Shown here: positions 1 through 64,000 of the stretch, one piece after another
How the letters are laid out: the number at the start of each line of letters is the position of its first letter
Numbering within the stretch: position 1 is the stretch's first letter
DNA from: Puccinia triticina
Taxonomy: Eukaryota > Basidiomycota > Pucciniomycetes > Pucciniales > Pucciniaceae
Length of the DNA: 64,000 nt
Direction of reading: 5' to 3'
NCBI RefSeq assembly: GCF_026914185.1
Contig: NC_070559.1
Coordinates: 868,001-932,000 of the forward strand
The notes under the pieces: model-generated
Database searches by the model: none
The model's input: the letters and a program-made list of their open reading frames with translations, nothing else
What the model was told of the DNA's origin: nothing
Position numbers and translations under genes: made by a program

Positions 1-670
1 CCACACACCCCTTATATTTCATGTTCTGAGGTACCAATATTGCCAAAAGTTTCAGAGCGCAGAGAATATGCATCATTATTTAACCCCTTAAGTCCTTAGA
101 CTTCTGAGAAATTTATCAAAAAAAATATTCAATAATTAGGCAGATTGTTCCTATTAAGGCTGCCCGGCCCCCCTATATCTCATGTTTGGTGTTTAGCCCA
201 TTGCTATAAATTTAATGGCGCACAGAATATACACTATAGAAACATTTTTGAATTTTTTAGACTCTTTAAATGTGTAACAAAAAAGTTATACATGTAGCAG
301 TCATTTTTCTACTAAGCACACCATGTACCCGCCACGTACCTATTTTTTTCTCTCAAAAATTTCAAAGAAAGCTTCTAATGCATGTTTAAATGTTCCCTCA
401 ATTTTTTGGAACCCTGGTACATGTAACAAAAAAGATATTCCCTTAGTACACACTGGGGAAAAGGGGGTATGCAAAAAATTAATTAAATCATTTAAAGTTG
501 CTTTTTTGGAATTTTGAATGTGTCATAATTCTTTTCAGGATTTTAGATGAATTTTAAGCCTATTTGCGTCGCGTAGAAATGAATAGAAAAAAACCGGGTA
601 CGTACGCGGAAAAGGGGGTACGCAAAAACCGGGTACAAACGCGGAAATACCCGGGTACGTTTAGTAACCC
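1..670. repeat. AT-rich intergenic sequence with degenerate tandem repeat
   Basis: No gene is visible. Two diverged copies of a unit of about 160 bp can be seen: a motif CCCCTTATATTTCATGTT at about 9-26 followed by AGAATATGCA recurs as CCCCCTATATCTCATGTT at about 170-187 followed by AGAATATACA. Near 595-670 there is a cluster of GGGTACG/CGCGGAA words. Short open frames here look like chance. Confidence 0.4.
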
Positions 671-1227
671 CCTTTATTTTTTATTTTACTAGAGGCCAAG
701 GCGGCTTCGCCGCTGCAAGCTGAAGGGGTTTGGTCTAGCAGCACATTGCAGATTATGTTTCCACAAATAGATTTGAGACTTGAGTTCTTCAAACTTAAGA
801 AACTAACTCTGGCTTCAGATTGTAAGAGATCCTTATAAAGAAGGCCTGAATCAGGAGGGAGAATTGAAGGATTACATACCAACCAGAGACGGGAGAGTCT
901 GGAGACTCAGAATTTCAAGATTAAACAGATTCTGATAAATCTTAAACATTATTATTCATTAGCAAGTGTTTGCAGAAAGAATACTTGAGATAAAGACTAA
1001 TGTGTCACACTCAAGGACCATTTTAGTTGATAACTGATCATGTATTGCTTGTAAGTACAAAAAAAGCTGATATATATAGTAAATAAATAAATTTTCAGCT
1101 GTGTTTGTACATAAATCATGCATTAGGGTGGAGAAGTGACAGGCCCACTGTCACCCTGGTGGGGTATTTGACAAATTTTTAAATGACCAATAATATGGAC
1201 ACCCAAAGCATGTCTTCAAACTTCCCT
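671..1227. other. Intergenic sequence, nothing recognised
   Basis: AT-rich DNA. No open frame resembling a known family, no RNA gene and no clear repeat was seen. Confidence 0.4.
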
Positions 1228-1500
1228 GTTATCCAAGTTTATTAAAGACACAGTTTTTCCAAAATCAAAAAAAATAATATCAAGGGTTCCCCCTTACAAT
1301 CATACAAAATGAGAAAAAAAAACATCATGGGTTTCCCCATCAACAAAAGTCCAAAAAAAAAAAAAAAAACAGGTTGGGTTTTCCCACTAAAAAAACCAGG
1401 ATACAAAAAAAGGGGGATTTTACATAAGAAAAATCGGATTTTATTGACAAGTAAATCTCTACCAGCCTTCCAACATCAGCAAAGCTGTGCCCCCAGATAA
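1228..1500 (+). repeat. Left arm of a 3-kb-spaced inverted repeat
   Basis: The segment beginning CCAAGTTTATTAAAGACACA is the reverse complement of 4060-4295. The match runs through the poly-A/GGTTTCCCC stretches to CCTTCCAACA and GTGCCC near 1460-1495. The arm is diverged and more AT-rich than its partner. It may be a terminal inverted repeat or an LTR fragment in opposite orientation; the partner strand carries AATAAA near 4279, as an LTR end would. Confidence 0.6.
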
Positions 1501-4059
1501 TCAAAACTTAACTGGTGGAAAAAGGGCCCATAGTTGGTTTTTAAATTTCCATGGGCAAACTCAGCTCATTCTCCACCCCATTATCCATATATATGTTCAT
1601 GGCAGAAGAAATAATAAATAAACCCAGATTTAAAAATGTATGGCTTTCAAAGGATGAGCAACTCAACAATGCACAGTGATGGATTAGAAGAGGACATGAA
1701 ATGAAATAGTGTATTTCAACAATATTTCATATGGGGCAAAACATATGCCTATCAAAATCAATCAGCATTGAATTTTCTCCCTTGGTTTAGACTGCATTAT
1801 TCAAACCAGGTTGGATTTTTATTTTCAAAAAGAAAGTTTTCAGTAAAGCAGGACCCTGTTCTCTCTGGGCTCAATTTTTTTGAAACATTTATCCAAATTT
1901 GCACAAAAACTGCAGATTTGGTTTGTTGAATCAGTCATGCCAAACTGGGAGATTTCCATTACAACTGAGCAGGAATATACATGAGAGGAAGAAAAATATG
2001 AAAAAGAGTCTTCCTGTTGAACATGAAACATCTCCACACATTGATACAATGGAAGTTTAATACTACAGCTCAAGTACAGATGTTCATTGCAATAATTAGA
2101 GAGAAGAAAGGAAAATTAAAGAAAGCTGTGTGTGTGGCCTGGGCCTCCAGAATCTGCTCTTCAAGGGCCATGCCACTGGCGCTGAGGATGGAAGTGTGTC
2201 TCTGGGGGGCAATGTGGGTTATGGTGAGGGACAAAGCAACCAACCCGCATGATGGCCCCCCAGCCCCCAAACACACTAAGGATGTTCCCCACAGATGCGT
2301 AGCCGCGCGCTCATGTCAAGGCAAAAACCAGCCAGTACATATTGGTCTTAGCAACCTTGATGAGCTTACGCACAAAAAAATGTGTGGGGGGTGTTCCAGT
2401 AGACGGCCCAAGGCACTGATGCCTAGCTCCCGGGCCTCCTTGAGCTCTTTGGGTAAGTGGCCCAGGATTGCCCAAGAGCTATAGCAATGGTGACTGCTAG
2501 CAAACCTCCCTTTGGCAAGCAGGCCGGGCCTGGGAGTTTGAAGTCGAGGAAGTGGCAAAAAGCAATCTATGATGACCGGCCGGAGGGAGACAATTCAGTG
2601 GAGGTTTAGAGACCATACGCGTTGGTGACTCAATGACTTCTTTGGGTTGCGGGGCCCCTGTGGCGGGCAACGTGGCCGGACCAACACCAAGGTCGGCTGG
2701 AACTCTAAAGCCCACTCCATCTACCTTAGCTCGTGGTTTTTGGGAAGCCTTGAACGCTTCGGCCACTGTTCTGAAGGCTGATTTCAATAGTCTTGTGCCA
2801 AACAAATGAATCCACTTGGTACGGTTTTATAACTGCCAGCTATGAACGATCTTTTCAGATAATTCCTTCCCATTTACTTTTTTTCTCTCTTTGCGGGCGA
2901 CTTGCCTGCGCTCTTGGGCCCGGTGGCAAACAGTCCGTTTCTCAAGAACAACCACAAGCCTCCGCCACCCTGTCTGAGGGAATGGTCAGGTATGTTGGGT
3001 TCACATTGATAGGGAGAGGTTTGGGGGGAAAGAGAAACCAACTGATATCCAACTGCAGACTTGGCAACGCCGACGGTGGTCAACACAAGGACTCATAGCG
3101 GCCATCAAACCCCCTGCATGCCACCCTTATATAGAATGATGACGCGGATCTTATATCAATGGGGTCAAGGGTGGGGCAAGCGTAGCCGACGACGCCAGGG
3201 GAGCTTCATAGAACTGAATGGAGCCTGAGACCGAGTCAGCCCGCCGAGCGCATGAACTCCGCTCGCGTCGTCCGCCGCCGCTTCCGCCCTGTTTGACACT
3301 TGGGAGAACGTTCTTTTGACTATGCCGTCCAGTGGAGGTTATGGCTGAACTTGAAGCCAAGCAGAGTGAGTCTCTTGTCGTCATGGAAGAAGGCCGCATA
3401 TCAGAATATCACACCTGGTGAGGACGGTAAAAGGAGGGATAATCTTGGTCCTGATAGGTATAAAAACACATACTTAATAGGTTTCAAGTTTCAAGGATTC
3501 AAGTCCGTAGAGCGCGAGGGAAATCGGAACCGTTGGCGGGGTCACTGAAGATCTTGAGCAGCTGTGAGTAGTCCTGACTCATGCACTGTGGCGTAATTTC
3601 CGGGCAAAGGGATGATCTAGGCCAGTCAAAGTGTAGTCAAGAATGGTTGCGAGGCCCGCGGCGTGGGCTGTATGAAGTAGGCGAAGCCAAATGAATGCAA
3701 TGGATACATTGGTCTCTCATCCGGATCCGAAGTGGCTGGCGCGGTTGGAATGGAATCAGATACCGTTACGAGGGCCACGGCGTGTCGTAGGCATAGGCAG
3801 GAGGAAATTTCTGGTGGCCTGGGGGTTTGAGAATTGAGTCGAGTGTTTGAGCCGAGAGCTTAAAAGGCAGGTAGTTGGGTGTTGAGCTGAATCCCCAGGC
3901 AATTGGAGATGCTGCACTTCCAGCTATCCGTTGTCCTCAACCCCTCCGCTGTTGCGCGTGCGCAGTTTGAGGGGCAAAGAGTGGGCCCCCCACGGGTCTG
4001 CAGCCTTTGCTGCGGGCCGGGGGCCTTCATGTCCATCACTTTTGACCCGTGCGCTTGAC
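1501..4059. other. Unidentified sequence between inverted-repeat arms
   Basis: GC-richer than its flanks. The minus strand from about 3086 to 2070 holds several open pieces in different frames (for example 2874-3086, 2497-2805 and 2070-2276) that could be exons or a decayed coding region, but no known family is recognised. On the plus strand a TATA-like TTATATAGAA at about 3126 and the AATAAA near 4279 would fit an LTR of about 1.2 kb. No LTR ends or target duplication were found. Confidence 0.3.
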
Positions 4060-4295
4060 GCGGGCTGGGTGTTGAGCCTGTGGGCACGGCTTTGCCGCTG
4101 TTGGAAGGCTAGCTTGAAAACTTGCTTGTGTCTTTTTTGTGATGGGGAAACCCAGCATTTTTTTTTTTGAGATTTTGTTAATGGGGAAACCCATGATTTT
4201 TTTCTTCTTCATTTTGTGTAATTGTAAGGGGAAACCCTTGATCTTGATTTTTTTGATTTTGTCAAAACTGTGTCTTTAATAAACTTGGATTTTTA
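4060..4295 (-). repeat. Right arm of the inverted repeat
   Basis: Reverse-complement partner of 1228-1500. It contains three GGGGAAACCC words separated by T-runs and ends with TTTAATAAACTTGG. The outer flanks of the two arms do not match each other, so the arm boundary is near 4295. Confidence 0.6.
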
Positions 4296-4651
4296 TTTTG
4301 AATTTTTTTAGGCTTGAATTTTTTTGCGTTATTGAGAAATTGATTGAACCTCCCAGACCCCCCTCCCCCAACTTAGACAGGTTGTCCCCAACCTTCCACC
4401 AGAGAGAAGAAACTTGAGAGAAGAGAAAAAAAACAGAAAGAAAAAAAAGAAGAAAAAAAGAATTTGTGAAGAGGAGTAAGCGTGTTTGCCAGGGATGTCC
4501 TTAACTCTTGACTGATAAACCAATGGGTAGGAGAAGGACAGATCTATAAAGAATGACTGATCAAAAGAGTGTGAGTATCCTCCCCCAACTTAAAAAAATG
4601 AGTGATATTTGGTATGATTGAACAGTTTAGTCTCGTATCCAGGAGGTAAGA
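4296..4651. other. 3' end of gypsy element, LTR missing
   Basis: Two copies of CCTCCCCCAACTT (about 4365 and 4574) read on the minus strand as AAGTTGGGGGAGG, a plausible polypurine tract just downstream of pol. The TGTGGTAGACGG start expected for the 3' LTR of this family is absent after either copy. The element therefore appears truncated here, against unrelated sequence. Confidence 0.4.
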
Positions 4652-7600
4652 CTAGCTTGAGGTATCTGATAACCCATCGCCGGAAGAGTTACTAGAATCA
4701 TCATCCCCGCTTTCTTCTCCTTGTCCAGGGTCTTCATCTTGCTGTATATCCGCCAGGCTACGTCCGCGAGGATAAAATTGTTTGATGTGGGAGGCTGCAT
4801 AGGCCCTCTTTAGTTCGACACCGTCAAGCTCTTCCAAAATGTAAGATCCTTTTGGCAATTGTTTCTTAACCCTAAACGGTCCGTTCCATCGATTTGCAAA
4901 GAGTTTTCCCCATTGATCTTCCAAGCTTTTGTTGTAGACCAACACCAACTCTCCTGAGTCTAACGGTTTTCGAAGTCTTGCAGCCATTCGTCGATCCCAG
5001 TATCTAACAGATGAATTTCTGACCTTCATCAACTTTTCGTGAGCTATTCCTAGAATTTCTTCTCGACCTTCCAGTTGCATAGTCCTTGCCTCCAAGAGTT
5101 GTTCCGTGGTGCTGACTTCAGTCCAATCAATTCCTAGATAAGTATCCATTTCCAAGTCGACCGGCAGAACCGCTTTCTGGCCAAACACCAGCTCGTAAGG
5201 TGAATATCCCGTTGTGTGTTTTTTTGAAATTCTGTCAGCAAAGAGGACTAAAGGCAGATACTCCCTCCATTTCCCCCCAGATTCACCACACATCTTGATT
5301 AGGGTGTCTTTAATGGGTCGGTGTCCTTGTTCAATCATGCCATTGGCTTCAGGATAATAAGGTGTGGGCGGCTTGAATACTGCTCCAATCTTTTCGACTG
5401 CTTTGATAAATTCGCTCTTGAATTCTGGTCCATTGTCTGCCGTTACCGTTTTGATTACGCCGTACCGATAGACCCAATCTTCAAGGAGAAATTTTCCAAT
5501 GGTTGCGGCTGTCAGTTTTACCAGAGGAGCTGCTTCGACCCATCCAGACAAATCATCCCGTTCCACTAGTAAGTACTTGTACCGTCCAGCTTTGATATGA
5601 CAGACGTCCAAAGCTACTCGTCCGAATAAGCTGCTTTCTCCTGTGGGGTGCCGTATTTCTCGGGGAACTAGTGGGTCCCTTTTTTGACAAGGTTCGCAAC
5701 TATGTACCCACAACTTGACTTTCTTCTTCAAACTTGGCCACCAAAATCGACAAACTAATTGTTGGTATGTTTCCTCAAGCCCTCGGTGTCCAAGATCTTT
5801 GTGCACCATCCGTAATAGCTTGCTCTGGTAGGATATCTTGGAAATCACTAGTTGCGGCATGGGTGAGTGTCTTCTCATGAGTCGTCCATTCTGGATAAAA
5901 TAGTTAACCAATTTTTGTTTAAGTTTCTGAAAGTCCTCCGGATCCATAGAACAAGGTCTCTGCAGTGTTTGTAGATAATATTTGAGGTCTTTCCAGAAAC
6001 CAGAAGCCTCCCACTCCAATAGTTCTGTTGAAGCTGAAATTATGTTATACCGTGAGCAGGCTTTGATCAGGGGTTCTTCCTCGTCAAAGTCTTCCGTATC
6101 GTTGTAAAATTCTTCCTCTTTGTCACTTATTGGGCGTCTGGACAAGGCGTCTGGCATTGTGAACGTTTTCCCTGGCTTGTGCACCATTTCAAATGAAAAA
6201 AGTTGGATGAATGCTACCCATCTTGTCATGGGGGCATTGGGAAGTGAAGGCGAGTTGATCATCTGAATTAAAGACTGTGCGTCCACTTGGAGTTCAAAAT
6301 GTTGACCCCATAAGAGTGTTTGAAGTTTCTTCAGGATTCGTGCCACCCCACAGAGTTCCAGTTTAGGCTGTGAATATTTTGACTCAACCGGCGAAAACAC
6401 AATTGATTTGTATAATACTGGTCGATATAATCCGGTCTCAAGCTCCTGTTGTGAAAGTACTGCACCGGCCGCAATGAAACTGGAGTCCACTGCTAAAACA
6501 ATAAGCCCTGCGTCTTTCGAATAATCAAGGTTCTTCAGGGTGATATCTTCTCCAATTATCTCTTTTAGCTGATTGAAGGAATTGTCACAGTTTTCGTCCC
6601 AGAGCCATTCTACGTCCTTTCGTGTCAGCCTTTGGAGTGGAGCAGCTATTTCGGACAGATTCTTTACGAAAATCCTGACGTAAGTTACGATTCCCATGAA
6701 GCCTCGGAGCTCCGTGACGTTATTGGGAGTTGGCCATGTTGTTATCTTATTCTTCTTCTGATCCGAAACCCTTCGTCCTTCTTTGCAGACCACATGACCC
6801 ACAATATCCAAGGCAGGTACACAGCATGCAAACTTTTTACCTGAGATAGTGAGTCCCGCTTCTTCAATTTGGAATAATATTCTTTCCAGTGTTTGAGCGT
6901 ATTCCCAGATAAAACGTTGGATTCCCGGATTCTCTTCTAGAACTTCATCATTGTATGTGGAACTTGGCCCTTTGATACCGCCATCGTCAATAAATACGCC
7001 TACGTGGTCGGGTATTTCATCCTGAAGAATCTACATCATTTGTGCTTAATATACTGCTACTGAATTAGTTGCACCCTGCGGAAGTCTGGTGAGTTGAAAT
7101 CTTCCTAGTGGAGTATCAAAGGTGGTGAGAGGTCTTGATTCCGGGGCCAATTCCCTTTTGTCGTATCCACCCATAATGTCGCCCAATCCATAACAGGCCC
7201 GTCCGGCAAAGGATTCAAAAAACTCTTCTGTTGCAGGCGGTAGTCCTGCGTCTTTGATGGTGACCTTATTCATTTCTTGTAAGTCGTGAACTATCCTTAA
7301 CTTCCCGTCGTGTTTGAGTAGGCAGAAAACCGGACTAGAGTAACTTGATGTTGATTGCTCGTAGAGTTTATTCCGTACCCGTTCCCGTACTTGCTCCACG
7401 TATTCGTCTTTGATTGCTGCTGGGATTGGAATTGGTTTCTTCTGCCATGGTACATGATCAATTACCGGTATGACATAGGTTAAACCATATGAATGTTTCA
7501 AGAGTCCTCTTTCCTCTGGCGTGAAGGCCACAGCTTTCTCTCAAATCACAATTAAATGCTTGAATAATTTTAATTCCTCCTCCCACAGCCATCCGTCGGG

Positions 7601-8179
7601 TCCAAAATTTACTACCTTCAAGCGTTCTTCCGTAATCCTAGCGGTAGGCTTAAAGTCCGGTGGATGAAGCGTAAGAGGTGTTTGGTAGGGATCTCGTGAT
7701 AGCGGTGGTCTTTGAAGAGGTGGATTCAGTGCTTGTGGAATTGGTTGATTGATTGGTCTGATTTTCTTTGCTACAGGTTTATACTTTGTCATGCACCACA
7801 AGCTTCCGTCCCTCCAACTCTGGCACAATCTGTCTTGAAACCTTGATCCCAAACCTTTAGTAAGTAAGGATCCAAGAAGCTGTTGTGAGTTGCTGTCCGA
7901 TTTTGGTATTCTAGTGGTGTTGACTGAGGGAGTTAATCCAAAAATGCCGGGTTTTTCTGAAGGCACTGTTTCTGGAACTGGTAGTGAGTCTTTTCTAATG
8001 TTACAGATTTTCAATAGCGTAAGGAAAATGATAAGAATATCCTTTATGAGTGATAGGATTTTAGGAAAATATATTTTTGTCTGTTTTGATGTTTGTTGGA
8101 AGTTTTTTAGAAGAAATGATTTAGGCCAGTCGAGAGAACCCGGCGTCCGAGATATAACCTGCTTGACTAGCTGAAGCAA
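4652..8179 (-). pseudogene. Gypsy Pol: RT, RNase H, integrase (broken)
   Basis: Coding begins after a frame change at about 8180-8206. The reverse transcriptase starts near 7530 (YSSPVF, LPQGATNS) and continues through two in-frame stops (TAA 7046-7048 and TAG 7031-7033) to the catalytic FIDD box at 6983-6994. RNase H follows (LAVDSS, DALSRR). The integrase has an HHCC zinc domain (HKDLGHRG, CEPCQKR) and the DDE core: Asp near 5608 (LDVCH), Asp near 5436 (TADNG), Glu near 5330 (MIEQGH). The C-terminus is acidic and Ser-rich; no chromodomain is evident. From about 6842 to 4652 the frame is fully open. Another stop lies at about 7541, between the N-terminal region and the RT. Confidence 0.88.
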
Positions 8180-8205
8180 GTTACTCCCTAGCTGGATGCC
8201 GGTAG

Positions 8206-10689
8206 TTATAAAAAATGCTGATTTGGTTTCTTCTTAAACATTCGATGTTCTTCGTTATCACTAGGTTCTGATGTTGGGACTGATTTCATACTATTGGTAC
8301 TGAGATCCTTTTGATTATCCCATCCTCGTCCTTGTCCGGTTCGAGCCAATGGTACCAAAATTTGCCGACCCTTGTTTCCTTGAAACATGAGAGTCTCCCC
8401 TGTTTTGTGGTATTCTAAAGTGCAATCGTAATCAAATAGAAAAGGTCGTCCTAAAATACAATCTTGAGCCTTTGGTGATATAAAGAGGTGAGCGGGTCCG
8501 GAAAATCGGCCGATCTGTATTGGGCAGTTCTCGACTACGCCGGTAATGTCGCATCTGGCTCCACCAACACCTTGCATGGGTATGTTCACTATCACAGATT
8601 CTAGCTCCAAATCCTCCGCTACTGATCGGGGTATGACGTTGACCATAGAACCGGAATCCACCATAAAGTCGACTTTTTCTCCCCCAACTTGCGCGGTTAC
8701 GTATCCCAGGGCACAACTGTAGTAGCATGGATCTGAAGGTCCTTCTTCCTCTGGTAAGGTGGTCATTGGTGCAGCTACTTTGGCCGCTTCAGTTGCGATG
8801 TAGGTGGTGGAAGTATTCTTGCCTGACAGACGTCCCTGTAATTTTGCTATGATCTGTTCTGTGTACAAAGGCGATATCGTAGTGAGTTGTGCAAACGTTG
8901 TGGGAATCTTGACGTTGTCTAAGTCCTGTAGTAGAACTTCCTCTGGTGAATCTCTTTTCAGGATTGTCGGTACTCGTTCCCGGCTCCAGACTTTCTCAGG
9001 CGCCTTTTTCGGAGTTTCTTTCGGTGATCTGTCCACTTCTTCTTCACGATCAATATCCATGGCATCTCTTTCTGGTTCCTGGATCCTAACTTCGCGTTGG
9101 CCTTTTTGAGCTTCTGACCTGGTGACAGGATGAGATCTCATGAAGTTTTCCACGCCTAAGGTAGGAGGGCTCCAATGGATGGTTTGTACTGAGGTTTTCA
9201 TGAAGGGTGCGTTCCCATTTTCAGTTTGCTGTGAGTCCGCCAGTTTCTTGATGGCTTCTTGCATTCGAGGTTCAGCTGATGCTCCTGCAACCACTGATCG
9301 TATTGGTCTTGAAGGTACCCACGGTATTTGCTGGCCGTCAGGTAAATACCATTCTTTACCAATTCGCTTCACCAAGCCTTGTTTCATGTCTTTTGCTGCT
9401 TCTGGGCATTGATAGGTAGGGTGTCCTTCTCTCTTGCAATAAAAGCAGTTCTGGGATTCATATAGCGGGGTTGATGGCCGAGCATTTCCGCGGTTGAATT
9501 CTTGTTTTTCTGATGGTCCTTGCCGATTGTAGCCGGTGGGTGCTCCATTCTTGATCTGTTGTTTAAGCGTGGCAAGCTCCTGCTGTACTTCTTGTAGTTT
9601 CTGTTCTACCTCCTTATTGCTTGGGCTTTCCTTTAGCATCTGCTCTCGTCACTTTCCGCCGCCTTTCTTAAGATCCAAATCCTTCTGCATGATGCGCGTG
9701 GATTTGGAGAAACTGGAGAAATTTGTGTAACCTTCGTCGACTTGTACCTCCGTTTCCGCGGCCTCTGTTAAGTCTTCCCATTTTGGTGCCTTGTTACTTC
9801 CATCCTTGGCCTTCGGAAGCTGATTTTTATTGATGAGTGTGCGTTTAATACTTTGTTGGCTTTCTGTCGAGAAGGCACTTAAGAATAGTAAACCGGCGTC
9901 ATCGTCTTTGTTGATATGTTCGTTCTTTACTAGATACTTGAGGATCGGGGTGAATTTTGCAAGGTACGCTTTATAATCCCAATAGCTTGAAATTCCTTCT
10001 TTAGCTTGTTGCTTAGCTATTTTGATAAGGTCATCCACAGTATACATGATCGTATTATCGAGGTCACCCCAGGCTTTGACCATTGCCGCTCAAAGCTTCT
10101 TCCAATCATAATCATTGTATCCATCCATTTCCTCAAGCTGGCACTTTAACTCTTCTGTTTGTATGAATCGTGGTATCTGGATTGCTTTCTCGCGATCCGA
10201 CGCTCCGTGACCATATGCCGCTCGCTCAAATTGTTGCAGGAACTTCATAAACTGGCTACCCTTGTAGAAGAGCCCAGGTTCTTTGATGATGACTGGTTTG
10301 GATTGGGGTATGGGTTGGGGGTAATAATACATAGGTTGCGGATTTTGCACCGGTATTTGTTGTTGTTGAAATTGAGGCTGAAACATATATTCTTGCTGAT
10401 TTTCTGTATTGTGGATTCCGTACCCAGAAGGTTGTTGTCGTGGAGTTGTTTGTCTTGGGGGTATATTTTCGGGTTGTGGAGTTTCATCAGTGTCTGATAA
10501 GTCCTCTTCAGTCTGCTCTCTGAATTGATTCTCTGGTCCCTTTCCCTTGTCCTTCCTAGGTGGTGGAGGTGGATTTGTAGATTCCGAATTCCAATTCAGT
10601 CCCGAAGTTTCTGTCAATGTTCTGTTTCTAAACGGGGTGGAGGGAGCAAATCCGCTCTCCATATCTGGTAGACTGAACGGTAAACTCAT
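8206..10689 (-). pseudogene. Gypsy Gag-protease (two in-frame stops)
   Basis: A single frame runs from an ATG at 10689 to 8206, interrupted by TGA at 10090-10092 and TGA at 9649-9651. Order: Pro/Gln-rich N-terminus, capsid-like helical region, CX2CX4HX4C zinc knuckle (CFYCKREGHPTYQC, about 9410-9452), then a retropepsin with FMVDSGS near 8657 and ILGRPF. The upstream stop sits in a TTGA context, as expected from TCGA. The pol region continues in another frame after 8206, either an original frameshift site or decay. Confidence 0.87.
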
Positions 10690-11299
10690 GCTGGTTTGTG
10701 TTGATTCCTGGTTTTGTAATATGAATATCCGCTGCTACCTGTTACTGTGCTCTGAAAAAGAAACAATAATATCTGGTCTCTGGTCTCTTTACCAGGGCAA
10801 ATTGGGGGTTTTCTTTTAATAATTGATATAAATAACTTTACCGTTCTGGGAGTGTTCTTCAAACAGTCTCTGCCTATCCAAATTCTTCAGGTCTTACACT
10901 TGCCCTTCTTGAGGTTTTATAAACAGCTGTTTTCTTCAAACGATTCCGGAGTTCCCTTCTAACAGGATCCTAGTTATCCAAATTCTTCAGGTCTTACTCT
11001 TGCCCTTCTTGAGGTTTTATAACTGGCTGCTTCCTTCGAGATACTCTTTTCAGTTCGGATGGTTAAGTTTTCTTTTCAGAGGGTCGTAATCGGTCCTTTT
11101 GGATGTTCCTAAAAGTCAACTTGTTGTTCAACAGAATAACAGAATATGCCGTTAAGTTTGATAGATTTGTTGATGAATTTGATTCCTTTTTCTGCTCGAA
11201 GTTGAGATCCGTAGACGATGGAATTTCTGGCTTTCTTGGTCGAAATCGATTATCCGTTGTCGATTGAACAAAGTTATCCTATCACGTTGGGGACTCCCT
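10690..11299 (-). other. Gypsy 5' leader with ~100-bp tandem duplication
   Basis: Untranslated leader between the 5' LTR and gag. A unit of about 100 bp (TATCCAAATTCTTCAGGTCT followed by TTGCCCTTCTTGAGG) occurs twice, near 10877 and 10976. The related leader at 14234-14826 has a diverged duplicate arrangement too. No conventional tRNA 3'-end primer site is seen next to the LTR (the adjacent minus-strand sequence is AGGGAGTCCCCAAC). Confidence 0.55.
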
Positions 11300-12485
11300 T
11301 GTAAGACTCAAAAGTGGTTGTGAAACCCTTTTGCTGAATGGAGAAGGGGATGATGGAGGTGCAAACTCTGCCCTTCTATACTATCAGATAACAAGACCCA
11401 CCAAGCTAAGCTTGGCAAGTTTTAATCAAGTGATAGGTCTGGTCTAGTTCCAGATGAAGTTGTTCGATGACAGGTATGTGAGAGTTGAGAGGGTTTATGA
11501 TGATGGAAAGGGTGAAAGTTGACTCGATGTTTCCGGTGGGGGTTGAACACAGGTCTTCAAGAGGGTGGTATAGAAAGTTGAGAAGAGTTGTCTGGACTGA
11601 GAAAGGGTGTATGTCTTAATCAGGAGTTGAACCAGGAACCGGGTAACTCGTGACAGGTGCGTGATATGCTACCAGTGATATGAGAGTATGAGAATATGAG
11701 AGTGAGCTCAGTGGTTATTGCAGATAAGAGGGGTGATATGGTATGTTATAAAAGTGTAAGGGTGATGATAATGGCTAATGGGTGATATCTGTATAACTGG
11801 TGGGTACTGAACAGAGGGAAAAACAACTGGGGGGGAGAGAGCTCCTTATATAGACAAATGTGAGGGATTTTAGCTACAAGGGGGACCCTGGATGAGGGAT
11901 TTTAGCTGGTGGGCTGTGTACAAGTGGTGTCAGAAATACTAAATACAGGCAGAAAGTGGGGTGAGAAATGAAAGATGATGTCATACTAATGCAAGGAGCG
12001 CATAAACGAAGCGGGGAATGTCAAATACAGAGGTACTTCATGCAAGGGGTGCATGAGTAGTGTCAGACTAATGCAAGGAGTGCAGAAATGGGGTCAGAAG
12101 ACTGCATGCAGCTGCAAGGGGTGCATAAATGAGGCGGGGACATGTCAAATACAGAAGAAATGGGGTTGGTCCCCTGCATAAGCAGTGGAGATAAGAGGGA
12201 TAGAAAAGAGTATGTGTTTGGCTGGGGCTGAGTATGCATATACTTGGGAAAGGTGACTTGAGGGGTGTGACAGGTTGATGACTGGGGCCGGCTGTGTCCA
12301 TGAGGGTCCAAGAGAGTGTAACTTCCAATCCAGCGGGGCTCCAGTGATGCTTCCAGTGGTAACTAGGGGTAAAATTGGCCGTAAAATCCATTTCTGAGGT
12401 CCATTTGGTGGTATCTGGAGGCCTAGGGTGAGTAAATATATGTATGAGGAAAAACTTTTGATTTTTCACTTTTCCGTCTACCACA
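11300..12485 (-). repeat. 5' LTR of the gypsy element (1186 bp)
   Basis: On the minus strand it starts TGTGGTAGACGG and ends AGTCTTACA, the same termini as the LTRs at 14827-15725 and 18073-19012. A TATATAAGGAGCTCTC promoter-like motif lies near 11850. The flanking CCGCA at 12486-12490 would be one target duplication copy; the second is not available because the other LTR is gone. Confidence 0.85.
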
Positions 12486-13595
12486 CCGCAAGGTTGAGGA
12501 TGTGGGCAAAACATCTGATGTGACCTTCTGGAGAAATCAAAAGCTTGCTGTTGAGGGCAATCTCAATGAATTTATTGTTGTTCAAGGCGTTGTCCAAAGT
12601 GATCGAGATGATTCGCTTCCCAAGATATGAGAGATCAACATCTTCACTGTCATCATCGGGAGACATTAATTGGCTATCTTGATCCTTATCGGCGTTATCG
12701 GATGCACTAGATTCGTCATCAGAATCTTCAGGAATTTGAATCGCTTTTCTTTTGTTTGAAGTCAAGCTGAGGTCGGTCTGGCAAAAAAAATCCTCAAAGA
12801 TCTCGAGGATTTTATCGTGGATGTTTGCACCGGTGTGCTTTTTGCGGAAGGCTCTGAATCCAATTGTTGCAGAAATGGGTTTCCAATTGTTGGAGATGAA
12901 ATGACATGTAAGCGAGATGTACGGCGTTCCACCAGAGGAGGACCAGATGTCGGTTGCAAAAGAGAAGCACTCGGATTGGTTTTGCAAGAAGCTAAATACA
13001 GCCGGCTTGCTATCTGCATAAAGAGCCTTGATTCGCCAAGAAACCGTGTGTGCTCACTAATGATTGTGATCCCTGGGTCTAGTCCTTGAATCAATTGGAG
13101 GAATTTCGGACTTTTGACTTTTGAGCAAGGCAGCTGGTCTTCAACAATCCACTCGATAAGATTAGATTCAAACAACGATTGCCAAGACTTGAGTAAGATC
13201 TGTTGAAGAGGTCCTTTGGGTTTAGAGGTGGCAGCCGGGGTTCCAGAGCTTGGTGGGGTTTGAATTTGTTCTTCCAGATTTTCGGCAACCTCAAGGGCAA
13301 GTTTCCATTCACCTGGATGTTTACGAGCTATATGATTCACAAGATTCGCCTTTGTTGTCTTGTTGGCCACTAGCGTATCGCCGCAGTTTTCAATCAAGTA
13401 GGAACGTTGTCCATTCGAATCAGGAGGCGAAAAAAAAGAGACCGCTGTCTCTGACTGGTTAACACTCTGACTGTTTGATCCGGTAGACTTGCGTCTCTGA
13501 GGATTCACACGAATTTCGCCTGATGATGGGGGATCAGACTCTGTTGATTTGGTTTTTGGCGGAGAATCTGAATCCTGAGAATCGGCAGTTCCCAT
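12486..13595 (-). pseudogene. hAT transposase, N-terminal part
   Basis: From ATG at about 13595 the protein has a Ser-rich tail, a BED-like zinc finger region (TTKANLVNHIARKHPGEW), then the start of the RNase-H-like hAT core (FATDIWSSS, ISLTCHFISNNWKPI, ISITLDNALNNN, FAHILNLAV). A frame change occurs near 12990. The gene is cut at 12486 by the gypsy LTR; the C-terminal dimerisation part is not found in this window. A 49-residue acidic insert (EDSDDESSAS region) separates two core motifs. Confidence 0.8.
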
Positions 13596-14011
13596 GGTTC
13601 TGTTGGTGTAAACAGTAAAAAAATTCAGAATCAAGGATCAACCGATATTTGGTAGAGATTAAAGGAATGCAATCTGACCTCTGTGTTTCTGAAGTTTCTA
13701 GTCGGTGGCGGTCGTTGGTAGGGTGCAGGATTCAGTGGCGGTGGTCGGTGACTCTGACTCGGACCTAGGTGCAGGATTATTGATGTCATGATATGTGATA
13801 TTGGAAGCCCCGGTGGTGCATAACGGCTTGCCCAGGGCCCCTCAGGGGACCTATGAAGACTCCTACAGGGCCCAAAAGGCCCCGGGTGGCACTTTAAGTG
13901 GATATTTGAACTTATTCAAATATTCGAGGAAAAATCTACCCCGACATTATTCGAATCGAATCAAATACAAATACGAATACTCGAATCGATTCGATTCGAA
14001 GTGCTATGCCC
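13596..14011. repeat. Spacer with GC palindromes and TTCGAATC-type repeats
   Basis: No gene. From about 13808 to 13890 there are short GGGCCC palindromes. From about 13945 to 14000 there is a run of TTCGAATC/GATTCGAA words. This spacer joins the hAT fragment to a truncated gypsy copy; the junction to gag-coding sequence is at about 14011. Confidence 0.4.
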
Positions 14012-14233
14012 TGGTGGAGTTTCATCGGAGTCGGACAGCCCTTCTTCGGCTTGATCTCTGAATTTATTTTCTGGTTCTTTCCCTTTTTCTTTTTGTGGAG
14101 GCGGCGGAGGGTTCTGGGATTCCAAAGTCCAAAACGATCCTGAAGGTCCTGCCAATGGTCTGTTCCTAAACGGGGTAGAGGGAGCGAATCCATCTTCCAA
14201 ATCCGGTGTGCTGAATGTTAAATTCATGTTCAT
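14012..14233 (-). pseudogene. Gypsy gag N-terminal fragment
   Basis: Starts at ATG 14233 and encodes a protein clearly homologous to the first part of the gag at 10689 (shared FAPSTPFRNR, NPPPPP, EEGLSDSDETP). It is truncated after about 74 residues at the junction with TTCGAATC-rich sequence. The remaining gag and all of pol are missing. Confidence 0.8.
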
Positions 14234-14826
14234 CTTGTTGATTCTTAGTTTTCTATTATGTTGATCCTTGGCTTCCTGTTACTGTGCTCTGAAAACGAAA
14301 CAATAATATCTGGTCTCTGGTCTCTTTACCAGGGCAAATTGGGGGTATTCTTTCAATATTTGATATAAATAACTTCACCGTGCTGGGAGTGTTCTTCAAA
14401 CAGTATCCAATTATCCAAATCCTTAGGTACTACACACCGTCATTCAGTATATAATTGGCTGCTTCCTTCGAGTGGGCTCCAGAGTTTTCTTCTAACAGTA
14501 TCTAATTATCCGGATCCTTAGGTACGACAAACCGTCTTCCAGTATATAATCAGCTGCTTCCTTCAAAATACTCCTTCCAGGTCCAGTGGTTATACGTTCT
14601 CTTCAGAGGTTTGTAATTGGTCCCTTAGATGGTTCCTAATAGCTGACTAGTCTTTCAACAGAATAACTGAATATGCCGTTGAGCGCTCTTGATTTGTTGA
14701 TGAATTTGATTCCTTTCGTCGTTAGAAGCTAAGATCCCTTGACGAGTTCTTCTGGATATGTGAAATTTGGTTAAACCTATACGTCGTCAATCAAACAAGA
14801 TTATCCTATCACATTGGGGACTCCCT

Positions 14827-15725
14827 TGTAAGACTCAAAAGTGTTCCTGAGAACCTTTTGCTGAATGGAGAAGGGGATGATGGAGGTGCAAACTCTGCCC
14901 TTCTATGCTATCAGTCAACAAGACCCACCAAGCTATGCTTGGCAAGTTTTATTCAAGTGATAGGGTAGGTTGGCTCAAGATGAGTTGTTTGATTGACAAG
15001 GTATAGAGCTGATGGTTTATATAAGGGTTGGTTATAATTGGTAAGGGTGAATATTGGGGTGACTGTGATTGGTGAGTGATGAACTGAGGAGCTGACAACT
15101 GGGGAGGAGAGAGCTCCTTATATAGACAGAAGTGGAGCCCCAGAGGGCTTGTGGGTTAGGGTTTCAGCTGATCTGGACAACAGTGTGAGGGATTTTAGCT
15201 GGTGAGAGTAGATACAAATGATGTCATAATGTGTCAGGGGTACATCTATGATGTCATAAGCATGCAGTAGGGCTGCATGAAGGCTGCGTAAAGTGACAGT
15301 AGGCTGCATTAGTTGACAGGTGGATGCAGGGGGTGCATAAATGACGTCTGAACTGCAGGATCAGTGCAGGATGACATCATAATATGGAAATAGAAGAGTA
15401 CTTGATACTATGTGATGACTATAGTCTGATGGAGAGATGTATGCTTGTATCCTGTGATGTGTATAAGCATAATACTGTGATCCTTGACTTGAGGCTTGTG
15501 ACAGGCTGGTGACTGGGTATGCTGAACGTGTGATGGGTGTCCATTGTCCAAGGGCGTGTAGGTTCCCATCCAGAGGGGCTCCAGTGACGCTTCCAGTGGT
15601 GACTAGGGGTAAAATTGGCCTTAGAATCCATTTCTGGGGTCCATTTGATGGTATCTTGAGGCGTATTGTGAGTAAATATGTAGTATAGAAAAAACTTTTG
15701 ATTTTTCACTTTTCCGTCTACCACA
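14827..15725 (-). repeat. Gypsy LTR (899 bp)
   Basis: Minus-strand termini TGTGGTAGACGG ... AGTCTTACA. Nearly identical to the plus-strand LTR at 18073-19012 (one 63-codon stretch is conserved without change), which implies recent common origin. TATATAAGGAGCTC promoter-like box near 15112. Confidence 0.87.
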
Positions 15726-17816
15726 CCGACTCAGAGGCTACTGACGTTGTTGGGACCTTGAGCACTGTCCTGGCAATCTTCAATAGTGATGGGAATCAAG
15801 TTGAATTCATTTTCCACCAGCCAAGCAGGTTGAACTTGGAATCAGAATCATCGGAGAGGATCACATTTCGTTCTTCGAGGTAAAGATCCAACTCAGCCGC
15901 AGGTGCATTCGGCAAAGCTTCAATGGTTCCAGCCATGTACTGATGGAAGGCAGTCAAGTCCTTGTTGATTGCCTTCGTTGGCCTCGTTTGATTTTGACTG
16001 GTGGTTGGCTCAGCTGCAGATGAAGAAGCTGGAGCAAACAGGTTCCATAGTTGAAAGACAGTCAATCACACATTTCCGAAGAATTCATTGATGTCCTGAT
16101 TGGGCGTGGTGTGCTGCTCAAGATGAAAGCGGAGGTATCAAATCTTAAAACAGGGGTCAAGAATAAGACCAACGGCCAGGAGTTCCTTTGATGGTTCCCA
16201 ATACTTTTCGAATTTGGCCTTCATTGGCTTGATCATGTCATTGATGTTCATGAGATTGCTTGGATGGGCCGCAAAATGGTTTAGTTGCTGTTCAATGGCT
16301 GACATCGCTCGATATCCATAATTGATGGTTGGGTATTGGGTGCCACTCAACAAAACCGTTGCTAAAACCAGACCGATATAAGTGACTCAGTCCAAAATGG
16401 TCCAATAAACATAATTGAGAAGAAAAATAAAAACCAACCTTGATAAAATGGCTCGAGGAACTTTTATATTGAAGCCAGTTCCTCCCATTGAGCCTTGGTC
16501 GGGCAGTAGTCATACTTCTCATCTTGGATTGCTAGTTCCTCAAAGGCTAGCTTGTAGGGTAAGGAAGACTCAATCATTAGGTAAGTGAAGTTCCACCGCG
16601 TCGGAACGTCCTTACAAGGTTGTTTCTTGTTGAGTTTGATGTCAACTGCAGTGAGCGCCTTTTCAAAGGCATCCATGCGGCTTGGTGATCCGTGGATGTA
16701 ATGAACACTGTTGTGTAGTTGATCAGCAGCTGAACCAGAGAATTTGAGCCCATCCTTGACGATGAGGTTGATGATGTGCGCTAAGCAGTGCACATGGAAA
16801 TAACACAAGGTTGCACCGCCCGGAGTAGCAGAGCGATCATCCACATATCGTCAAAGTCTAACAAGGGATGCTGTGTTTGAGGCTGCGTTTTCAACTGTGA
16901 CAAAAGCTAGCTTTTTGATAAGCTTCCAATCACGTAGTACTTGACTGAGTTGGTTGGAAATAGCAGGGCCGGAGTGCGGAGGCGGAAGTGGTCAGAAACT
17001 GATGATTAACTTCTCAAGGCACCATTGTGCGCTGATATAGTGGGCCGTGCTCACACCAAGTGAGATTGGAGGCCGTCCATAGATTGGTTGTGAGTGCATC
17101 ATGGTCGGCGTCCTTTGCAATGAGAGTAATAAAGGTGGCTTTTTGTTTGTTGAACAATTTGATGCAATCGTTTCACAGAGTCTGGCGTCCGGGCATCTTG
17201 AATTGAGGCTGAGTTTCTTTCATGAAATTGACAAAGCCTTTGTGCTCAGCCATCACAAAGGGGTATTCATGTTGAATTACCATTTCTGCCATTTGTTTGT
17301 GAGATCAATCTTGATTTTATATCCAGACGGTGTGGCCGGCAGATTTGATCAACAAGCTAAAGTTCAAAAGACCTTGTTTCACCATGACACCTCCTTTCTC
17401 AACAAGACATTTCTTCAAGTGTCGATGGAGATGGTTGATTCCAGCGAATGAGGCGCCTACAAGCTTCACTTCGCAGTAATTGTACTTGGCCTTCTCCTTG
17501 CCATCTGTGTCTAGAAAATGATGCCCATACCGAAGAATGTTAGTAAAATATTGGAATGGCTAGAGCAGGAAATATGGGAAGATTCAGGAAAGCAGAAAGA
17601 GAATAACTCACCTATGAACTTGGAGAAGTGCTCCCACACACCACTCGTGAGTTTTTGCCTCTTTGATTGGCTGCCGCTGATCTCTTCTTGTGATTTGCTC
17701 TGGGTATCTGCTGGCAGTGGAGTCAGAGGCAGGTCATCACCAGATTAATTTGGTTCCATATTTGTTCCAGTGGAAGAGACTGGAATGTTGCTTTCCTCAC
17801 CAGTATATTCAGCCAT
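15726..17816 (-). pseudogene. hAT transposase, most of the gene (broken)
   Basis: The start is taken at ATG 17814-17816. Order: short N-terminus (with a TAA), a BED zinc finger split by an intron (VWEHFSKFI; KYNYCEVKL; HLHRHLKKC, about 17640-17400), then the hAT core (NLWTASN, HCLAHIINLIVKDG, DVPTRWNFTYLM) and the start of the C-terminal dimerisation domain (AELDLYLEE, LLGWWK, VASES). Several stops and frame changes interrupt it, including TGA at 15796-15798 in a TTGA context. The last ~45 codons are absent here because a gypsy LTR interrupts at 15725. They are found inverted at 19013-19138. Confidence 0.82.
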
Positions 17817-18072
17817 GTAGTCAAGAGTTGACACCAAAAGTTGATAGTCAAGAGTCGATAGGTTTTCGTAGTTGTCAAGCGGATATCTGATATCATGTGA
17901 GACTCACACAATATCCGCTTGGGTCCCCGCCCCCTGCCTACTCAGGGGTGGCCCGGCGGGACCCAACAGGCCGCCCGCCCCGGCCCGGATACAGTGGCGG
18001 GTCTGCCGGGTCGGGCCAAAATTGATTTTTTCTTGCAAGGCGTTGCCCAAACCTGACCCGGGTTTGGGCCGC
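17817..18072 (-). repeat. GC-rich 5' subterminal region of the hAT element, truncated
   Basis: Dense CCCGGCGGGACCC / GGCCCGGATAC words, like the subterminal regions of the other hAT elements here. No terminal TAGGGATG-like inverted repeat is reached, because an LTR begins directly at 18073. Confidence 0.5.
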
Positions 18073-19012
18073 TGTGGTAGACGGAAAAGTTGAAAAATAA
18101 AAAGTTTTTTCTATGCCACATAATTACTCATACTAGGCCTCAAGATACCATCAAATGGACCCCAGAAATGGATTCTACGGCCAATTTTACCCCTAGTCAC
18201 CACTGGAAGCGTCACTGGAGCCCCTCTGGATGGGAACCTACACGCCCTTGGACAATGGACACCCATCACACGTTCAGCATACCCAGTCACCAGCCTGTCA
18301 CAAGCCTCAAGTCAAGGATCACAGTATTATGCTTATACACATCACAGGATACAAGCATACATCTCCTCATCAGACTATAGTCATCACATAGTATCAAGTA
18401 CTCTTCTATTTCCATATTATGATGTCATCCCGCACTGATCCTGCAGTTCAGGCGTCATTTATGCACCCCCTGCATCCACCTTTCAACTAATGCATCCACC
18501 TGTCAACTAATGCATCCACCTGTCAACTAATGCAGCCTACTGTCACTTTACGCAGCCTTCATGCAGCCCTACTGCATGCTTATGACATCATAGATGTACC
18601 CCTGACACATTATGACATCATTTGTATCTACTCTCACCAGCTAAAATCCCTCACACTGTTGTCCAGATCAGCTGAAACCCTAACCCACAAGCCCTCTGGG
18701 GCTCCACTTCTGTCTATATAAGGAGCTCTCTCCTCCCCAGTTGTCAGCTCCTCAGTTCATCACTCACCAATCACAGTCACCCCAATATTCACCCTTACCA
18801 ATTATAACCAACCCTTATATAAACCATCAGCTCTATACCTTGTCAATCAAACAACTCATCTTGAGCCAACCTACCCTATCACTTGAATAAAACTTGCCAA
18901 GCATAGCTTGGTGGGTCTTGTTGACTGATAGCATAGAAGGGCAGAGTTTGCACCTCCATCATCCCCTTCTCCATTCAGCAAAAGGTTCTCAGGAACACTT
19001 CTGAGTCTTACA
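18073..19012 (+). repeat. Solo-looking gypsy LTR (940 bp), inverted relative to its sister
   Basis: Termini TGTGGTAGACGG ... GAGTCTTACA. It differs from the 14827-15725 LTR mainly by extra tandem copies of a ~20-bp word (ATGCATCCACCTGTCAACTA, three copies at about 18475-18533 against one), which explains the ~41-bp size difference. TATATAAGGAGCTC box near 18715; AATAAA near 18886. Its 3' side abuts the missing C-terminus of the hAT gene, so it is the former 3' LTR of the gypsy insertion. Confidence 0.86.
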
Positions 19013-19138
19013 TTGGCTTTCTCTACAGGCGGGCAAGTTCTTGACGATTATTGAATGCGCCTGAATGAAGATTCTGTCAAGGCATTGATCTGCTCTCAAG
19101 ACTGGATCAAGGCTGCCAAGCAGGCAGCCTTGCAGTGA
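19013..19138 (+). pseudogene. hAT transposase C-terminal end (displaced)
   Basis: Directly after the LTR the frame reads FSTGGQVL, a TGA at 19052-19054, then ALICSQDWIKAAKQ and a stop at 19136-19138. This is the conserved end of the hAT dimerisation domain (compare ESAFSTGGRVL and LVCGQDWI in the element at 31633). It completes the gene at 15726-17816, which ends at ASES, but lies on the opposite strand. Confidence 0.8.
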
Positions 19139-19664
19139 TTTTTCATGTTATTTCCCCTATCATTACTAAACTTATACACGCAAATGATTTTTTCACCATT
19201 GTTTTTTCACTGCTCCTCCCTGGGAATCAAGTAGAAACAATTTTGAAGGCTATTTATCCTACATTCTTATTTTTATTTTTATTTTTCTGGCTCCTTATGG
19301 TTTTTGGGCGGGGCCCGCCGGCGGCCCGCGGGCTGTCCATGGGCGGCCCGAGTCACAAACGGGTTTGGGTTTGGACATCATTTGAATGAGGCTGGCCCGG
19401 CCCAGCCCGTCCATTGAGTTCCCGGGCTGTGTCAGGTCGGCCCGCGGGCGGCCCGAGCCCGCCCAATTATCATCCCTGCGGGCCCCGATGGGGGGGGGGG
19501 GGCCACAGGCACCCGCAAGTTGCCCGCGAGCCGCCCATTTGCTAAATGGGTTGGACGGGCCAGGTCGATTTTAAATTATTATCTGAAATGTGTATCCAAG
19601 CCCGGCCCAAGCCCGCGCGGGTTCGGGCGGCCCGTTGGCTGGCCCGCCCTATAGCCATCCTTAT
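19139..19664 (+). repeat. hAT 3' untranslated and subterminal region with terminal repeat
   Basis: AT-rich 3' trailer, then from about 19300 very GC-rich GGCCCGCCGG/CGGGCTG words. It ends CCCTATAGCCATCCTTA; the reverse complement TAAGGATGGCTATAGGGC resembles the TAGGGATGAAA terminus of the intact hAT at 31633. The matching 5' terminus is not present. Confidence 0.5.
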
Positions 19665-19864
19665 TTACACAACAGCTGTATATGAGATCAAGTAATAGTT
19701 TTATTTCAAACAAATCAAGTATTGCAATTATTAGATCACAAGGGAAGTTGATTGTTACCATTCTTCAAAAGTGGAAATGGGGAAATTTGATTGTTTGTTA
19801 CTTATAGGAATTTGGTTGAAGTGAAAATAAAAAAGATTCTCCAACAACAGGTCACAAATTAGTT

Positions 19865-21595
19865 TTATTTTGGGTCACCTCCCTTGTTTTTGTTTTTATT
19901 CTTTCCTTTTCCATTCTTTGTCTTATCATTCTTTGTTTTTTCCTTCTTTTCAAGTTCTTCCTTCTCCTTCTTTTTTTGTTCTTCCTTGTCCTTCTTTGCT
20001 TTTTCTTCCTTCTCCTTCTGTGCCAGTTCTTCCTTCTCCTTTTCACCTGCTCCTTTATCAGCGACCTCTGCGGTGGCAAGCTTGCTATCCACCTGGGTAG
20101 TCGTGCCATCCGTCTTGACTGTTACATCGTTGTCCTTAGTCCCTTCGTCTTCAGGGCCACTTTTATCAATCAATTTTAACTCTGATACAGTGGTGCTGAA
20201 GTCGCCACTGGTCGTTTTTTCAGCTACTGCGGCTTCTAATCTTGACCTCCTGTGCCAGCTGTGCTTGCTAAGCTGGCTGTTTCCTTCAAGGCAGCGGTCT
20301 TTTCCTTGTCTTCTTTTACAACAATCGTAGTTGTTCCGCCCAACTTTTCGGCTGCGCTATCCTTCTTCATCACATCACCATCTTTACCACCCGCACCATC
20401 GGGTTTCTTATTGAATTGGGTGACATCCTTTTTCTCCTCCCCAGATCCGCCAGCATGCTTTTGCACAAACTCATCGATTTCTGCTTTTGTTACATCTTCA
20501 ACCTTCAGGGGAAAACAATCTCAATAAAATTGAACCCCTCTTTGAATGATTTAGAAAAACAAACTACTCACCAGAGCCTTTTTAGTAAAGATACAACCCT
20601 CGGTGTCTTTCTCATCATCACAACTGTTACCACGACCATTATTGGTATTCTTGGTGCTGTGGAAAGGTAGTAGTTACCACGATCAATGAGCATTTTTCTC
20701 ATCAAATTGAATATCTTTCTCAAATGACTTACTCTCCAGCTTTGAATGTGCCAGTACGCAGAGATATGCTAGGGTCGCTTCCTATCTCCTTCAAGGAAAG
20801 AGCAGCCAATAAGGCCGACTTCTTGTTATTTTCAGCAGCCCCTGGAGACGCAGCATCCTTGTTAAAAAAACAAGATAAATCAAAGCCGCATTTTAATTAG
20901 TTCTAAAAATTATTATGATTGAATCTGAGATGTAAGAAATGAATTTTGAAAACCAACCTGATGCTGTATCAATCTCTCAATCTCAGGGTTTACCATCTTC
21001 TTACTTTTACAAGGAACACTAGCCACGCCTACTGTCTTGGTGTTTTTTTCGACTGACGCAAAAATTATAGCAGCCTCCTGACCCTCCTTGTTTCCGGCCT
21101 TCTTTGCATTCGTGAACGCTTGATCAGCCACAATCTTCTGGAAACAGTCAAGGTGCTTTTTGTCGAGCTTCCCCGTCCCATTTGATGCGGCCTCATTCCC
21201 CAGTCTAAATAGTTTTCGATTGTATCAGCTTTAATCAACAAATTCATTTAGATAATCAATGTCACATTTCAATAGGAAAAAAAGTTACTGACAAACTGAA
21301 AATTGGATGTGTTATGTCCAAAGGGTTACTAAGCTTAAGCATTTTATCAACAATATTTACTTCCTAATTAAAAATGAAATAAAATTATCAATACTCCAGA
21401 GATGGCCAAGCCCCATTGAGGTTTGATTTTAAACAATTCACGCTGCTTTGAGATTAAGCTTACCTTAGCATGTGCCCATTCTTGAGGAACTTGTCTACGG
21501 TACCGCCGATGAGTCGAAGCAGCAGATGTTCCTTGTAAGAAAGAAACAAATAGTGTCACAAGGACAAGTAGTTTTGTCCTGCTTTCAGTATGCAT
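19865..21595 (-). CDS. Secreted Lys/Glu-rich protein, unknown function
   Basis: Start at ATG 21593-21595 gives a clear signal peptide (TKLLVLVTLFVSFLQ, cleavage likely after GTSA). The remaining exons, read by hand, are 21204-20958, 20857-20733, 20656-20572 and 20502-20236, with GT-AG borders and mutually consistent phases. Exon 1 to exon 2 is unresolved: the best donor at 21464 gives the wrong phase, and a GTACCG donor a little upstream would fit. The exons contain Cys residues in HLDCFQK, PCKSKK, NSCDDE and GCIFTKK. Exon 5 ends at TAG 20236-20238. A further ~118 codons at 20220-19865 in another frame encode an Ala/Lys/Glu-rich tail (EKEELAQKEKEEKAKK) ending in GKNKNKNKGG, suggesting a frameshift or an unseen splice. 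The family was not recognised. A secreted, Cys-containing, lineage-specific protein would fit a candidate effector or cell-wall protein; that is inference. Confidence 0.6.
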
Positions 21596-22961
21596 TGGGG
21601 CTAATTGTCTCCAAATTTAGGTGACAGTGATGATCTTAGGGTGTATTGATAGAGTATAATGCTGAATTATGATGGAAGGTGAATTGAAGCCTGCTTCACT
21701 CTTTCAAAGAAAAATTCACGTGATGTGAATAAGACGTTCTCAGGTATGATTTATATATGATCAACTAAATATTCGGTCTGGTGGTGAGTCTACTCTTTTG
21801 TTGGCAATCGTGGCCCGACGCTCCCTTTTATCCTCCAATCACTGTCCACAGATTGTGGTTTTCCAATCGACAAACAATTGGTTGCTGCCCATCGGCCAGA
21901 AAGTCGAAACCAATTGCAAAGTGCTGAATGCTTTCAAGTTGGTGCCTTCGATACGAGTCACTCGAGGTCGAAGAGCACTAAGGAATAAGTGGTCCTTCTT
22001 CATGTTGAGCCGCTGCCACCTGTTCATGTACTGCCCAACCAGGTCGAACAAAACGACGATCTAGACGACAAATTGCCTTATCATGCAATCTCAAAGACGA
22101 CGGAACAACCTCGCAACCGACCTGTAGCTTGCAAATGAAGAACGATTTGTAACGCTGGTGACAAGTATATCCGCTATAAGAACCTGCATTCATCAAAACT
22201 TTAAAAATAGTTTTAAAAGGAGGATATATGTATCATTCCTGACGAAGTTAATCCACAAATTAAAACGAAGCCACTTCGCTATCATGGAGCGATTACCGCG
22301 AGTGCATTATGCAATCCGGAAGGAAATTTTGCTACAATGAACTTTAAGTACGGTAACTAAGCTCTATATAGCTCAACCGCTGACATTGAGAAAGGAAGTG
22401 CTGTCGGGATCCAACCCCCATGCGCCATATAAAAACCAAGGTACCATACCAGAATTCAAAGAGGAATATATGTAGTCGTAATCAGTTGGCAATGAAAACA
22501 TGATGCAGAGTTCACATTTACGTGTCAGAGAGGAATGCACTTAACGACCTCAAGACAAGAAAGAGAGGCAAATTAATTCGCACCAAACGTCGTTTTTTGA
22601 GGTGTATAGATGAATGATATTTACAATATTGTATTTATTTTAATTGTCTTCCGACACTTTTTGAGGTAACTGTCCATCTTGGTAACTGCTACTTACAAAA
22701 AGGCTCCGCCCAAAAACCTTCATTACGTAGAATAAAACTTCGGCCGAGTTGTGATTGTACTGAGCAAATTGTGGAATCAATCGATTAAAGATACTAGAAA
22801 CAATCATGAAAGAATGATTGGCTCGGCTGCCTACTTTAGACACTCAATCGGCGACTTCAGAAAGGGATAACCCGGGTAAATGTGAGAAAAGCGAAAATAT
22901 TGTGGGGTTGTAACATTACAAACTCGGCCACACTTAGGACCTTGACGCTGCCTGCATGATC
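21596..22961. other. Intergenic region, no gene recognised
   Basis: Holds the divergent 5' side of the secreted-protein gene and the 3' side of HOP2. Two overlapping minus-strand frames at 21839-22196 together give a continuous-looking but frame-shifted protein segment that resembles nothing known to me. Confidence 0.35.
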
Positions 22962-24514
22962 TCAGACCTTGATACTGCCGCTGAAGGTTCTTTTGATCCC
23001 GACGGGAGGATGACTGTGATGTCGGGATTCTGCTTTTGGGGCAGGTGCAGCATGACTCTGAATATGTTCTTGCTCGAGTGACGTTAATTCAGCGGAATCA
23101 TCTTCGAGACCAATTTGTTCCATAAGGCTACTTCTAGCTTCGTCATCCGCCAAAATGTCCTGAACCACACGAATGGCCTGTTTACATCTATGAGTGCCCA
23201 ATCCATCAAGATCACCATGTAAGTATGAAGTTTTCTGGAATTCCAACCAGAAATCATGAAGGCTTGAATCCACATAATGAACTTACGTCTTGCGGTGACT
23301 AAGCCATAAAGCCTTATACTTTTCAATCTGTTGATCTAGTTTCGCGATCTCTTCCGGTGTTTTTAAAGTAACTTCTTCCTTCTCTTTATCAGGTTCATCG
23401 GGTCGAAGTGCTGCTAAGCGACTTTGAAGTTCGATCCACTTCCGTACAAGATTTATAAGAAAAAGTACTCTCCGAGATGATCAAGACCATTAATTGAGTA
23501 AAACTGGAATCTTACAGTTTGCTTGAGTTCATTCTTTACGACTGGGATCTCGGAAGTTGGCGGTAACTTCCCCAGCTCTCCTAGCTCGTTTCTCATTTTC
23601 GCATTGTTTTCTTTCAAGTTTTTTGTCGTGTTTCTGAGCAAACAGGAAAATCAATAATCCATCTGTTTCTCAGACTGACAGGGAGAGAAGCGTTGAAGGA
23701 AAATTGGAGCGACTAGTGAAAGCGTACTAACTTGAGATCCTCTTGCTCAGCCTGCATTTCTTTAAGTTCTTCGGGTGCTACAGCAGATTGAGAAGACTAA
23801 ATACAAAAGGTGATTCGAACCGTTCAACATGTGCTGAGTCGTATCGGACTTTCATTGACTTTGTTCAAGATGTGCAGTGGCACTTCACCTGTTTACAACA
23901 GTAAACTGCTTGTTTTCCAAATAGCTTCATATCTATCTTTTGGGATTCATGAAGGTAAGTCAAACATTTCAACACGTCTGCCTTCTTGATCACTTTCAAG
24001 TTGGCACTGATCTACCGGCTCCGTTCGAAATCATAAGTCAAGAGATGATTGCCATGAAGAATAAGATAAGGTTCGTTGAGATGCACAGGTCGTCAGCGGG
24101 TGAAGACCCTTTTCCTCGGAAAAAAGTCGCGTTGAATTGCGATCCGATAAATGCGTACTCACATCCGCTGCGTTGTGCGGTCTGTAATTGAATAACCGAT
24201 GCAGGCGCATTAGTTCATGAAAGGAGATCGCTTGCGAGTCCAAGGTAACAAAACAGTATTGACAAGCTAACTAGCCTGTTTTGTTGAATCAGATACTCGA
24301 GTACCTAAAATGAGGTTTCTTCCTCAGTTTGTGATGGAGCTCGCATGATTCTCGGCACCGAAGTAAATACCTACTTTGGACTCTGCTTCGGCCCCCTTGA
24401 GGTAGTCGATTTTTTCATTTTTGGCCTAGAAGAAAGATGAATCAGTGATAAGCAGTACTTGCGGATAGTTTGGAAAGATGATAATTGTCAACGAACATTT
24501 GCTTTGGTGGTCAT
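22962..24514 (-). CDS. HOP2: Hop2 homologous-pairing protein (TBPIP family)
   Basis: Hop2 works with Mnd1 in the nucleus to help Dmc1/Rad51 pair homologous chromosomes in meiosis. Nine exons can be read: 24514-24497, 24425-24375, 24304-24276, 24182-24164, 24011-23889, 23796-23732, 23633-23516, 23438-23287 and 23187-22962. They sum to 801 nt, 266 aa, with no internal stop. Exons 2-5 form the N-terminal winged helix (VLEYLIQQN, RPHNAAD, ISANLKVIKK, FGKQAVYCC). Exons 6-8 are the coiled coil (LKEMQAEQEDL, LDQQIEKYKALW). Exon 9 gives the C-terminal TBPIP helices (CKQAIRVVQDILADD, IGLEDD) and a basic tail. The first 18-nt exon (ATG at 24512-24514) is the least certain. Intron 3 appears to use a GC donor (AACAG|GCTAGT). 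Length and domain order match fungal and animal Hop2. Confidence 0.85.
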
Positions 24515-24895
24515 ACTGGGTGGTTGATGATGCAATGCTTCCTGGAAATGGTCAAGAGAACCTGCTTTGCGCTCAAGGAGTATTGCTCAGGGTTTCTGCC
24601 GCATATATGTACAGCTCGGGTTGACTCCTCCGGCTGTGGTTCTGGTCGGGAGGCAGCAGCCATCATCAATCCCACACGTTATCGCATATCATTGCTTCAA
24701 GCGACGCCGCCTGCATCGGTCATACCAACACCTCTCCGAATCCATACCATCGATTTGATGTTTTTTCGCTCCTAGGAAGCTAATATCGTCATGATCCGTA
24801 TGTCACAACAAGGACACTTGTGCTGGGATCCATCGAGATAATCGTGTTCAAGACAGAGCCGGAGTGTGAATTATGAATTATCAGCCTTCCTCTGT
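24515..24895. other. Unassigned sequence upstream of HOP2
   Basis: Holds the presumed HOP2 promoter and sequence possibly belonging to the decayed transposase that follows. No feature was identified. Confidence 0.3.
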
Positions 24896-25090
24896 AGGAT
24901 GTTCCGGAGCTCAACCCTATCGAAGTCGGGTTTGCAGAAATCAAACAGAAGCTGAGAGCCTCTCAACAGCTCAAATCATCCAGGTTCCGCGAGTGGACCG
25001 TCAGGCATTAATGCTGCCGAGGTTTTGACGGCAGAGATGGCCTACAACGCTTTCAAGCATTGTGGCTGTTCTATTCCGATCAACAACTGA
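24896..25090 (+). pseudogene. Tc1/mariner-type transposase, C-terminal relic
   Basis: The frame reads DVPELNPIEVGFAEIKQKLR, matching the segment around the last acidic residue of Tc1/mariner (DDE_3) transposases, where the canonical form is PELNPIE. A second piece, AEMAYNAFKHCG, follows after a short disrupted stretch and ends with TGA at 25088-25090. The catalytic N-terminal two thirds were not found. Confidence 0.65.
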
Positions 25091-25192
25091 TTACAATTTT
25101 AGTTTGATCTCCCAAACTTCTGAATTCAAAGAGAATTCTTATCTTGAAACGTATGGTGTTGCAAGCGCGTCTGGGCACTTACCCTAACTTAA

Positions 25193-25257
25193 CAAAGTCC
25201 CTCTATTTGAGGGGGCACACTGTCCCGCCGGGACCCTCCAAAGGAGGGACTTACACC
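25193..25257. repeat. Small foldback sequence
   Basis: AAAGTCCCTCTATTTGAGGG near 25194 is answered by the inverted CCCTCCAAAGGAGGGACTTA near 25232, with a GC-rich centre (CCCGCCGGGA). A miniature foldback element or stem-loop of about 65 bp. Confidence 0.5.
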
Positions 25258-27081
25258 CAATGTCCAAGTTTGGGCTGACAGAATCAGAACTATGTCTTTT
25301 TTCAAACATTTCTGGCTTCACCCTTTCCCATTGGGCAGCAAAGGTTTGGGGGAACAAAAGATTCCCAAGATCAAGGAGAATCTCTCCAAATTTTTCTGAA
25401 TTTTTCGAGGCCTTCAGAACCCCTCAGATCCATTTTTTGTGACTCAGTAATCAATATACTCAATGGCTGGGAGGATCCCCTGGCAGTCATTGAGGAGCTT
25501 GCTGAATGTGGGAATACCTCCCGGCCAGCAAGCGTTTGTATTGCTGACCAGGAGGGATTCCTCACGGGAAGTGAGTATATCAGAGCGGGTACCTGCCCCT
25601 GCACCCGGGTACCTGGCACCTGGCGCCCGGGTACTTGTCACTGCGGGTGTGGGTGCAGATTTGGGTGTCAAGAATTTGCAAATTTTCAGGAGGGTACCCG
25701 TGTAGGAAATAGAGATCAGACACTTTATTGCAGCAGATACCAAAAGCTAATAGTAGTATATAACTGACGTAAAGAGAAAAGAAAATAGAAGATGAGTGAG
25801 AAAACATAATGAGATAAAAGAGTGAGATCATTATGTAGCTTCTGATGTTCTAGTCCTTACTACTACTCTAAATATAGAAAATGAGAGATATAAACGGAGA
25901 GAGAAATAACAGCAAGGAAAACATGATCAATACTGGAGAACAGGAGGAAAAGGGAACTGGGAAAGAAAACCGTTTGGGATAAGATGTACCTCCACTTGGT
26001 TATTTCCGGGCTCCTCCTGAATCTTGGTTGTCTAGAAATAGTGATAGTGGTGATACTAGGAAACGGCAGGTAGAATTGAGTCGGCAGTGGATTAAGGGTG
26101 TCTGAGTTTGATGGCGGTCGATTTTTGTGGTTCTTGTCAAGTCTGGGGATTCACAAAGAGTTGACGTGTCCCAGAACTCAATTTCTCAACAGCACATGCA
26201 TAAATAATCAACAGAGCGTGCATAGCTTTGCTGCAGCGGTTCAGAATCATTTATCCAACAACCCGCACCTACAGTGGGTACCCGTGTGCAAGAGGCCATC
26301 TATACACTGTGTTCATCAATCAAACACTGGTAAAATGGTTCAACTGAAGGAAAGACAACAACTAGTCATTCCAATGTGGCGGGGGAGAAAATCAGTTGAA
26401 ACATTTTACCAGTGTGTGATTGGGAAGCACAATAGTTATACTCCAGAAAAACAGAACAAAACAATCCATGGTGATGGACAGCTGCCCTGGCCAAGAGTAC
26501 TTGAACCAGGAGGCAACTGCTCTGCCTTTTCAACTTGCCTGTCCATTTTCTTATCCAATTGATCTTCAGAAGTCCATAATTTGGACCCAGTCTGTGAAGC
26601 CCCCACCTTCAACAGGTTTTCAAAAAAAGGGTCATGGCATTACATGAACCCCCGGGCTGTTGAGTAAAAATTCTTGCCACCTCATCTCCTCTAGTCTGGC
26701 AGAGACGTTTTCTCTCCCGGATAGGCAAGTGCTTTTCCTTTTCCTCTTCTTCTCACTCCTAAGTCTCCCACTCAGTTGTACTTAAATGAGAGAATTGTTC
26801 TCTCCCGGCTAGAATCAAGAAATACAGCCGGCCAACAATTTGAACTAGAAATCTTTGCTTCCAGAATGTCCCATTCCCCTCTTTCAGCCCCATTTTCAGT
26901 GAGGCTCCATTGGAACTTTACAAAGTCCCTTTTTTGACTAGAAAAAAACAAAGTGCATCATTAGAAATTTTCAAGAAAACCCAGATAAAAAAGAACAAGA
27001 TCAAGTATTTGAGGTTTTTCTTTGCTAACTTTTGTACACTTCTTTGACCCCCCCCCCCCCCTGATCTTGGCTCCTGGGAGA
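25258..27081. other. AT-rich intergenic DNA with GGGTACC low-complexity patch and a hairpin
   Basis: At about 25585-25690 there is a run of GGGTACC/GGTACCTGG words like those in the hAT-type elements nearby. At 26317-26346 and 26393-26421 two ~30-bp arms (AACACTGGTAAAATG ... CATTTTACCAGTGT) form an inverted repeat with a ~46-bp loop. An open frame at 26098-26562 overlaps this hairpin and resembles nothing known. Confidence 0.4.
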
Positions 27082-27089
27082 GCTTCCCC

Positions 27090-27690
27090 TAGAGATGGCA
27101 TTCAGTACCCATTTGGGGTACCCGGCACCCACGGGCGGGTATTGCTCACACCAGCTAGACACCTGCCAGGCGGGGTCGGGTGTCTGTTTTTCAGGCCAAA
27201 AGGAGGGGTACCCGGGTACCCTCAGCAGTACCTGCCATATACCCGGGGGGCCGCTGACCACCTGTCACTGGTCAGCAGCGCGTTTTGATGCCCACTGCCG
27301 CTGCTGCCGCTGGATATAGCTCCCCGCCCCAAGTTCAGACCCGGCTGAATAGCCCAGCTCCGATCAGACCAGTCATCAACCTGCCCTCCCCTGCGCTCAA
27401 CCACCAAACGCGGGCCACGTCAGCCTACCACCAGCACCACCAAACACATGGGGCAGATTTATTTGAGGCACCATTGGTGACTCAGAGCCAATCCACCGCC
27501 ATCACCACCCAAGCAAGTCACTCAACCACTCACCATTGTTTAGCAGTGCAGGTACCGCAGGTATCCCCATAAAGTACCACCCGCACCAGCCAGGCGGTGC
27601 TGGGTGCGGTGCCAGGTATCTTTTTTATCCAAAATAACAAGAGGTACCTGGGTACTGCTAGCGGTACCCGGGTCCCAAATGCCATCTCTA
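27090..27690. mobile_element. hAT-type MITE with 8-bp target duplication
   Basis: The ends are TAGAGATGGCATTC and AATGCCATCTCTA, inverted, flanked on both sides by GCTTCCCC (27082-27089 and 27691-27698). Eight-bp duplications and a TAGRGATG terminus fit hAT elements; the autonomous hAT at 31633 starts TAGGGATG. The interior (601 bp in all) carries repeated GGTACCCGGG words near both ends and no transposase. Confidence 0.88.
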
Positions 27691-27770
27691 GCTTCCCCTA
27701 GCTGAAAATTGATGGATAGTTGACCAAGAAGGGGGGTGGGTAAACCTGATAACCATCTGGCCAATAAAGG

Positions 27771-27831
27771 TGCAAGAATGGTGCTAGTAGCACCATTCTT
27801 GCAGCCACAGTAGCACTGCTACTGTGGCTGC
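27771..27831. repeat. Two adjoining perfect hairpins
   Basis: 27771-27803 is a perfect stem (TGCAAGAATGGTGCTA, one-base centre, and its complement). 27801-27831 is a second perfect stem (GCAGCCACAGTAGCA, one-base centre, complement). They share the GCA at 27801-27803. Confidence 0.85.
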
Positions 27832-27889
27832 AATGATTGTCATAAGACTTTAAGCCAAACTTAAAAAGGAGGGACACATGGGGGAAGTT

Positions 27890-28520
27890 CTAACAAGGAA
27901 GCAACTACTACGCTAATTACATTAGCGGCGCTAATTCTGTAGCGTAGTAGTTGGCTGCTAATGATTTTGGCTGTTAGTTTTAGCTGTAATACAAAGCCGC
28001 TAAATCACGCTAACGCTAAATTACAGCTAATTAGCTACCCATTACAGCTAAATTAGCTGTAATTTGCAGCTAAAATTACACTTTTTTCTCAAATATCTGT
28101 TAGCTTTAAATGTAATAGATTTTAAGCTACAATCTAGCGTAGCGTAGCGGCCTCAAAAACCGCTAAGTTAGCGCTAATTACGCTAAACGTAATTTAATAG
28201 TTGCATCCTTGGTTCCAACGGTGGGCCACTATACTACTTTTGGTACCCAGTTTAGCATACTTTAGCAGAGCTAAACTACCACCAATGTGGTTTTCCATTA
28301 GCGGTCAGTGATTTCCGGCTACCACTAACTGGCTCCCCTGAAAACCACAGGGCCCCTATCGGCGCTATCGACGCTAGCAGTGCTAATTAACCGCCAAAAA
28401 CGGATAGTGCTCTTAGCACCTGTCAGTGTAGCGTTGTGGCCCCGTAGCGGCGCTGCTACTAACGGCATTGTGCCAGGAACTATGCAATACTCAAATAGCG
28501 GATAGCGCATGCTACTGTTA
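27890..28520. repeat. Cryptically simple GCTAA/TTAGC region
   Basis: Over ~600 bp the words GCTAA, TTAGC, TAGCG and CGCTA recur dozens of times on both strands without a fixed period (for example TTAGCTGTAATTTGCAGCTA near 28047). A sparser version of the same composition lies at about 45340-45580. No coding function is seen. Confidence 0.5.
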
Positions 28521-28584
28521 CTTAGCGGCCCAGTGCTGGGGGAACGGCTGTTGAGACAGAAGGAGTCATATTCATATGCATATC

Positions 28585-28705
28585 CAGGCTCGAACTTAAC
28601 GCAAGCCCCCACCTGCGCAAGGTGGGGCCCGCCTCCCGAAGGAGAGTCCCGCGGGGATGCGGGGTCCCTGCGGGACCCCCTCGAGAGGTCTTGTTAAGCT
28701 CGAGC
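28585..28705. repeat. GC-rich foldback just upstream of NTA1
   Basis: GCTCGAACTTAACGCAAG near 28590 is answered by inverted CTTGTTAAGCTCGAGC near 28690. Between them are smaller stems (CCCCACC/GGTGGGG and GGGGTCCC/GGGACCCC). Likely a small non-autonomous element. Confidence 0.5.
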
Positions 28706-28808
28706 TGCTCGATCAGCCCTCACCAAAGTTTCCAACACCCTCACCAGCCGTTTCGGTGGATTAGGCAGCAAAGAGACTTGAACCGACTTACTTATATTTT
28801 GCTAGAGT

Positions 28809-30150
28809 ATGCAACGGACAACAAGAATCGGACTGCTCCAACTTGAGCCAACCTTCAAACAACCTGAGCTATCAATCCGACAAGCCGACAATCTCATCTC
28901 CTCGTAGGCACCATCCTCATGTTCTTGTTGTAAACAAAGCCTGATACATGCATTGCTTTGCTTAAGAATAGAACCTGACGAAATCGATTTGCTCATCCTT
29001 CCAGAGATGGCCTTCACCGGTTAGCACCAATATCACATATTTCATCGGCAGACACTCCTGAGAAAGTCTAATTACTTCCTGTATATCTTTACAAGGCTAC
29101 AGTTTTCTCTCTTTTGAGGATCTCGGGCCGTTTATCGAGTCGGAGATTGATGGCATATCAATAACGTGGGCTAAAAAGACAGGTTAGGGTCATTCGATGA
29201 TCTGAAACTCTCTACAGATGAGCAGCTGACCAAGGAAATAATTGGTCTTGAAACTCGGATTGATCAGCTCTAAAACTCAACTGCCATATAATGATTGGCT
29301 TCCCTCAACGAATTTCAGAGCCAGGAGTGAGGCAGATTTACAATGCCTTGGGAATAGTTTCCGATCAGGGTGAGTTGATAAAGGTTTATCACAAGACTCA
29401 ACTTTATCCCCCAGTCGACGACATCTGGGCTAGGCCCGGCGAAGGATTCTTAGTCATCGACCTGAACGTTGCAAGATTGAACGGCAAGCCTGGTAACGCG
29501 GTCAGATGTTGCATTGGGATTTGTATGGATGTTGAGTTTTCCATTCCTTCATCCCCATCTCACAAAAATCTATAAGTCTGATTTGTACGTTATCCTTACC
29601 ATGATCAATGTACTTCATTTCCATTCAAAACAACAGTTAAGTCCCGATCGATTTGAAGCCCCATTTGACGCATACGAGCTCAGTAACTTTGCAGTCAATC
29701 ATAATGCCGAGATGATGATATGCTCCATGGCGTGGCTATCCTCAAGTCCGGTACCTGATCCTCATCATACTGAAACTGGTAGGAGTTGGGAGGAAACCGG
29801 GGACACAATGAATTACTGGGCAATGCGTTGTGCACCTTTTTGGAAATTGAAAAATAGAACGTTCGTTACTTGCAATCGTGTCGGACAAGAACGCGGTGAG
29901 CAGATTATTCTTCCATTTTATATCACTCATCCTTTGATTGACGTACCGATTAGTCATTCTAACCTTTTTTTTTGATTTCCTTCCTTTCATTGCATGACCA
30001 GACACAATCTTTACCGGTACTTCTTGCGCGATTTCAAATTCACCAATCTTAAAAAAGTCTTGTGCGGATCACACCCTGACCATAATAGGTTATGCTAGTA
30101 AACACAATGCTCAACTATTGATTGTGAACATACCCCTGCCTGAAATTTAG
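28809..30150 (+). CDS. NTA1: Protein N-terminal asparagine amidohydrolase (Nta1-like)
   Basis: Nta1 deamidates N-terminal Asn/Gln so that the product can be arginylated and degraded by the N-degron (Arg/N-end rule) pathway. Six exons were read: 28809-28903, 28967-29019, 29096-29182, 29268-29530, 29637-29895 and 30002-30150. They sum to 906 nt, 301 aa, with no internal stop. It is a nitrilase-superfamily protein. Exon 1 gives the first beta strand (RIGLLQLEPTF). Exon 2 has the catalytic Glu (LILPEMAFTG). Exon 4 has the catalytic Lys (YHKTQLYPP) and Cys (CIGICMD). Exon 5 has the Nta1-type DRFEAPFDAYE and CNRVGQE, and exon 6 ends LLIVNIPLPEI. Exon 2 could alternatively begin upstream, but that would leave an intron of only 36 nt. 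The assignment to Nta1 over other nitrilases rests on the FEAPF and GYSF signatures. Confidence 0.85.
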
Positions 30151-30569
30151 ACTTAGCTATGTGTAACATTTTGTTGTTTACGAGTGACCTGATGAGCATG
30201 TATGGGTAACATGAATTGTTTCTTCTGATCTCTTTTGTTGATCATTTGCAATGAATAAGCGAGTCCCCAAATATATAGCAGGTTTTTCCGCGAGCAATGT
30301 GAAGTTTGAAGTTGACAAAATTTGTTTTCCATTTTGTCTTATCTGCTAAAGTAAAAATCATCACTGTCCATTGATCAATAAGACTGCCAATTGGGCTCGC
30401 GGCCCGCCCGGGTCTGAGCGCCAGTATTCTGCCGCCTATGCCCAACCTTGGGGGTCGATGTTCAAGGTTATGGCATGTGGGGGGCTCGTCACCATGCCAC
30501 CCATTCTGGCGTCATCAGACAGCTCTGGTCGTGTGGATGATCTGCTTGCTGTCATTGGCACTACTATTA
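30151..30569. other. NTA1 3' flank, nothing recognised
   Basis: Contains the presumed NTA1 terminator region. No further feature was found. Confidence 0.4.
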
Positions 30570-30762
30570 GGGGGGTTCACGTTGCAAAAAAAGCAATGCT
30601 GATTTCGTCTGCTCATGCACCTGTGAGTAAGGTTTATGCCTTGCAGATTGCTTCCAAAGGGGAGCTGCCCAGCCAAACCTTTTTGCTTTCTCACGATTTT
30701 CAAAAGCTGCATCTGCTGGTTTTGGTTGCTGATTTGCGAAATCAGCCTTACGTGAACCCCCC
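30570..30762. mobile_element. MITE copy A (193 bp)
   Basis: Inverted ends GGGGGGTTCACGT ... ACGTGAACCCCCC, flanked by TATTA on both sides (30565-30569 and 30763-30767). An inverted second copy of the same sequence lies at 31481-34746. There is no coding capacity; superfamily unknown. Confidence 0.85.
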
Positions 30763-31480
30763 TATTACACCGGCCATCCGACTGGCTCTTTGGCAGACAT
30801 CGTGCGCCCCGCCATCATGTCGTCAACCACTGGTGGGTCATGAAACCGAGTCCTGAGTACGAGAAATCTCTGTCCTCTTGACGGCGAAACGCGCCCCCCG
30901 TGTATCTTCCTCTCTGTTTGTTTTGCAATCTATGACCGAGATTGGAGACCGGGATTTGTCAGAGCCGATAGCTGACCCGCGACGGGACTGTATCGACCAG
31001 ATCCTATTTGCCTTACCCCATACGGCATCTTATAATGATGGCTGCTGCCTCCTAACCACACATCTGGGTTCAGGAGGTCATCCAACCACAGCCGGAAGAA
31101 TGATCATCAAACGGAGCTGTGTGCCGCAGAAACCTCATGATTAAACCGGCGATTTCGCGGTACCTCAGACTCCATAGCTTTAAAAGCCAAAGTCCAAGCT
31201 TTTGTGAACACACATTGTGTTCAAGCTCAGGAAGGCACGCAGCTGCTTTTGTCAATCTTGCTGTGAGATGGTCAGTGAGCTGGCCAACCGATTTCCAAGG
31301 AGCAAGTCTTTGGGCAAGTGAATGCAGAGCTTGCTGGGAGCTCGAAAGTCTCAATCGGCCCGCTGTCCTGGGGCACATATTCACAATTGTCTATGAGCTG
31401 ACATGTTTGCAGTATATTCAGGTATCCAAGTGATTTGTGGAGGCTACGTCATCAGATCCCAAGGGACTACGAGAAGACAT
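30763..31480. other. Spacer between the two MITE copies
   Basis: No recognisable gene or RNA. Open frames on both strands are short and unlike known proteins. Confidence 0.35.
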
Positions 31481-31632
31481 TGGGAGGTTCACGTAAGGCA
31501 GATTTTGCAAATCAGCCACCAAAACCAGCAGATGCAGCTTTTGAAAATCCTGAGAAAGCAAAAAGGTTTGGCTGGGCAGCTCCCCTTTGGAAGCAATCTG
31601 CAAGGCATAAGCCTTACTCACAGGTGCATGAG

Positions 31633-34600
31633 TAGGGATGAAAGTGGGTCGGGTCGACCCGGCGGGTACCCGGCCCGTGTCGGGTCTGGGGCCGGGTTCG
31701 GGTTGACCTTTGTCACAAAAACCCATTTTTGACCCGACCCGCCTCAGACCCGCCAGATTTTTGGGTCGGGTTCGGGCAGCCATTTTGGCTGTTGGTTCGA
31801 CCCGCCGACCCGTTTACAGACCCGCGCAGCAGGCGGGTACCCATGTAAAACACGTGGCCCCGCGCTCCCAGACTACATCAATTGCGCGGCCGGCGCTCCC
31901 ACTGGGCCACCAATCATAGTTTGCGGGGCCGTGGCCCGTCAGCACTGAATATATGTACATATACTCAGGCTGCCGCTCTCAGCTACCAGCCCGTTACCCA
32001 CGACTTCACCATGGCCAGGACCCGCTCTCAACAAGTACGCCCCCTCAAGCGCAAGAAGCACGTCCCCTCCTCAACCAAAGACGATACCGGGGCAACTAAC
32101 GACGCCAAGGGCTCTATTGATCAAGACCACCAGTCACCTGCGGAAAGTGAGGCCGAAGACGACATCCAAGTCCTGGACCCCAGTCAGCCCCGTGAATCCC
32201 AAGAAAAAGCTCCCCGCTTGGCAAACGAAGCTTCCCAAACCGGAGAAAAAAGTTCGTCTCAAGGCCAAAAACCACGTAAAACCACAAGCAAGATATGGAA
32301 CCACTTCAAACCCAGTGGGGAAGGTTGGTTGTTACTTTCTCTATTCTCTGAATCAAAAATATTCTAATGTTTATTTATTTTTATTTTGTTTGAATGTTGA
32401 AACAGGTGAAGAGAAAAGAGGACAATGTCGGTACTGCCAGCAAACTTTATCTGCCAAAAGCTTGTGCGGAACGAAACACCTTTGGCGACACCTTGAACGA
32501 TGCACCTCTTATTGATCACGAAGCAGGTAGACTATGCTGCAAATCTCGAAGAATTCGACACCGACCAATTGGGTGTTTTCTCAGCAGAAGTCCCGCGATC
32601 TTCTTGCGAAGATGGTCGTTACTGACAAACATTCGTTCAAGTCGGTCGAGAGTAAGCTGTTCAGGGAATTTGTGGCGAGCTTACAACCTCAGTTCAAACT
32701 CTATAGTTGAATAACCGTCAAGAAAGACATCTTGGAGATGTATCACTCAACCAAAGCCGATATTGCCCTTGAGATCGTCGAAGCGAATCAAATCGCCTTA
32801 ACAACTGACCTCTGGATGACTTCAAATCAAACCCCCTACATGGTGATCTCAGCGCATTTCCTCTCGTCTGACTGGACTCTGAAAAAGCGACTCATCTTGT
32901 TCAAGGAACTTCCGCCACCTCACACCGGATTGCTAATCGCTGAGCAGCTCTTCTCAGCGATTGTTGAATGGAAAGCTATCGACAAAGTCTCTTTTATTAC
33001 TGTCGATAACGCCGCTGCAAACGATGTTGCCGTGGCTCGAGTCAAACAGTTACTTCAAGACAAAAGTCGATCCCCACCGATAATGGAAGGGAAGTTCTTC
33101 CATGTGCGATGCGCCACACACATCATCAACCTGATCGTCAAAGATGGTTTGCATCAGCTCTCTCCCGCCATCAGCAAGATCCGAGACTCTGTCCAATATA
33201 TCAGAAGTACCCCCTCCCAAAAGCGACAATTCAAAGAGGCTCTTGAGTTGACAAATATTGGAAATCTAGCCCAGCCAGTACTCGATGTGCCAACGCGCTG
33301 GAACTCGACATTTCATATGCTCAATTCGTCTATACCGTACCGAGAGGCCTTTGAGAATCTAGCCCTGCAAGATGCGAACTATAACAACTGTCCTGCTGCC
33401 AAAGAGTGGGAGGAGATCACGGCAATGAAAGATTTTCTTTCAAGATTCAACACTGGTTAGTTGACATATTCATTTTATTTACTCTATCCATTTGAATAAT
33501 GTACTCATTTTCAATTGTTTATTCTCAAACCCGCAGCAACATTGAAGCTGTGCATGACTCATTGTCCAACAGCCCACATGCTTTATGTGAATATAGTTAG
33601 AATAAAAAAGAAGCTGAACGATGTTCTTCAATCCGGACCGACTGAACTTTGCGATCTAGTGGAACCAATGCAAGAAAAGTACGACAAATATTGGAAAAAC
33701 CCTGAAGAGTCGGCCGCAATCTTCCTCGTCTTCGATCCGCGATACAAGCTTTCGCTCATCGAGTTTCTGCTCCTCGAAAACTGTGATTCGGACACAGACA
33801 AATGTGAAGTTCCAAAAAAAATCAATGGCATAACAAAACAACTCTACGCCTTGTTCAACGAGTTCGCCTCCAACGCAAAACCAAAATCAAACACTTTGAA
33901 TGCCTCTCAAGGCTCTCAATCGATCAACAATAGTACAACTTTAGATTCTAAAAATACGTTTGAAGACATTGAGGAAAGTCGCTTCAAGGAGTACCTTGCA
34001 AGCAAGATGACAAAGACTGTACCAACAGTCACGGCTACGGCAGAACTTGATCTCTATCTGCAAGAAGGCACGGTTGCCGTCGATACTCCGTCGTTCAATA
34101 TCCTCGATTGGTGGAAAACAAACGCAGTCCGATTCCCAACCCTTTCAAAACTGGCGAGGTACTTCTTAATAGCACCGATGACATCAATAGCATCCGAGTC
34201 AGCCTTCTCAACTGGGGGAAGAGTGCTCAGCCCCTCTAGAAATCGGCTGAATCCCAAAACACTCGAAGCCCTTGTCTGCGGGCAAGATTGGATTAGAACC
34301 AACAAGGGCCTCTCTGACCAACAGCCCGAAGAATCTGAGCTTGACTCCGACTGATATAGTATAAGTTCTGATGTTTTTTTATCCAACCTCTTTCACATTC
34401 ATTGAAAAAATATCGATATCGTGTTATATATACAGAATTACATTGAATAAATAAGACAGAATTACTAAATAAGAATGAGATTGATTGAATGATTTCCATG
34501 AGCTGTTGGCATGGAAATAAGCCATAAATATGGCTTGACCCGACCTGCCCCGACCCAGACCCGACTTCATCACAAGCAGGGTTGGGTTCGGGCAGTGCTA

Positions 34601-34696
34601 ACCTGAATCCGACCCGACCCGCCCCGACCCGCAATTATACCCGGGTCGGGTTTGGGCACTGTTTTCCGACCCAAACCCGACCCAGTTTCATCCCTA
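31633..34696 (+). mobile_element. Complete hAT transposon with 8-bp target duplication
   Basis: Terminal repeats TAGGGATGAAAGTGGGTC and (inverted) GACCCAGTTTCATCCCTA bound 3064 bp. TGCATGAG flanks both sides (31625-31632 and 34697-34704). Subterminal regions of ~200 bp at each end are packed with GGGTCGGGT/ACCCGACCC words, the likely transposase-binding zones. The element lies inside MITE copy B, so it is younger than that MITE. Confidence 0.93.
32011..34354 (+). pseudogene. hAT transposase (near-intact, two to three stops)
   Basis: Start ATG 32011. Exon 1 has a Lys/Ser-rich tail and the first half of a BED zinc finger (SKIWNHFKPSGE). After an intron at about 32323-32405 the finger continues (CRYCQQ, HLWRHLERC). 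The core has DLWMTSNQTPYMVI, VDNAAAND, CATHIINLIVKDG and DVPTRWNSTFHML. After an intron at about 33458-33536, the last exon has the C-terminal dimerisation domain (AELDLYLQE, DWWKTNAVRFPTL, IASESAFSTGGRVL), ending at 34354. TGA at 32513-32515 and TGA at 32708-32710 interrupt it, both in TTGA context. There is also a TAG near 32527 close to a possible splice site. Apart from these, the frame is open. Confidence 0.87.
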
Positions 34697-34850
34697 TGCA
34701 TGAGCAGACGAAATCAGCATTGCTTTTTTTGCAACGTGAACCCCCCTATTTGGGTACTCTAAATCGAGTTGAGGGAACCTATAAATTGTCTCTGCTGAAC
34801 CGCAAGTCTTGACCCCTGTAAATATACTGAAGAAGCTTTCCATTGCGCCC

Positions 34851-37800
34851 ATGGCACACCCACAGATCACTTTGAGCTTCCCACCTCATCTCAAGATTGA
34901 GACAGTCACCTTAGAGGTGTGCAGCAAGAGTTTCTCAACTGCCCCAGTTTCACCCTGCGGGAATGCTAATGGTCGTTTATTGTCCTGTAGACTGGTTTAT
35001 TTATCAACAACCAATTCGTCGAGTCAGCGAGTAAGGGTACCTTGTCAGTTATGACGCTGCTCACTAGACTTTGTGTTGCATGAGAGGAAGGCGACCTGAT
35101 CCAACTGATGGCCTGTTTGTTTTGATTCTGGGATCAATCTAGCGAGACACTTAACCCGACCAATGGCAAGGTAATTGGATCAGTCTCAGAAGCAAAATCC
35201 GAAGATGTCAATATCGCCGTCAAAGCCGCCTCAGAGGCATATGATCAAGTCTGGGGTTTTGAAACCCCAGGCGCATCGAGGGGTACAATGCTAATGCAGT
35301 TGGCCGACAAGATCGAGGCTAACTTGGGCACTTTCGCGGTATTGATTTTTCCCCGCTCCTCTTCGTTGGAGCATGCCTTTCACGTACAATTTACTCAACT
35401 GATCTTTACATCTTCTTGTTTTTGTCTTTCCATCCCTCAAATCGAAATGAAAAATATGACGATTAACCACTTAGGCAATGGAAGCTATGGATAACGGCAA
35501 GGCTTTCACGATAGCTAAAGGCTTTGAAATTCCGGCACCAGCCGCGTGCCTCAGATACGTGCGTGACTTCAGAACTCAAAATTATGACCAGTAGCAGAAG
35601 TGTTGTGATAGAAGAAAAAAACCTTGGCTTTTACCATTCTTTTTTGTTTGTTATTTCTATGTATCAGTATGGCGGATGGGCGGATAAGAATACCGGCCAG
35701 ACAATCGAGGTCAATGAGTCCAAGATGGCTTTCACCATGCACGAGCCAATTGGCGTGGTCGGGCAAATTATTCCTTGGTTAGAGCACTCAGTCTCCGCTC
35801 AATCCCACGAAAAGTTTGCGGTCGAACTATCTGTGATACTTTTTTTTCTCCTGATATGTGCGCCACTTCTCGCTCATCCAGGAATTTCCCGTGCGTAAAG
35901 TTTGGGGTCATTGCAGGAAAATTTGTTTAGACCAAACTCATTTTTGTCTCGGAATTTTCCGCGAAAGACTTCTCATGTTGTCTTGGAAGATAGCCCCAGC
36001 ACTAGCGACTGGAAACACGATAGTTTTGAAGTCGGCTGAACAAACACCATTGACAGCCCTATATCTATGCCGATTCATCAAAGAGATCTTTCCGCCCGGG
36101 GTGCTCAACATTCTTCCCGGTTTCGGGAGTGGAGCCGGGCAGCCTATGGCCAAACATCCCTTGATTGAGAAGATCGCGTTTACCGGTTCGACCGCTGTCG
36201 GCAAACAGATCCTCGCCCAATCCGGCCAGAGCAATCTCAAAAAAGTCACGCTCGAACTTGGTGGCAAATCACCTAACATGTAAATAATCCCTCATTTTTC
36301 ATCCCTTTGATTTTTTTTCAGGAAGCGAAAAAGGACATACAATTGACCGATATTTACTCATACAAATCTTCTTCAACCAACAACTCTTCATAATGGCAAA
36401 GTGTCTTTGATGATGCAGATTTTGATCAAGCCGTCAAATGGGCTCAGTTTGGGTTATTTTTCAACCATGGAGTTGGTTTTCGCTCATTCCTTTCTCTTGA
36501 GGGTCACCTTCCCCGAAATCAAAAATTCAACTGAATGGATTGTTTTCAGCAATGTTGTTCTGCCGGGTCAAGAGTGTATGTCCAGGAGGCCATCTATGAT
36601 GTTAGTCCATTTTGTTGACACAAAAATCACGGAATCTGGGCAGATTCAATCTTGTAAGGCTGACCGCATATATTTTTTTTCTTTCTCAGAAATTTGTCGC
36701 TGCTTTGAAAGAGAATCTCAAGAGCATTAAGGTTGGCGATCCGTTTGATTTCAGCACCTTTCAAGGTCCACAAGTTGTGTCAGGCGCGGTGATGCCAAGA
36801 GTACTTGTACTCCTCTAGCTACACCGGTGACTGTGCACGGTGCGGTGGAGCGCGCAGCAAATGCGCGGTAAAAGTACGAAATAACCGGGATAAGTTATTT
36901 CTAATGAACCCAAAAAAGGGGTTAACGGAGGGGCCAGGAGCGCCTGGGGTGTTTAAGTGCCCTCCGCAGTTCTTACAGGGTCTGCGCACAGGTGCGCAGA
37001 GGTGTTTAGAGGCCTGTGACTTCTGGGGCCCTGTGAACGGGGGTGTTTGTACGTCGAAACGCACCCAGGATAGGGTTTTGGGATAAAATCCCGGCAGAAA
37101 AGGGAAAAAAACGCAGACTTACTCTCAGCGAGGGTCTGTGGCAAAAAAAGACGACCAATTCACAAAACCAAGATCGAGGCGAGGGCAGGCCGGCGGACAA
37201 GTCGATTAGACTAGGGCGGGACTTACAAGGCGACGATATGGTTATAGGATTCTCTGAGGGGCCTTTACTCGCTCAAAGGTCCCTGGTTATATACTCGAGC
37301 TACAACCGGTGGGGTTGTAGCTTTTTAGTGTTCTCTCCTTGGCTTTTCGGCCGGAGGGATAGTGCGTGGGCAGGAGCGTTTTTGAATTCTACTTATTCAC
37401 ATCGCTCCTGTCAGACATCTTCGGTGCTGTAGTTCCCTCTTCCTCGATCCGAGGGAGGGTAGTAGTTCACCAAGTCTTCTCTTGACTATTCGTCTACGGC
37501 CGGGGGAGGATAAGTAGTTTATTTTACCGCTACGCTCCTCCGGCCGTTTCCAATCGATCTTTGTGTTGTCACTCTCCTAGTTCAATAGAACTGGAGAATG
37601 TCTTGCAACCCGTTCTCTTAGCTTGAGAGCGGGTTCTTAACCAATTCATTGTCCGTTCTCCTGCCGTTTCCTTGGGCTGAAGATCTACTATTCGCCTCTT
37701 GACTCGGTCTAGGGTTTGAGGGAAGCTATATTTGCCTAGTTTTTATGTACGGCGCTCTGCACCGCAAGTACTATTCAATAATGAATATCTTTTTTGACCT

Positions 37801-40800
37801 TGTGCGCGGCGCTCTGCGCCGCTACTACTAGTAAAAGAATGTATTTTATATCTTATCTTTAGCGGCCCTTTGCGCCGCTACTTCATATACTAGAATAGTT
37901 AGCTGGGCTCTAACTCATTATAGTAGCCCGGCTGACAAGTTGAGTCCTTTCTATTTTTTGATCCTCTTGATGATGTGCGGAGTGCGATTGACGACTTGTT
38001 ATACATTCCACTGTTGCATACGGGGTGGGTGATTTTTACATTGCATGACTTTACATTGACCCCCCCATGTAACACGTGGTGCACGTAAAAGTACATGTAA
38101 CAGCCCGAGCGTGCAATTTTACGTGCGCGGGGCCAGAAATCACCCCATGTAAAGTAACACCATGTAATCTGCAGCTTGTAAAACCGCCCCTGCACAACTG
38201 CATTGGGCAATTTCACATCCGCTCCGCGCACAAAGTGTTTACATAGGGATGCAAATCCGCAGATTCACCCAGGTACATACAAATTTACAAGGTTGTGAGA
38301 CAGTGCATACGGCTCAACCTCACCCAATTAGACATTCCACTCCTCCTACATACATGTATCTACACGCACAACCACCCTTGCCAACCCATGCGCTCACATC
38401 AACACCTCCTTTTCAATCACATTTGTGCATGGCCGCGGATCAACAAAAACAAATCCCGACATACCAGTAAGTATTTCTCCCCTTCTCTTCCCCTTCCATC
38501 CCTCCCCATTTTGACATATTCACTTTCCTGACAGCCTGTCCACTCTTTTTCACCCCCTCACACAATCTTTTCGAAACCACACAAGAACAATCAAACAGTC
38601 TTTTCATCGTATTCATCAGCATCATGGCCAAGAAACAGAAGACCAAGAAATCTACGCCAGCGCCAGCAACAATCAACGGCGTCTCTGCGACTGAGTCTAT
38701 CGAAGCCGTTGCGACTGAGTCTATCGAAGCTGTCGCACTCCACGCGATACCAATCAAAGCAGCCAAAAAATCCAAGAAGAAGAACTTGGAGATACCCCAC
38801 GGCATGGATCGCGACCACCAGACTTACATTGACCACGACTGCATCCTTGATGAGCAGGGATACCCGATTTACCCCAACCGCAACACGAAGTTTGTTCTCA
38901 AACCGGGCGATGAGATCACCAACTTTGGCTCCGTTGGGTTCTCCAAGACCATTAATGTCGATAACCGCGCAGAAGGCGCTTGGAAAGTCCGCCGCTACAG
39001 GTGCCTGGGGGTCCTCCCTTGCAACAACGATGGATGCGAGTACACCGGGCCTCCTCCAACCGGCGCAGGAAAGATCAAAGAGCTTCTTGACCAGTAAGTA
39101 TTTATTCATGTCTTCCCTTCACTCCTTCGTCATTGCAACACACTAGTGATTTTATTTATTGTATCAGACAGCTGCCGTGTGAAGGAAGCGGTGGCGAGTG
39201 CCCCGGGACTGTATACTGGAAGAAATGCAACGGAACTTGTACCCGCTTCGACACCCACAAAGAAACTGGATGGGGTCTCCTGCGACATAGTGGATACCAC
39301 GATCCCCCTGGCCAACCGCGAAAAAGGCTGACCCACTTTCCCAAGCTAAATTCACCAAAGAGGTGAAGAAGAATCCAAAGGCGCGTGCCATAGAAATGAA
39401 GGTGTGTTTATTCCTTTATCCATGTAAACTTAGAATTTACGTTAACATTGGTTGTATTTGGATTTGGGCAGGTTGGTGTTCCTAACCCGGATGACGAAAC
39501 TCACCCCTTTACAAGCGTAGTCAACATTCACGAGTCTTTTGGAAACTCCAATCGACTGCGCTACCTGCGCCGGGAAGTCCTGCGCGAGTTGAACCTCGGC
39601 CCTGAGAAGAAGGGTGCTGGCATGGGTGATATGTTCATCCTGGCCATGTTTGAGTGGGACCGGTTGAGTTCCATTTTCTTATCATCTCCCACCAACCAAT
39701 ATTGAACCTTGTTTTTGCTTTTGCTCCCATACAGAAAAGGATTGGAAATAATCTCGTGTTTGTTCAGGGGTGGGAACGAGCATTTCACCTTCCAGACAAA
39801 GTGGATGGCAGAAAGGCTTCTTGATCAATCCGAAGAAGGCAATAAAGTATACAGCGGTGGATTGCTTTCTGATGTGACTTACTGCTTTTTTGAGAATGGC
39901 TACCTTCTTACAACCTCGATGTATTGCAGCAAAATAAACCGTTGGATCCCGGTTCAATTGAGTTGGATTCGAGGCCTCACCGAGCGATACTACCAAACAC
40001 ACTTTTTGGTTCTCTTCAAACAGTTTATCTCTCCATCAATTTTGAAGGAAGAGCGGGAGCAGCTATTACAAAGTGTCGTGGATTTTTCAAGCGCTCAACA
40101 GAACGGCTTTATTGCGGCGTTCATGGAAGTTTTCAACGTCAGCGACAAAGTCGCCATTGGTCATCTGAAGGGATGCAATCATCACTTCCAGGCCTCAGTT
40201 ACACGGATAAAAAAAATCAAGCTGTCATTATGGCGGATGAGGTTGTAAGTGCTGTTTGTGGCTTGCTTTTCAAATACCCAAATCTCATTAATCAGCCCAT
40301 TGTTTGACTTGCATTCATTAGAAACCATTCGAGAAATTGTGTCACAATCTCCTTCTAACCAACTCCGAGGCGGGCCAGACTCATGAAGAAAGGATCGATG
40401 AGATTTGGCGCCGCTTTCCAAAGGTGAAGAAATGGCTGGATTGGTGGACGATGTCCAATGTCGAAGCCACTCTATTCCCAAGCCGCCGGGTGATGCTTGA
40501 GGACTCTCCTGATGGTGATGATGGCTTGCCAAACACCACCAATGCTCAGGAGAGCATGCACCGTGTATACTACATGTTCAGGTAAGATCCCTTTCTCAAG
40601 ATTCGTTAGTAGACTACAATAATTAAAAAATTCTTTCTACAGTGCCGGGAAGAAGCACCTATTCCACGGTATGATGGAACTCTATGGCTTTGTGATGGCG
40701 TTGGAGAGGGACTACCTCGCAGTCATGCGTGGGATGCCAATTGAGTACGGAACCCGGCCACGAAAGCAGATTGATGTCTCACAATCAATTGGGTGGATAA

Positions 40801-43800
40801 AGCCCACAAAGCGACAGCAATCCTTTTTCAATGATGGCCGAGCCCCCGATACCACTGATGAGCTCCTTTCAGAACAACCGGTCAAACGTTCAAAGGGGGG
40901 GCGTCCTCCAAATGCCCCTAATATTGACCAAGGCCTTCACACCACTTTTCAATCCTACGTTGCAACAAAGACGGCTCACAAACAATACAAACTTCTGAAG
41001 AATTGGTGTTGGTTAGTGGCGACGCTCGAATCCCTTTTTGCCGTGTACAGCCCCCTTTGGCTCCGACAGCCGGGCAGGAAACAAGTTGATCTTTTCTTCA
41101 ATCTTGTCTCTCATTTCGCCTCCCGGACGACGTTTGATCTCACCCCAAAGAGTTCAATTCGACAAACACTAACCAACGGGTCAAAGGCTCTATTCAACAT
41201 AGTCAACCAACTCAACCCGGTGTGCTTTCCCCCCGGCAAATTTGCCTCTGCGGACCTCTTCATGGAGATGTGCATCAATACCAGCAGGAACTCCTCGAAG
41301 GTCCTTCCTTCTTTGTTTGAAGTCCACGAATCTCGCGAATTTACATGTCCTACGCACCCAGAAGTAGATCAAACTCAGCATCCCCGGGCAGATAGGACAA
41401 TCAATGCATTAAAGATCACCCCTCAGATGTTCGAGCATAATCATCTCCTACCGTCAAACTTAACAGAACTGTTCACTCGGTGGTCCACGACTGGCCTGTC
41501 TGGCATCACAGGGCTGCAGTGCCATGTGTGCATCAGCAACGACAATAAGAAGCCGAAAAAGAAAGCTCAAACCGCCCCAACAGCCCCTTGATACATGCAT
41601 GAGAAGTCTGTATTATCCTGGGAGAACGGCAAGCCTCCGCTTCATTTGTACATTCAAGCCAATGTTGGTACACTCACCGAAACCGAAGATCAGCTCGATT
41701 TTATGGGTAAGATTGATTGGCCATTCAATCTTACAGTGGCTGGCGAGGTTTATACGCTCATATCTCGCGGTTTTTGGGGGGGATCTCATTATTGGGGCAA
41801 GGTCTTGCGCCATGTCAATGGCATAACTGGCGTGTGGTTGCACAATGATCTCGAAAACGATGGACTTGCTCAATTGGTGAACCGTGTACCTGGGAGCATC
41901 AGTGGCGTTCAACCTAACACAAGCTGGGTGATTTATTCCTGGCAATGGACGGCCGAGGAGAATATTTTTGTTGATCAAAGCATCGTCAACATTGCTCGAG
42001 ACAATCCCCGGGCGGGGCCAGACCTTCCATTCTCACAGATGCGGGCGGTGCTGTATTCAACCTACTACACAGACCGACCAACCGGTGCTCTCATTCATCC
42101 GGTGGAGGCGGTCTCTTTTCCCGGAAGCTCGAATCTTGACATAGATAAACGTGAGTGGCTTTTGGGTTTTCAAGGATAGCTTTTGTTTGCGAATCTCTAA
42201 TGCAATTTTATATTTCTCCCTCCAATGCAATTGGAACCCAGAACTCACTTTGCAACTTGATCAAGGAGCGGCGTCCCCACCCAAGGACCAACCCACCTTG
42301 AAGATAAGGATCAAGCGACCAAAAAAAGCTCAATTAGATGACGTCGCCCCCGCCGGGGCCCCCCTGCCGCTTTTAACATTAACAGCGCCAGCCAAACTTG
42401 TGCCGAGGAAGAGGGGTCGCCCAAGGAAGGAACAGACGTCAGCTGATGTCCCACCCAAAGCGACCCCAGGATCAGCGCCACCTCCGTTGGCCTCGGACTT
42501 GGATCCTCCACCAACAAGTGCGCCAGCGAGATTGGGCCTTGGTGCCGGTGCAAAGCGGTTCCGTCCAATAAAGAAGGTTCTGGGGACCTCGGCGCAAGGT
42601 GGATTGACGGTGGAGGCGCCAGCGCCAGCGCAAGCGCAAGGTGGATTGAAGAAACTCAAGGAGAAGAAAGTTTCCTCAAAGGTCCTCAAGAAGAAGCGTA
42701 ACGCAATGTCCACATCGGATTTCCAGCCCCGTCCTTTGGACGACGCCGACTGGGATCGTATTTTGGCACATTATTGGAAGGGGGTAGTTGAGAGAGAGAA
42801 GGCGGAAGGAGGCAACGCTTCTGTGGCGCCAGTCGTCGAGCCAATGGAGGCGGCAGGCCGAACTCAAAGTTCCGGTAGGAAGTTGTAGCCTGGCTTGTGT
42901 TTTTCTTGCTTACTTTCCTTGATAGCAATTTCTTTGGTTTCTTTATTTTTTTGTTGCATTGTGGCCATGTTTTGTCACTCGTTTTTTTTCTTTTGCTTTT
43001 GCGTCACATGTAAATTTGCAGATGGGGTATGCCAAATGCCGTTTTTGCATGGTTGATATTTTACACGGTAGTAAGACTCAATGTAAATCTGGGCCTGTTT
43101 GTACATGGCTGGAATTTTACACATGATCTTGTTTACATGATACACAGTGCGTCAAAGATGAAATGTAAATCTCCGCTACAATAAGTCCCAGGGTACATTT
43201 ACATCGTAGCGGTTACATTGACATTCTTTACATGCGGTGTGGTTTTGGTTATCAGGTGTAAAATTCAAGTGATGTCGTCCCAAGTACAATTTTACATTCT
43301 CTCAAATTTACAAAGTAGAGTCAATGTAAAACATGCAATGTAAAAATCAACATCCCCGTTGCATACTCGTCAGATCTCACAACTTCAATGCGATCAAATC
43401 ATGGGTTATATCAAATCAGGTAAAGAAGAAGGTGCAACCTGTTTGCTCGGTGGTGATTGGCATGGTCAAGAAGGCTATTTCATACAACCCACGTCAGCTC
43501 GCCCATGACTTTGTGCCACTTATAGATTGAGCTTCTGAGACAGGTCTGACTCTTGCGGCCATGACCGAACTTGGCCCTCTAAAACATCATTTGACATGAC
43601 CGGCTTGAACAGGATTTTCACTGATGTGAAGCCGGAGATGAAGATCCACAAGGAGGAAATTTTTGGACCGGTGGTAATTGTGATGAAGTTCAAGGACGAG
43701 GAAGATGTAGTCAGACAGGCAAACGACACCGTCTATGGGCTTTGTGCAGCCATCCATTCCACCAATATCACCAAAGCTCTTCGAGTAGGAAAACGGATCA

Positions 43801-44126
43801 AGGCCGGCACGGTCTGGATCAACTGCTACAATCGAATGACCAGTCAAGTCCCTTTTGGCGGCTACAAGGAAAGTGGGATCGGGCGCGAAGTAAGTCTCTC
43901 AATGCTTTTTGTCATCGAGCAACCATCAAATATCTGATGAGACTCCTCTTTCTCTGTCTTCGTCTCGGCTTTTGCAGTGTGGTAGCTACGCGTTGTCAAA
44001 CTATACGGCTGTCAAAGTAAGGACAGATTCTATCAATTCCAAATCTAGTGTTAAGCTAATTTGCTCTTTGGATGTCTGACACGTTTCGCGCAGTCTGTCT
44101 TCATCAACATGAGTGAAAAGATGTAA
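34851..44126 (+). CDS. Aldehyde dehydrogenase, copy 1, with 6.6-kb transposon-filled intron
   Basis: Oxidises aldehydes to acids with NAD(P)+. Fourteen exons: 34851-34916, 34991-35043, 35143-35338, 35475-35558, 35668-35777, 35882-35890, 35968-36279, 36402-36471, 36550-36600, 36690-36773, 43374-43492, 43613-43889, 43978-44016 and 44094-44126. They sum to 1503 nt, 500 aa, with no stop, the usual ALDH length. Motifs: PWNFP (catalytic Asn, split across a 9-nt exon 6), [24 protein letters not shown] (catalytic Glu), [11 protein letters not shown] (catalytic Cys in exon 9), [20 protein letters not shown] and a C-terminal [11 protein letters not shown]. Intron 10 (36774-43373) contains a solo LTR and a whole MULE; the same intron in copy 2 is 98 nt. 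Whether it is spliced efficiently is unknown. The substrate cannot be read from sequence. Confidence 0.87.
36778..37937. repeat. Solo LTR in intron 10 of ALDH copy 1 (1160 bp)
   Basis: Ends TGTCAGGC ... GCCCGGCTGACA (TG...CA with a 6-bp TGTCAG/CTGACA inverted end), flanked by AGTTG at 36773-36777 and 37938-37942. A TTATATACTC box lies near 37290. Near the right end the hairpin word CGGCGCTCTGCGCCG recurs three times in variant form (about 37751, 37809 and 37862). Unrelated to the gypsy LTRs at 11-19 kb. Confidence 0.87.
38022..43357 (+). mobile_element. MULE-type DNA transposon carrying a peptidase-like domain
   Basis: Inverted ends GGGGTGGGTGATTTTTACAT and, at the right, ATGTAAAAATCAACATCCCC bound ~5.34 kb. 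GTTGCATAC (38013-38021 and 43358-43366) flanks it as a 9-bp target duplication; the exact border is ambiguous by one base. Nine-bp duplications and the encoded DDE transposase fit Mutator-like elements. Subterminal zones (38030-38170 and 43010-43350) repeat TTTACAT/ATGTAAA many times. It lies in intron 10 of ALDH copy 1, next to the solo LTR. Confidence 0.88.
38624..42888 (+). pseudogene. MULE transposase fused to GCM-like zinc, USP-like peptidase and AT-hook
   Basis: Exon 1 is 38624-39091 (an upstream 5' exon at about 38429 is possible). Introns fall near 39092-39166, 39402-39471, 39662-39735, 40243-40321, 40582-40642 and 42150-42240. Order: Lys-rich N-terminus; GCM/WRKY-like zinc region ([26 protein letters not shown]); MULE core with Asp 39871 (SDVTY), Asp 40081 (VVDFSSAQ), a C-x2-H at 40174-40182 (GCNHHF) and Glu 40550 (TTNAQESMH); a cysteine-peptidase-like box [13 protein letters not shown] (Cys 41007); Cys pairs near 41347 and 41519; a His box GGSHYWGKV (His 41787) with GVWLHND; and an Ala/Pro-rich tail with AT-hook KRGRPRK at 42407-42429. 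Damage: one-base frameshifts near 39310 and in an A-run near 40209, and TGA at 41589-41591 inside the peptidase domain, after which the frame is open to TAG 42886-42888. The peptidase call (ubiquitin-specific, C19-like) is inference from box spacing. Confidence 0.72.
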
Positions 44127-46632
44127 ATGAGTAAAATAACTTGTGCCAGTGGGCAGTTGGGGTTACATAAATATTTAAAAGTTCATAATTGCGAGATCCG
44201 CCCAGCTTGAAGATTTCCCTGCTTGTTGTTTCCATTATTGTATTTCTTGGGATTTTACCTTGCAGCAGCCTTAAGATAACAAAACAAAACCTTGACATGA
44301 CAGAATTGACCTGAAAATGTATTTACATGGCACATCTAAAGACTAAGGCCGTGTTTGGCAGCGTGATTATTGTGCAATAAATAATCACGGCATGCCCCTT
44401 TACATCATGTAAAACATTATTTTTTGGCCTGATCATTTGGAAGTAAACTGCCAAGTGTTATGACAGCATACTTACCATACCAGATAACACATTTCTGTTA
44501 TCTGTCAAAAATAGCCTACTTGATTTCAGATAGTATAATGGAGGGGGCCCCCTCAATGCCAAGCTAAATAACACTGATAACATGTTACCTGTTTTATCCA
44601 AGGTAAAACCTCTATCAGAAAAGAAATGGCTTCATCAGGAATTGAACATGGGTTGGGTGTCTGATTTTCCACATGGCATGCAAGCAGGTTATGTGAAATC
44701 CAATTGTGCAGTCACTGCAGAAATAATGTTTTTATTTATAGTATATCAAGCGCATCTGGGCACATGCCCCAGTCCCACTTGGCCAAGCGCCACCGGGGGT
44801 TTGGTGTGTGCCCAGGAAGCCCAACAGGGGAGTTTGGGCGGCCAACTGAGCTAGGCACATTCCCAAGTTCTGCTTGGCCAATGGGACTATCACTGATCAT
44901 CACAGTGGTGGGTAGTTACTACTTTACAATATCTGATGGATTTTAGTAAAGTAACTTCCTGCCGTTAATTTTGCTGCCAGTATTGTTATCAGTGACACTC
45001 AAAAAGCAGCATCACACTTATAGTAACACACCATTTTTTCCAGGCCATTACTGGTAAAGTAACGTTTTACCCACTGGAAAACAGGTTATTGAGGAATAAA
45101 AGGCCAAAATAGCTCTAAAATGACCTTTTATTGCTTGTTGTCTTACTCAATATCTGCTGCTCCGCGCACAGGTATCCTAACTGCCTTAAAAATGGCTCTC
45201 TCCCAGTGTGATATCAATATTGCAGCACCGTCCAAAATTTGTTACATTATTGTTATGTTACACCAACTGTGCAAGAGCTACACTACACAAGGCAGTAGCT
45301 TAGCAAAATTGTAGTGCTTTTGAGCCCCAATTTGCTGTGCTTTTGGTAGCGGGCTGGGTGCTTTGCTTTCTGCTGATCACTTCAAAGATTTCTTTTTGTT
45401 TTTTAGCAAGCTACTTTTAGCGGCATTCTGCTTTGCTTGTTGCTGAAGTAGAGGCAAGTTGCTACACTGTTTGCTAAAGTAGCAGCAAAAAATGCTACTT
45501 TAGCGGTTCCTTTGGTGCTTCTTTAGCGGTTTTTCTCATGCTATTCTAGCGGTGTTTCTGGATCTATGTAGCGCATTTTGGGTGTTATACAGCTAAGTAT
45601 TATGCGGCACTATGAAGCAATCCAGTTTGGCCAGATATCCTTGCCTCCTCACAATAATGATCTGGTGAATTTTGCTTTTTTTTGCTTTTCAAAATTCACA
45701 TGTGCACATGCAAGTGAACTTTTTTGCACTTTTCTAATAGTCACCCTGATGTACGCGCATACATTGATGTGGGAATATCACAGGATGGGTCTTTCACAGC
45801 CACATGAAAAGTAAAAACTTTGTGTTGAGACACCAAATGTCCCCCTGATGTACGCGAGTAAATGAGGGGGACAATATCACAGGCTGGGCCTTTCACATCT
45901 CCATGAAAAGGACACACTGGTCATGGAGCCAAGAAAGGCCTATATTCTGGATGAGTTCTGGATGAATTCTAGATGAGTTCTGGATGATTTCTTGGCAAGT
46001 TATGGTTTATTTCAGGATGATTTACAACTGATTTCCACATCTGACTTCCAGTCTTTTTCATACCTATCCAATTTTTGTTTACCAGAGGTCTCCAGCACAG
46101 TTATGGAAAAAAGTTACGGTAGGGCACTCCCTGGGGAGTGGGAAAATATCTCCCCTGGTGTTGGGTTTATATTTCATTTGTTGATATCAACCCATTTTAA
46201 ATTGGTTGAGTGCATCCCAGTTAAACTAAGATGAATTAAACCCAGCCAAATATGCTGGCAGTGAAGCCTAAGAAACTGTCTAGTACCAAATTAGGGGATG
46301 TATTTCAGGTATCTAGCCAAAAGTCTGGTAAGTATAACTAGAACAACTAAGAGAATGAGAAGAAATGGAAAATAGCTTACCTAGCCGGGAGAGAGTGAAG
46401 TTCTCTGCAGGACTAGAGAAGTAGCAGGAGGAGACTAAGTACTCTTGTAGCTTATGTCACAATTTGACAGCTATTGTGAAAGGTTCTTGTAAGACTCCAG
46501 AGCTTACACTCAGGCTCAGCACATCTGGAATCTGCTGGATGCTCCCCAGGCATCCTCTGGATGCTTCTCAATCAGAAAATTCTGCAGGATGCAGGGCATT
46601 TCCAGGAATGCACCCCATGGTGAAGGTGACCA
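44127..46632. other. AT-rich spacer with short repeats between ALDH copies
   Basis: No gene recognised. Contains TAGCGG/GCTACT-rich sequence at about 45340-45580; a ~97-bp-spaced duplication (CCCTGATGTACGCG ... TATCACAGG ... CATGAAAAG, about 45744-45810 and 45841-45908); and a short run of GATGAGTTCTG words at 45948-45990. A GGCCGTGTTTGGCA word at about 44346 resembles some MITE ends, but no partner was found. Confidence 0.4.
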
Positions 46633-47847
46633 CACTTCAAGGATAATTAAATTTCCCAAAAAAAATACTTAAAGTTTGAGGTTGGGAAAATCATTGAAAA
46701 AAAATCACTCTGTACTGAAAAAAAAATGCAAACTGAGCGGCTCAGCCAAAAAAATAAAAATGTGTCAGACTGAGTAAAAAACAATGGGGCACATTTTTGG
46801 GGTGATTTGTTGGACGGGCCTGCACAAGGCCCGCATGGGCCCCTAACAGGCCCGTTGGGCCCATTGAAAAAGTAGTATTTGTTTGGAATTCCGATGCTCT
46901 GCTAAAGTGTGAAATGGGTCAAACTGAATAAAAAACATGGGGGTACATTTTTGGGGGGATTTTTTGGACAGGCCTGAATGAGGCCCACATGGCCCCCACA
47001 AAGCCCACTGGGCCCATTGAAAGAGTAGCTTTTGTCAAGAATGCCTATGCTTAGCTAAGAAACAAAAATGTGTCAACCTGAGCAAAAAACATGGGCCACA
47101 CTTTTGAGGAGGGCTTATTGACAGACCTGCATCAGGCCCGTCAGGGCCCACCCAAAGCTGGTTTGGCCAACCCAGATGTAGTCTTGGTTAAGAATGCCCA
47201 TATGATGTTTTGAACAGCACCAATTGACCACTAATCAACGGAAGATATTGAAGGGCTACCGACATCTGTATGACATTTGTGCACTCACAGAATGTATGTC
47301 CAGGTCCTTTCCTTTTACTTGGAACCCTGTTGGCCCGTACAGGCCTGATTCAGGCCCCTCCAAAAAGCCTCCCCAACAATGTGCCCCTAGGGTTTTTACT
47401 CAGTCTGACACATTTTATTTCTTAGCTGAGCATATGCTTTCTGAACCAAGGCTACTCTTTCAATGGGCCCAGTGGGCTTTGTGGGGGCCATGTGGGCCTC
47501 ATTCAGGCCCGTCCAAAAAAACCCCCCAAAAATGTACCCCCATGTTTTTTATTCAGTTTGACCCATTTCACACTTTAGCAGAGCATCGGAATTCCAAACA
47601 AATACTACTTTTTCAATGGGCCCAACGGGCCTGTTAGGGGCCCATGCGGGCCTTGTGCAGGCCCGTCCAACAAATCACCCCAAAAATGTGCCCCATTGTT
47701 TTTTACTCAGTCTGACACATTTTTATTTTTTTGGCTGAGCCGCTCAGTTTGCATTTTTTTTTCAGTACAGAGTGATTTTTTTTCAATGATTTTCCCAACC
47801 TCAAACTTTGAGTATTTTTTTTGGGAAATTTAATTATCCTTGAAGTG
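46633..47847. repeat. 1.2-kb palindrome built from tandem ~155-bp units
   Basis: The left end CACTTCAAGGATAATTAAAT is mirrored by the right end ATTTAATTATCCTTGAAGTG, and complementarity continues inward for roughly 400-500 bp per arm. Each arm holds about three diverged ~155-bp units, each carrying ATGNGTCANNCTGA, AAAAAACATGG, GGCCTG and GGGCCCA words (starts near 46757, 46911 and 47068, mirrored on the right). GAAGGTG occurs just outside both ends (46622-46628 and 47852-47858), a possible target duplication. No coding capacity. Confidence 0.85.
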
Positions 47848-49007
47848 CCAAGAAGGTGTAAGCAGCATAAGTCTGTTTTTTTACATTTTTCACTTTTCCC
47901 TCTGTAGAGGCTACACAAACACACTTGAGGCCAAGTAAGGTAGTTGATGAGATGACCAAGAAGGATAGCTCCCTCCCTATTTTTTTTCTTGTATTTTTGG
48001 CATCTAAACCTGACTATGAGAGAACTGTGGAAGAGCCGCTAAGCTTTGACATGTGTCCAGAAACCAAGTACATACATGTCTGAGCTGTACCTCCAAAAGC
48101 CCATGAATTCATTTTTTACTCTTTTGGGACTCAAGTGAGATTCTGAAGCAATATGACCTCAAGGACTTAGGTGGGGTGGGGTTGGCGGACAATTGTCTCT
48201 ACTTGGATTTTTGATAACATGTAAACACCTGAGTTGAGATATGAAGAGATCAAGAGACTGAAAATTTTCCCCAGCCAAATATGATTTCTGCTGCCTAGGT
48301 TGGTTGTATTGTGTTTTGCTTAATGGTTGGACTTTGAGAGTGAAGTTGAGTCCTTCAGTTATGGGATTGTCTGGCACAGCCCCAGTTTAATCTCCACCAT
48401 TGTGCCATACGGAGCCCACCTGTACCGAAGTGAAGATGATCATGATCTTTATTTCACGATGCGAGGCAAAAACAAAACAAAATGGAAACGGAATGACATG
48501 ATTTGTGCACAGCAACAGGGCCATCCGTCTAAGGATCACGCGCCTCCGGTTGAGAGACTTGAGTCAAGTTCGGAGAGTCCGGCTGATCGAGGCAACAATC
48601 AAATGATCATGATGGCCAGTCGATAATAGAGCGCTGTCCTCTGGACTTCCCCACCTGTGCTTCAATATCGGCACTCGCAGGATTGTCGGTTGCAAGTTGC
48701 GCCTTGCTGTGTTTATTATGGTCAAACGTGTTATCATACACGCCTTAAGTCCATACTTCGCTTGATCTATGTGTTTAGGAGAAGTGGAGGGCATATGAGA
48801 AAGCTTGGAGATTGTTTTGATATTCTGAAACGAGTGGACTGTGGAGTCATCGCAGTGATCGTCAGTGGGCTTGTAGGCTTGGGTTAAGTGTAGCACAGAA
48901 GGTTGATAAAAGGCTCTCTGTCCCCTGCTCCACAGGCTTCCCGAGTGGTGATTACCCAATCGAAACGCTCTATCCATACCAATTTCTCTGAATTCTATCA
49001 ACCAGCC
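47848..49007. other. Spacer upstream of ALDH copy 2
   Basis: No gene recognised. Open frames at 48327-48626 (plus) and 48564-49001 (minus) overlap each other and resemble nothing known. The promoter of ALDH copy 2 should lie in the right part. Confidence 0.35.
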
Positions 49008-51725
49008 ATGCCTTCACCGCAGATCACCTTGACCTTCCCGGCTCACCTCAAGCTTGAACCAGTCACCTTGGAGGTGCGCAGAATCTTTTAGAGATCTCGC
49101 ACAGTTTCTTTATCGGTATGGTGATTGGGAGCACATACTGATGGTCTCCGAAATTCATTGGCGTAGACTGGTTTATTCATCAACAACCAATTCGTCGAAT
49201 CAGCGGACAAAAATACCTTGTAAGTAATCCTGCCCGTCCGGTCTCTCTTGGGCATAGAGGCTCGCTCGTGAGAACGGATTATGTCGATGTCCCAATCTTG
49301 ATTTTATGTTGGTTGAATGGGTGCCATTTTCTAAAAATTATATAGTGAAACGCTCAATCCGACCAATGGAAAATGCATCGGCTCGGTTTCAGAAGCAAAA
49401 GCTAAAGATGTCGATATCGCCGTCAAAGTTGCCTCAGAAGCTTTCGATAAAGTCTGGGGGCTGAAGACCCCAGGCGCCCAGAGAGGCAAACTGCTGATGC
49501 ATTTGGCGGACAAGATCGAATCTCATATGGATACCTTTGCAGTACGCACATTCTATTTCTTCTATATAATTATTTCTCTCTGCTGGAATATTGCCTCTAA
49601 CCTTACCTTGAATTTTCGACTTAATGACTGAATTAGGCTATTGAAGCTATGGATAATGGCAAGACTTTCGCAATGGCTAAAGGTTTTGATGTTGCCGAAG
49701 CAGCAGCTTGCTTGAGATATGTGAGTCGCAATCTCAAAATTTCGACCCTTTTTCAAAAAAAAGAAAAAAACCCCGATGCGCTAACACATCTGCGTTCTGG
49801 CTTCTCTGGGCTTAAGTATGGTGGTTGGGCAGACAAGAATACCGGCCAGACAATTGAAGTTAACGAGTCCAAGATGGCCTTCACCATTCATGAACCAATT
49901 GGCGTGGTCGGCCAAATCATTCCTTGGTAAGTACACTCCACTGAAGCCTCTGAAGATCTCCTGGTCGTAAACCGTGGTGGCTCCTGTGGTGGTCTTTGTT
50001 TGATCAATGCTCGTCATTTAGGAATTTCCCGTACGTAACGTTTACCATCTCTTTGCCGCAAGGTGACCGTTTTCAGGACTTCCAAGACTGATCTAATTCC
50101 CTGATGAACTCTTTGAAAAAGGCTATACATGATGTCGTGGAAATTGGGGCCAGCATTAGCGACCGGAAACACGGTGGTACTAAAGCCGGCTGAACAAACA
50201 CCATTGACAGCACTGTACCTATGCCAATTTATCCGAGAGATTTTCCCGCCCGGCGTGGTCAACGTTCTGCCCGGCTTTGGGCCGGGAGCTGGCCAGCCTA
50301 TCGTAGAACATCCCTTGGTCGAGAAGATCGCTTTTACCGGCTCGACCGCCATCGGCAAGCAAATCCTCGCTCAGTCCGGCAAGACCAACCTCAAAAAAGT
50401 CACACTCGAACTCGGCGGCAAATCTCCTAATATGTGTGTGCTCATTTTTTTCGGGAAGCATTCAGGAAAAAAAGAAGACGCGGGCAAAAGGCCTGTTCTG
50501 CATCTGTGTTCATGGTCATCACATCTTGTTTGCCCTCTCTTCCGTATAGTATCTTTGATGATGCGGACTTCGACCAAGCCGTCAAATGGGCTCAGTTTGG
50601 CATATTCTTTAATCATGGAGTTAGTTTTTCTCACATCTTTCTACTTCCTAAAACCCTGCGTCCATGTAGCTGACTTGGGTGATTTGGCAGCAATGTTGTT
50701 GTGCCGGGTCGAGAGTGTTTGTCCAGGAGGGTATCTATGACGTAAATCTATTACAACAAAACAACTCGCAAGTGAAATTCTTTGGCGCTTATTTACTACC
50801 AAACTTTCGACCCTTTCCGTGTTCAGAAATTCGTCGCTGCTTTGAAGGAGAACCTCAAAAGTCTCAAGGTTGGTGATCCGTTCGATCAGGACACATTTCA
50901 AGGTCCCCAAGTTGAGTCAGCTTTCCCTATTCTCGTTGTTGATCTTGAAATCACCTCATCGGGGGAAGTCATAACTGATCGTGACCTCGAATTCATCAAA
51001 ATTTCCAGATCTCTCAACTTCAATACGATCGAATCATGGGTTACATCAAATGTGGTAAAGAAGAGGGTGCGACCTGTTTGCTCGGAGGTGATCGGCATGG
51101 TAAAGAAGGCTATTTCATACAACCCACGTCAGCTCGCCCACTTTATCAGTTAGATTGACCTCCTGGAGCAGGTCTGACTCTTATCATGTGATGCTCGGCT
51201 CGAACAGGATTTTCACTGATGTGAAGCCAGAGATGAAGATCCACAAGGAAGAGATTTTCGGGCCGGTAGTGGTGGTGATGAAGTTTAAAGACGAGGAAGA
51301 TGTAGTCAGACAGGCGAACGACACCATCTATGGGCTTGCTTCAGCCATCCATACCACCGATATTACCAAAGCTCTTCGAGTAGGCAAACGAATCAAGGCC
51401 GGCACGGTCTGGATCAACTGCTACAATCGGATTGTCAGTCAGGTGCCCTTTGGCGGCTACAAGGAGAGCGGAATTGGCCGCGAAGTACGTGTTTGAGGGG
51501 TTTTATTGTCACCGCGCTCAATCGTCTCTGTCTGACTCACGCCTCCTTTTTCATGTACGCCTTTCAATATAGTGTGGAAGCTACGCGTTGTCAAACTACA
51601 CATCGGTTAAAGTAGGCAGAATTGTTTTTGATAAACTCCGAATCTTGTCATTTCACTGATGCTTTCGCCTGGCTCTTTATACTTCTTTCTAGTCGATTTT
51701 CATCAACATGAGTGAAAAGCTTTAA
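49008..51725 (+). CDS. Aldehyde dehydrogenase, copy 2, compact and intact
   Basis: Exons: 49008-49073, 49167-49219, 49346-49541, 49637-49720, 49817-49926, 50022-50030, 50122-50433, 50550-50619, 50691-50741, 50827-50910, 51009-51127, 51208-51484, 51573-51611 and 51693-51725. Every exon has exactly the same length as in copy 1. Total 1503 nt, 500 aa, no stop. Motifs: PWNFP across the 9-nt exon 6, [34 protein letters not shown] (catalytic Cys 50697-50699), EEIFGPV and [13 protein letters not shown]. All introns are about 70-130 nt with GT-AG ends. It lies ~4.9 kb downstream of copy 1 on the same strand, so a tandem duplication is likely. No targeting signal is obvious; the enzyme looks cytosolic. 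The substrate cannot be told from sequence. Confidence 0.93.
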
Positions 51726-52439
51726 TCGTCAACTACACGACACGTTCTATTATGCCTGTATAGTCCCTCTTGTGAGATATATATACTGCTATCATACGTG
51801 AAAAGATTGAACGGAGGGCGGTTACATGGTGTGGCCTGGGTTAAACTAGATTGATCAGCTACTCGCCTCCACACTCCTCTTTCTAGTCGTACATCTTTGT
51901 CTTTGCCTATCGTTCTTTTACTGCTGTGCCAAATTTTTGCCCCTCGTCTGAATGTAACATCTTGACTATCATTCTTGTTGATTGGGGAACTAAAGAATCC
52001 GCCGCTGACATCCAAGAAGAGCCCCCCATGCACGACCTCCACCAGTCTTGGGAGTTGTTGCTCCAAAACCCCTGAGTCATTTAACCAAGCCTCCTTGGGG
52101 GGTGTAGTACAATGTCATGCAATTTTGCAACTCAGTGTTCAAGAATTAGCTTGAACACCAACTTGCAAAAGGGCATTCAAAGTGCACCTGGCCAACCATT
52201 TCTAGCCAGGGGCAATGGATACAGAGGAGTTTGAATTGGGGGAAAATAAGGCAAGAAGCTTCTGATTTCAATGGTGCAAAAGGCACGGCAAGAATCAGAA
52301 GTCTACATGGAGGTATTGGGGGAAATAGGGGAAAGCAACACCTTCCCTGCCATTTGGCTTGATTCTGTAGGGTGAGACCACTGCCAGGATATAAGACTCG
52401 GATGCGTGCATCCCCGTTAATCTGCTAACTTAACTAAGT
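51726..52439. other. ALDH copy 2 downstream region
   Basis: Terminator region and spacer. A minus-strand open frame at 51722-52066 overlaps the ALDH stop and resembles nothing known. No other feature was seen. Confidence 0.4.
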
Positions 52440-53271
52440 TGTGGGTACCTGGTGTCCGTCAGCAGGTACCTGCTGGACCTCAACAGGTACCTGTCGGCGG
52501 ATACGGGTGCGGGTGCGGGTGTCCACCATTTTGTGGGACAGGTACCCGCCATATACCCCCCACATCACCAGAGGCTTCCCGAGAGGGCTTCCTCTCGGCA
52601 AGCTGGAATACAAACACCAGCTCGCCGAGAGGGCTTCCTCTCGGCGGGCTGGTATATATACACCACCTCGCCGAGAGGGCTTCCTCTCGGCGGGCTGGTA
52701 TATATACACCACCTCGCCGAGAGGGATCCCTCCCGCCGGGCTGGTACACATACACCAGCTCGCCGAGAGGCCGACAGGGCTTCCTCTCGGCGGGCTGTTG
52801 TATTTATTCCGGCTCGCTGAGGCCCGTGAGGAATCCCTCTCGGCGAGCTGGCGTATTTATTCCAGCTCGGCGAGGCCCGAGAGGAATCCCTCCAGCCCGC
52901 CGAGAGGAATTCCTCTTGGCGAGCTGGTGTATGTGTACCAGCCCGTCGAGAGGAATCCCTCTCGGTGAGCTGGTGTATGCATTGTATACCAGCCCGCCGA
53001 GTGGAAGCCCTCTTGGCGAGCTGGCGTATATGTACCAGCCCGCCGAGAGGAAGCCCTCTCGGCGAGCTGGTGTTTGTATTCCAGCTTGCCGAGAGGAAGC
53101 CCTCTCGGGAAGCCTCTGGTGATGTGGGGGGTATATGGCGGGTACCTGTCCCACAAAATGGTGGACACCCGCACCCGCACCCGTATCCGCCGACAGGTAC
53201 CTGTTGAGGTCCAGCAGGTACCTGCTGACGGACACCAGGTACCCACAAAGGGGTACCTGGTGCCATCTCTA
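52440..53271. mobile_element. Foldback element, hierarchical palindrome, hAT-like right end
   Basis: 52440-53247 is one large palindrome: TGTGGGTACCTGGTGTCCGT at the left is mirrored by ACGGACACCAGGTACCCACA at the right, with ~190-bp near-perfect outer arms. The centre is a run of about ten units (GCCGAGAGGGCTTCCTCTCGGC plus CAGCTCG or CTGGTAT spacers), each itself a small palindrome. To the right it continues GGTACCTGGTGCCATCTCTA (to 53271), the same kind of terminus (TAGAGATGG inverted) as the MITE at 27090. The left terminus lacks this segment. Apparent long open frames on both strands encode the same peptide because of the symmetry and are not genes. Confidence 0.83.
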
Positions 53272-53585
53272 GGGAGAGGTGGTGGTTAGAGCATTCGCAT
53301 TCGTCGGGTTAAGTTGACGATTTTGGGCAACTTAACCCGACCGGCAATCACATTGGTCCGGGCTAACCCTGGGTTAACAAACCTTAGGTTTGATTTCAGG
53401 TTCAACGATTGCTAAATTTAGCGACCCTTAGCCTGAAATCTAGCCTCAGGCTAAGGCCCTCCCCGGCTCAATTTCAGCTCATTTAGCCTGAAACGAATGC
53501 GAATGCCCACGCTCGGTCAGCTAGCCTGCCCACAAACCCGGGCTTAGTTGACCTGAAAATCTAGCCAACAAATGTGAATGGTCTT
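53272..53585. other. Spacer, nothing recognised
   Basis: AAC/CTTA-rich sequence with repeated TTAGCCTGAAA and GGGTTA words. No gene seen. Confidence 0.35.
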
Positions 53586-53848
53586 AAGAGTCGGTGGCGA
53601 AGATGAGACAGGTCTCCAGTTAATGGCCCGGCCGGTCACACAGCTCGCACGTCTCGTCCTCCCCGTGCTCGTCCTCGACGTCAGGTTGGTGGCGGGAGCA
53701 CAGGAGCGTGCGCCGGTCGGCGTCCCGGCCGCCCTCGTCCTCCAGCTGGCGGTCCTCCCCATCCAGGGCGTCACCACCATGGTCAGCAGGATCTTCAGCA
53801 GGATCGTCAGCCCCATCGTCACCGGACTCCTCCTCGACAAGCCCATCC
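53586..53848 (-). pseudogene. Acidic protein C-terminus with zinc knuckle, split by copia
   Basis: Minus-strand frame DGLVEEESGDDG ... DVEDEHGEDETC, then CELCDRPGH, a TAA at about 53624, and LETCLIFATDS to a stop. Ignoring the TAA, the Cys/His spacing is CX2CX4HX4C. The frame appears to continue across the copia insertion into 60320-60533 (APGPGPARFAGIL), because removing copia and one CATCC copy restores continuity. Zinc knuckles with acidic lead-ins occur at the end of CLIP-170/Bik1 proteins, but the rest of such a protein is not visible, so the identity is open. Confidence 0.4.
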
Positions 53849-53960
53849 TGTGGTGGTTTGCGATAGGAATGCGTGTGTATTCCGCAAACTACCATGCCGG
53901 GAACTCATGCTCCGGTGTCTAGTGAGCTGCGGATGGTAACCCAGTAACTGGGTTACAACA
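53849..53960 (-). repeat. Copia 3' LTR (112 bp)
   Basis: Minus-strand start TGTTGTAACCCAG, end ACCACCACA. It matches 60208-60319 with one visible difference (CCGGG against CAGGA near the middle). Confidence 0.9.
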
Positions 53961-53980
53961 CCCCCCCCTCACCTAGACAC
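53961..53980 (-). other. Copia polypurine tract
   Basis: The plus strand reads CCCCCCCCTCACC immediately inside the 3' LTR, so the minus strand has GGTGAGGGGGGGG, the plus-strand DNA primer site of LTR retrotransposons. Confidence 0.8.
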
Positions 53981-54089
53981 CGGCCCGGGTACAAACGTAG
54001 ATGGAGGAAACAACAAGAGCGGAAAGAAAAAAAACAACAAAAGAGAGGTGAATGGGGCATAATAAGGACCAGAGACATAGAAAAACAAA

Positions 54090-57000
54090 TTAACCGCCTA
54101 GAAGACGGGCCCGCAAGCGTTCAAAAGGTTCCCTTGTCAATGGTTTAGTGAGAATGTCGGCTAACTGCTCAGTTGTAGGAACCCATGTGAGATCTGTCTT
54201 GTTTTCAAAGAGTGCCTGATTAGTGATATGAAATTCACGGTCAGTGTGCCTAGCTCTTTTGTTTGAGGCGTCATCTGTGCTAATCTTGACGGCAGATTGA
54301 TTGTCACAGTACAGATTACCCTTAATGTCCACGCGCAGGATGTCCTTGAGCAAATGTCTCACCCACAGAACCTGCCGCGTAGCAATCCCAAGGGCCATGT
54401 ACTCTGCCTTGCAAGTGGATGCCGCCACCGTCGCCAGCCCCCGCGAAACCCACAAGATCGGGCAGCCTAAAAATGTTAAAAAAATCCCATAGGTAGACTT
54501 TGAGTGTTCGCCGCCCCAAGATGCATCACAATAACACCTCAGTGATTTCGCAGAAGTGTCCGGCCGAAGAGTCATGGTGCGGTCTCTCGACTGAGCTAAG
54601 TAATTCACCAAGTGGCGCACTCCTTTCCAGTGCGTTGGACCAGGAGAGGCCGAGAACCGTGCTAAAAAGTTCACTGCAAACGCTAAGTCTGGTCTAGTAC
54701 CTACGGCTAGGTAGCTGAGCGACATGACAACAGACAGGTAAGCAGTCGACGTGCTGGGATCACCGACTTGTTCAGAATTGATGTCAAGGTTAGCTGGCAA
54801 TGGGGTCTTCGCGGTGGTGAAACCATCCCAGTGAGTCTCCAGAATCTCCTTTACTAGTTTACGTTGGTCAAGTAAAAAGGAATCTGCGGTTCTCACGATA
54901 TTGACACCCACAATCGAATCCAACTTGTCGCTTTATTTGATTTCCAGCTTCCCTTCCAGCGCTGCTTCGAGTTTCTGTAGCGTTACGACAGAATCGCCCG
55001 TCACAATCCCGTCGTCGACGTGAATCCAGATTACTCCGGTTTTCTCCGCGTCCTGTAAAACATAAAGGCTAGAGTCATAGTGACTTGCCGAGTACCCTAG
55101 TCCCAGTAAGATGCCCTTCAGGTGGAGCCACCAGCAACGCACCGCCTGGCGCGTTCCATACAATGCCTTTTTTAAACGGAGACCTTCTCCTGTCTTCAAA
55201 GCCATGCCGTCCGGTGGTCGTATCCAAATCTCCTCGTTGATGTCAGATTTCAGATAGGCCGCTACAAAGTCAAAGGAGTGTACTGGCCATTTGTAGGCAG
55301 CTGCTATGGTGAGTACTAAGCGCATAGAGACAAAGGTGGCAGTAGGGGCAAAGGTCTTCTTGAAGTCCACACCCTCTATCTGCGTGAATCCTTTAGCTAC
55401 ATACCGGGCCTTGTACCTGGTCACTGTCCCATCTGCAGCCGTCTTCACCGCAAATACCCAGCAACCGTCAAGAGGCTTCTTTGTGGTGTCCATGAGGCGG
55501 ACTTCCCAGACTTGCTTCCTGTCGAGATTCTGTAGTTCCTCCTCGACAGCAGCCTTCCACTGTTCCCAGTGATCGGACTTGAGGGCCTGCTTGTAGGTCT
55601 TTGGTACCCCTGCTGAATAGAAACCGCAGTTCCTAATCACGTCGTCCACAAGTTGTTCTTCACGTTCAAAGGCCAATTCGTGTGAGAAATCTCCTATGCA
55701 AACTGAATTAGCTTCGGGGTCAATTCGAATGGAAGACGTCAAAGGCTTCTTTAGTTGTTCCAAAGAAAGCATGGGCTTTCCAGGAAAGTCCTCAAAGGTT
55801 GCCCACGCAGACGAGACCAGTGAGTCTGATTCGGGAACCCAAAACATCCATCCCTTGCTGTCTCCCAAATGCGCTATAATGTGGGCTTTAAATGCACGGT
55901 CAGCTAGTTTAGTTCTCTTTTCTGGCGGTTGAAGAACGTAAGCTACTCCTCCAAAAATCCTAGCGACATCCAACTGCGGTTTTTGTCTGAAGAGTGCTTC
56001 GAAAGGAGTGACCTCTCCACTTGATTTGTTGGGTAGCCGGTTGAGAGTCCACGAGGCCCACTCAAAAGCAAAGCCCCAGAATCGTTGCGGAAGAGAGCTG
56101 TCACCGAGGACGGTGCGACCCATTTCAGACACAGTGCGATTGAAGCGCTCTACCACACCGTTTTGGTAGTGATGATATGGGAGGTTTTGTTCCGCCCTGA
56201 TTCCTTTACTCGTCAAAAAAGTGGCTAGGGCATTGTTAGCAAACTCACCGCCATTGTCGCTACAAAGAACTTTGACTCTCAGGTCAGTCTGCTTTTCCAA
56301 CCTATTTATGGTGTCGAGAATATGTTTGTTAGCCTCACTCTTAGCAGCTAAAATCTTTATCTCATTATACCCCGATCCCACATCTTTGATTGAAAGTACA
56401 TACCGGCCCTTGTGGTATGTCGCAACCGGGAAAGGGCCCATAAGATCCACGTTGAGCACTTCCAACGGACCTACCGTTCTATTCGAACTTCCCAACACAT
56501 TTGTCCTGGTACTCTTGTGTATGGCACATACCGGGCAACGCAGCTGGCCTGGCGGCATCTTCTCCGGCAAGCCAAAAGCTGCCTTCTGGTTGATGAGCTT
56601 CCAGATTACCCGCAGACTCGCGTGTACGAATATCCTGTGCCACATTAAAAGAGTTGCCTCGTCGGCGGTCAAATCCTCAGGCCGCCAGGTGAAACTAGGA
56701 GAAGGCTCCATCGGTGACACAAACAGATCTCCCGGTGTGCTCTTTGCTGCTAATCCCGAAGGGCAAAATGTAGGCTTAACATTGGTACTATCAGTTGTAT
56801 CATTGCTCTCATTCGATTTCAAAAGGTTGGAGGACGGAGACACAGAAGAAGAACTTGGGGCATATGCAATGGGAACAGGAGACGAAGGGAGGTGAGCAGC
56901 ACGGGATATGACAGGGAAAGGAATATGGCATGGGGGAAGTCCGGCTGGGGTAGGGGGCAGTGGTTTCGGTAGGCACCATTTGTTGGAGTTCGGCCAGAAC

Positions 57001-57877
57001 GGGCAGGAAAATAGAAGTTTCCAGTCCGAGGAGAAGAAGTCAAAAGAATCTTCTACGTGGTTGTAGAGAAAGCGGGAGTTAGCTTTCCGCAGGGCTGCCA
57101 GCGATATGAGGGTGGACGAAGCCCGCTCACAGTAGAGGACACCCTTAAGAATCACGATTTGCCCATCCCGGGTCGGAAAAGAGAGGTCCCCAGTCCCTGT
57201 GATAAAGGAACCGTCGCCCTTAGTGGCTACACGGAGAGGAATTGGACGAGAGAGAGGTTTAAAAGAGCTGAGTGCGTACCTCTTGGAAGTCAGGTGGTGT
57301 GTCGCGCCAGTGTCAATCACTGGGTCATCACCGTCGCCCACTGACAACTGACTGAACCGTGGCACAAAACCTTGTTCCAGGCTGTCATCCACCGCACCGA
57401 TCTCAAGCATCCTTGAGGTGGTCTCCTGACCAGGATGTTGTTGAGACATGCCGTTCAAAACCGGCTGTTGGAACTGATCAGTGAGGCTGGGAGGTGCCAT
57501 TGCCGGTTGTGCAATGTTGGCACGGGACGTCGGGGTTTGTCGTTGACCCTGGGTCGGCAGGGAATTCTGGCGGTAGTCAGGTCGGTACATGTCGGGCTGC
57601 CCTGCTGCTTGTTGGGTGTAGCTTCCAGGTGTCGGTGGGGCGTAGTTTGAGGTCGGAACCCCGAAATTCTTGGTGGTGTAACCCGGGGGCGTGACGATGG
57701 GATACCACGCCTGGAAATTGCCTGGTGCCATCATCGGGGGAGCAGCGGGCGCCAGTTGGTTGTTCGGTCGCAGAGGTCTGGCTGGGAAGGAAGGACGACC
57801 GGGGCGTCGAGAGGACTGAGGGGGTTGGCTGAAATCTCGTCGACGAGGAAGGTTGCATTCACTGAGGAGGTGATCGA
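54090..57877 (-). pseudogene. Copia Pol: protease, integrase, RT, RNase H (one stop)
   Basis: Open from the Gag junction to TAA at 54933-54935, then open again in the same frame to 54090. Protease VIDTGATHH near 57320. Integrase with MWHRIFVHAS and CPVCAIH zinc ligands and a DDE core (NVDLMG, CSDNGGEF, NGVVERFN). RT with KARYVAKGFTQ, FDFVAAYL and catalytic HVDDG near 55015. RNase H with YCDASWGG, CKAEYMA, LYCDNQSA and DILTKPL. One nonsense codon between the RT and the RNase H regions is the only damage seen, so the copy is young or was recently active. Confidence 0.92.
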
Positions 57878-58445
57878 CAGTTCCAGCATTGCAGCCCAGT
57901 CGTCGCTAAACCTTCTACCATTTCTGGCACCTCCGGCCACACGTCTGGGTCGAAGAATTCCATTGCCGGACTGACGGATTGGTCGAAATCTGGTCTACCT
58001 TGCTGTTGAGTTGAAACCGAGAATGCCGTGGAGGAAGGTGCCGATAGATCCAGCTGGTGCTTCGCGATGTCGATGTGCTTCAGAATCTGATCTGCAGACG
58101 TCGCCAGTTTAGCCTTCGTCCTGCTGGAACTCGCAAAGTCTTGCTCAATTCTTCGGTCCACCTCTCTCCGAAGATCCGATCCGGCTTCCAGGGAGGATTG
58201 AAGGGCGAGACCACCTATGCTTTCGCGGTCGAGATCCAAACCGAGGGAGTGAAAGTTGTCCAGAAGTTCGAGGATTTGGGCGATGGTCTCGGAGCTACTC
58301 GAGTAGTCTGACATTTTGATGTTCTTCAGTTTCTCCCACACAACCATTTGTTCGGCTCTGCTTGCGGTGTGAAAACAGCTACGAAGGTGAGTGTACATGT
58401 CAAAGCAGGTGTTCTGGCGGAGCATACTGCTGTCTACCGTAGCCA

Positions 58446-58660
58446 TGTAGAGACTGTAAAATGAAGATGTGTCTGGTGAGAGTCGAACTCACGACCTCAG
58501 CTATGCTGAGACACATACTAGAGTGCTGCCTTTACCAACTAGGCTACAGACGCTTGTGGCTGCCAGCTGGGTGGTTGGTTGGTAGTGGTCATGGGTCGAT
58601 CCAACAGCCCTCCATACTGTGGTGATACATCATGGTAGCAGACTAACAGACAACTCAACA
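58446..58660 (-). repeat. TRIM 3' LTR (215 bp)
   Basis: Minus-strand TGTTGAGTTGTCTG ... CAGTCTCTACA. The 422-bp-offset partner is 58868-59082. Confidence 0.9.
58469..58553 (-). ncRNA. tRNA-like sequence in TRIM 3' LTR
   Basis: The minus strand has acceptor-like ends GCGTCTG / CAGACAC (one mismatch), an A-box TAGCCTAGTTGG (58535-58546) in a D-arm-like GCC...GGC stem, a CTCAGC-ATA-GCTGAG stem, and a perfect T-arm (GTGAG TTCGACT CTCAC) containing the B-box (58480-58490). The anticodon stem does not fold canonically, so a working tRNA is unlikely. A retained internal Pol III promoter is possible. Confidence 0.6.
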
Positions 58661-58669
58661 CCCCCCCTT
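58661..58669 (-). other. TRIM polypurine tract
   Basis: The plus strand CCCCCCCTT abuts the left LTR, so the minus strand reads AAGGGGGGG, the same type of tract in the same position as in the surrounding copia element. Confidence 0.8.
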
Positions 58670-58855
58670 GCTACATGATGGGAAGTGGGGATTGACCCCA
58701 AGAGAGAGTGGGAATGAGACCCAGGAAAGATGATCAGCGTAGGTATTGAACCCGTGATCTAGATGTAGGCTTATAGGGGTTTGCGTGGTCTTACAAGTAA
58801 GCATTCACAAATTCATCAAGTCTCTATTGTAAGCGAGTAACGCTCAGGTAGCCCT

Positions 58856-58867
58856 GGGCTCATAACC
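58856..58867 (-). other. TRIM primer-binding site, half-tRNA(iMet)
   Basis: The minus strand directly after the 5' LTR reads GGTTATGAGCCC, the complement of GGGCUCAUAACC in the anticodon stem-loop of initiator tRNA-Met. Copia and Ty5 are known to prime from this cleaved tRNA half. Confidence 0.85.
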
Positions 58868-59082
58868 TGTAGAGACTGTAAAATGAAGATGTGTCTGGTG
58901 AGAGTCGAACTCACGACCTCAGCTATGCTGAGACACATACTAGAGTGCTGCCTTTACCAACTAGGCTACAGACGCTTGTGGCTGCCAGCTGGGTGGTTGG
59001 TTGGTAGTGCTCATGGGTCAATCCAACAGCCCTCCATACTGTGGTGATACATCATGGTAGCAGACTAACAGACAACTCAACA
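58868..59082 (-). repeat. TRIM 5' LTR (215 bp)
   Basis: Near-identical to 58446-58660; differences seen are in the right third (GTGGTCATGGGTCGATCC against GTGCTCATGGGTCAATCC). Confidence 0.9.
58891..58975 (-). ncRNA. tRNA-like sequence in TRIM 5' LTR
   Basis: Identical copy of the element at 58469-58553, with A-box, B-box and long variable-arm-like stem. In the 5' LTR a Pol III start here would give a transcript running into the TRIM interior. Confidence 0.6.
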
Positions 59083-59556
59083 AGCCAGAAGGAGGGACCG
59101 GCCAATTTGTTCCTGAACACCATCCGAGCACGATTTTGAGAACCACGCTCCATTGCCGAACACCTCTCAAGCTCGTTCACCCATCATTAGATCCCACTGA
59201 ACGAAGTTGGACCCACTGGGCTGCAGCTTGTCGGTGTCCGACATTCGGGATGTTGCGTGCGCCACAATCTGTCCGGGAGATCGACCATGATATAGAGACT
59301 GGATCGCCGCTTCTTCAAGCCATCGGTTGACTTCATTGGCGGTGTACATTGGGACATCGCCGTCGTCTTCATCTGCCGGCGGTGCTCGATTCGCAGGAGG
59401 AGCGTTCTGATTCGTGCGGGAAGTAGGTCGTCTGTGAGAGCTGAGGCGTCGATTTTGCATGGTACCCTGCGTGTTAGAGGTAAAGGCAGTCGGCTGAGGG
59501 CCCCACGGGTTGGTGACAGGATCGGGGGAATGGGTGTTGCGGATTGGTGAGGACAT

Positions 59557-60195
59557 AGGAACGGGAAAAAAAATCGGGGAAGGGAAAAAACGGATAGGGA
59601 GAAATGAAGGAAAAGGGAAGAAAAAGTATATATATGGGATAGAGTGTAGGATGACGGGAGAAGGAAGGTTGAACGGAGTTAATAGGCAATTGAAGGTTTG
59701 GATAAGGTATTTGGGTAGATGAATGTAGGTTGGGGTCAGAGAAGTAGGAGAAAGAAAAAACTATGGGGATGTGCCAAGCCGGAGGTTGGTCGAAACACTG
59801 CAGATACTCTCCGCACTATTTTTTCACCTGTTCCTAAGTCAGCCCCTTTGGTACCGGGGTATGAGGTTCGAGTTAGCTAGGCTCTGGCTGACTCAGGGCG
59901 GGTTACTTTCTAGGTTGGATCGCTATCCACAGAGTTGTGAGGAAGTCAATGTGAGATGAGGGAACCAATAGTCAAGAGAAAAATAACGAGACAGAATATA
60001 ACGGGGAAAATAGATATCTTCGGATGACGATACGGCCCTACGCTGGGCAGAGATGAGAAGAGCGACCCTACGCTGGGTGATGAGATGAGAAGGAGAAGTA
60101 TAGCCCTACGCTGGGCAGTTCAAAAAGAGTAAAAACAAAAGGAAAAGAACCAAACGCGACTGATGAGTTCGCTTCACACTCAAAATTGGAGATGA
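59557..60195 (-). other. Copia 5' leader
   Basis: Untranslated region between the primer site and gag. The word CCTACGCTGGG recurs three times at about 60032, 60066 and 60105, and the plus strand at 59560-59640 is very purine-rich. Confidence 0.5.
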
Positions 60196-60207
60196 GGGCT
60201 CATGACC
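60196..60207 (-). other. Copia primer-binding site, half-tRNA(iMet)
   Basis: The minus strand after the 5' LTR reads GGTCATGAGCCC, one base different from the TRIM site and from the complement of the initiator tRNA anticodon region GGGCUCAUAACC. Confidence 0.75.
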
Positions 60208-60319
60208 TGTGGTGGTTTGCGATAGGAATGCGTGTGTATTCCGCAAACTACCATGCCAGGAACTCATGCTCCGGTGTCTAGTGAGCTGCGGATGGTAACC
60301 CAGTAACTGGGTTACAACA
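60208..60319 (-). repeat. Copia 5' LTR (112 bp)
   Basis: TG...CA, paired with 53849-53960 and followed by the CATCC target duplication. Confidence 0.9.
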
Positions 60320-60533
60320 CATCCAAGATGCCCGCAAACCGAGCGGGGCCGGGGCCGGGCGCGGGGGTGTGGATGACGGCAGCGCAAGGGTCCGCCGGCG
60401 CCAGGTCTTGGAGCTGCGTCGGAGGAGCGCCCCGGCTGCCGACTGGGACCGCTCCCGCTCCTGGGAGCGTTCTTGGGACCGTTCCTGGGTCCGCTCCTGG
60501 GACCCACCGCCTCGCTCCCCCGTCAGTCGCTGG
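60320..60533 (-). pseudogene. Upstream part of the gene split by copia, low complexity
   Basis: GC-rich, with repeated CCTGGGAGCG/CCTGGGACC words. One minus-strand frame (PGADPGTVP ... DPCAAVIHTP ... ARFAGIL) runs into the acidic segment at 53848 when copia is removed. The left end of a hAT element begins at about 60534. Confidence 0.35.
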
Positions 60534-60566
60534 TAGGGCTGGGCCCCGGGTGATATCCGAGGCCTA

Positions 60567-61399
60567 CAGTGCCCCGCACCTCTTCTCAACTACCCCTACA
60601 GGGGTGTTCCAAATTTTGGGGGGGAAAAATCCAAAAAAAAATGGGGGCGGGAGCTTTTCTCCGATGATTTCTGATGTTTCTAGGGGAAAATGATGCTGTG
60701 CAACAGCTGTCAGAACTTTTAGCCTGAGAAATAAGTGTTATACATACATTGTAATACATATTTGAATATATTACATAAGTGTACATATTATGGTTGTTGT
60801 GAGGTCTCCTGGCATCCTGGCTTTGGCAAATCAAGAGACCTTCAAAAAACCAACTCACAATGGCGCCTGCTAGCAAAGCTTCTAAAGCACAAAGAGCCCG
60901 CCACAAATGTGAATCAATGCTGAGGAAGAAGGTTGGCCGCACGATCAAAAAGCAAAAATTGAATTCCAATCAAAGCTGTCCTATTGAGATTTCCAATGAG
61001 GGTGAACGGGCTGATGAAGAATTTTTTTGCAATCCCGACAAAGATCAATTCCCACCGGCAAGAACTCAGCCAATTGCACTCACCAAATGCCATAATCATA
61101 TGGTTTACAGTGTTTTATATACATAATAAGTACGTTAAGTACATAAACCATACTTTATAAACCCATAGTACATACATTTAAACCCATAATATAGGCAAGT
61201 GTTCCAAATTTGACCACCCAAAAAATGATAACTTTTGAAGGAGACATCCCAGAGGGATGTGCTATATAAAATCCTTTTCTACAAGCTCCATAGAGCTCAA
61301 AAATGTGTTGTATGGAGTTATAGGGTTGATGGTCAAAAAGTTATGGGGGGTCAAAAACTTTTGCGGGCGCGGGGTAGTCGAGAAGAGATGCGGGGCACT
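60567..61399. mobile_element. Non-autonomous element nested in hAT left end
   Basis: CCTACAGTGCCCCGCACCTC (from 60567) is mirrored by GATGCGGGGCACTGTAG (to 61399), with ~30-bp inverted ends extending to CTTCTC-ACTACCCC. AGG may be a 3-bp target duplication. TGTTCCAAATTT recurs as a direct repeat at about 60604 and 61200. It contains an open frame at 60860-61126. Confidence 0.6.
60860..61126 (+). CDS. Small basic ORF of unknown function
   Basis: 88 codons: MAPASKASKAQRARHKCESM, then RKKVGRTIKKQKLN and an acidic stretch. The Lys/Arg-rich N-terminus looks like the start of a transposase or nuclear protein, and the good ATG context (acaATGGC) supports translation. It may be a remnant first exon of the autonomous partner of the surrounding element. 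Not recognised. Confidence 0.3.
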   Translation: MAPASKASKAQRARHKCESMLRKKVGRTIKKQKLNSNQSCPIEISNEGERADEEFFCNPDKDQFPPARTQPIALTKCHNHMVYSVLYT

Positions 61400-61557
61400 G
61401 TAGAGGGCATCCCGCGCTGGTCCCCTGCGGGTATACCCGAGCTCGGGTATCAAATTCGCTAATCCCGGGCACTATCCGATGGATATCGGGTAGCACCCGC
61501 AGGGACCGGCAGTTGCACTGCTCCAGGGCGTTTAGAAAGATTGATACCAGCAACACG

Positions 61558-63856
61558 ATGTTGAAAAAACGCTCCGCTCCAGAAGATAACCCGCCGTCCC
61601 CTCCAAAAGCGCCTCAAACTTCCCAGCCAACCCGCAAGTCATGGGTGTGGAAGTATTTTGTTGATGATCCGAAGGAGGATAAAGTACGCTGTACAGCTAT
61701 TTTGAAGAAAAATGGTTGATTGTGCAACGCTTTGCTGGCCCGTGACAAAAGCTCTAGCACCAAATCTATGAGTGAGCATTTATTCCGGAAACATCAGATA
61801 CTTGACCCCAGTAAAGTGGAAGCTGGTCTGCAAAACATTGGAGCAATGATAAAAAAGCAGAAAAATGAAACAGTAAGTAAGATATTCTAACCTTCAAGGC
61901 CCAGATATTATGTTTAATTAAGATTGATTTTTTTTTCTAGAATTCCGACAACAATCTCACATCAAACTCTCTAAAGAAAGCACTTGCTTATCTTGTTGCG
62001 GATGCCGACTTGCCATTTTTGTTCGTTGAACAACAATCTTTCCGGGATCTAATGTCTCTTTTGAATCCAATGGTAAGGCCTGGTAACATGATGTTTTCCC
62101 GGAAAACAATTGCAATGGAGGTGCACTACTTGCACAAGTCTCGCACCTCTCATCTGGTCAACATTTTCGAAAATGTCAAACATATTGGAGTTACTCTTGA
62201 TGCTTGGACTTCACCAAATACTGCTGCGTTCCTGGGAATCACGGCTCATGCGATTACGGAGAACTGGGAATTGGTTGATGTTGTGGTAGCCATGCCTGAA
62301 GTCCAGGGTAAGTCCACAATCAAAATGGAACAATAATTTCACAGCTTGAATAAGTGTGATTTTCTACCCATTATAATCCAGGTTCTCATACTGGAGTCAA
62401 CTTTGCCGAAGTCCTTATTGATGTCCTGGACAAGTACGAAATCACAGAAAAGCTAGTAAGCATCATCACCGATAATGCAAGCAATAATTCCACCCTTGCA
62501 ACAAGAATTGAAGAACTACTAGGCGGTGGATTCTATGCATCTGAACATCTGTTGGGATGCATGGCTCATGTCATCAATCTCGCTGCAAAGGACCGACTTG
62601 AAGCGTTTGGTCTTGAGCCTGAAGAGCCCAAATCTGAGATAACGCTGGATCAGATGGACAATCCTTGCAGTCAGGCTGTAACTCCTCGCATGGCCGAAGG
62701 AAGCAATGTCAATCTCAAGACCGTTATTTCACGTGTTCATGGTCTAACCGTCTTTGTCCGAGCTACTCCGCAACGTCGTCAGCAGTTTCAAGGAATCATG
62801 GCCTCAGTTGGTACTCGACACATGGATCCATCAAAGTACAAGCGTCTCTCATCCTCAAAAGGAAATACCAAAACTAGTATGACAGCCCCCAAAGTGCGAA
62901 CGGAAAGCAGCTCAAAAACCCTTGTCCTTGATGTGAAGACACGGTGGAACTCAACCTATCTCATGCTTGAGCGTGCTCTCGAACTCAAAGATGTCTACAA
63001 CATGTTCTGTCAGCGACCGGAAGCAGCTAAATTTTCACTCTCGTCGCTCCAGTGGGAGAAAGTCTCCCAAATGATAGAATTCTTGAAACCACTGAACGAA
63101 GCAACAGAATTCCTTTGCTCCTCACAATACCCAACCCTCAACATCTCTGTTCCAATCTACATATCATTGATGAAGCAAATCAAGCTCGCGCAATAGGCCT
63201 ACAATGCTCGCCAGCTCTTGCCATCTGCAGAGCAGATGATTGAGAAACTCAAGAAATATCTACGACTTGCTCTGGAGAAAACGGCCCCGCTATGTGCAAT
63301 GATACTTGATCCGCGCATCAAAATGTTGTACATTGAGAAGAACTCAGATTTTATTTGAGAGGAGATTGCCTCGGATTTTGATCCTGCTATCGTTCTCAGG
63401 GATTTCAAGACCGAGGCCCGCCGTTTCGATCGCAGTCCAGCAAAATTTGGTGCAACACAGCCCCAACAGATTCAGAGCTCCATCATGTCTGACATCTTTG
63501 GTTCGGAACAAGCAGCAAACAACTTGGACACTGAAATTCAGAACTACTTCCGTGCAACTACCGAGTCGGGAAACACCAAGGTTCTTGAATTTTGGCGGAG
63601 CAACAAAGCTATCTATCCATCACTTGCAGCGATGGCAAAATGTTATCTTGCCATCCCTGCCACCAGCACTCCCTTGGAGCGAGTTTTTTTGAGATCCAAA
63701 TCTATAGTTGGTCCTCAACGGAGCAGTCTCAGTCCAACCTCCGTTGAGCACCTCCTCTGCCTGAAGGACTGGTACCACGCAATTGGAACGCTTGACCCCG
63801 CTCCTTATGATGAAACCGACATATTCGAGGATTCTCAAGTCACACCAACTCAATGA
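61558..63856 (+). pseudogene. hAT transposase (three in-frame stops)
   Basis: Start ATG 61558. BED zinc finger (WVWKYFVDDPKEDKVRCTA ... STKSMSEHLFRKH) with TGA at 61717-61719. Introns near 61872-61940 and 62308-62381. The core has LDAWTSPNTAAFLGITAH, ITDNASNN, CMAHVINLAAKD and DVKTRWNSTYLML. TAG at 63194-63196 and TGA at 63356-63358 interrupt. The C-terminal domain has VLEFWRSNKAIYPSLAAMA, TPLERVF and HLLCLKDWY. No frameshift is needed to read the gene. The two TGA stops are in TTGA context. Confidence 0.85.
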
Positions 63857-64000
63857 TGCTAGTTTTTTTTCTCAACTTTTCTTTCTGTTTTTATTTACAT
63901 GTTTATCTTCTACAAATTTGAACTCGTCAAGTCGCCTCAGCATTCTGTTTAAACTTTAAATGTAATGAAAGGTTGGTCTCCAACCCTTCGCAAGACTCCT
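63857..64000. other. 3' trailer of the hAT transposase
   Basis: AT-rich DNA after the stop; no terminal repeat reached before the window ends. Confidence 0.4.

What the first reader, a model, noticed from the sequence alone, without database searches (positions are those of the whole stretch)
58446..59082. TRIM retroelement whose LTRs carry a tRNA-like sequence
A 637-bp element has all cis-parts of an LTR retrotransposon (215-bp TG...CA LTRs, AGCCA target duplication, half-tRNA-iMet primer site, polypurine tract) and no coding. Each LTR contains an 85-nt tRNA-like stretch with A-box, B-box and perfect T-arm in the sense direction. Plant Cassandra TRIMs carry 5S rRNA in their LTRs; a tRNA-bearing fungal analogue would be new to me. 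Pol III transcription could replace the usual Pol II LTR promoter. The first three statements are seen; the Pol III role is inference.
Basis: partly seen in the sequence, partly recalled or inferred. Interest (0 to 1): 0.88.

Follow-up and report, generated by a model that had tools for sequence, protein, structure and literature searches.

The report
Known tRNA-carrying miniature retroelement (Helenus)
A short jumping element of a rust fungus carries a tRNA-like stretch in both of its ends; this type was published in 2024 as Helenus, but copies fused to bigger Copia elements hint at the machinery that moves it.

Summary
Window 58446-59082 is a 637-bp TRIM on the minus strand: 215-bp LTRs (2 differences), TSD AGCCA, half-initiator-tRNA PBS, PPT, no coding found. 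Each LTR holds an 86-nt tRNA-like stretch (RF00005, 42.9 bits; 0 of 2000 shuffles). The family is large: 478 LTR-core and 109 leader matches; 37 of 45 full copies read have exact TSDs; 106 of 113 LTRs spanning the stretch get a tRNA call.

It is not new. Kojima 2024 (PMC10886601) named such TRIMs Helenus, 113 families in rusts. P. triticina LTR-1_PTrit fits in copy number, internal length, tRNA type and TSD length.

New relative to that paper's text: four copies are chimeras with Copia-type LTRs, joined exactly at the shared PBS. Two (L071, L020) have one TSD around the whole chimera. Three foreign LTRs belong to one lineage, the fourth to another. This is what strand jumps between cDNAs in one particle would leave.

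Pol III transcription remains inference: the only TTTT lies just after the B box in both LTRs, so a full-length transcript must read through the first.

The parts
58441..58445 (.). target site duplication AGCCA (3' side in sense)
59083..59087 (.). target site duplication AGCCA (5' side in sense)
58868..59082 (-). 5' LTR, 215 bp, TGTTGAG...CTCTACA
58446..58660 (-). 3' LTR, 215 bp
58890..58975 (-). tRNA-like stretch of the 5' LTR (A box 58957-58968, B box 58901-58911)
   Evidence: RF00005 42.9 bits; boxes read from the sequence, box definitions recalled
58468..58553 (-). tRNA-like stretch of the 3' LTR (A box 58535-58546, B box 58479-58489)
   Evidence: RF00005 42.9 bits
58880..58883 (-). TTTT tract after the B box in the 5' LTR, possible weak Pol III terminator; with its twin at 58458-58461 the only TTTT in the element's sense strand
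   Evidence: a TTTT within the last 40 nt in 113 of 113 spanning LTRs
58856..58867 (-). primer-binding site GGTTATGAGCCC, complementary to the initiator-Met anticodon arm
   Evidence: tRNA identity from Kojima 2024 and recall, host tRNA not read
58661..58669 (-). polypurine tract AAGGGGGGG
53849..60319 (-). surrounding Copia element in which the TRIM lies: 112-bp LTRs 53849-53960 and 60208-60319 (1 difference), TSD GGATG, PBS GGTCATGAGCCC; pol frame 54933-57734; TRIM lies between frames 57859-58446 (weak gag match) and 59167-59556 (no Pfam match)

Best explanation
The element is a Helenus TRIM, very probably a copy of the P. triticina family LTR-1_PTrit. It has no coding capacity that I could find and is moved in trans by Copia machinery. 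Shown: anatomy, copy number, TSDs, a PBS shared with Copia elements, and chimeras with Copia-type LTRs joined at the PBS. Inferred: its RNA is made by Pol III from the A and B boxes in the 5' LTR, reads through the weak T4 tract there and ends at the same tract in the 3' LTR, giving a terminal repeat of about 100 nt for the first strand transfer. The RNA enters Copia particles, is primed by the anticodon half of initiator tRNA, is completed from the G-rich PPT and inserted with 5-bp TSDs. Inside such particles the plus strand of one element sometimes jumps to the PBS of another, which leaves tandem arrays and Copia/TRIM chimeras.
For: Anatomy. Family size: 478 matches of a 24-bp LTR core (up to 2 mismatches) and 109 of a 35-bp leader word (up to 3), 0 for the reversed controls. 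TSDs: identical in 38 of 46 full rows, that is 37 of 45 elements, as L006 and L036 are one; three of the eight misses are units of tandem arrays. Chimeras: L071 (foreign 5' LTR 347 bp, TSD GGAAT around the whole), L030 (305 bp), L013 (279 bp; after the TRIM LTR a new PBS and a 380-aa open frame with Copia gag PF14223, E 2.3e-16), and L020 (TRIM LTR, PBS, 400 bp foreign internal, 98-bp foreign LTR, PBS, TRIM internal, TRIM LTR, TSD GGTGG around the whole). The first three foreign LTRs align, begin TGTTGAG like the TRIM and share a 44-54-bp internal duplication; the L020 one is 95% like a sequence about 1.3 kb behind a Copia RT in L068. LTRs 73-84% like that of L071 occur in five same-strand pairs 5.1-6.1 kb apart among 40 scored hits. 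PBS GGTTATGAGCCC in 6 of 20 Copia upstream stretches. Kojima 2024 infers Copia dependence from PBS likeness.
Against: No transcript data. The T4 tract is in the 5' LTR as well, so a Pol III transcript may stop early. Box B is off consensus and its core GTTCRANNC is intact in only 74 of 113 LTRs. No sign of selection on the boxes beyond the rest: CpG decay in box B looks like that at CpG 63-64 outside the tRNA part. No Copia with a TRIM-like leader was found, although Kojima expected one. The foreign LTRs come from two lineages, so a single helper is not shown. Of six L071-like LTRs whose downstream side was read only one (L119) is followed by this PBS and an open frame.
Confidence: 0.8

Rival explanations
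1. An ordinary Pol II-driven TRIM whose LTR once captured a tRNA or tRNA-derived SINE; the tRNA part is now passive.
For: Box B is off consensus; C56 (LTR position 176) is substituted in at least one LTR of 21 of 45 elements; the T4 tract follows the B box in both LTRs.
Against: A core in 111 and tRNA call in 106 of 113 spanning LTRs. C56 changes look like decay after insertion: 5 elements changed in both LTRs against 4.05 expected if independent (one gap and one G counted as changes), while the variant at position 48 is always shared by both LTRs. Kojima 2024 reports box conservation across many Helenus families.
Confidence: 0.3
2. The chimeras arose in the chromosome (recombination, or a Copia-type piece landing at the PBS), not before insertion.
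For: L020's insert can also be read as TG...CA flanked by GGTTA. L027 shows a TRIM that landed about 50 bp before a Copia-type PBS, so nesting near PBSs occurs. TSDs could not be checked for L030 (3' LTR cut short) and L013 (far end not read).
Against: L071: one TSD brackets Copia-type LTR and TRIM LTR; a chance 5-mer match in those flanks is 0.0022. L020: the match to the PBS goes on for nine bases past GGTTA, which a plain insertion does not explain. L071, L030 and L013 have no GGTTA before the foreign LTR and no TRIM LTR upstream in what was read (399, 1195 and 1221 bp).
Confidence: 0.25
3. The LTR stretch is a tRNA gene that supplies working tRNA.
For: RF00005 score and cloverleaf.
Against: Anticodon loop not canonical, ARAGORN cannot settle the anticodon; Kojima 2024 finds most fungal Helenus tRNAs unlikely to function.
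Confidence: 0.04
4. A SINE or a chance direct repeat rather than an LTR element.
For: tRNA-like promoter part.
Against: TG...CA LTRs, PBS, PPT, 5-bp TSDs, hundreds of matches.
Confidence: 0.01

Closest known systems
Helenus, family LTR-1_PTrit (Kojima 2024, PMC10886601)
   Same: TRIM with tRNA-like LTR in a rust, PBS for the initiator anticodon arm, 5-bp TSD. The paper gives 529 LTRs, 144 internals and 426 predicted tRNA-Thr-AGT for this family; here 478 LTR-core and 109 leader matches and 145 first-look internal candidates, internal 207 bp against 198+12, ARAGORN type Leu or Thr with AG.
   Different: The Repbase sequence is not held, so identity rests on numbers and anatomy. The paper's main text has no occurrence of 'chimer' or 'strong-stop'.
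Cassandra (plants; as described in Kojima 2024)
   Same: TRIM with a small-RNA Pol III promoter in its LTRs
   Different: 5S rRNA instead of tRNA; Pol III transcripts are reported for it
Ajax (nemerteans, same paper)
   Same: TRIM with small-RNA promoter, 5-bp TSD
   Different: 5S rRNA fragment, PBS for tRNA-Leu
Drosophila Copia and yeast Ty5 (cited in Kojima 2024)
   Same: priming at the anticodon region of a tRNA; for Ty5 the initiator-Met tRNA
   Different: autonomous, coding

Membership tests
Helenus | TRIM under 1000 bp, no coding | tested here: met
   637 bp; no ORF of 90 aa or more lies inside (shorter ones not listed)
Helenus | tRNA-derived sequence in both LTRs | tested here: met
   RF00005 above the gathering score in both
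Helenus | PBS and PPT next to the LTRs | tested here: met
Helenus | fungal form: 5-bp TSD | tested here: met
   exact in 37 of 45 elements
Helenus | fungal form: moved by Copia | tested here: inconclusive
   four chimeras and a shared PBS support it; no activity test
Helenus | same sequence as Repbase LTR-1_PTrit | not testable with these tools
   Repbase and the supplement are not held
Helenus | Pol III transcription | not testable with these tools
   no RNA data; also unproven in the source paper
Cassandra | 5S rRNA sequence in the LTR | tested here: not met
   only tRNA reaches an Rfam gathering score in the window
SINE | no LTRs, copied by target-primed reverse transcription | tested here: not met
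   LTRs, PBS, PPT, 5-bp TSD

The most novel reading that the evidence does not exclude
This Helenus family and Copia elements that share its PBS are reverse-transcribed in the same particle: plus strands jump at the PBS from Copia to TRIM (L071, L030), from Copia to TRIM and on to a Copia internal region (L013), and from TRIM to a Copia-type unit and back to TRIM (L020). Tandem TRIM arrays are the like-with-like product. The lineage with TGTTGAG LTR starts, donor in three of four, is the leading helper. A leaky T4 terminator, passed once and used once, would define the terminal repeat of a Pol III-made LTR element.
Probability: 0.5. Interest if true: 0.6.

Novelty: already known. Interest (0 to 1): 0.4.

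Why it matters
The class is known, so the finding adds no new kind of element. The chimeras matter more: Kojima 2024 ties fungal Helenus to Copia by PBS likeness and one shared leader, while a chimera with one TSD around it is direct genomic evidence that both elements met before insertion. It also makes testable how an element with the same terminator in both LTRs gets a full-length RNA. Hundreds of tRNA-like LTRs inflate tRNA gene counts in rusts, as Kojima 2024 shows.

Tried and rejected
Helper search by leader likeness: 20 Copia upstream stretches (chosen from 150 scored RT hits out of 1760 candidates) show no likeness to the TRIM internal beyond the first 14 bases. Exclusion patterns gave no Copia with a TRIM-like leader. 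The C9 hit matched 14 bases only. These patterns need exact short words, so a diverged leader would be missed.

Selection on the boxes: variants shared by both LTRs against variants in one LTR, in 45 elements, gave no clear excess constraint (non-CpG sites with shared variants: U3 9 of 105, tRNA part 3 of 80, U5 1 of 22). The sample is biased: copies were fetched for likeness to the window copy or its PBS word, and only LTRs aligning end to end were counted, which lowers variation near the ends.

L020: I first read it as an insertion with TSD GGTTA; searches show a PBS-to-PBS unit instead. The same recheck found L029, where a whole TRIM is followed by GA and GGTTATGAGCCC; the longest frame found there is 101 aa, it was not searched against Pfam, and the TSD of L029 fails, so I leave it open.

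Junction counts: one search lists seven TRIM internals with a non-T four bases before the PBS: L071, L030, L013, L077 (a TRIM LTR with a small deletion, not a chimera) and three unread (C1:4804426, C3:7132159, C14:1447192). It misses L020, and (one place, L013) misses L020 too, so these are lower bounds. One search gave 29 places with CTCTACA before another leader; 17 of the 21 shown share one leader and probably belong to another family whose LTR ends alike.

Full report
What is there. Window 58446-59082 holds a 637-bp element with 215-bp LTRs (two differences), TSD AGCCA, PBS GGTTATGAGCCC and PPT AAGGGGGGG, all oriented on the minus strand. Each LTR carries an 86-nt tRNA-like stretch in the same direction: RF00005, 42.9 bits, E 9.1e-06 over the whole window, the only matches there over a gathering score. 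ARAGORN draws a cloverleaf with an extra arm and an uncertain anticodon, Leu or Thr, and calls none in 2000 dinucleotide shuffles.

Family. The genome (122.8 Mb, 18 contigs) has 478 matches of a 24-bp LTR core with up to 2 mismatches and 109 of a 35-bp PBS-leader word with up to 3, with 0 for the reversed controls. In 62 loci with an internal region (63 internal rows; L006 and L036 hold the same element) 46 rows have two complete adjoining LTRs, and 38 of the 46 have identical 5-bp flanks, that is 37 of 45 elements. Of the eight misses, L107, L108 and L109 are units of tandem arrays (the outer flanks of L107/L108 are both TCCTG); L003, L035 and L075 differ by one base; L029 and L032 do not match. 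LTR pairs differ at 3.0 of 215 positions on average, gaps counted, and 8 of 45 not at all: a young family, in a sample chosen for likeness.

tRNA part. 63 loci give 125 distinct LTR pieces, 106 of them complete; 113 align across the tRNA part. Of these 113: A core in 111, B core GTTCRANNC in 74, TTTT near the end in 113, ARAGORN call in 106. The 12 other pieces are truncated or broken by inserts. Change in box B is mainly C-to-T or G-to-A at the CpG of positions 176-177. At 176 five elements are changed in both LTRs against 4.05 expected if the LTRs decay independently, while the G/A variant at 48 is always shared by both. So box B decay mostly follows insertion. The CpG at 63-64 outside the tRNA part behaves alike, so this is no proof of selection.

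Surroundings. The TRIM lies in a Copia element on the same strand: 112-bp LTRs 53849-53960 and 60208-60319 with one difference, TSD GGATG, PBS GGTCATGAGCCC, and a pol frame with RVT_2 (E 2.4e-41). The frame on one side of the TRIM has a PF14223 match below the cut-off (E 0.00066); the frame on the other side has no Pfam match, so that the TRIM sits in gag is inferred from position.

Chimeras with a foreign 5' LTR. Three loci have TRIM internal and TRIM 3' LTR but a foreign 5' LTR ending exactly at the PBS: L071 (C11:440638-441401), L030 (C16) and L013 (C1). L071 is bracketed by GGAAT. L030's TRIM 3' LTR stops at position 209, so its TSD cannot be checked. L013 runs on from the TRIM LTR into GGTTATGAGTCCC and a 380-aa frame, open to the end of the locus, with a Copia gag domain (E 2.3e-16). 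The three foreign LTRs (347, 305, 279 bp) start TGTTGAG like the TRIM, align with each other, share a 44-54-bp internal duplication and have no tRNA call. LTRs 73-84% like that of L071 form five same-strand pairs 5.1-6.1 kb apart among 40 scored hits of 232 candidates. The downstream sides of six such LTRs were read: one (L119, C10) has GGTTATGAGC and an 87-aa open frame without a Pfam match; the other five do not have the PBS there.

A fourth chimera. In L020 the order is TRIM LTR, PBS, 400 bp of foreign internal ending in GGGGGAG, a 98-bp foreign LTR ending TTTTTACA, PBS, TRIM internal, TRIM LTR, with GGTGG at both outer ends. The foreign LTR is 95% like a sequence about 1.3 kb behind the RT of a Copia locus, L068, and unlike the other three donors. 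It is the mirror of L013.

Reading. Plus-strand DNA that ends in a PBS copy can pair with the PBS end of another minus strand and go on through that element. One jump gives L071 and L030, two give L013 and L020, and jumps between TRIMs give tandem arrays. This is inference; recombination of free cDNAs would look similar. For L071 and L020 the single TSD puts the joining before insertion. With donors from two lineages, one exclusive helper is not shown.

Transcription. The only TTTT of the sense strand lies at LTR 200-203, after the B box, in both LTRs. If Pol III starts near the tRNA-like part, the first tract must be passed. Four Ts are weak for fungal Pol III (recalled). No RNA data were available.

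Known or new. Kojima 2024 (PMC10886601; parts 1-4 and 6 of 6 read, part 5 not; passages) described this class as Helenus, 113 families in rusts, including LTR-1_PTrit with 529 LTRs, 144 internals and tRNA-Thr-AGT. The present family fits it. The main text has no occurrence of 'chimer' or 'strong-stop', and its one use of 'terminator' concerns Cassandra.

The recount replaced 114 LTR rows by 113 distinct LTRs; the box B coordinates moved by one base; L020 became a chimera; the L119 result is now given as one of six. The odds of the novel case are kept at 0.5: the added chimera supports shared particles, while the second donor lineage weakens the single helper, which the statement no longer claims.

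Noticed in passing
53849-60319 (-): Young Copia element with unusually short 112-bp LTRs, half-initiator-type PBS with one change and G-rich PPT; its LTR begins with an inverted repeat GTAACCCAGTTACTGGGTTAC.
   Followed up: partly
52579-53108: Tandem array of about 46-bp units, each with an inverted repeat (CCGAGAGG...CCTCTCGG).
   Followed up: no
L071, L030, L013 foreign 5' LTRs: These Copia-type LTRs hold a 44-54-bp direct duplication; the first copy is followed by CAG-GTTAGT or CAG-GTAGGT, like a splice donor.
   Followed up: no
L107/L108 (C5:1245267-1246358) and L109 (C6:52128-52798): Tandem LTR-internal-LTR-internal-LTR arrays of the TRIM; the C5 array has TCCTG on both outer sides. The second C6 unit (internal at C6:52778) was not read.
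   Followed up: partly
L029, around 1923-2010: A whole TRIM is followed, after two bases, by GGTTATGAGCCCAG and a foreign leader; may be a further PBS junction.
   Followed up: partly
L027, around 1972 in sense: A TSD-flanked TRIM lies about 50 bp before a Copia-type LTR end and PBS, so it probably landed inside a Copia LTR.
   Followed up: no
G000, 29 places: An element group whose LTR also ends CTCTACA before GGTTATGAGCC but with leader CGCGCTGT (17 of 21 shown); probably another family with the same end.
   Followed up: no
C3:1875864-1876402: A Copia-type LTR match ends 216 bp before a TRIM internal, so it may abut a TRIM 5' LTR directly; not read.
   Followed up: no
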